Shown here piece after piece: positions 1 through 34,262 of a DNA stretch of 34,262 nucleotides. The DNA is from Ignavibacteria bacterium (GTDB lineage: Bacteria; Bacteroidota; Ignavibacteria; Tepidaquicellales; Tepidaquicellaceae). Within the stretch, counting starts at the first letter, position 1, and each line of letters starts with the position of its first letter. The stretch spans positions 8,132-42,393 of the forward strand of contig JAEUSI010000009.1 in NCBI GenBank assembly GCA_016788375.1. Reading direction: 5' to 3'. The translations under genes and the position numbers were made by a program. A model generated the notes under the pieces. The model did no database searches and was not told the origin of the DNA. It saw nothing but the letters and a program-made list of their open reading frames with translations.

Positions 1-1
1 A

Positions 2-1225
2 ATAAGACTGCTGGAAAAACAGAATAAGTATGATGTAATAATTTCTGAAATTGGCGGTACTGTCGGTGACATAGAATCTCTTCCGTTTCTAGAAGCTATG
101 AGACAGCTTATGTTTGATGTCGGTAAACACAATTCACTAAGCATTCATGTAACGCTTGTTCCGTATATCAGATCAGCGGGGGAGTTAAAAACGAAACCTA
201 CACAGCATTCTGTAAAGACAATGCTTGAGATCGGAATCCAGCCTGATATATTACTTTGCAGAAGCGAGATGGAAATTTCGCGGGAGATGAAGTCAAAGAT
301 CGGACTCTTCTGCAATATAGAGCCGGAATCCGTTATGCAGGCGCTTGACTCTGATTCGATATATCAGGTACCGCTGAATCTAAGAGGTGAAAGGTTTGAT
401 GATATAGTCCTGAAGAAATTAAATATGAAGACCGGCAAACCAAAACTTAACAACTGGAAGCTGGTTGTAAATAAAATCAGAAACGAATCACGCGATATTA
501 CAATCGGCATTTGCGGGAAATATAATATTGTTCCGGATGCATATAAAAGCATAGTTGAATCATTCATTCATGCCGGAGCATACAATGACGTAAAAGTAAA
601 TTTAAAATGGATAGATTCCGAAAGCATTGAGAAAGGCAAATGCAGCGCAGAAGAAGTATTAAAGGACATTAAGGGTCTGCTTGTATGTCCGGGTTTCGGT
701 GACAGGGGAATTGAGGGTAAAATTCAGACGATAAAATATGTAAGGGAGAAGAAAATTCCTTTTTTCGGAATTTGTCTCGGACTTCAGTGTGCAGTAATAG
801 AATATTCCAGAAATGTATGTAATTTAAAGAATGCAAATTCCGCCGAGTTTAAAGATTCTAAAAATAATGTAATAGATATAATGGAGTATCAGAAGTCTGT
901 GAAAATTAAAGGAGGTTCCATGCGGCTTGGCTCTTATCCGTGCATAATAGAAAAGAATACGCTAGCATACAAATGTTATAAAAAGGAATTTGTAAACGAA
1001 AGACACAGGCACAGATATGAAGTGAATAATAATTTCAGGAAAGTTCTTTCCGAAAACGGACTGATGTTTTCCGGATTATCGCCTGACGGTACCCTTGTTG
1101 AAATGATTGAACTCCCGAAAAGAATTCATCCTTTTTTTATAGCATGTCAGTTTCATCCTGAGTTTAAATCAAGAGTAATAAATCCTCATCCGCTTTTCAG
1201 GGAATTTGTGAGAGCATGCAAATAA
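2..1225 (+). CDS. pyrG: CTP synthase, C-terminal part (5' end outside window)
   Basis: CTP synthase makes CTP from UTP, ATP and glutamine in the cytoplasm. The reading frame is open from base 2, so the gene is cut by the window edge; about 407 residues remain of a family length near 540. The first residues carry the synthetase-domain signature [14 protein letters not shown]. The class I glutamine amidotransferase domain follows, with the oxyanion segment PGFGDRG, the nucleophile Cys in GICLGLQ (Cys codon 773-775), the [10 protein letters not shown] segment, and the catalytic His/Glu in QFHPEF near the C-terminus. An internal ATG at 98 is not the start, because conserved synthetase sequence lies upstream of it. 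The end converges on the next gene across a 47-bp gap with no obvious terminator. The identification is secure. Confidence 0.97.
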
Positions 1226-1272
1226 AGAAGGCAGCCGTATTACATAAAATTATAAGAAACTGGCGGGTTTAA

Positions 1273-2358
1273 TTAGCATTCACGATTTGAATTAAAATCC
1301 GCCTGAATTTTTTTAACTGTATCTCCTAATAAATCATTTTTATCAAATCCATAATCATGTCCGTCCAGAGATTTTCCCCTTGCTTCAAATGACCACAGCA
1401 AAACACCTGCAATACCTTCAGAAAAGTATCTTCTGATTTCATTTTCAAGAATTAACGGTCTGTATTTATTCATGCTTTTTTTTATTCCAGTTTCACCTAC
1501 ATATACAGGCTTTTTCAGCAGCCGGGCAGAAAATACATTTCGGCTGTTGTAATATCTCCAGATCCTGCGGAACGTCAATGGAAAATCATATGTCTTGTTT
1601 AATTTATTTAGTGTAATTTTATCTATTGTTTCAGGCATATAATTTATCAGTTTATCTGTCTCTCCGAAAATCCGTGATAATCTGTAATTGCCTTTAAGCC
1701 TGTATAATATATCGAGCCGCTCGAACAGTGTTGAATTGAAACTGTAATCATGAAGTGATAATGCGTCAAGAGTATCAATGGAATACAATTCTTCAAAGTA
1801 TTTATGATTAAACCTTGAAAAAAAATTTCCGAATTTATCACCGATTCCACCTACTGTTCCTATAGAAAAAAGATTTTCTGGAGATAAATTTTTAAGAATT
1901 AAAGATACATCTCTTGCAAAATTGTAAATATCCGGGAATGAATCAGTTGACGGTTCATTTATTAATTCCCAGATGAGAATCTCCGGACAGTTTCTGAAAT
2001 CGGTTACAATATCTTTTACATAAGGAAGATAATTTTTTCTGTAACCGTCTTTATACCATTTACCGTAAATTTTATAGTTTTGCAGAAATCCCCAGGTATC
2101 TGCAAGTACGGGAATGAGTTTAAGTTCAAGATCCCGTGAAACTTCTGTAATTAACCTGAATTTACTTTTATCCGTTGGCTCAAATGCCCAGAATCTGACA
2201 ACTTTAAAACCCTCATCCGCAGCATCTGTTAGCATTGATTCTGCAATTCCGGATTCAACATTAGCAAGTTCATACATATTACATCCGATAAATCTGAATA
2301 CTTCCTGACCAAGGTTGAAATTACCGTTACTGATTCTTACAAACGGTGAGTTAGACAT
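1273..2358 (-). CDS. GH5-like glycoside hydrolase (mannanase/cellulase superfamily), no signal peptide
   Basis: This is a TIM-barrel glycosidase of about 361 residues. WELINEP supplies the expected acid/base Glu (about residue 135) and VYVGETG the nucleophile Glu (about 289); GVLLWSFEARG near the end resembles the last barrel strand of GH5 and GH-A clan enzymes. IGCNMYEL and VVRFWAF near the N-terminus match the entry strands of the fold. The substrate cannot be read from the sequence; beta-mannan or beta-glucan type is most likely. No signal peptide or lipobox is visible, so it may act in the cytoplasm, which is unusual for this group. I chose the ATG at 2358 over the in-frame TTG at 2361. 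The gene stands alone, divergent from the DUF2092-like gene and convergent with pyrG. Confidence 0.8.
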   Translation of the reverse strand: MSNSPFVRISNGNFNLGQEVFRFIGCNMYELANVESGIAESMLTDAADEGFKVVRFWAFEPTDKSKFRLITEVSRDLELKLIPVLADTWGFLQNYKIYGKWYKDGYRKNYLPYVKDIVTDFRNCPEILIWELINEPSTDSFPDIYNFARDVSLILKNLSPENLFSIGTVGGIGDKFGNFFSRFNHKYFEELYSIDTLDALSLHDYSFNSTLFERLDILYRLKGNYRLSRIFGETDKLINYMPETIDKITLNKLNKTYDFPLTFRRIWRYYNSRNVFSARLLKKPVYVGETGIKKSMNKYRPLILENEIRRYFSEGIAGVLLWSFEARGKSLDGHDYGFDKNDLLGDTVKKIQADFNSNREC

Positions 2359-2361
2359 CAA

Positions 2362-2576
2362 TTTATTTATTAAAATACAACAATCTAAATTATAATTACT
2401 GTTTCTGAATTTAACTTCGAAAGATTAATGAAAAAATAATCATTTGATATTCTTCAAACAATGAAACAGATGTTAAAGAAACTGAAAACTGAAATGAAAA
2501 ATTTTTTCCGATAAATACTGTTTTCTTAGCTTAAAATAAATTGAGAGTTTATTATATTTGAATAAAAGGAATTATT
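2362..2576. other. Divergent spacer upstream of the DUF2092-like gene
   Basis: This 215-bp AT-rich spacer lies between the GH5-like gene and the DUF2092-like gene. TATATTTG at 2553-2560 matches the Bacteroidota -7 pattern TAnnTTTG, but no TTG sits at a suitable -33 distance, so the promoter assignment is uncertain. Confidence 0.3.
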
Positions 2577-3317
2577 ATGCTGAAAGTAAATTTAAAATCC
2601 TTATTGTTACTGATTACAATATTTTCCTTCGTTAAATCAGAAACTGTATATTCTCAGTATGATTCAACGGCATTAATGATTGTAAGGAAAATGAGCAGTT
2701 TCATCAGTGACTTGAATTCATGCAGTTATAAACTAGAAACACAGTACGATGTCTTTAATTATGACATCGGACTTGTAAAGCATTCGGAAGTCAGTGAAGT
2801 CTGGATGAAAGGATCAAATAAATTTTTTGTTAAAAAGAGAGGCGATAAGGGAGAAAAAGATATTTATTATGACGGCTGGAATTTAACTTCATATTCATAC
2901 AATAAAAATCAGTATGCGACAGCTCCGGCACCGGCAACTACAATGGAAACAATTGAAGAGTTCAGCAAGAAATACGGGATTGAATTTCCAGCTGCTGACG
3001 TATTTTACCCGGATCTTGCCGGTGATATTATGAATTCTTCCAGGAAATTGTATTATCTCGGAATTACAGAAATTGAAGGAACTCAGTGTTTTCATATTGC
3101 CTGGAAAACGGATAAAATGATAATTCAGCTCTGGATTGAGAAAGATAAATTTTACCTTCCTGCAAAAATGTCAATTGTTTATTCCGATGAGCAGGGAAGT
3201 CCTCAGTATGAAGCTGTTTTCAAAGACTGGGTAGTAAATCCTGTTTTACCCGACGGAATGTTTGATTTTTCAGTTCCGCCTTCTGCAGTGAAAATAAGAT
3301 TTTCACCCTCGAAATGA
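2577..3317 (+). CDS. Secreted DUF2092-like protein (LolA-type fold likely)
   Basis: This protein of 246 residues has an N-terminal signal peptide (MLKVNLKSLLLLITIFSFV, cleavage probably near residue 26). The rest is beta-rich, with VSEVWMKGSNKFFVKK, DIYYDGWNLTSYSYNKNQYA, and later CFHIAWKTDKMIIQLWIEKD and LPAKMSIVYSDEQGSP. This order of a 'mutilated' substrate question, a Tyr-rich strand, then WIEKDKFYLPAKM resembles DUF2092 proteins, which are related to the LolA/LolB lipoprotein-carrier fold. A periplasmic role is inferred; no ligand is known to me. The ATG has AAGGA about 7 bases upstream. A repeat-rich secreted protein gene follows 43 bases later, and this pairing is one I associate with DUF2092/DUF6515 neighbours, so co-transcription is likely. 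Confidence 0.7.
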   Translation: MLKVNLKSLLLLITIFSFVKSETVYSQYDSTALMIVRKMSSFISDLNSCSYKLETQYDVFNYDIGLVKHSEVSEVWMKGSNKFFVKKRGDKGEKDIYYDGWNLTSYSYNKNQYATAPAPATTMETIEEFSKKYGIEFPAADVFYPDLAGDIMNSSRKLYYLGITEIEGTQCFHIAWKTDKMIIQLWIEKDKFYLPAKMSIVYSDEQGSPQYEAVFKDWVVNPVLPDGMFDFSVPPSAVKIRFSPSK

Positions 3318-3360
3318 ATTTGAAAGTTTTAATTTAGAATATAAAAATATTTTATATACC

Positions 3361-4251
3361 ATGAAAAATACAAAATTTACAATACCTGTAATTCTGATTT
3401 TTATATTAGGATTAGTTTATCCTCAAACCGTAAGCGCACAAAGATTCGGCCATTCGGGAGGATTCAACAGAGGCGGTGGTTTTGACCGCGGAGGAAGTTT
3501 TGACCGCGGAGGATTTGACAAAGGTAATACCGGAGACAGGAATTTTGACAACGGCAGTTTTAACAGCGGAAGTTTTAACAAAGTAAACAACGGCAATATT
3601 GATGTTAACAAAAATGTAAACAACACGGTTAATACCGAAGGTTATCATACCGGAGATTATAATACTTCTGATGTTTATCACGGTTATAATTCGAATACCG
3701 GAGTATATCACAGTTACAATCCAAACACCGGCAATTATCACAGTTATAATTCCAATACCGGAAATGTTCATTCCGGAACTGTCAACGGATATAATGATTA
3801 CGCATACCATCCGTATTATCCTGCTTCTTACGGTCCGTACTGGTATCCGGTCGGATATACTGCTCCGATACTGACAGCAACCGCTGTTTCAATGTCGGTT
3901 GCAAATCAGGAGTATTATTATGATCAGGGTGTTTTCTATCAGCAGATGACAAGCGGATATACTGTCGTTCCTGCTCCTTCAGGTGCCAGTGTTGAATTAT
4001 TGCCGTCAGGTTACACGACTGTTACGGCAGGTTCAAATACTTACTATTATTACGGCGGGACTTTTTTTGCATCATCAGGAAGCGGATATGTAGTTGTAAA
4101 TCCGCCGGTCGGTGCTGTAATTTCAAACTTACCAAGCGGTGCAACAGCCGTAACTAAAAACGGAAACACTTATCTTGAACTTAACGGCGTATATTATGAA
4201 CCGGTAATTCAAAACGGTAATGATGCCTATGAAGTTGTAACTTTAAACTGA
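3361..4251 (+). CDS. Secreted Gly/Asn/Tyr-rich repeat protein, DUF6515-like
   Basis: The 296-residue product has a signal peptide (about residues 1-26, ending VSAQ). A Gly-rich zone follows (GGGFDRGG units, about 31-57), then an Asn/Ser/Gly zone, then three perfect-length decapeptide repeats of type VYHxYNxNTG encoded at 3673-3762. The C-terminal third contains about three related modules built on YYYxxGxFY, followed by GYxVVxxPxGAxVxxLPSG and ending with NTYLELNGVYYEPV. Such modules are typical of DUF6515-type cell-envelope proteins. The function is unknown; surface or periplasmic location is inferred from the signal peptide and the absence of membrane segments. It lies 43 bases downstream of the DUF2092-like gene in the same direction, so the two probably work together. 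Confidence 0.7.
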   Translation: MKNTKFTIPVILIFILGLVYPQTVSAQRFGHSGGFNRGGGFDRGGSFDRGGFDKGNTGDRNFDNGSFNSGSFNKVNNGNIDVNKNVNNTVNTEGYHTGDYNTSDVYHGYNSNTGVYHSYNPNTGNYHSYNSNTGNVHSGTVNGYNDYAYHPYYPASYGPYWYPVGYTAPILTATAVSMSVANQEYYYDQGVFYQQMTSGYTVVPAPSGASVELLPSGYTTVTAGSNTYYYYGGTFFASSGSGYVVVNPPVGAVISNLPSGATAVTKNGNTYLELNGVYYEPVIQNGNDAYEVVTLN

Positions 4252-4333
4252 ACAATTATTCCTGACATGAAGAGCAGATTATTTTTGAAAATGTTTATCA
4301 CCGGATACTTTTCATTGAAATAATAATGAAAAA

Positions 4334-6634
4334 TTAAAAATAATTAAACACCCAGTTTAAAAACTGATCACCCTGATATCTCTGTGAAAAGAATACCTGA
4401 AGGCCGTTTCTCATAAGCATTCTGTATATATCCGTGCTGGATTTCGTTACAACTTTGTTATAATCCGTGTCGGGAAACATGGCAATTACAGTTCCAAGGT
4501 TAAAGCTGGTAACAGGTTTATCTTTATCAGTTTTATTTATTTTTTTTCCGGCAGTTTTAACAGAATCTGTATCCCTGCTTTTTAAAGTGTCGGTTAGAGC
4601 AGATGAATCATTTCTGAACAGACTGTCTCCCTTATAAACCAGAAGATCCTTCTTGAGTTTATTGTCGACAACTCTGACATCAATTTTATATACTCCACCT
4701 TCGAAAGGAGACTTGCCATATTTTTTAGAATAATTCAGAATCGCAAAAGGCTTAAGAACAATAATATTTCTCACATTATTATTTTCAATTAAGTCTTCGA
4801 TATTTCTGTCAGAAAATATTTTTGACAGTGCAGTATAAACAACCGAATCATTTTCCGCAGATCTCAGATCTATAGCTGAAACATATCTGTCGTAATCAAG
4901 ATTTTCATAATCTATACTGTCCAGAATGTTTTTGTTAACAGCTCCCCAGTTGAAAATAACAGTCTGCGGATTTAATCCGAAGTTGGTATTATCTATTGAA
5001 TAATTTTTAAGTGCCAGGAATTTATTGAAATTTATCAAATCCTGATTTTCTTCCAGTCTGATAATATTATCATTAAAAAGAGAAATGGAAGAATCGTTGA
5101 AATTAGAAGTTCTGTCCTGTAGATAAAATATTTTATAATCACCGATTTCTTCATTTCTTAAGCTTAGTTTTTTAAGCTTGTCGGTATAACTGTCGCTTTT
5201 TACGACAGCAATCTGAATATTATTTTTTTCCAGATAATTTTTCAGTTCAAGAATATTCAAATCGTCATCAGACTGCTGTTTCCTGTTTTTCCTGTTTTTT
5301 TTCTCGGCTGTCTTTATGGCAGGGAAATCCCCAAGAATGAACCTGGATGGATTATTTGACAAAGCCTGTACAGCGAATACATCAAAGTAGCCCTGGACTT
5401 CCTCAAAATAAATTTTCCCTGTTTCGCTTATATTTTTTTCCTTCTGAATTTCTTTAAGAAGATTTCCGACTTCAAATGTATCTTCTCTGAAAGGCTGAGG
5501 ATAATAAAAACTCCAGATTACATTTACAATAAGTATTGAAAAATAAATAACTACGGAAATAAATTTCCTGAACTCGGCAATCTGAATGACAGCAAACGGA
5601 ATAAGAAGTAATGCATTAATTACAATATATCTTGAAATCATGTTAGTACCGCCAGTGCCCAGTATTGCCTGTAAAGTCAGCAAAGACAGCTCGAGAATAT
5701 TAAAGAGCAGAAATATCTTAGCTTTGGTAATGCCGGGAGTCTTTAAAGTATCGAAAACTGTTTTAATTGATAAAAATGTTGTAATAGGGGCGATGAAAAA
5801 AATAAATGTCGGATACTGAACCAGTCTCTGAAGAAAACCGGCTGAATTGAATTCCTTGAAAATTTTTGTTGTCTCTTCTGCAAAGAAAAAAAAGTTGTGA
5901 TGGTCAATATAATTCTGAACAAGCCACCAGATTATTGTAGAAAATGAAATCAGCGAAACAGAAACATTAACAATAATATTTTTAGTAAGCTTTTTTTCTT
6001 TTAATATATCCGTTAATAAAAGCAATAACAGAACACCGCTGAAAAGCCATCCTTCATATCTGAATCCGTTGGATAAAGCGAATGAAACCGAACTCAGTAA
6101 CAGATAAATGATTTTTTCCCCGTAAAATCTCCATTTCAGGAAATAATAAATCCCAGCAATTATAAAGCAGAAGAATACAGATTCCGGAAGTCCGGAAATA
6201 CTCAGCCATACCTGAAACGGAAAGAAGCAGAATATAAGAGAAGAAGTAAAAGCAATCTTAAGATTAAAGGCTGTTCTTATAGCGGAATAAAAATAGACAA
6301 GAGAAATACCGGAAAAAATTACATTGGTTATGGTTGCAGCTGCAAATAAATCCTTTATAAATATCATGACAAATCCATTTACCCAGAAATGCGGAGTAAG
6401 CCATACACCTGAATCAATGACGGGCTTCTGAAGCCATTCGAATGATTTCACGGTTCTGCAATAATCATCAGCAGAAAGCCATCTGTATCCTGAATACATT
6501 ACAGCAGACTGAAAAATAATTTTTACAGTCAGAAGAGTAAGGATCTGAAACGAGTAACTTGAAAGAAAATTGTTGCCAAGTACTTTGAATCGCTGAACTA
6601 ATTTCTGCAGATTTTCTTTTCGGGTTAATTCCAA
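4334..6634 (-). CDS. GT-C-type membrane glycosyltransferase-like protein with large soluble C-terminal domain
   Basis: The product has 766 residues. Residues about 25-385 hold roughly ten hydrophobic segments. The first loop contains RWLSADDYCRTV, an acidic pair in the place where GT-C enzymes (ArnT/PMT type, lipid-linked donors) keep their catalytic Asp. The remaining 380 residues are hydrophilic, Asn/Asp/Ser/Lys-rich, and probably periplasmic; they include a Lys/Arg-rich stretch (AEKKNRKNRKQQ). The exact substrate is unknown. The start is a TTG at 6634; the next in-frame Met lies after the first membrane segment, so a later start would remove it. The gene begins 7 bases after the stop of the sensor kinase and is probably co-transcribed with it. 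The function call is by topology and motif only. Confidence 0.6.
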   Translation of the reverse strand: MELTRKENLQKLVQRFKVLGNNFLSSYSFQILTLLTVKIIFQSAVMYSGYRWLSADDYCRTVKSFEWLQKPVIDSGVWLTPHFWVNGFVMIFIKDLFAAATITNVIFSGISLVYFYSAIRTAFNLKIAFTSSLIFCFFPFQVWLSISGLPESVFFCFIIAGIYYFLKWRFYGEKIIYLLLSSVSFALSNGFRYEGWLFSGVLLLLLLTDILKEKKLTKNIIVNVSVSLISFSTIIWWLVQNYIDHHNFFFFAEETTKIFKEFNSAGFLQRLVQYPTFIFFIAPITTFLSIKTVFDTLKTPGITKAKIFLLFNILELSLLTLQAILGTGGTNMISRYIVINALLLIPFAVIQIAEFRKFISVVIYFSILIVNVIWSFYYPQPFREDTFEVGNLLKEIQKEKNISETGKIYFEEVQGYFDVFAVQALSNNPSRFILGDFPAIKTAEKKNRKNRKQQSDDDLNILELKNYLEKNNIQIAVVKSDSYTDKLKKLSLRNEEIGDYKIFYLQDRTSNFNDSSISLFNDNIIRLEENQDLINFNKFLALKNYSIDNTNFGLNPQTVIFNWGAVNKNILDSIDYENLDYDRYVSAIDLRSAENDSVVYTALSKIFSDRNIEDLIENNNVRNIIVLKPFAILNYSKKYGKSPFEGGVYKIDVRVVDNKLKKDLLVYKGDSLFRNDSSALTDTLKSRDTDSVKTAGKKINKTDKDKPVTSFNLGTVIAMFPDTDYNKVVTKSSTDIYRMLMRNGLQVFFSQRYQGDQFLNWVFNYF

Positions 6635-6641
6635 TGAAAAA

Positions 6642-7877
6642 TTAAGTAAGATTCTGTTGAACTTTTATAATATTTTTGCTCAGTTTAATCCTGAACGTTG
6701 AGCCTTTTCCTGCGCCGGATTCAAGCAAAGTCAGTTTGCCTTTGTGATAATCTTCAATGATTCTTTTTGACAGACTTAAACCCAGTCCCCAGCCCCGCTG
6801 CTTGGTAGAATATCCGGGTCTGAAAATATCATCTCTGAATTTCATATCAATACCTTTCCCATTGTCGGTTATATCAATAAAAACTTCCGAACTGTTTTCC
6901 GAAATGTCTATAACAATCTTACCGTTTGATTTTTCCATTGCATCCAGTGCATTTTTAATAAGATTCTCTATTACCCATTCAAACAGGTCTTTGTTAATAT
7001 CGGCAAAAACATTTCCCCTGCTTCTGATATCAAGAGAAATTTTCTTGCTGACTATACCGTCTGTACTGACAAGAGTAGGGATTCTTTTCTCGAAATATTC
7101 TGTAACCCTGCTTATTACTTCGTTCAGGTTTTCTCTGTTAAGTTTTGGCTGTGAACCGATCTTAGAAAATCTACCCGCAATTTTTTTAAGTTTTTCAAGA
7201 TCGTTGTTGATTTCATTTGTAATTTCGATAAGTTCTTCCGATTGCGGTTCTACATTCTTCAGCATTTCAGTCCAGCCCATAAGGGATGAAAGCGGAGTTC
7301 CGAGCTGGTGAGCAGTCTCTCTCGATAAACCAACCCAGATATTGCTTTGTTCATTTTTTTTAATGTAAGAAAAACCAGTATAACCGAGAATAACAAAAAC
7401 GGAAGCAACTATAAGTTCAAGCAGCGGAAGCACTTTCAACTGGGTCACAAGATTTGACTGACCGTAATGAATATAATTAAGAATAACAGAATCCCTGTAA
7501 GAAACTACAATCGGCGGATTAATTTCATCCATATCCCTTGCTTTCTCCATAAGAAGTTCCCGCTTTTCATTTTCCGGGGCAAGAGAGTCATAGTCAACAT
7601 TTCTTGTCAGAATTATTTCTTTCTGCTCCCTGTCAGTTGCAATTATCGGAAAATCAATCTGCGGAATAATCTGATCAAAAATAAATCCGTATTCACCGGA
7701 AGAATTTTCGTCGTTTGCCAGATATTCCATTGACTTTGCATAGAGCTGTGCAATGTCTTTTTCCCTTTTCTGAATTTTCTGGGCAAGTGTCTGAGTATAA
7801 TACAAAACAATCAGAGCAATAAATACCCCGGTAATTAAGAAAGCAATCTTTATATTTAATGAGCCGAATTTATTCAT
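6642..7877 (-). CDS. Membrane sensor histidine kinase (orphan)
   Basis: This 411-residue kinase would sense an envelope signal and transfer phosphate from its His to a response regulator. There are two membrane segments (about 10-28 and 150-171) flanking a periplasmic domain of about 120 residues. The H-box SRETAHQLGTPLSSLMGW places the phosphorylated His at 190. The HATPase domain shows the N-box ENLIKNALDAM, the G1 box DNGKGIDM and the G2 box GWGLGLSLSKRI. No HAMP domain is apparent and no response regulator gene is in the window, so its partner is elsewhere. The ATG at 7877 is supported by a good N-terminal anchor. It is divergent from the FecCD permease (60-bp spacer) and followed by the GT-C protein after 7 bases. 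Confidence 0.92.
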   Translation of the reverse strand: MNKFGSLNIKIAFLITGVFIALIVLYYTQTLAQKIQKREKDIAQLYAKSMEYLANDENSSGEYGFIFDQIIPQIDFPIIATDREQKEIILTRNVDYDSLAPENEKRELLMEKARDMDEINPPIVVSYRDSVILNYIHYGQSNLVTQLKVLPLLELIVASVFVILGYTGFSYIKKNEQSNIWVGLSRETAHQLGTPLSSLMGWTEMLKNVEPQSEELIEITNEINNDLEKLKKIAGRFSKIGSQPKLNRENLNEVISRVTEYFEKRIPTLVSTDGIVSKKISLDIRSRGNVFADINKDLFEWVIENLIKNALDAMEKSNGKIVIDISENSSEVFIDITDNGKGIDMKFRDDIFRPGYSTKQRGWGLGLSLSKRIIEDYHKGKLTLLESGAGKGSTFRIKLSKNIIKVQQNLT

Positions 7878-7937
7878 TATGCTATCAATTTCGTTTTAAT
7901 ATATTGTATATAAAGATGTATTTAAATTAATTAATTA

Positions 7938-8936
7938 TTGTCCAAAAAAGTTTTTATACTGTCGTCTTTACTTCTTTCCCTGATATTGTTTTTTATGTTC
8001 TCTTTAACTGCAGGGAGTGTAAATATACCGTTAGCCGAGATATTCAGGATTCTTTCAGGAGAAGACAGCAATGTCAGGAAGATTCTTCTGGATATAAGAA
8101 TGCCGAGAATTTTAAATGCAATGCTGGTAGGAGCTTCACTTTCATGTTCGGGAATTGTAATGCAGTCAATGCTGAGAAACAACCTTGCAGAGCCCGGTTT
8201 GCTTGGCATTTCCGCCGGTGCAGGCCTGGGTGCAATACTGGTTTTCATTCTGCCGTTAACTCTTCCCTTTTATTTTATAATGCCGGTTTCGTTTTTATTT
8301 GCCGTATCTTCCACGTTAATAATTTTTTATGCCGCAAAAGGATTAAACAGCAAGTATTCCGGATACATTTCTTCAAATAAAATTATTCTAATGGGAATTG
8401 CCGTAAGCGCATTGCTGTCTTCTGTAAACGGATTTCTTCTTCTGGTTTCGGGAAGCAGTATTACTCAGATATTATACTGGCTTAACGGTGGTTTGTCCGG
8501 AAGAGGCTGGAATGAATTTTCATCCGGGATATTTTTAGCATCTTCAGGAATTACAGTGTCTATTCTGATTTCAAAAGATCTTAACATTCTGAATCTAGGA
8601 GAAGAGCTTTCGCTGTCACTCGGATTAAATCTGAAAAGAATTCAAAAAGTCTGTATTGTAATATCTTCACTCCTTGCCGCAACAGCTGTTTCCATTGCAG
8701 GTATTATCAGTTTTGTCGGACTTGTTGTCCCGAATTTGTCAAGATTAATTATCGGAAATGATCACAGATATTCTGTCGTCTGTTCAGCAATTCTCGGCGC
8801 ATTGTTTCTGCTGATTTCAGATACTATTGCAAGAACTATTATTGCTCCGTCTGAATTGCCGGTAGGAATTGTTACTTCTTTTATTGGTGCTCCGGTATTT
8901 ATCTGGCTGATTTTAAAAAAGAAAAAAAATCTTTAA
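7938..8936 (+). CDS. FecCD/BtuC-type ABC transporter permease
   Basis: This 332-residue integral membrane protein belongs to the FecCD family, which forms the channel of importers for iron-siderophores, haem or cobalamin. Family hallmarks are SVNIPLAEIF after the first helix, DIRMPRILNAMLVGASLSCSGIVMQ, NNLAEPGLLGISAGAGLG, the coupling-helix region with LGLNLKRIQ, FVGLVVPNLSRLI, DTIARTI and LPVGIVTSFIGAPVFIWLI. The start is the TTG at 7938: a stop lies two codons upstream and the next Met falls inside the first helix. No ATPase or binding-protein gene adjoins it, so those partners must be encoded elsewhere. mnmE starts 5 bases after its stop, suggesting a shared transcript. The ligand cannot be inferred. 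Confidence 0.93.
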   Translation: MSKKVFILSSLLLSLILFFMFSLTAGSVNIPLAEIFRILSGEDSNVRKILLDIRMPRILNAMLVGASLSCSGIVMQSMLRNNLAEPGLLGISAGAGLGAILVFILPLTLPFYFIMPVSFLFAVSSTLIIFYAAKGLNSKYSGYISSNKIILMGIAVSALLSSVNGFLLLVSGSSITQILYWLNGGLSGRGWNEFSSGIFLASSGITVSILISKDLNILNLGEELSLSLGLNLKRIQKVCIVISSLLAATAVSIAGIISFVGLVVPNLSRLIIGNDHRYSVVCSAILGALFLLISDTIARTIIAPSELPVGIVTSFIGAPVFIWLILKKKKNL

Positions 8937-8941
8937 TTATT

Positions 8942-10318
8942 ATGAATCTGGTAGATACAATAACTGCTATATCAACTCCCGCTGGTGAGGGAGGGATTTC
9001 TGTAATAAGGATATCAGGAAAAAATGCATTTGCAGTCTGCAGTCAGAATTTTTATAAGGACAAAAACCGTAAAAAGAAATCGTCAATTGAAAATGAAAAG
9101 ACACATACTGTTCATTTCGGTTATTTTTATAAAGGAAATGAGCTTATAGATGAAGTTCTTTTAACAGTATTCAGAAACCCGAATTCCTACACAGGAGAAG
9201 ATGTAATAGAAATATCTTCACACGGAGGTTATTTAATTGCTGGAAAAATATTGTCTGAGCTTATCAGAAAAGGGGCTAGGCATGCCGAGCCGGGCGAATT
9301 TACAAAGAGAGCTTTTCTTAACGGCAGAATAGACCTTTCTCAGGCAGAAGCAGTTGCAGATCTGATAAAAGCTAAAACAGATTCCGCTCATTCTTCATCC
9401 ATAAAACAACTTGAAGGTTCGCTGTCTGATTTTGTCGGCAGAACAAGACAGGAAATCATTAATATAATTTCTTTAGTCGAACTCGAACTGGACTTTGCAG
9501 AAGAAGGTCTCGAGTTTGTAAAAAAAGATGAAGTAAGAATTCAAACAGAAAATCTCATTAAAAAAATAAATAGTATTGTATCATCTTACATTAACGGAAA
9601 AGTTATCAGAGAAGGTGTTAATCTTGTAATTGCAGGAAGACCTAACAGCGGAAAATCTTCGCTTTTTAATTATCTGCTTAAGACTAACAGAGCTATTGTA
9701 AGTGAAGTGCCAGGAACTACGAGAGATTACATAGAAGAAAGCATTATCATAAACGGAATTCTTTTTAATCTGACAGATACTGCCGGTCTGAGAGTGTCCG
9801 GTGACCTGATTGAAAGTGAAGGTATAAGAAGAAGTTATAAAAAAATTAATGATGCAGATCTTATACTTTATCTTATTGATTCTTCAGATACACCGGAAAA
9901 CATCAGGGAGGATTATGATTATTTCAGTAAGACATTTGATACAGATAAGTCTTTGTTTTTCTATTCAAAAAATGATCTTGCAAGAAAAAAAATACCTTGT
10001 AAGGAGAATTGTATTTCTCTTCTTGATGACGATTCGATTGAAAATCTTAAAAATGAGATGATCAGCAAAATTTCATCGGGAAAAATACTCTCATCTGCTG
10101 ACGGGATTATTATTACTAATCTCCGGCATAAAATTTGTCTTGAAAATGTTGTAACGGCTTTGAGTGAAGCAAAAGTAACTCTCGATAGAAAAATGAGCGG
10201 AGAATTTATATCTGTTGATCTCAGAAATGCGCTGAATTATCTCGGGGAAATTACCGGTGAAGTTACAAATGATGACATCCTCAATAACATATTCAGAAAT
10301 TTCTGCATCGGAAAGTGA
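8942..10318 (+). CDS. mnmE: tRNA modification GTPase MnmE
   Basis: MnmE, with MnmG, modifies the wobble uridine (cmnm5U) of certain tRNAs. At 458 residues it has the standard length. The N-terminal tetrahydrofolate-binding domain begins MNLVDTITAISTPAGEGGISVIRISG and contains NSYTGEDVIEISSHGG and EPGEFTKRAFLNGRIDLSQAEAVADLI. The inserted G domain shows G1 GRPNSGKS (232-239), G2 around PGTTRDYIEE, G3 DTAGLR, and a G4-like SKND. The C-terminus ends FCIGK, with the conserved Cys at 455. The gene lies 5 bases after the FecCD permease. No mnmG neighbour is present, which is common. The identification is secure. Confidence 0.98.
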   Translation: MNLVDTITAISTPAGEGGISVIRISGKNAFAVCSQNFYKDKNRKKKSSIENEKTHTVHFGYFYKGNELIDEVLLTVFRNPNSYTGEDVIEISSHGGYLIAGKILSELIRKGARHAEPGEFTKRAFLNGRIDLSQAEAVADLIKAKTDSAHSSSIKQLEGSLSDFVGRTRQEIINIISLVELELDFAEEGLEFVKKDEVRIQTENLIKKINSIVSSYINGKVIREGVNLVIAGRPNSGKSSLFNYLLKTNRAIVSEVPGTTRDYIEESIIINGILFNLTDTAGLRVSGDLIESEGIRRSYKKINDADLILYLIDSSDTPENIREDYDYFSKTFDTDKSLFFYSKNDLARKKIPCKENCISLLDDDSIENLKNEMISKISSGKILSSADGIIITNLRHKICLENVVTALSEAKVTLDRKMSGEFISVDLRNALNYLGEITGEVTNDDILNNIFRNFCIGK

Positions 10319-10392
10319 AGTAATTTCAACACACTTTAAATTATAATTTCTTTTTAAAACCGATAAGATTAGATTTCAGAAAAATTATTTCA

Positions 10393-11478
10393 ATGAATGA
10401 TTCATCAGAATTATCAGAAAAGAAAAAACTGAAATTTTTCAGCCTTGGTCATCTTATCGGGAATACTCCTCTGATTGAAATCGAATTTGCCTACAGGAAC
10501 AGCATCAGAAAAATTTATGCAAAATATGAAAGTCTCAATATGACAGGCAGTATAAAAGACAGGATGGCTTTTCATATACTTAAAACCTCATACGAAAAAG
10601 GTCTGATTAAAGAAGGGGATGTTATCGCAGAAGCTACAAGCGGTAATACAGGCATATCTTTTTCAGGCATCGGAAGAGCATTGGGACATTCAGTTACTAT
10701 ATTCATGCCTGACTGGATGAGCCGTGAAAGAGTTGATCTGATACACAGTTTTGGAGCAGAGATTATCCCGGTTACAAAAGAACAGGGAGGTTTTCTCGGA
10801 AGTATAAAACTTGCGGATGATTTAGCAAAAGAAAAAGAAAACATTTTTTTACCTCATCAGTTTTCAAATACAGCAAATATTTCGGCTCATTTTGAAACTA
10901 CCGGACCGGAAATCTGGTGGCAGCTTCATTTTAAAGGATTAAAACCGGATGCATTTACTGCAGGTGTCGGTACCGGTGGTACTATTATGGGTGCGGGACA
11001 ATTCCTGAAAAAGATGAATCCCTGTGTTTATATTCATCCAATGGAACCAGCGGAATCACCGACTCTTACAGCCGGTCATAAAATTGGCAAGCACAGGATA
11101 CAGGGCGTTTCTGATGAATTCATTCCTTCTATTGTTGATCTCAATTCACTTGATCATGTAGTATCCGTACATGACGGTGATGCAATCATTATGTCTCAGA
11201 AACTTGCAAGACTAGGAATTGCTGTAGGAATCTCTTCAGGTGCAAATTTTTTAGCAGCTTTAATTATTCAGAATGAACTTGGAAATGATGCAGTAGTGGC
11301 GACAGTATTTCCGGATTCAAATAAGAAATATCTCAGTACAGATCTGCTTAGAAATGAATCATGCAAAGAAAATTATTTATCCGGTGATGTTGAACTGATA
11401 ACATTCAGCGCAATGAAAAGAGTCTGTCATACTTGCTGTGATTTATATAACTGTGATCAGAAAATTTATAATATTTGA
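10393..11478 (+). CDS. Cysteine synthase / cystathionine beta-synthase-like PLP enzyme with Cys-rich C-terminal tail
   Basis: The 361-residue protein is a fold-type II PLP enzyme. The PLP Lys is in [12 protein letters not shown] (Lys55), the substrate loop is TSGNTGI (82-88), and [12 protein letters not shown] binds the PLP phosphate. VSDEFIP and GISSGANF complete the family pattern. It could make cysteine from O-acetylserine (CysK/CysM) or act in a CBS-like route; the motif ESLNMTG replaces the usual FNPGGS, so I leave the symbol empty. An unusual tail carries four Cys in [12 protein letters not shown] (Cys345, 348, 349, 354), suggesting metal binding or redox control; this is inference. The gene is 74 bases after mnmE in the same direction and convergent with the DUF218 gene. 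Confidence 0.85.
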
Positions 11479-11638
11479 ATCGGAGATAAGATTTGATTTA
11501 ATACTTCCGGGATTTTATGAATATGCAGGTATTTAAAAATTTCCATCATGGTTGCTTTCAAATCCGGCAAGACATGCTTTAATTCTGAATTTAAACACTG
11601 ATAAAGTAATGATGTATGTTGCAGTGATTTCAAATATT

Positions 11639-11665
11639 TTCTGATATTTATAAATCAGAACTTTT
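11639..11665 (+). terminator. Possible weak terminator between convergent genes
   Basis: TTCTGAT (11639-11645) and ATCAGAA (11654-11660) form a 7-bp stem with an 8-base loop, followed by CTTTT. It lies in the 189-bp spacer between the cysteine-synthase-like gene and the convergent DUF218 gene. The stem is AT-rich and the T run short, so it may only be weakly active. The rest of this spacer shows no gene. Confidence 0.3.
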
Positions 11666-11667
11666 AG

Positions 11668-12387
11668 CTATATCCCCGAAATCCAGAAGATAATCAGTGC
11701 AAGGCTTTCCTTAAAGCAGAAGTTAACGGTTCCTTCTGTTGTAAGGGATTTATCCGATGCAATACAGTCTGCATTTATGTTATTGAACATTGAAATTTCT
11801 TTCGCTCTGAAAAGATGAAAATTATCTGAGATAAGAATAATTTTATTCCAGTTTTTGCTGATGTACAATTTGTCTCTGACAAAATGAATCTGTTCATCTG
11901 TAGAACTGGATGAATTTTCCAGCATAAGGTCATCCGGATTTACACCGTATTTTATCAATTCATTCTTCGAAACATCTGCTTCTGTCATTTCATTAGGAGA
12001 TCCTCCTCCGGTAATTACAAGCTTAGGTGCAATTCCCTTTGCATAAATATCATATCCTTTTTTAATTCGTTCACGAAGAACCGGTGACGGTCTGTTTCCG
12101 CCCCATACAGCCGCTCCGAGTATAACTCCTGCATCCGCTTTGATAAAACTACTTTCAGAATATTTGACTGAATCATCATGAAAATTTAATACAAGTATAA
12201 AAACACTAAGCAATGCCGCTGCTGTTATTCCGGACATCAGCATAAGGCTTTTAAAAAGAATATATTTCCCGGAATGAGTAAATGTAATGATGATAAGAAC
12301 AGACATAAACATAAGAGAGGAAATTATCGAAACAGCCGAAAATATTATCTTAAGTTCTTTTTGCAAAAAAAACACGGATAATATCAA
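11668..12387 (-). CDS. DUF218/YdcF-SanA-ElyC family membrane protein
   Basis: The C-terminal half is a DUF218 domain: VILGAAVWGGNRPSPVLRERI, then KGIAPKLVITGGG, EADVSKNELIKYGV, LENSSSSTDEQIHF and ILISDNFHLFRAKEI. Members such as SanA, ElyC and YdcF sit in the inner membrane and affect envelope integrity or peptidoglycan precursor use; the biochemical role is not settled. The N-terminus shown here, from a TTG at 12387, is already in mid-helix, and the same frame stays open with membrane-protein sequence up to 12657. The true protein is therefore probably about 320-330 residues with around five membrane segments (see the adjoining entry). No close co-directional neighbour exists, so it is likely monocistronic. 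Confidence 0.85.
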   Translation of the reverse strand: MILSVFFLQKELKIIFSAVSIISSLMFMSVLIIITFTHSGKYILFKSLMLMSGITAAALLSVFILVLNFHDDSVKYSESSFIKADAGVILGAAVWGGNRPSPVLRERIKKGYDIYAKGIAPKLVITGGGSPNEMTEADVSKNELIKYGVNPDDLMLENSSSSTDEQIHFVRDKLYISKNWNKIILISDNFHLFRAKEISMFNNINADCIASDKSLTTEGTVNFCFKESLALIIFWISGI

Positions 12388-12685
12388 TGAAAATAAACTG
12401 ATTAAAGAAAAGAATAATGCCGTTACATATCCGGCGTTTCCTGATCTGAAAAAATTTATTAAAATTAACAGTATAACAGCAGTGTAAAAAACAACAGAAA
12501 TGACATTGCCGGTTTTATATTCAAAATCCGAAAGTGAAAGATTCTGATTTTTATATCTGAAATAATACTGTAAAGTAAAAGTAATTAGTCCAGCTACAAG
12601 TATAAAAAATAAGAGTAACCTGTTTTTGATGATAAAATTTTTATTTCTTAAAACCTGTTAAACTTAACTTAAATTTTTTTTTCAA
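12388..12685 (-). other. N-terminal coding extension of the DUF218 gene without a canonical start
   Basis: Reading the minus strand in the DUF218 frame, the sequence stays open from 12657 to 12388 and encodes about three further hydrophobic helices (RLLLFFILVAGLITF, VISVVYFTAVILLILINFF, VTALFFSLISLFS). It contains no ATG, GTG or TTG between the upstream stop (12658-12660) and the TTG at 12387. Two explanations are visible. One is a rare ATC start at 12633 or 12630. The other is a TTG start at 12685 in another frame, reading MKKKFKLSLTGFKK, which joins the main frame by a +1 shift in the GGTTTTAAGAAATAA region. A sequencing error, a real frameshift or a rare start would each fit. The composition makes non-coding status unlikely. 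Confidence 0.6.
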
Positions 12686-12849
12686 TAAAGTAATTTATCG
12701 GTCTGAAAATAAACCTTTTTAACCTGTATATGCCGGATTTCAAATATTTCAACAAATTATATCCGTGCGGGATTTCTGAATTTATAAATTCTTACTTGAA
12801 ACAGTTGCTTAATTAAATTAATTTGAATCCAATTAATCAGGAGAATTCA
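12658..12849. other. Spacer between DUF218 and OppD-type genes
   Basis: This AT-rich divergent spacer should hold the promoters of both genes. Its first 28 bases (to 12685) may be the shifted start of the DUF218 gene. The only clear signal is the ribosome-binding AGGAG just before the ATG at 12850. I see no RNA gene or repeat. Confidence 0.4.
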
Positions 12850-13857
12850 ATGTCAAATCTTTTAGAAGTAAAAAATCTCAAAACATATTTTTATACAGAT
12901 GATGGAGTTGCAAAAGCAGTTGATGACGTAAGTTTTTCACTCAGTAAAGGTGAAACTCTCGGACTTGTAGGCGAATCAGGCTGCGGTAAGAGTGTTTCGG
13001 CACTTTCAATTATGAGGCTTATTCCGGATCCGCCCGGCAAAATAACCGGCGGTGAAATTTTTTTTAAAGGGAAAGATATACTTAAGCTCAGTGAAAGAGA
13101 AATGCAGGACATCAGAGGCAATGATATCGGGATGATTTTCCAGGAACCCATGACATCTCTTAATCCTGTTTTTACATGCGGTGATCAGATAGAAGAGGCT
13201 GTCATTTTACATCAAAAACTTTCAAAGGAAGAAGCAAGAAATAAAGCATTGGAAATGCTGAAATTAGTCGGTATTCCGGCTCCCGAACAGAGGTATAAAG
13301 AATATCCTCATCAGCTTTCCGGAGGAATGAGGCAGAGAATAATGATTGCAATGGCTCTTTCATGTAATCCGGAACTGTTGATTGCCGACGAACCGACTAC
13401 TGCTCTTGACGTGACAGTTCAGGCTCAGATTCTTGAACTGATTAACAAACTTCAGGTTGAATTAGGTATGGGTGTTATAATGATTACTCACGATCTCGGA
13501 GTGATTGCTGAAGTCTCTACTAAGGTTGCAGTAATGTATGCTTCCAAAGTAGCTGAATACGGTAAAGTTGATCAGATATTTTATAATCCGAAACATCCTT
13601 ACACAATTGGTTTGCTGAATTCTATTCCTAAGTTAAATAAAAGCAATGAAAGACTCTCAACAATAGAAGGTAACGTTCCTCCTCCGACAAGTTATCCTAA
13701 AGGCTGTCATTTCTGTACAAGATGTACTTTTGTTATTCAGAAATGCTGGGAAGAAGAGCCGCCGCTGGTTGAAGTTGAATCCGGACATATTTCCGCCTGC
13801 TGGAGAACCGCTGAAGTCGATAAACTTAAAGAAAGTTATTTGCACCCGGCAGTTTAA
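12850..13857 (+). CDS. Peptide ABC transporter ATP-binding protein, OppD/DppD type
   Basis: This 335-residue ATPase powers oligopeptide/dipeptide import. It shows Walker A GESGCGKS (41-48), the Q-loop FQEPMTSLNP, the signature LSGGM (156-160), Walker B LLIADEP with the catalytic Glu, and the switch His in ITHDLGV (214). The C-terminal oligo/dipeptide domain contains KHPYTIGLL and a Cys cluster (Cys286, 289, 292, 299, 317). This cluster is typical of the family and is reported to hold an iron-sulphur cluster in DppD-type subunits. I chose the ATG at 12850 because GGAG sits 6 bases upstream; an in-frame TTG at 12823 lies before this ribosome site. No permease, OppF or binding protein gene is adjacent. 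A strong terminator follows. Confidence 0.94.
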   Translation: MSNLLEVKNLKTYFYTDDGVAKAVDDVSFSLSKGETLGLVGESGCGKSVSALSIMRLIPDPPGKITGGEIFFKGKDILKLSEREMQDIRGNDIGMIFQEPMTSLNPVFTCGDQIEEAVILHQKLSKEEARNKALEMLKLVGIPAPEQRYKEYPHQLSGGMRQRIMIAMALSCNPELLIADEPTTALDVTVQAQILELINKLQVELGMGVIMITHDLGVIAEVSTKVAVMYASKVAEYGKVDQIFYNPKHPYTIGLLNSIPKLNKSNERLSTIEGNVPPPTSYPKGCHFCTRCTFVIQKCWEEEPPLVEVESGHISACWRTAEVDKLKESYLHPAV

Positions 13858-13882
13858 ACTTATAAAATAGAATTTTACTTTA

Positions 13883-13919
13883 CCCCGGATTTCTTTGAGG
13901 AATTTGGGGTTTGTTTTTT
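13883..13919 (+). terminator. Rho-independent terminator after the OppD-type gene
   Basis: CCCCGGATTTC (13883-13893) pairs with GAGGAATTTGGGG through 13909, giving an 11-bp stem (four G-C pairs at the base, a few G-T wobbles) and a TTTGA loop. It is followed by TTTGTTTTTT. It begins 25 bases after the ATPase stop and 32 bases before hutI, separating the two transcription units. Confidence 0.88.
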
Positions 13920-13940
13920 AAATATTTTTTATAATAGATA

Positions 13941-15233
13941 ATGGCATTACTGATTAAGGATATTAGGCAGCTGGTAACATGCAGAAATGATAACGGTATT
14001 CCGAATTCCGGAAAGATGCAGTCAGGAATCGGACTGATTGAAAACGGAAATATAATAGCTGATAAAGGTAAAATCCTATATGCAGGATCAGCTTCCGGAT
14101 TAAAAAAATTTATATCCAGGAATAAAATAAAAATTGGAAATATAATAGAAGGCAGAAATAAAATCGTAACTCCGGGTTTTGTGGATTCACATACACATTT
14201 TGTTTTTGCGGGCAACAGAGAAAATGAATATGAAATGAGACTTGCAGGTAAAAGTTATCAGGAAATTGCGTCATCAGGTGGAGGTATAATTTCTACGGTA
14301 AATGCCGTGAGAAAATCATCCAAAAGAGATCTGATTAAAATTTCTATGAAAAGGCTGGAAAAGTTCATTTCATACGGAACTACGACAGTTGAAGGAAAAT
14401 CCGGTTACGGACTGGATACAGAAAATGAAGTTAAACTGCTTGAAGTTATTAATGAACTAAATTGCGAAAATAAATACGGACTTGATATTATCCCTACATT
14501 TCTCGGTGCTCACTCAGTGCCAAAGGGAAAGAAAAAAATTGACTATTTAGAAGAAATATGCTTTGAAATGCTTCCGCAGATATCACGGAAAAAACTTGCC
14601 CGGTTTATAGATATATTTATTGAGGAAAATTATTTTGATAAAAAAGATGCCGGAATAATTTTTTCGGAAGGAAGAAAATACGGATTAATTCCTAAACTGC
14701 ATACGGATCAGTTCAAATCCATCGGCGGAACTGATGTTGCAATAAAATATAATGCCATATCCGTTGATCATCTTGAAGTGCTTAAAAAAAGAGACATCAG
14801 TAAACTTGCTCAGTACAATTCCGAACCGGGCAACAGAAAAATTACTGCGACCCTTTTACCCGGAGTCTCATATTTTCTTGATATTAAATATCAGCCGGCA
14901 AGGGAATTAATTTCTTCCGGTATACCTGTTGCTCTTGCAACGGATTTTAATCCGGGCAGCTGTATGACGGAAAATCTTCAGATTATAATGTCCCTTGCTT
15001 CTCTTAAGCTGAAAATGAGTTCTGAAGAAATACTGAATGCAGTTACAATTAATGCCGCATTTGCTCTTGGTATGGAAGAAATAACGGGAAGCATAGAAGC
15101 AGGCAAACAGGCAGATATACTCATGTTTGATATGCCTTCGTACAAGTATCTCGTATATAATTTCGGGGTAAATAATATAGAACTTGTAATCAAAAAAGGA
15201 AAAATAATTTATGAAAACGGGAAAATACTTTAG
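13941..15233 (+). CDS. hutI: Imidazolonepropionase
   Basis: HutI hydrolyses 4-imidazolone-5-propionate to N-formimino-glutamate in cytoplasmic histidine breakdown. The 430-residue protein matches the family length. It shows TPGFVDSHTHFVFAGNRENEYEMR with metal ligands His84 and His86, SGGGIISTV, the TTTVEGKSGYGL segment, TFLGAHSVP, the metal His254 in KLHTDQF, His277 in VDHLE, and the metal Asp335 in ATDFNPG. The genes hutH, hutU and hutG are not in the window, so the pathway genes are dispersed here. A sugar dehydrogenase gene starts 23 bases before its stop, which suggests translational coupling although no metabolic link is evident. Confidence 0.96.
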   Translation: MALLIKDIRQLVTCRNDNGIPNSGKMQSGIGLIENGNIIADKGKILYAGSASGLKKFISRNKIKIGNIIEGRNKIVTPGFVDSHTHFVFAGNRENEYEMRLAGKSYQEIASSGGGIISTVNAVRKSSKRDLIKISMKRLEKFISYGTTTVEGKSGYGLDTENEVKLLEVINELNCENKYGLDIIPTFLGAHSVPKGKKKIDYLEEICFEMLPQISRKKLARFIDIFIEENYFDKKDAGIIFSEGRKYGLIPKLHTDQFKSIGGTDVAIKYNAISVDHLEVLKKRDISKLAQYNSEPGNRKITATLLPGVSYFLDIKYQPARELISSGIPVALATDFNPGSCMTENLQIIMSLASLKLKMSSEEILNAVTINAAFALGMEEITGSIEAGKQADILMFDMPSYKYLVYNFGVNNIELVIKKGKIIYENGKIL

Positions 15234-16383
15234 AAGCTTTTTTATTTTGATATTTTTTCTTGTGAATTTTAATCTTGTTTCCTGCAAGCAAACTCTGCAA
15301 AATAAGCTGTCTGAAAATGCAATTACCGAAAAAACTACAGGAGGTCGGGATTCAGCGGAATACATTACAGAATCAGTTGCGGATAATCTTTATGTGCCGT
15401 GGAGTATCATTTTTACAGATAAAGACAGACTGCTCTTTACAGAAAGAAACGGAAAACTCAGAGTAATTGAAAACGGTAAGCTCAACAGTGAACCTCTGAA
15501 AGCATTTGATGAAGTTTCTTCAAACGGGGAAGAAGGCTTAATGGGACTCGCTGCTGATCCCTCTTATCCTGAAAACAAATTTATTTATATAAGCTATGCA
15601 TATTTGGATAAAGAAGATATGAAAGTTAAAGTTGTCAGATGCACAGACAACGGAAATTCTCTTTCAGACGAAAAAATAATTATTGACAATCTTCCCGCAG
15701 AAAGATATCACGCAGGCTGCAGGTTAAAATTCGGTCCCGACGGAAAACTGTACGTAACTACCGGAGATGCAGGTGAGCGTGAACTTGCACAGGATATAAA
15801 CACTCTATACGGAAAAATCTTAAGAATAAATCCGGACGGTACTGTGCCTTCTGATAATCCGTTTAAGAACAATCCTGTATGGAGTTACGGTCACAGAAAT
15901 CCGCAGGGAATTGACTGGTATCCCGGAACTGATATTTTGTATTCAACAGAACACGGTCCGTCCGGCTTTGACGGTCCCGGAGGAGGAGATGAGGTTAATG
16001 TTATTGTCAAAGGTGGAAATTACGGATGGCCGGAAGTTTCGCATAAAGAAAGCAGGGAAGGAATGATATCCCCTGTGCTTGAATTTACTCCGGCTGTCGC
16101 CCCGGCTTCCGGAATGTTTTATAAATCTGATTTACTTCCGCAGTTCAGGAATAATTTTTTCTTCGGCTGTCTCAGGGGAAGCGGAATCATGAGAGTTGTA
16201 GTTGACAGTAATAATCCCTTAAAAATCATTTCATTTGAAAAAATGTTTTCCGATAAATACGGAAGAATAAGGGAAATAACCGAGAGCCCGGAAGGTGAAA
16301 TTTACTTTTCGACTAGCAACAGGGACGGAAGAGGTAAAGTCAGGGATGGAGATGATAAGATATACAGGATCACAAAAAAATAA
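15211..16383 (+). CDS. Lipoprotein PQQ-dependent sugar (aldose) dehydrogenase family protein
   Basis: The 390-residue protein has a lipoprotein signal (lipobox LVSC, Cys25) and a six-bladed beta-propeller of the soluble glucose/sorbosone dehydrogenase family. Diagnostic stretches are NLYVPWSIIF, ERNGKLRVIE, GLMGLAADPSYPEN, RYHAGCRLKFGPDGKLYVTTGDAGE (proposed catalytic His167), GKILRINPDGTVPSDNPF, SYGHRNPQGIDWYP, EHGPSGFDGPGGGDEVN and GGNYGWPEVSH. Family members oxidise aldose sugars in the periplasm with PQQ; here a membrane-anchored periplasmic or surface location is inferred from the lipobox. The start overlaps hutI by 23 bases; it is needed because the signal peptide lies at the very N-terminus. 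Whether the cell makes PQQ cannot be seen. Confidence 0.9.
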   Translation: MKTGKYFRSFFILIFFLVNFNLVSCKQTLQNKLSENAITEKTTGGRDSAEYITESVADNLYVPWSIIFTDKDRLLFTERNGKLRVIENGKLNSEPLKAFDEVSSNGEEGLMGLAADPSYPENKFIYISYAYLDKEDMKVKVVRCTDNGNSLSDEKIIIDNLPAERYHAGCRLKFGPDGKLYVTTGDAGERELAQDINTLYGKILRINPDGTVPSDNPFKNNPVWSYGHRNPQGIDWYPGTDILYSTEHGPSGFDGPGGGDEVNVIVKGGNYGWPEVSHKESREGMISPVLEFTPAVAPASGMFYKSDLLPQFRNNFFFGCLRGSGIMRVVVDSNNPLKIISFEKMFSDKYGRIREITESPEGEIYFSTSNRDGRGKVRDGDDKIYRITKK

Positions 16384-16385
16384 AT

Positions 16386-17834
16386 TTACCTTAAACGTTC
16401 GAATTCATCTCTCTCATTATTGAATCTTATTACAGCATTTATTCTTCCCGAATCCGGTGCTGAAATTGTCTCTCTGAACAAAAATTCATATTTCCTTTCC
16501 GGAAAATTGAAATCATAATTAGGCTGCAGGTTATAGGGACTGAGAAAATATATTCCGTTTTTTTTCGGAGGAATGTTTTCAAAATAAATTACCGATCCGC
16601 TGCTGATACCGTTTGTTTTTTCATTCAAAACTTTAACAGCATTTTGCGAGTAATATGAAGCTTCTTTATAATCGTATAACCTGATTACCAGAGAAGCTGA
16701 ATGAACAAGCAAATATAAAGCCAGCAGAATCCTGAAAATAAACCCTGATTTGCATTTATCAAAAAACAAACCAAGAAGAATACTTAATCCGGCGGAAGGA
16801 AGATACAAATATCTTTCTGCTGTATTAAAAGAAAATAAATAAATAAAGATAGCAAAGAAAATAAAAAGCAGCGGGAAAAAAATTTCAGTCCCGAGCTTTC
16901 TGATGAATAAGAAGATCAGGGAAAAACACACAAGTGACACACTGAAACTAAGCAGAAAAAATACCAGAATATTTTCGGAAGGTCTTCTGAAAGCATGTAT
17001 GAGAAATTCAAGTTTATCATAACCTGTAATCGCAAAAATCATTTTTACAGGAAATATCATGTTTACAAAGTAATGAAGCGTTTTATACAATGCTTTTAAC
17101 GGATTTAAATCTAAACTGTCTGACATTAAATTGATGTTGCTTCCGGTAAAATATTTTTCGGAATATATTCTGACTGCAGCATAAACAAAAACAGGTATTA
17201 AAGAATAAACAATAAGTTTTAATGATTTCAGTTTCTTTGTTCTGAGATTAACAAGAATAAGCAGTGGGATATAGCAGACAGCACTTTCACGGGACAGCAT
17301 TGCAAGGATAAACATTAACAATACAAATAAATAATTTAACGGCGATTCTTTCCTGGTGAAAATATAGAGTCCGGATAATATAAACACAGCAGAGAAAATT
17401 TCATTTATACAGTTAATAAAAAACAAAGTTTCCGAATGGCAGGTTAAAACGGAAAATATCAAAGCTGATATGAAAGCCGTGTTATGAGAGTATTTTAATG
17501 AAACAGCAAATCTGAAAACAAGTACTGAAACTGTAATATGAAGAATAAGGATTACCGCATGAAAATAAAAAGCGGAATTGTTTGCAACACTGCTTAAAAT
17601 GTAAAAAAACAATTTCGGTACCGGTCTGAAATATCCGAAAGGTGCAGGAGAAAAAATATATCCGTAAAGAGACTGACCGGAAAACGTTTCAGACTGCAGC
17701 AGCCATGCAAAATCATCTCCGAAAAAAGGAATAAACAGTGATGGGAAGAGCAGAGCTGTATTCAGCAGTATTAAAAATAGATAAACTGCCTTATCACTGC
17801 CGAAAACAAATTTTCCGGTATTATCAGAACTCAC
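16386..17834 (-). CDS. Multi-pass membrane protein, GT-C glycosyltransferase-like
   Basis: The 482-residue protein has about ten hydrophobic segments in residues 10-390 and a soluble tail of about 90 residues. The first loop contains FFGDDFAWL, with the acidic pair found in GT-C transferases that use lipid-phosphate sugars, followed by FGYFRPVPKLFFYIL. Later loops include RESAVCYIPLL and NTAERYLYLPSAGLSILLG, which resemble bacterial membrane transferases with an ERYLYLPS element. Substrate and product are unknown. The start is GTG at 17834. It is the last gene of a closely spaced set after porZ-like and hisA (29-base gap to hisA), and its stop lies 2 bases from that of the convergent sugar dehydrogenase. 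Confidence 0.65.
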   Translation of the reverse strand: MSSDNTGKFVFGSDKAVYLFLILLNTALLFPSLFIPFFGDDFAWLLQSETFSGQSLYGYIFSPAPFGYFRPVPKLFFYILSSVANNSAFYFHAVILILHITVSVLVFRFAVSLKYSHNTAFISALIFSVLTCHSETLFFINCINEIFSAVFILSGLYIFTRKESPLNYLFVLLMFILAMLSRESAVCYIPLLILVNLRTKKLKSLKLIVYSLIPVFVYAAVRIYSEKYFTGSNINLMSDSLDLNPLKALYKTLHYFVNMIFPVKMIFAITGYDKLEFLIHAFRRPSENILVFFLLSFSVSLVCFSLIFLFIRKLGTEIFFPLLFIFFAIFIYLFSFNTAERYLYLPSAGLSILLGLFFDKCKSGFIFRILLALYLLVHSASLVIRLYDYKEASYYSQNAVKVLNEKTNGISSGSVIYFENIPPKKNGIYFLSPYNLQPNYDFNFPERKYEFLFRETISAPDSGRINAVIRFNNERDEFERLR

Positions 17835-17863
17835 TTTGATAATTCTATATTGATTTTTTGAAA

Positions 17864-18625
17864 TCAGATTTTCGGAAGGTCAAGCGAAACATCTTTTGAT
17901 TCAACATCTCTCCATATTCTCTGACACGGAAACTGATTTTCATAAAGCGCTCTGGAAATCATCACCGAATCAATTCCCAAATGTTCAATCTCAATGATTT
18001 TTTTCAGATCTCCGAAATTTGATATACCGCCTGCGGATGTGATTTTCATTTTCGTATTTTCGGCAATCTCTACAAGCCGCGGAATATGCGGTCCGGATAA
18101 ATTACCTACTCTTGTTACATCCTGATAAATAATCCTTTTAATGCCAAGTGTTTCCATTTGTTTTGCAAAATCGAGTGGTGTGATGTTTGCGTAATTGATC
18201 CATCCGTCGATTACTACGTTATTGAGTTTTTCATCTATGCAGATTACAATTTTACTAGAGGAAAAATTATCAAGTGCTTTCTTTACAAAATCCGGATTTG
18301 TCAGAGCAGCTGTTCCGATAACAATTCTGTAAACTCCGAGATCCTTGATTATTCTGTCGGCGGTTTCAAAATCACGTATACCTCCTCCGAGCTGAATCGG
18401 AATATCTACGGATTTGGCGATTTCTTTAATGAGTTCGAAGTTTCTCATATTACCGTGAATAGCTCCGTCAAGATCGGTAATATGAATGCATTTGAAGTTT
18501 TCCTTACGGAATAGTTTTGCAATGTTTATCGGGCTTTCCGAGTAAAATTCAGTTTTGTCTGAAAGACCCTGAACTACTCTTACACATTTACCGTCTTTAA
18601 TATCTATTACAGGTATTACAAGCAT
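17864..18625 (-). CDS. hisA: HisA-type phosphoribosylformimino-AICAR ribotide isomerase, variant active-site loop
   Basis: HisA isomerises ProFAR to PRFAR in histidine synthesis. The 253-residue TIM barrel begins VIPVIDIKDGKCVR with catalytic Asp8, then DLDGA, the phosphate loop QLGGGIR, VVIGTAALTNP, and ICIDEKLN with the second catalytic Asp131. SAGGISNFGDL forms the C-terminal phosphate site. The family loop YTDI.RDGTL.GPN instead reads YQDVTRVGNLSGPH (167-180): the Thr expected to act in catalysis is Gln168, and Asp-Gly-Thr is Val-Gly-Asn. ALYENQFPCQRIW near the end resembles Chlorobi-type HisA as I remember it. No other his gene is adjacent; it lies 20 bases after the PorZ-like gene. HisA is the best name, with some doubt about activity. 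Confidence 0.88.
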   Translation of the reverse strand: MLVIPVIDIKDGKCVRVVQGLSDKTEFYSESPINIAKLFRKENFKCIHITDLDGAIHGNMRNFELIKEIAKSVDIPIQLGGGIRDFETADRIIKDLGVYRIVIGTAALTNPDFVKKALDNFSSSKIVICIDEKLNNVVIDGWINYANITPLDFAKQMETLGIKRIIYQDVTRVGNLSGPHIPRLVEIAENTKMKITSAGGISNFGDLKKIIEIEHLGIDSVMISRALYENQFPCQRIWRDVESKDVSLDLPKI

Positions 18626-18645
18626 AATTTTTTCAAAGAAAAATT

Positions 18646-20913
18646 TTATTTTCTGATCACCGCCACTTTTCCTTTTCCAACTTTGCTGCCGTCGCTGTTA
18701 AAAGCAACGATAATGTATATTCCCGTCGCTGCTGGCTGATTCTGCGAATCCATTCCGTCCCAGACTGCAATTCTGCCTCCGGGTGAATCAAATTCCGAAA
18801 CAATGTCCCCTGAAATTGAGATTATCTTAATGGTAGAATTTTCAACGAGTCCGTCGATTTTAAGTTTGACTTCTGAAGGAACCAGATACGGATTCGGTGA
18901 AACGGTGATTTCGTCAAACTCGGCAACAGGCTCAATTGCATCAGTCTGATAAGATGAGAGGCCGTTGTTTGTTCCGAAATATGCTCTGCCGTTATTTTCA
19001 TCCACTGCAACCGTTTTTATCTGATTTGCCAGAATCGGAGACTTTGCCGTGTTGAACTGACCGAGTAAAGTCGAACCGTCTGAAGAAAGATGAAATACCC
19101 CGTTGGTTTCTGTCCCGACCCACTTATCGTTCAATATATCATTCGTAAGAGAAATGCAGTTTTCTGTGAAAGGGACTTTCAGATTTCCGGAAATGATTCC
19201 GAGTTTAACAGCCGGAGGTTTCTGATTCGGATTCTGAATTGCGGCAAAAGGATTATTTATTATAAAAATTCCGTTATTTGTCGCAATCCAGACTTCATTG
19301 TTTTTATCAACAATAACATCATACACATTTGTTACTTCAGCGCCGAAATCGGAATTGCTGTAGAATCCGTAAATATCATCATTAAGGTTAGTGTAAGTAG
19401 AATTTTCATTAAAAAAATAAACACCGGATCTTGTGCCGCCGGAAACTATCCATTTGGTTCCGTATGAATCTATGGCTGTTTCAGATAATGTAGCAGATGT
19501 TATTATTGAAGGATTCGGATAAGCGAACCATTGATTATCACCGAAGTAGGCATATACAGAACTTCCGGAATTTGTTCCGAAAAAAGTTATCCATAATACG
19601 TCATTAGCGTCATATGCTCCTCCATTCGGCACGCAGAAATTAGGATCGTTTGAAATTCCCGGGAGAATGGAATTTGTAGTATTAAAATTTCTGATTTCAG
19701 TTCCGGTTATCAGCGTCGGACCACCGCCGAATCCGAGAGCCCAGACATTTCCGTTACCGGAAATTATTTTCTGAAACCAGTTTGAATTACCGATTTCAGG
19801 ATGAGTAGAAAGATTATAATTTTCCCAGGTACTTCCGTTGAAAGAATAAAATCCGTTAGTCGGCAGTCCGCCTGCCGCCCAGACAGTACTGTTATCATCT
19901 ATCGTTACCTGGCTGAATACATTTGTAAAAGGGCTGTTGGGAAATACATAACCATTTTTCTGAGAAATAATGATTCCGTTTCCTGTCAATCCGGCTATCA
20001 GATTAGAATTATTATATGTGCCGAGTACGGCATAAGAATTAGCATTCAGATACTGAACTATTTCCGAAATATTAGAAGATGTTGTATAATAAATCCTGTC
20101 TCCGGAAATAAAATAAAGTCTTTCACCGGCAGTTTTGATAAATTTTGTGTTTGAATTTGCAACGGAAGGATTGGGGTAAACATACCATTCGGTTAAATCG
20201 AAATAGCAGTATCCTGTCAGCGATCCTGCAAATATTTTGTTGTCAAATGCTTCAATTGTTTTCACGTCTGCATTCATAAACAGCAGATTAAAATTACTCC
20301 ATGCTGACGGATCATTCAGATTTGAACTGAGATAATTTGCATAAGCCACGCCGGATTTTGTTGCAGCATATAATACATTGCCGTTTAAAGCAAGAGAATA
20401 CACAGGCGTATTGATTGTAAATGTTCCCAGTTTATAATACGGCGCGTCAATGAAGTTGAAGTTTACAGTGGATACTTTCTGAATCCCGTATCCGGTTGCA
20501 ATATACATGTAATTTCCTTCGGGAAGCAGAAAATTTATTATTTTATTTGCTTCAGAAGAATTTTTTATGTCATAAATGTACTTCCAGGTGGAGTTTGTAA
20601 GATTCAGTATTGAAACAGAGCCGTCGGAAGCGCCGATCCACAGTCGTCTCTGATTATCTATTGTCAGCGCAGTCAGGTCATTATTAACCAGACCGTTTAG
20701 ATTAGTATATTTTGCAATTACAGTTTCAGTTGCAATATTAACGGAATACAATCCGCCTTTTGAGGCACAGTAAACTGTATTTGTAACAGGATCGGTTGAC
20801 ACAGAAGTAATATTCTTATAATCCGTAAGATTTTCCCATTTGGAATTCTGAGAGTATGTATCCGCACTTAATATCAGAAACAGGGATATGAAAAGAAAAA
20901 ATATTTTCGGCAT
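18646..20913 (-). CDS. PorZ-like T9SS component: beta-propeller protein with C-terminal CTD-like domain
   Basis: The 755-residue protein has a signal peptide (about 1-21). It starts KWENLTDYKNITSVSTDP and NTVYCASKGGLYSVN, then NGLVNNDLTALTIDN and LWIGASDGSVSIL, the propeller-blade pattern of two-component-regulator-type propellers. More blades follow to about residue 640, including VWAAGG, LWITFFG and VWIATNNGIFI. The last 87 residues, VSPNPYLVPSEVKLKIDGL through SGDIVSEF, GGRIAVWDG and ATGIYIIVAF, form a CTD-like beta sandwich. This order matches PorZ, the surface T9SS attachment-complex protein that binds A-LPS and assists PorU in other Bacteroidota. A secreted propeller cargo with a sorting tail is the alternative. 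hisA follows after 20 bases. Confidence 0.7.
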   Translation of the reverse strand: MPKIFFLFISLFLILSADTYSQNSKWENLTDYKNITSVSTDPVTNTVYCASKGGLYSVNIATETVIAKYTNLNGLVNNDLTALTIDNQRRLWIGASDGSVSILNLTNSTWKYIYDIKNSSEANKIINFLLPEGNYMYIATGYGIQKVSTVNFNFIDAPYYKLGTFTINTPVYSLALNGNVLYAATKSGVAYANYLSSNLNDPSAWSNFNLLFMNADVKTIEAFDNKIFAGSLTGYCYFDLTEWYVYPNPSVANSNTKFIKTAGERLYFISGDRIYYTTSSNISEIVQYLNANSYAVLGTYNNSNLIAGLTGNGIIISQKNGYVFPNSPFTNVFSQVTIDDNSTVWAAGGLPTNGFYSFNGSTWENYNLSTHPEIGNSNWFQKIISGNGNVWALGFGGGPTLITGTEIRNFNTTNSILPGISNDPNFCVPNGGAYDANDVLWITFFGTNSGSSVYAYFGDNQWFAYPNPSIITSATLSETAIDSYGTKWIVSGGTRSGVYFFNENSTYTNLNDDIYGFYSNSDFGAEVTNVYDVIVDKNNEVWIATNNGIFIINNPFAAIQNPNQKPPAVKLGIISGNLKVPFTENCISLTNDILNDKWVGTETNGVFHLSSDGSTLLGQFNTAKSPILANQIKTVAVDENNGRAYFGTNNGLSSYQTDAIEPVAEFDEITVSPNPYLVPSEVKLKIDGLVENSTIKIISISGDIVSEFDSPGGRIAVWDGMDSQNQPAATGIYIIVAFNSDGSKVGKGKVAVIRK

Positions 20914-20914
20914 A

Positions 20915-20976
20915 AATATTCAGTTGTAAATTTTTTAAAAAATAAAGTCGGTAAAATTGTTTATCAGCTGAATATT
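20915..20976 (-). promoter_or_regulatory. Leader hairpin abutting the start codon of the PorZ-like gene
   Basis: On the plus strand, AATATTCAGTTG (20915-20926) and CAGCTGAATATT (20965-20976) are inverted repeats of 12 bp with a single G-T wobble, enclosing 38 bases. On the mRNA the 3' arm ends one base before the ATG at 20913, so pairing would cover the ribosome landing zone. Translational control, a protein operator or chance symmetry in AT-rich DNA are all possible. Confidence 0.4.
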
Positions 20977-21133
20977 AATTAGAAGGTTAATAAAAATACG
21001 CACAGTCTTTTAAAACTGATCAGGAATTTCATTCTGAATATGATTTTTTTTGTGATTCAATATTAAAGAATTAGATTATAAAAGCAATTACAATATTTTA
21101 TTTTGGAAATGTCTCTGTATAAAAAAATGATAT
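20977..21133. other. Spacer before the PorZ-like gene
   Basis: This AT-rich stretch must hold the promoter for the PorZ-like/hisA unit and the 3' end of the cytochrome-porin transcript. I see neither a convincing terminator with a T run nor a gene. Confidence 0.4.
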
Positions 21134-22294
21134 TTAAAAATAAAAATGAAAATTCCACTGAAACTCGTTATTCTTTATCTTTGGAGTTTCATTTACAAAT
21201 CTGACCATAATTTCCGTTTCAAATCCGTAAAACGGATACGCGGCAAATCCCGTGCTGACTCTTGTTATATCATCATCTGGAACATCCCTGTTCTTATCAT
21301 AAATCTCATACTGAAACCGCAGCTCAAGACCTTTGAGAATTATAATATCAAGTTCATTGAAATTATAAAATGATCTTCTCATCGGAAAGTCAGATGTATT
21401 CTGTTCAAAATCAACTTCAGAAAGCAGCGCTATGGTTTTAAGAAAACCGAATCTTGCATTAGCCCCGAAAGACTGTTTCAAAGCGGTAATTACTCCGGTA
21501 AAAGTACTGTCATAAGTATTAAATGGATTATTCATAAATGAACCGCCGAAGTTTATGTTGAAAAAGTATTTCTCAAAAGCAAAATTAAAATTTGTATTTG
21601 CAATCAGCATCTTGTGAGGATCAAATCCAGAAAATTCCGATGACTGAGGCGGATTATAAAGTCCGGCATTCAGCGCAAACCATCCCGGATTTATTCCGAG
21701 TTCAAATCCGGTATTGGCATTGTCCGGAGCATTGAGAAGGTATTTTCTCTGATAAGCTCTGTGCTCCACAATCCGGATCCCGTATTCAGGCTTAAACCTT
21801 CCTGCTTTGAAAAATAAATTTGCCGGAAGATTCGAAAGCATACCGAATACTTCATACTCTGTTTCATATCCCGGAACAATTATTCCCGAAGATGCATAAA
21901 TATTCAGAATTTTATTTATCTGAGCATTAAAATAAATTGAACCCTGCATTGCAAGGAATGCATTGTAGTTCGAGTAACTCTTTGCTGTGTCTGCTCTCTC
22001 ATTGTCAACCTGTGCAACTCTTACATCCGATCCGAGCGTAATGTCTTTAGTGATTTTCGGAGAAAACTCGGTTTTACCCGCAAGCTTTTTGAATAAATCC
22101 ATATTCAGATTATTTTTTGCGTAAAAATTTCCGCCTCCGTTTCTCATTCCTCCTCCGTCTGGATTGACATGGCAGTCAATACACATGTTTCCGGAAAGCG
22201 CTGCGAATTTCGGATAGGAAAATACCTTTGACTGCAAGGAAGTTCCGAAAATAAACAATGTAATTAAAACGGCTGACCTGTAGAGGTTTTTCAT
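21134..22294 (-). CDS. Monoheme c-type cytochrome fused to an outer-membrane beta-barrel (Cyc2-like architecture)
   Basis: The 386-residue protein has a signal peptide (about 1-26). Right after it comes FAALSGNMCIDCHVNPDGGGMRNGGG with one haem-binding CIDCH (Cys38, Cys41, His42). From about residue 75 the sequence alternates as barrel strands do, for example DVRVAQVDN, LAMQGSIYFNAQI, NLFFKAGRFKPEYGIRI and ALNAGLYNPP, and it ends on an aromatic strand, WNFHFYF, as outer-membrane proteins do. Cyc2 iron oxidases share this order of one small haem domain and one porin, and would carry electrons across the outer membrane; a similar role is inferred here, not shown. It is the last gene of the minus-strand set, 35 bases after a small lipoprotein gene. 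Confidence 0.72.
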   Translation of the reverse strand: MKNLYRSAVLITLFIFGTSLQSKVFSYPKFAALSGNMCIDCHVNPDGGGMRNGGGNFYAKNNLNMDLFKKLAGKTEFSPKITKDITLGSDVRVAQVDNERADTAKSYSNYNAFLAMQGSIYFNAQINKILNIYASSGIIVPGYETEYEVFGMLSNLPANLFFKAGRFKPEYGIRIVEHRAYQRKYLLNAPDNANTGFELGINPGWFALNAGLYNPPQSSEFSGFDPHKMLIANTNFNFAFEKYFFNINFGGSFMNNPFNTYDSTFTGVITALKQSFGANARFGFLKTIALLSEVDFEQNTSDFPMRRSFYNFNELDIIILKGLELRFQYEIYDKNRDVPDDDITRVSTGFAAYPFYGFETEIMVRFVNETPKIKNNEFQWNFHFYF

Positions 22295-22329
22295 AAATTT
22301 GATTTAGATTTATAAAAAATACTTCCGAC

Positions 22330-22764
22330 TTAATTTTTCTTTGTGATTTTTATAAAACCGCCTGTCAACTTTCCTCTGAAAATCGAAAAAGTCCAGTCTC
22401 CGGATAAACTGCTCCTGTTTATTTTCAGCCTCCAGAAAACATTTGAATCGGCAATACGGGGATTGGTATTTATGAATACAGTTTTTTCTGACTTATTTAC
22501 ATCACCTGAAAATTCACCGTTCATAGATGAATATCCTTCAAAATCCTTTCTTGCGACATCGGTGAACTCGTATGTTCCCGATATCTTATCGTTTTCGTAA
22601 TTTGTAACGTTGAGTATTCCGGATGCAATTTTTACTCCCGAACTGTCTTTCATTACAAATTTATATTTTCCCTTTCCGAATGTAAATCCCGTGTCACTGA
22701 TTCCCGACGAACATCCGTAAGTTGTTATTAATACTAAAGTAATAAAGAAAAATATTTTTTTCAT
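22330..22764 (-). CDS. Small putative lipoprotein, function unknown
   Basis: The 144-residue product has a lipoprotein-like signal, MKKIFFFITLVLITTYGC, with the probable lipidated Cys at 18; the lipobox TYGC is not ideal. The mature part is beta-rich (KGKYKFVMKDSSGVKIASGIL, SGTYEFTDV, LKINRSSLSGDWTFSIFRGKLTGGFIKI), as in small beta-barrel or lipocalin-like envelope proteins. I recognise no family. It sits between the T9SS-secreted protein (20 bases upstream) and the cytochrome-barrel fusion (35 bases downstream) and is probably on the same transcript, so an accessory role to either is possible. Confidence 0.75.
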   Translation of the reverse strand: MKKIFFFITLVLITTYGCSSGISDTGFTFGKGKYKFVMKDSSGVKIASGILNVTNYENDKISGTYEFTDVARKDFEGYSSMNGEFSGDVNKSEKTVFINTNPRIADSNVFWRLKINRSSLSGDWTFSIFRGKLTGGFIKITKKN

Positions 22765-22784
22765 TTTTGAGGTGACAAATATAG

Positions 22785-24830
22785 TTATTTAAGTAAAATC
22801 ATTTTCTTTGTATCAGTAAATCCTTCGGTTTTTAAAGTGCAAAAATATACACCGCTGGGAAGGTTTCCCGCATTAAAACTGACACTGTATTTTCCGGCCT
22901 GCTGAATTTCATTTACAAGCACGGCAGTTTCCTTACCGAGCATATCATAAACTATGAGAGATACTGTTCCGCGCAAAGGAATTTCATAATTAATATTTGT
23001 CGCCGGATTAAACGGATTCGGATAATTCTGATTCAGAGAATATCCCGGGATAATATTTGTGCTGTTATTATTGATATCAACAAAACTCGAAAGAGGAAAG
23101 CTGAATGTTTTCCACTGTGTAAAATTAGTTGGAATAAAAAATTGAGAAGTCTGAGGAGCAGTTGCAAGATTCAGACCGCCTTTCCTGAAAATTTCGGACG
23201 GAAAAGTCTGACCGCCGTCGGTGGAGATTCTCACAATAAGGCTGTCAATGTATCCGTTTGTGCTATACTGAGCATAAGCATAATCGAATCTGACTGTATC
23301 GCTTGCAAGTAATCCGGTATATCTTTTAGAATACATTGAATCCCTTTGTCCCGGGAAATTGTAGTCAAAGAAGTTCATTATTACCGACTTAGTCCCGCCG
23401 AATGAAGGTCCGTTTACGCCTGAGTACTGTTTGAATGTAATAAATCCGTCCTGATTAAATACTTTCCAGCCGAGCGGAGGGAAATATGCTTCGAACATTT
23501 CCAGATTAAGCGCCGTCTGAATACTGTCTGCAATTAATGTTTCCCGCTTTCCGCTGTACGAATATAAAACTTCACTTCTTATCTGACCTGAAGTTCCCCT
23601 CCGGGTATTTTCCGTATTGCTCAATGTAATGTTTCTGCTTTTTGCGCAGTTCATAATTTCCTTTGTATCGTCATTTTGTATATAAACAGTTGTATAAAGC
23701 ATTGAATCTATCCAGTACGGCTGTTTGTAATAAGTATATGAAAATTCATAATTTCCGGCTGCCCGCGGAACTTCAATTCCCGACGAATCAGGATAAAATT
23801 CCCTGAATACATCAAAGAAATTAGTTTCGCCATTTGCTGCCGTGGACTGGATGTATCTTTCAACAGCATTGATTCTTAATCTGTAATTTCCCTGCTGAAG
23901 AGATGAAGAAATATTTACCTTAATTAATGCTCTTACCGAATCTTCGCCGGCATTTTCATCCTGAACGGTAATATTCACCGGCGTTCCGTAATTAAGTCTC
24001 TGATAATAAGGAGTGTACAAATTTGAACTGTCGCCGTAAGGTATAAGCACTTTGTTTCTTCCGTCGGCAATGGTATATGGCACGCTCTGATTATAATAAT
24101 ACCTCCATCTGATCTGATTCTGAACGGGATTCTGAAGATAAAATGAATCTACTCCTGAAGATCCCAGAGGCAGATGATATTTTATCGCGCATACTGACCC
24201 GATATTAAGATTCACGAATTCATCAAGACCTGGATTGTTGTTCGCGCACGCAGGACTTGCATTGGATGTAAACTCCTCATACAATACATTCCTTCTGTAA
24301 CCCGGAAGGATTATTGAATACTGATTAAATAAATCATTAACGGTATTTGAGTCTGCTCTGAAAAAAGTATAGGCTCTGATTAACATCGGCGTTCCGACTG
24401 TTGCCGTATATTTTTTGAATGTCGGAGTTACAGTCTCGGAATTTGCCATCAGCAGATAAAATGCGCTGTCAATGTATTCCGGAAAATTTATTGACAGATA
24501 AACCTTTACGGAATCTGCCGCCAGCCTGCCGATATTTGTTACGGTTACCTGAGGTGATATCGTATCTTCGCCGTTGGGAAAAAAAGCATAGCTGGTGTCA
24601 TAAGGAATGTTTATTACGGATGTGACTGTGATATCATACTCTTTCTGTATCCCTGTCATGACATTGTCGATATAGAGATTGTTGCCGTATCCGTTATAAG
24701 TTACAAACTCCAGGACAATATCCCTTGAAGCCGGTGATTCAGGATTATTGTCCCTGCTTAAATCCGAAAATGAAATGAACAGGAAAGCGCACATAATAAA
24801 TATCATCGAAATGAAAATCAGTTTCTTCAT
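22785..24830 (-). CDS. T9SS-secreted Omp28-like protein with type A sorting domain
   Basis: The 681-residue protein has a signal peptide (about 1-22). Residues about 35-165 look like an immunoglobulin-like or CARDB-like domain (QVTVTNIGRLAADSVKVYLSI). Residues about 180-400 resemble Omp28: VLYEEFTSNASPACANNNP with Cys195, IKYHLPL, then a Tyr-rich helix and YTIADGRN. A beta-rich adhesin-like region follows, with a vicinal IRISTDGGQTFPSEIF segment. The last 82 residues, NQNYPNPFNP through GKYSVSFNAGNLPSGVYFCTL to KKMILLK, are a type A T9SS sorting domain, which directs export and surface attachment. Its role is unknown. A lipoprotein gene follows after 20 bases. Confidence 0.85.
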   Translation of the reverse strand: MKKLIFISMIFIMCAFLFISFSDLSRDNNPESPASRDIVLEFVTYNGYGNNLYIDNVMTGIQKEYDITVTSVINIPYDTSYAFFPNGEDTISPQVTVTNIGRLAADSVKVYLSINFPEYIDSAFYLLMANSETVTPTFKKYTATVGTPMLIRAYTFFRADSNTVNDLFNQYSIILPGYRRNVLYEEFTSNASPACANNNPGLDEFVNLNIGSVCAIKYHLPLGSSGVDSFYLQNPVQNQIRWRYYYNQSVPYTIADGRNKVLIPYGDSSNLYTPYYQRLNYGTPVNITVQDENAGEDSVRALIKVNISSSLQQGNYRLRINAVERYIQSTAANGETNFFDVFREFYPDSSGIEVPRAAGNYEFSYTYYKQPYWIDSMLYTTVYIQNDDTKEIMNCAKSRNITLSNTENTRRGTSGQIRSEVLYSYSGKRETLIADSIQTALNLEMFEAYFPPLGWKVFNQDGFITFKQYSGVNGPSFGGTKSVIMNFFDYNFPGQRDSMYSKRYTGLLASDTVRFDYAYAQYSTNGYIDSLIVRISTDGGQTFPSEIFRKGGLNLATAPQTSQFFIPTNFTQWKTFSFPLSSFVDINNNSTNIIPGYSLNQNYPNPFNPATNINYEIPLRGTVSLIVYDMLGKETAVLVNEIQQAGKYSVSFNAGNLPSGVYFCTLKTEGFTDTKKMILLK

Positions 24831-24850
24831 AGATAAATTCTGTTTAATGA

Positions 24851-25219
24851 TCAGGCTGCTTTTGTAACTTCGGTTTTTCTGAAATAAAAACTGTAAAAGA
24901 AATATTCAAGCAGACTTACGAATATCAGTGTAATACTGTCTTTAGGAGTCAGCGTAACTGTATTTCCCTGCTGAGCATAAAATCCGGAAATCTTAAGAAA
25001 GAAAAGCAGTATCTGATTTTCCGGCATTGTGATTTTATAACCTGCATCTGATATGAATATACCGACAATCAGCTCGCAGACAGTAAGTGATACCGCAAAC
25101 AATGTTATTATAAATCCCAGATTTAAAAATGCCTGAAGCCAGCCGTCGCTCTGATAGGATTTTGCAAATGCATAAACGGCGAATATTGCATGTATGAAAT
25201 ATATTACTGCTATTATCAT
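24851..25219 (-). CDS. Small integral membrane protein, function unknown
   Basis: This 122-residue product has about three hydrophobic segments: MIIAVIYFIHAIFAVYAF, LGFIITLFAVSLTVCELIVGIF and TLIFVSLLEYFFYSFYF. A polar loop of about 40 residues sits between the second and third. I recognise no family. It starts 27 bases after the phosphoglycosyltransferase gene and ends 20 bases before the T9SS-secreted protein gene, all in one direction, so co-transcription is likely. Confidence 0.7.
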   Translation of the reverse strand: MIIAVIYFIHAIFAVYAFAKSYQSDGWLQAFLNLGFIITLFAVSLTVCELIVGIFISDAGYKITMPENQILLFFLKISGFYAQQGNTVTLTPKDSITLIFVSLLEYFFYSFYFRKTEVTKAA

Positions 25220-25246
25220 CGGGAAACGGTTTTTTGATTAAAGAAT

Positions 25247-26680
25247 TTAAAAAGCTTCCTTTGAAAATAAAACTTCTTTTATTGTTTTAAAAATTATTTT
25301 AATATCGAAAGCTATAGACCAATTTTCAATGTAATAAATATCATAATCAATTCTTGTCTGCATTGAAGTGTCAGTTCCCCTTAGTCCGTTAACCTGTGCC
25401 CAGCCGGTTATGCCGCACTTTACCCTGTGTCTTTCGAGATATCTTTGAATGGAATCTTTCATTGTGTTTATGAAAAATTCCCTTTCTGGTCTCGGACCTA
25501 CGATGCTCATATTACCGATCAATACATTTATAAACTGCGGAAGTTCGTCAAGACTGTATTTTCTCAGAAATTTTCCGAATGGTGTGTATCTTCTGTCATC
25601 TCTTGTGGTCATCTGAGGTCCGCTTACTTCAGCATCGGTTTTCATCGATCTGAACTTCAGCATCATAAACTTCTGTCCGTCAAGCCCGACCCTTTCCTGC
25701 TTGTAAAAAAGCGGTCCGTGCGAAGTCAGTTTGACTAATAATGAAATGAGTATCATTACAGGAGATAAAATCAGGAGCATTGCCGAAGAAACGATCAGAT
25801 CAAATACTCTTTTTAAAAATCTGTTCCATACATTCATAGGAACTGATTTGAGTTTCATAAACGGGATTCCGTCAACTTCCTCAACCTTCAGCCTGCTAGT
25901 CATTAAATCTATAAAATCCGGCGCGTACATAAACTCGACGTTTATTCCTTCGCATAATTTAAACAGATCATAAAGTACTTTATGCTCTTCTGAAGGAAGT
26001 GAAATGATAATTTTTTCAATGCCGGTTTTTTTTATTATTTCCGGAACATCCCTGTAATCACCGAGATATGTCCTGCCCTTCAGAAAATTGCCGGAACTTT
26101 CCGGGGTTTCGCTTTTATATGTAAAATAACCGAGTACTTTGTATCCTGCAAAAGTGTCTTTAGTGAATCTTTCATAAATCTTCTTTGCCATTTCATTTAT
26201 TCCCACAATAGCAACCTTGTTTACCCCGATACTTTTATTGTACAGTGTCTTTTCGAGTTTCAGAATAAAATATCTTCCTGCTGTGACAAGTATTATTGAA
26301 TTAATCCAGATAAGTGTAAATACAAGTCTTGAATACGGGAAGTCCTCCTTCAGCAGAAAAATCATGCTCATTGCTATGAGTATTCCGATCGTCAGGCATT
26401 TTATTATTACGAATAATTCGTCAAGTATGAAAACATTCCGCTTCAGCCTGTATAATTTTCTTGTCTGAAATATGATTATCCAGATAGGAATAACCATTAA
26501 TGCAAATTCGTTATAACCGTATAATTCGGGAATTCCTTTTGTTACAGGGAAGATTTTCTGAAAATCCGAATAAAATCTGATTAAATATGAAAGTTCAAAT
26601 GCCGCGAAAATTGCAACAGCGTCCGATATGATTGTCAATAAAGGTATTAATACCTCTATTTTAGAAGATCTACTTTTCAA
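25247..26680 (-). CDS. Polyprenyl-phosphate phosphoglycosyltransferase, WcaJ/WbaP type
   Basis: The 477-residue enzyme starts exopolysaccharide or O-antigen repeat units by transferring a sugar-1-phosphate to undecaprenyl phosphate at the inner membrane. Residues 1-160 hold four membrane segments, and residues about 170-270 are a Rossmann-like domain (KVAIVGINEMAKKIYERF). The catalytic C-terminus shows KRVFDLIVSS, GPLFYKQERVGLDGQKFMMLKFRSM, KYSLDELPQFINVLIGNMSIVGPRPE and VKCGITGWAQVNGLRG with the Asp-Glu pair of the family. The start is TTG at 26680; the next Met lies inside the membrane region. The sugar is not readable from the sequence. The gene lies 92 bases after recG and leads the set that ends with the cytochrome fusion. 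Confidence 0.93.
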   Translation of the reverse strand: MKSRSSKIEVLIPLLTIISDAVAIFAAFELSYLIRFYSDFQKIFPVTKGIPELYGYNEFALMVIPIWIIIFQTRKLYRLKRNVFILDELFVIIKCLTIGILIAMSMIFLLKEDFPYSRLVFTLIWINSIILVTAGRYFILKLEKTLYNKSIGVNKVAIVGINEMAKKIYERFTKDTFAGYKVLGYFTYKSETPESSGNFLKGRTYLGDYRDVPEIIKKTGIEKIIISLPSEEHKVLYDLFKLCEGINVEFMYAPDFIDLMTSRLKVEEVDGIPFMKLKSVPMNVWNRFLKRVFDLIVSSAMLLILSPVMILISLLVKLTSHGPLFYKQERVGLDGQKFMMLKFRSMKTDAEVSGPQMTTRDDRRYTPFGKFLRKYSLDELPQFINVLIGNMSIVGPRPEREFFINTMKDSIQRYLERHRVKCGITGWAQVNGLRGTDTSMQTRIDYDIYYIENWSIAFDIKIIFKTIKEVLFSKEAF

Positions 26681-26772
26681 TAAACGTTTTTGTTTTCGGA
26701 ATAAAAATAAATTTTTTCTTTGTAAGAGGAAACGTAAAAAAGTATTTGCCGGGATGTAAATAAACGGTTTGT

Positions 26773-28866
26773 TTAAGCAACTTCCATCAGATAAAGCGAG
26801 TCTTTAAAGTCTTTAAGGAATGTCCTTCTGATGATTTTATTTTCAGGTTTCCGCAGATTCATATCTTCATTTATGATTTTAAATGCAACCTTTCTCGCAT
26901 CTTCAAGTATTTTTCCGTCGCGGCTTAGGTCTGTACAGGAAAAATTCAGCACTCCGGACTGCCTGATTCCGAAAAATTCTCCCGGACCTCTTATCTCCAT
27001 ATCCGCTTCGGCAATTCTGAATCCGTCACTCGTTTCGCAGAGTATCTTCAGTCTCTTTGCTGAATCTTCTCCCGTATTTCTTGCAATAAGTATGCAGTAT
27101 GACTGATCAGCTCCTCTTCCGACCCTGCCTCTTAACTGATGAAGCTGTGATAATCCGAATCTCTGAGCCTCTTCTATTATCATTACCGTTGCATTAGGAA
27201 TATCTATGCCTACTTCAATCACGGTAGTCGAAACAAGTATGTCAAGTTTTCTGTTCTTAAAATCTTCCATCACTTCATCCTTTTCATACCAGAGCATTCT
27301 GCCATGAACCATGCCTGTCCTGAACTCCCTGAATATATTCTCCTTAAGTTTAATATAATTCTCCTCGGCAGATTTTAAATCAAGCTTTTCCGATTCATCA
27401 ATTATCGGATAAATAATATAAACCTGTCTTCCTTTTCTTATCTCTGATTTTACAAACGAATATATTTTGTATTTGTCCTCTTCGCTTCTTAATGCAGTCT
27501 TAACGGGTTTTCTGTTTTTCGGAAGTTCGTCTATCACTGATACATCAAGATCACCGTAATATGTCATTGATAAAGTTCTCGGTATTGGAGTAGCTGTCAT
27601 AACAAGTACATCAGGATTCAGCCCTTTCTCTTTCAGCTTTGCTCTCTGCATCACACCGAACTTATGCTGCTCGTCTATCACTACAAATCCGAGATTTTTA
27701 AATTCAACTTTCTCCTGAATCAGCGCATGTGTCCCGATAATAATGTCCGATTTCCCGGTTTTAATGCCTGCAAGTATTTCTTCACGCAGTTTCTTTTTCT
27801 GACCGCCGACAAGCAACGTGACATTAACATCAAGAGGTTTCATCATTTCTGTAATTGTTTTATAATGCTGTTCGGCGAGAATTTCAGTCGGACACATAAA
27901 CGCGCTCTGATATCCGTTTTCTTTTGAAAGCAGAATGGAAAAAAGCGCAACAACAGTTTTTCCGCTTCCCACATCTCCCTGAAGAAGTCTGTTCATGCAC
28001 TTGTCCGAGCTCATATCACCGTAAATTTCATTTATTACTCTCTTCTGTGCTGTTGTAAGCTCATAAGGGAGTATCTTTGAAAATTTGCCTGTCAGTTCAT
28101 CTGTATTTCTTCTGAATAAAATTCCCTTCTTTTCCTTTTGTAATGATTTCTTTTTTAATGCAAGTATGAGTTCCAGATAAAACAGCTCTTCAAAAGCAAG
28201 TCTCTTCCTTGAAGTTTCTATATCAGAATGTTCAGCCGGAAAATTAATCCTCAGTATTGCATTCTTTCTGCCTGTCAGACCGTATTCTGTTAAAATATTT
28301 TCCGGAAGAGTTTCTTCAATGTAATCCGGATTGGATTTTATCAGTGTGCTGAATGCGTTAAAAACAATTTTCGATAAAAGCAGGGGTCTGATCCATGTCT
28401 TCTTCAGTATTCCCGAAAGCTCATACAAAGGTATTAAATTATATTTGAGAAAATCCCTGTCAAAAGCATCAGCTTCATTCAGCTTAAAATGATCCCTGTA
28501 ACTTATCTTCATACCCGAACTGAAAACATCCTTCTCTGCCTTTATCCAGAATAAAAAATTCTCTTTCAGCCTGAATTGTTTTGACCTGAACTCGCTCTTT
28601 CCGAATACCGGAATTTCAACAGAGCCCGTCTTGTCATAAAGAGTTATCTCCGTCGGCTGATTGTCCCTTCTGGGATGACGTACGTCTATAACTTCTCCAT
28701 TTACAAGTATGTTTTCGGACAGATTTCCGGGTATTTCACGAATGCTGATTTTTTTGATGTAAGTTCTCGGAATGAAATTAACAAAGTCATCCAGTGACTT
28801 TATACCTATTTTATTAAACGCTTCTGCTCTTTTTTCACCGACACCTTTTAAAAATTTAATATCCAA
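26773..28866 (-). CDS. recG: ATP-dependent DNA helicase RecG
   Basis: RecG remodels stalled forks and Holliday junctions. At 697 residues it has the normal length. The N-terminal wedge domain includes LKGVGEKRAEAFNKIGI and the OB fold VNGEVIDVRHPRR. Helicase motifs are GDVGSGKT (297-304), PTEILAEQH, GTHALIQEKVEF, VIDEQHKFGV (DEQH 398-401), MTATPIPRTL, VIEVGIDIPNATVMIIEEAQRFGLSQLHQLRGRVGRG and the C-terminal IRGPGEFFGIRQSG. The start is a TTG at 28866, since a stop lies five codons upstream with no other usual start between. The gene opens the minus-strand set; a 92-bp gap separates it from the phosphoglycosyltransferase. Confidence 0.98.
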   Translation of the reverse strand: MDIKFLKGVGEKRAEAFNKIGIKSLDDFVNFIPRTYIKKISIREIPGNLSENILVNGEVIDVRHPRRDNQPTEITLYDKTGSVEIPVFGKSEFRSKQFRLKENFLFWIKAEKDVFSSGMKISYRDHFKLNEADAFDRDFLKYNLIPLYELSGILKKTWIRPLLLSKIVFNAFSTLIKSNPDYIEETLPENILTEYGLTGRKNAILRINFPAEHSDIETSRKRLAFEELFYLELILALKKKSLQKEKKGILFRRNTDELTGKFSKILPYELTTAQKRVINEIYGDMSSDKCMNRLLQGDVGSGKTVVALFSILLSKENGYQSAFMCPTEILAEQHYKTITEMMKPLDVNVTLLVGGQKKKLREEILAGIKTGKSDIIIGTHALIQEKVEFKNLGFVVIDEQHKFGVMQRAKLKEKGLNPDVLVMTATPIPRTLSMTYYGDLDVSVIDELPKNRKPVKTALRSEEDKYKIYSFVKSEIRKGRQVYIIYPIIDESEKLDLKSAEENYIKLKENIFREFRTGMVHGRMLWYEKDEVMEDFKNRKLDILVSTTVIEVGIDIPNATVMIIEEAQRFGLSQLHQLRGRVGRGADQSYCILIARNTGEDSAKRLKILCETSDGFRIAEADMEIRGPGEFFGIRQSGVLNFSCTDLSRDGKILEDARKVAFKIINEDMNLRKPENKIIRRTFLKDFKDSLYLMEVA

Positions 28867-29370
28867 TGGGATTAATTTAAGTTAACATTTGACTCGTCAA
28901 AATAGCAAATATAATAAATAAGGTAAATTTAAAATTGGTAAACAGGTTTGGAAAATTGACAAATCCGAGTCCGGTATAAATAATAAAATATGTCCTGAAA
29001 TTTTTTTATAAAGATTATTCAGATGTGTTTTAGAAAAATTGTTAAGCATTTTCTCTTAAAAATAATTTTTATCACTTCTTGTATCTTTCCGTAATAATTT
29101 TTATTTTACAAACATCACTGGGAATATAATGAAATGTTCTTAGCTGTATAATTAAGGAAGTCAAATATGAAATTCAGATTTTTCCTCTCATAATATTTGA
29201 TTCAATACAAAATGTCATTGTAATTCTTAGCATTTATTGATTTCTCCAATCTCATTACGTCATAATAAAAAGATTGAGAATAAAAAAAATGTGAAATAAG
29301 AAGTATAATTTCGTTCATCATAAATTATTTAAATTAACAATTTTTTTACTCTTCTCTTAAAACAGACAAA
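28867..29370. other. 504-bp AT-rich spacer between divergent genes
   Basis: The region separates recG (leftward) from the accessory-looking genes (rightward). It is very AT-rich with no open frame of note and no tRNA. A weak dyad, CTCcAATCT (from about 29245) with AGATTGAG (from about 29270), is followed by an A-rich run. I see no repeat, CRISPR or attachment site. It must contain the promoters of both flanking units. Confidence 0.4.
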
Positions 29371-29748
29371 ATGAATTTATGGAATAAAATTTTTGGCAAA
29401 AAAGAACTCAAAGTTAAAGCAGGAAATGCACCATTTCCTGATGGTGGAATCCATTACTGTAAAAAAAACGGCTTAGAAAATATGAATATTATTTTCATTG
29501 TTGACACTCCTGAAAATATAATGGTTGGAGAATCTCCCATAGGGACAATGCTGGTTTTCAACTATATCATGGATGCAGAATATTGTTTCAGTGTAATTGT
29601 TCCCGACTCAGCAGATGAAGTACAAACTAAAATTAAAAATAATTCAGGAACGATGGTAGTCAGCGGTAAGCTTAGCGACAGAGATTATACCAGCGCATCC
29701 GGAGAAATTTTTTGCCCGATTATAGGAAGTATTAAAAAGATGAATTAA
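29371..29748 (+). CDS. Hypothetical protein beginning MxxWxKxFGK
   Basis: The 125-residue product has no signal peptide or membrane segment. It begins MNLWNKIFGKKELKVKAG, an opening shared in outline with the protein at 31124 (MKIWDKFFGKNED), then has GGIHYCKKNGLENMNIIFIVDTPENIM, GTMLVFNYIMDAEYCFSVIVP and SGTMVVSGKLSDRDYTSASGEIFCPII. A small alpha/beta cytoplasmic protein is likely. I recognise no family. It is followed by a 207-bp spacer full of hairpins, so it may have its own transcript. Confidence 0.65.
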   Translation: MNLWNKIFGKKELKVKAGNAPFPDGGIHYCKKNGLENMNIIFIVDTPENIMVGESPIGTMLVFNYIMDAEYCFSVIVPDSADEVQTKIKNNSGTMVVSGKLSDRDYTSASGEIFCPIIGSIKKMN

Positions 29749-29752
29749 TAGT

Positions 29753-29855
29753 TTTCACGCCATTGCTGGTATTAGCAAGTGAAATGAGAGGGATCAACAT
29801 CGAACAGCCTTTTTGTTATTGATCATCGCTTTTTTCGCAGCACCGACAAAGTCGG
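29753..29855 (+). repeat. Spacer with three inverted repeats
   Basis: Five bases after the preceding stop, TTTCAC (29753-29758) and TTGCT (29763-29767) pair with AGCAA (29774-29778) and GTGAAA (29779-29784), giving an 11-bp stem with a 4-base bulge. GATCAA (29792-29797) pairs with TTGATC (29819-29824), with an inner AACA/TGTT. CCGAC (29843-29847) pairs with GTCGG (29851-29855) across AAA. None has a terminator-type T run immediately after it. A structured RNA, a processed 3' end or a degenerate mobile element are all possible. Confidence 0.35.
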
Positions 29856-29955
29856 GAAATGATTTTCCAACAGTATATCAAGAATCTAATTTTATAATTT
29901 TATTTTAAATCACATTAATTTTGTTTTCTTTTAATAACACCAGGAGAATAGTATT

Positions 29956-31080
29956 ATGAGCGCATTTGGAGTTGCCTGGGATACCTGGCTATTTTACAGT
30001 GTTCTGGGATTTGTATTCTGTCTGCTTACAATGAAATGGTCTTCAATTCCTACCGGAATTTACTTTTTGGGAGGCTTAATATATGTTTTTGCTAAAATTA
30101 GTAAAGCTTCTGTATTTGGTGTTTCTGAAGCAGAATGGAAGAATTCAGAATATTGGAAAGAGGTTCGTATTTATTTAATTGGAGGTCAACTTTTTCTAAG
30201 TGTATTACTTGGAGTAATTCATGAAATTGCATTCAAAAAAAAGAGTAAAAGTGAAACAGAACAGGAAACGTCAAAACCTTTAATATTGGAAGAGACATCT
30301 TCAGTTAATTCTTCTCAAGTAACTGACTCATCAAAAGTTAATACTGAAATAAAAGATGATAGTGAACATCAATCGGTAAAGAGTTATTCCGGATCAAATT
30401 GGTACTTAGCTGAAAGTAAATCAAAGAGATTAAGACAAATCGTATTTGAAATTTCAGAAGATATGATTCAGGAAACTAAGCTTGGAAGTCTGATTTTAGC
30501 AGCAAAATATAACAACCTAATGGAAAAAGGATGGGCTACAGGTTTCTTCAGATTGGACGGTGACAGGGGTCCGTTTTTGCTGGTAAGAGCTGATGAATTT
30601 TCAGAAGAAATCAGGAAATCAAAAATCAAGCTTGGCATTTCATTCTTTAGAATGGATGTGGGCGGATTATTTGGAATTTATGTACATGTTGATTCTGAAA
30701 AACTTAGAAAAGTCAGGGACAATCCAAATGTTTATTTTGAAATTGCATACGGATTAGATGAATCGGGAAGCGTAGATCTGATGACTGATTTTCTAAGCAA
30801 GGATAAGTTGGAATTGATATTAGCTGACAAGAATGACAGAAGTTCATATAATATTATTGACACTTCAGGCGGCGGATTTAAATCCAGTGTCACTCCATTG
30901 TGCAAGTATGATATTACAATTTCACTTGATGAAAATTCTAAAAAACTTTTGAATGATGAATTAAATGAATTAAAGAAGTATCATTCTTCGATTCCGTCAG
31001 GCAGAAGAAATTTTCAGACAAGTGTGCAACAGTTGTGGAATGTTATGCCGGAGATGGATAATCCGATTTTAGACAAATAA
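29956..31080 (+). CDS. Hypothetical protein with N-terminal membrane segments and a large soluble domain
   Basis: This 374-residue protein has about three hydrophobic segments in residues 1-90 (WLFYSVLGFVFCLLTM, GIYFLGGLIYVFA, IYLIGGQLFLSVLLGVIHEIAF). A charged Lys/Glu/Ser-rich linker (about 94-140) leads to an unrecognised domain with NWYLAESKSKRLRQIVFEISED, FFRLDGDRGPFLLVRADEF, DVGGLFGIYVHVDSEKLRK and ITISLDENSKKLLNDELNELKKY. AGGAG lies 9 bases before the ATG at 29956, one of the few strong ribosome sites in the window. The function is unknown. The 31124 gene follows after 43 bases in the same direction. Confidence 0.7.
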   Translation: MSAFGVAWDTWLFYSVLGFVFCLLTMKWSSIPTGIYFLGGLIYVFAKISKASVFGVSEAEWKNSEYWKEVRIYLIGGQLFLSVLLGVIHEIAFKKKSKSETEQETSKPLILEETSSVNSSQVTDSSKVNTEIKDDSEHQSVKSYSGSNWYLAESKSKRLRQIVFEISEDMIQETKLGSLILAAKYNNLMEKGWATGFFRLDGDRGPFLLVRADEFSEEIRKSKIKLGISFFRMDVGGLFGIYVHVDSEKLRKVRDNPNVYFEIAYGLDESGSVDLMTDFLSKDKLELILADKNDRSSYNIIDTSGGGFKSSVTPLCKYDITISLDENSKKLLNDELNELKKYHSSIPSGRRNFQTSVQQLWNVMPEMDNPILDK

Positions 31081-31123
31081 GAAATAATTAAATTGATTCT
31101 ATCTAACATATAAAAAAATTAAA

Positions 31124-31705
31124 ATGAAAATTTGGGACAAATTTTTTGGAAAGAACGAAGATACTGACAAGATAGAAAAGATTAACAACAAGCTTATTTA
31201 TGCTAATAATAATCCTGAAGAAATCTCAGCTCATTTTACTTTAAAACTTAAGGGATTCAGAGATACAATCTCACAAAATACTACAAATCCAAAATTTGTT
31301 TTAGCTATTCTTGATAATTCAGTAATTGAAAGCCTTTCTGATATGGTTGCTAATAAAGTAATTAGTTCAATCGAAGATGGTAAACCTCATAGTCTTGGGT
31401 TAGCTGTTGATGAAGTTTACTATGTCGTTTCAGTTTTTACATTCAATGCTGTATCCGTTCAATATAGTAAAACGATGTATGAGTGGTATGAAAAAGAATT
31501 TGGAGGTTACCTTGGATATTTAGAAAGATTAATAAATAATCCTCCAATTAGCAGCGCATCTTATTTGAGAACGCTTTGTCATATTATTTACTTTATTACT
31601 TTAGATAATTCTTTTGTCGACCTTTGTATTACACCAACCAGTAAGGAAAACGCTTCCAATCAGGGAGTGATATTGCCAACTGATATTTTGAATGCCGGCA
31701 GTTAA
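31124..31705 (+). CDS. Hypothetical cytoplasmic protein beginning MKIWDKFFGK
   Basis: The 193-residue protein lacks a signal peptide. The opening MKIWDKFFGKNED resembles the protein at 29371, while the rest is helical, with EEISAHFTLKLKGFRDTI, FVLAILDNSVIESLSDMVANKVI, DEVYYVVSVFTFNAVSVQYSKTMYEWYEKEFGGYLGYLERLI and SASYLRTLCHIIYFITLDNSFVDL. I recognise no family. It lies 43 bases after the 374-residue protein gene and 30 bases before the lipoprotein gene, so a shared transcript is possible. Confidence 0.65.
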   Translation: MKIWDKFFGKNEDTDKIEKINNKLIYANNNPEEISAHFTLKLKGFRDTISQNTTNPKFVLAILDNSVIESLSDMVANKVISSIEDGKPHSLGLAVDEVYYVVSVFTFNAVSVQYSKTMYEWYEKEFGGYLGYLERLINNPPISSASYLRTLCHIIYFITLDNSFVDLCITPTSKENASNQGVILPTDILNAGS

Positions 31706-31735
31706 GAATGTATTCTATAAAGAAAACAATTACTT

Positions 31736-33541
31736 ATGAATCGTTCAGTTACAATTTGTATAGTACTCTTCATTTTCTGCAATATCACAAGCTGCAATAA
31801 AGACTGCCCTGTTGATAACAATAGCGGTACTCCCATTGACACAAGATCCTACCTCAAAAAAACATTCGACAGGTATCACGAAACATTTGACGTTTACTCG
31901 GACCTTGATGCCGCCGGAAATCATTTCGTTTTACCCGGACGAATGAATAACGCACCACCGATGGATTTAGGATTTACTAATAATCCGAATTCAGGATATA
32001 CATGTATTAAGGCAACATACACAAGAGGCAACGGTACAAACTGGAGCGGATGGTATTTTTTGAATGGCGTACTGGAAGGAAATCAAACTTCTCCTTCAGT
32101 TAACTGGGGAGACATTCCTGACGCCGGAGTAAATGTCGGCAGTCCGGGTGTATTAACATTTTATGCAAAAGGAGAAACAGGAAATGAACGCGTTGAATTC
32201 TTCCTCGCAGGTGCCGGTAGAGATGAAAATGGAAATCCAATTGAACCATATCCGGATTCTTCTCCTAAGTGCTCAACCGGATATATAACTTTGACAAGAG
32301 ATTGGAAACAATATTCAATTAACACAACAGGAAGGAATTTAAGTTATGTTTTAGGCGGATTTGGTTGGGTATCAAGAGATTCTGAAAATAACAGCAGCAT
32401 TACTTTTTATTTGGATGATATCAAATTTAATTCAACAAGATTAACCGAACCGAGGTTGCTAGTAAGTTATGAAGTTGAAAATCAGGGTTCGGAATTTGAC
32501 AAAATAATGAAAAATGTTTCTTTCATATATGATGATGCTTTGGCTTTGATGGCATTTCTTGCAGAAGGAAATAATGCAGATGCAAAATTAATAGCAGATG
32601 GATTTGTGTATATCACACAGCATGATAGATTCTATGTTACCGGTCATATTCGCAACGGTTACATGGGCGGAGATTTAAAAACTTTTCCGGGATGGATTCC
32701 GAACGGGAGACAGTTTACAGTCAGAATGCCGGGATGGACGCAAAATAATCAATGGAACGAAGATGAATTTTGTGTGAGCACACATACCGGGAATGCGGCT
32801 TGGCTGATGCTGGGATTGCTTGCTTATTATGAAAAGACCGGCTCTTCTGATGCAGCGTATCTTAATGCCGCAAAGCTTACCGGCGACTGGATACATACCA
32901 ACTGTTTTGACACAAGAGGAGCAGGAGGATATACTGCGGGATTCGAAGGCTGGGAACCCGCGCCGGCTGAACTCTTATACAAAGCTACAGAGCACAACAT
33001 TGATTTGTATTCTGCATTTCAGAGAATATACCTGAACACAAATGATATTAACTGGAAATACAGAGCGGACCATGCAAAGAATTTTGTGATTTCAATGTAT
33101 GATACTGTTGGCGGAAAGTTTTTTACAGGAACTGCAAATGACGGAATTACAATAAACAAAACAGTTATCCCTTTGGATATTCAGGCATGGGCAGTTCTGT
33201 CATTAAAAGATGAATATCAAAACTTTCTTCGCGCTTTGAACTTTGCAGACAGCAATATTAAAGTCGGAAGCGGGTACTCTTTCAGTAACTTCGACTTATC
33301 AACCGCCTGGATGGAAGGCACAGCGCAAATGGCTGCTGCATATGCGTTCTTAGACAGTTCAAACAAGTACAATGATATTATGAATTTTATAGAAAGTAGC
33401 AAAGACCCTTCCGGAGCAATTTATGCAACTCAATCCGGAACGCTTCAAACGGGATTTGACTGGATATATTATCACAGGAAGCATGTCGGAGCGACGGCTT
33501 GGTATGTTCTGGCTAAGAACAAGTTGAATCCGTTTTGGTGA
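31736..33541 (+). CDS. Lipoprotein with a jelly-roll-like domain and an (alpha/alpha)-barrel-like domain
   Basis: This 601-residue protein has a lipoprotein signal, lipobox ITSC with Cys20. Residues about 38-235 look like a galactose-binding-like carbohydrate module (GYTCIKATYTRGNGTNWSGWYF, GVLTFYAKGETGNERVEFFLAG, ITFYLDDIKF). Residues about 240-601 are helical with repeated GxxxWLxLGLLAYYE and Trp-rich loops, as in (alpha/alpha)6 enzymes, including STHTGNAAWLMLGLLAYYEKTG, the striking KATEHNIDLYSAFQRIY (Glu-His at 419-420) and GVTAWYVLAKNKLNPFW-type ending. A surface or periplasmic enzyme acting on a polysaccharide is inferred; I cannot place the CAZy family. It is the last large gene before the window's end and probably co-transcribed with the 31124 gene. 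Confidence 0.7.
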   Translation: MNRSVTICIVLFIFCNITSCNKDCPVDNNSGTPIDTRSYLKKTFDRYHETFDVYSDLDAAGNHFVLPGRMNNAPPMDLGFTNNPNSGYTCIKATYTRGNGTNWSGWYFLNGVLEGNQTSPSVNWGDIPDAGVNVGSPGVLTFYAKGETGNERVEFFLAGAGRDENGNPIEPYPDSSPKCSTGYITLTRDWKQYSINTTGRNLSYVLGGFGWVSRDSENNSSITFYLDDIKFNSTRLTEPRLLVSYEVENQGSEFDKIMKNVSFIYDDALALMAFLAEGNNADAKLIADGFVYITQHDRFYVTGHIRNGYMGGDLKTFPGWIPNGRQFTVRMPGWTQNNQWNEDEFCVSTHTGNAAWLMLGLLAYYEKTGSSDAAYLNAAKLTGDWIHTNCFDTRGAGGYTAGFEGWEPAPAELLYKATEHNIDLYSAFQRIYLNTNDINWKYRADHAKNFVISMYDTVGGKFFTGTANDGITINKTVIPLDIQAWAVLSLKDEYQNFLRALNFADSNIKVGSGYSFSNFDLSTAWMEGTAQMAAAYAFLDSSNKYNDIMNFIESSKDPSGAIYATQSGTLQTGFDWIYYHRKHVGATAWYVLAKNKLNPFW

Positions 33542-33681
33542 GAGAGGTGAAATAAAACTTATAAACTGTCTACTATTGCTAAAAAATTATTTCGAGAATT
33601 GAGAAGCAAATAAAAATTTAACTAATTTGTGAAAAGAATATACAATAAAAATACATTTCCCATAATCTAAAACTAATATTT

Positions 33682-33990
33682 ATGAGAAAAATTATAGATT
33701 TAACTCCACAGGACTTTCCTGAAGTAGATGAAGGGAAATTTGAAGAGTGGAAAATTCAGCAGATAGAAGCAGATAAAAAAGCTTTGCAATTCAGAATTAT
33801 TTATGGTGTAATATTACTAGCTATTATTTTAACGTTGGTTGGAAACAAGATTTATCTGGGGGTTATTCCTCTTCTTTTGCTGTTTGGAGCAGGAGGATTT
33901 ATACAAGTTATGATTCAGAAAACACCAAATGAACTCCGAAAACAAATTGGCATCAGTAATGAGTTGCTTCGGCAAGCTCTTCGGAGATAA
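33682..33990 (+). CDS. Small two-helix membrane protein, function unknown
   Basis: The 102-residue product has a charged N-terminus (MRKIIDLTPQDFPEVDEGKFEEWK), then two membrane helices close together (IIYGVILLAIILTLVG and LGVIPLLLLFGAGGFIQVMI), and an amphipathic C-terminus (ELRKQIGISNELLRQALRR). I recognise no family. It is preceded by a 140-bp AT-rich spacer, so it probably has its own promoter. Confidence 0.65.
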   Translation: MRKIIDLTPQDFPEVDEGKFEEWKIQQIEADKKALQFRIIYGVILLAIILTLVGNKIYLGVIPLLLLFGAGGFIQVMIQKTPNELRKQIGISNELLRQALRR

Positions 33991-34262
33991 ATCTTAATTA
34001 ATAAAAGATCATATAGTTAAGATGAACATAAGAATTTAATAAACCAGTGAATTTAAAAATGTATGACTGTTTACATTTGCGCTTTCATAAAGTGAAATGA
34101 AAATTAGGAAACGTAATTATCTTTTTAAATTGAGAATTATGAGGAGAAATTGGATTCATGAAGTTAGCAGTAGATATTTATGAGAAATGATTAGAAAAGT
34201 CATCAGAAATATTGAGGATAAATTTATCCGGATATTGCTTGCAGAAAGTATTAATAAATAAT
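33991..34262. other. AT-rich end of window, no supported gene
   Basis: No gene longer than about 25 codons is open here. A GAGGAG (34141-34146) precedes a 10-codon frame (34158-34190) that overlaps a 24-codon frame (34187-34261) by ATGA. These could be chance; neither has a recognisable product. Confidence 0.4.

Follow-up and report, generated by a model that had tools for sequence, protein, structure and literature searches.

A widespread family of monohaem porins in Ignavibacteria, probable minimal electron conduits through the outer membrane

The window, a stretch of 34,262 nucleotides from an Ignavibacteria genome, holds a gene whose product joins a single CXXCH motif to a predicted outer-membrane barrel. 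The question raised by this locus is whether one haem in a porin can pass electrons through the outer membrane, and which partners would serve it. To our knowledge, single-haem outer-membrane conduits have so far been known essentially from Cyc2.

The gene product and its family

The features of the locus are listed in Table 1. The cytochrome-porin product starts with the signal peptide MKNLYRSAVLITLFIFGTSLQSKVFS, the limits of which were judged by eye from the sequence, and the mature protein begins with YPKFAALSGNMCIDCHVNPDGGGMRNGGG. As read in the earlier note, a single CIDCH follows closely, about 12 residues past the likely signal-peptide end. It lies in a Gly-rich haem loop and contains both of the two cysteines of the protein. 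The gene is single-copy in the genome, which also encodes cytochrome c assembly proteins, a point in favor of the haem and of electron conduction. Multihaem cytochrome identity was considered and dropped. As judged from its sequence, the protein is an outer-membrane porin with a single predicted covalently held haem at its N-terminal start, which would be attached to CIDCH.

Table 1. Positions in the window of the porin gene, its predicted parts and the upstream lipoprotein gene
Feature	Position	Strand	Basis or remark
Monohaem cytochrome-porin fusion gene	21134..22294	(-)	Open frame, 386 aa
Predicted signal peptide, residues 1-26	22217..22294	(-)	Hydrophobic N-terminus; conserved YPxF directly after
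Predicted haem domain, residues 27-83	22046..22216	(-)	PxFAxxxGxxCxxCHxNPxGGGxRNxxG; hhalign match to Cyc2 haem domain
CIDCH, putative haem c attachment motif, residues 38-42	22169..22183	(-)	Invariant in 75/75 members
Predicted 16-strand beta-barrel, residues 84-386	21137..22045	(-)	AF2 model, Foldseek, Porin_O_P-type profile match
Model strands 1-8			84-98, 110-125, 130-140, 144-156, 160-167, 194-201, 206-214, 229-240
Model strands 9-16			245-261, 268-284, 288-299, 306-320, 323-333, 342-355, 358-369, 374-385
Loop between strands 5 and 6, residues 168-193	21716..21793	(-)	Model strand limits; holds Gly172, His178, Arg183
His178 codon	21761..21763	(-)	Candidate distal haem ligand; H in 73/75, M in 2/75
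Met116 codon, strand 2	21947..21949	(-)	Second candidate ligand; invariant in 75/75
Small lipoprotein gene, 144 aa, directly upstream	22330..22764	(-)	Same-strand homologue at -1 or -2, 17 loci

The porin gene was present in 67 of the 99 genomes of relatives searched. The family profile matched 134 of the 393 genomes of the phylum, the weaker matches being Cyc2-like proteins or plain porins, and the closest named relatives were Ignavibacteria or Bacteroidetes MAGs (about 60% identity). Reduction at 80% identity left 75 full-length non-redundant members, all with exactly one CXXCH at the aligned place, for which reason a chance CXXCH was dropped; members that had lost the motif, named in the earlier note as evidence that would count against its proposal, were not found among them. 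Invariant or near-invariant residues of the 75-member alignment were P28, C38, C41, H42, G47, R51, G55, G88, and R92, and in the barrel part M116, G165, P169, G172, H178, G196, G250, and G349. The C-terminal residue was Y, F, L or I across the family proteins.

The window protein had no match in Pfam or NCBIfam, and single family members touched Porin_4 (best 1.9e-6), Porin_O_P (5e-4), and OMP_b-brl in Pfam. A PDB sequence search with the window protein and the family profile gave chance matches only. Where plasmids and phage isolates were searched, they yielded no relatives, either of the window protein or of its counterparts on virus contigs (see below), and a guessed proteobacterial query (NCxSCHxSPxGGG) had no match on plasmids. 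Literature searches in an open-access library gave no description of the present family or of its Rieske operon. Monohaem porins of this kind are widespread in Ignavibacteria and their relatives and form a family without a name.

The barrel and the comparison with Cyc2

The C-terminal ~303 residues contained 20 beta-amphipathic windows, as compared with 11.2 ± 2.5 in shuffles, and the family-averaged hydrophobic alternation resolved about 16 separate amphipathic segments, above shuffled controls. AlphaFold run with four close sequences reached a pLDDT of 29.6, and a usable fold was obtained after two distant relatives from virus contigs had been added. The model from these six input sequences had exactly 16 strands at a mean pLDDT of 57.9 and pTM of 0.58, a quality reached by one of five models only and with the haem segment below pLDDT 50. 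The modelled barrel was porin-like, with short turns on the termini (periplasmic) side and mostly longer loops opposite. In Foldseek searches against the PDB, it matched OmpF, OmpC, OmpM1, and chitoporin at about 1e-8 (TM 0.5-0.6). The low-confidence model thus places the barrel with the 16-strand OmpF/OmpC type, in agreement with the C-terminal barrel proposed earlier, for which structure prediction had been suggested as the check.

The family profile also matched haem-less proteins, in its barrel half only. One such porin, matched at 1.6e-10, was itself recognized as Pfam Porin_O_P at 6e-14, and two further ones adjoin PstS-like genes (PstS identified by eye). When the family barrel was aligned with three haem-less porins by hhalign, the probability was 97.6 over 184 columns; the window protein itself stayed below the Pfam gathering score for Porin_O_P. 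By profile, the barrel appears closest to those of phosphate-selective (OprP-type) porins. Porin_O_P (PF07396) porins have a homologous barrel and the general 16-strand porins OmpF and OmpC the same fold, both without the haem domain.

Loop 168-193 is placed like L3, the constriction loop that folds inwards in general porins, and would lie in the lumen. The near-invariant His178 in this loop is the best candidate for the distal haem ligand, as it is replaced by Met alone, a substitution in line with an axial haem ligand.

Cyc2 is defined by AXPXFAR[QK][TY] upstream and PXL downstream of CXXCH (Keffer et al., PMC8406198). For comparison, homologues were taken from plasmids and combined with true Cyc2 and a second Cyc2-like type from other genomes of the class. 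The mature family (without signal peptide) aligned with this set by hhalign at a probability of 94.3 (E 1e-7), nearly all of it in the haem segment, whereas the unrelated monohaem family PSCyt1, used as a control, gave 3.6. The two barrels were not alignable by hhalign (probability 0.4), and confident similarity was confined to the haem segment rather than extending over the whole length.

Cyc2 of Acidithiobacillus and Mariprofundus (PMC8406198) and the monohaem porin share a signal peptide, a single N-terminal CXXCH with PxFAxxTG just upstream, an outer-membrane barrel of about 16 strands, and a c-type cytochrome gene often nearby. A length of at least 365 aa and about 16 barrel strands are expected of Cyc2, and the window protein has 386 aa and 16 strands in the low-confidence model. 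In contrast to Cyc2, the monohaem porin lacks FAR[QK][TY] and PxL and has NPxGGGxRNxxG in their place. Upstream of the haem motif, the window protein reads YPKFAALSG and the family PRFAxxTG, so that P, F, A, and TG are kept, while R and [QK] are absent; four residues after CXXCH, where Cyc2 has PXL, the window protein reads CIDCHVNPDGGGMRN. The partner genes also differ, being Rieske/MtrC-like for the monohaem porin and Cyc1 for Cyc2. A search of the window's genome with the profile of the Cyc2 set, run without a positive control, gave no match at E<=1e-3.

Because both defining motifs are absent, the protein is considered Cyc2-like and not Cyc2. On these alignments, it has a haem segment akin to that found in Cyc2, while in its barrel it stands nearer to Porin_O_P porins than to Cyc2. 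The resemblance in architecture to Cyc2 put forward in the earlier note was upheld, and the suspicion that the family is a separate one was supported, with no Pfam or NCBIfam model covering it.

The second Cyc2-like type reads AIPAFARKYxxxCxxCHxxxPKLKPFGxEF (384-393 aa; L115 1291-3842, L116 1415-3938, L127 150-2675). In all three loci, a gene for a four-CXXCH c554-like protein of 446-457 aa was located directly upstream.

Gene neighbourhoods and the Rieske partner

No redox gene adjoins the porin in the window, where its neighbors are the lipoprotein and T9SS proteins, and this counts against electron conduction. The 144-aa lipoprotein is a probable operon partner of the porin in the window's family. 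The T9SS neighbors are the type IX secretion component PorZ, encoded at 18646-20913 (NF052228, 7e-106), and an Omp28-like protein with a T9SS tail, encoded at 22785-24830.

Across 79 loci, Rieske or CXXCH proteins made up 58 of the 215 operon-like neighbors vs 11 of the 557 other genes (odds ratio 18), a statistic that ignores phylogeny and in which a few counted neighbors are second porin copies. Many families, f2, f6, f12, and f19 among them, had no redox neighbor, again a point against conduction. In two genera of the window's family, a TAT-type Rieske gene lies between the lipoprotein and the porin, and in some other families a Rieske gene was found one to three genes downstream of the porin. 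PSCyt1-type monohaem cytochromes or T9SS-tailed Temptin_C CXXCH proteins were the neighbors in other families. The Rieske neighbors had Pfam matches of 1e-7 to 2e-16, with the ligands CxH..CxxH invariant in 17.

The fullest gene order, multihaem lipoprotein (5-6 CXXCH), monohaem porin and Rieske, was observed in seven genomes of one family (f18), with a small cytochrome c next in most and a 13-haem cytochrome in three. One of these multihaem lipoproteins was scanned and proved MtrC/MtrF-like (PF22113 at 7e-13). In one genome (L148), the multihaem-porin-Rieske set was tandemly duplicated.

Within the window's two families, 30 genomes had the porin together with a strong Rieske match, 9 had neither, and 3 were discordant (30/1/2/9; p=1.2e-6, phylogeny likewise ignored). 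The porin and the TAT-type Rieske co-occur there with unlinked cases included, and in the window's genome the Rieske gene is on another contig than the porin.

In two close relatives (L183 6253-7432, L184 6229-7426), the TAT-type Rieske gene is preceded by that of a plastocyanin-like copper protein with a T9SS tail, which may be a further carrier; its Pfam match in L183 was at the cut-off. On contig C77 of the window's genome (L182, 2203-11660), multihaem genes are densely clustered. The cluster encodes proteins with 18, 17, and 14 CXXCH motifs, two c554-like ones with three CXXCH each, a barrel-like protein of 429 aa, and a hexahaem lipoprotein, and is likely a separate extracellular electron transfer system.

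Electron transfer and other explanations

As redox genes are often found beside the porin genes of the family, the most probable role of the monohaem porin is that of a minimal wire that takes electrons through the outer membrane, with a Rieske protein serving it from the periplasm. This carrier, most likely the TAT-exported Rieske [2Fe-2S] protein of the same genomes, would exchange electrons with a haem seated at or within the periplasmic opening of the 16-strand barrel. Through the barrel, the haem would be accessible from outside, either to a partner on the outer surface or to a small redox compound in solution; in some relatives, that surface partner may be a multihaem lipoprotein of the MtrC/F-like kind or a CXXCH protein displayed by the T9SS. 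The haem would lie within the lumen, where His178 (or Met116) would serve as the distal ligand, and electrons would cross the membrane. The conduit role suggested in the earlier note gains indirect support from redox neighbourhoods and Rieske co-occurrence, but none from the genes adjacent in the window. A fuller scheme is more tentative and less likely than not: a distinct class of single-haem conduits through the outer membrane, occurring across Ignavibacteria and relatives, in which the haem plugs a 16-strand porin periplasmically, is ligated from L3 (by His178, sometimes Met) and links a soluble Rieske protein to surface multihaem or T9SS-displayed cytochromes, with phages carrying relatives together with YceI.

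Pcc-type clusters are known from Ignavibacteria, some of which reduce Fe(III) (PMC4245776, PMC6137239), and electron export via the monohaem porin would fit with this. MtrCAB and Pcc complexes likewise conduct electrons across the outer membrane, and an MtrC/F-like lipoprotein neighbors the monohaem porin in one family. Their separate multihaem cytochromes sit in a larger (26-strand) barrel, whereas the monohaem porin has one haem on the barrel polypeptide itself. An MtrB-type barrel was considered and dropped, and with one haem motif, 16 strands, and one polypeptide, the protein does not have the make-up of an MtrAB or Pcc complex.

A Cyc2-type Fe(II) oxidase, in which dissolved ferrous iron enters the barrel and the haem takes its electron, is improbable here. 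The architecture and the related haem domain would suit it, as would a dissolved donor in a small pore (argument of PMC8406198) and the FeGenie 'Cyc2' matches of a deep-mine study, in which iron oxidation and reduction potential were assigned to Ignavibacteriales (PMC8478452). Against it stand the missing Cyc2-defining motifs, the unmatched Cyc2 profile in the window's genome (for which the search had no positive control), the separate genes by which true Cyc2 and a further Cyc2-like type are encoded within the class, and the commonness of the family across the class, at odds with a rare specialist trait. Iron as the substrate, offered as one inference in the earlier note, was not borne out: the search of the window's genome turned up no Cyc2, and the sole link to iron is those FeGenie calls, which may or may not belong to the monohaem-porin family.

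Two further explanations concern the haem itself. The CXXCH could be a haem-free, structural or metal-binding loop, making the protein an ordinary porin with a small N-terminal plug; CxxCHxNPxGGGxRNxxG does recur in T9SS-exported Temptin_C proteins, and that domain takes its name, as far as we know, from a secreted protein of eukaryotes, in which haem c would not be expected. This is unlikely given that Cys, Cys, and His are all invariant, that the segment is akin to haem-carrying Cyc2, and that the gene neighbourhoods are redox ones. It is just as doubtful that the porin is redox-gated or redox-sensing, with the haem or the L3 ligand opening and closing the pore for a solute instead of passing electrons across the membrane. 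Gating would agree with a barrel akin to those of phosphate-selective porins, with the conserved histidine in the loop that constricts porins, and with the solo gene in many genomes, but an operon that recurs and also encodes multihaem cytochromes, Rieske, and cytochrome c exceeds the needs of a sensor.

If the monohaem porin does conduct electrons, its family would be a second one of single-haem conduits. As the family is common in a class whose members are mostly heterotrophic, the range of organisms capable of passing electrons through the outer membrane would be wider. It might then also explain some of the marker-gene calls of 'Cyc2' in Ignavibacteriales. With 386 residues, the protein makes it directly testable how one haem serves a whole membrane.

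The T9SS-exported CXXCH proteins with Temptin_C (PF24784) have a CxxCHxxPxGGGxRNxFG loop, with 52% identity to the porin over 21 columns, and a gene of this type lies next door to the porin in several loci of one family. Unlike the monohaem porin, they have no barrel and are surface-secreted.

On three virus contigs (L058/L151, IMGVR_UViG_3300049828_000506; L059/L149, IMGVR_UViG_3300028840_000918; L191, IMGVR_UViG_3300010403_000013), a YceI-like gene is directly followed by a distant porin relative (CxxCHxSPxGGG, 326-371 aa). The YceI was Pfam PF04264 in the two contigs scanned, M116 and H178 were kept in the two relatives aligned, and the two porins scanned had no PHROG match. Since terminase and virion genes (L059) and a tail sheath gene (L058) are located within kilobases of the porin relative, phages seem to carry a monohaem porin relative beside YceI. 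In the same class as the window, YceI-like proteins were also found near CxxCHxNPxGGGxRNxFG proteins (L117 830-3678, with Temptin_C and YceI identified by Pfam; L119 400-3571, by eye), hinting at a recurring link of YceI with the CxxCHxNPxGGG-type haem loop.
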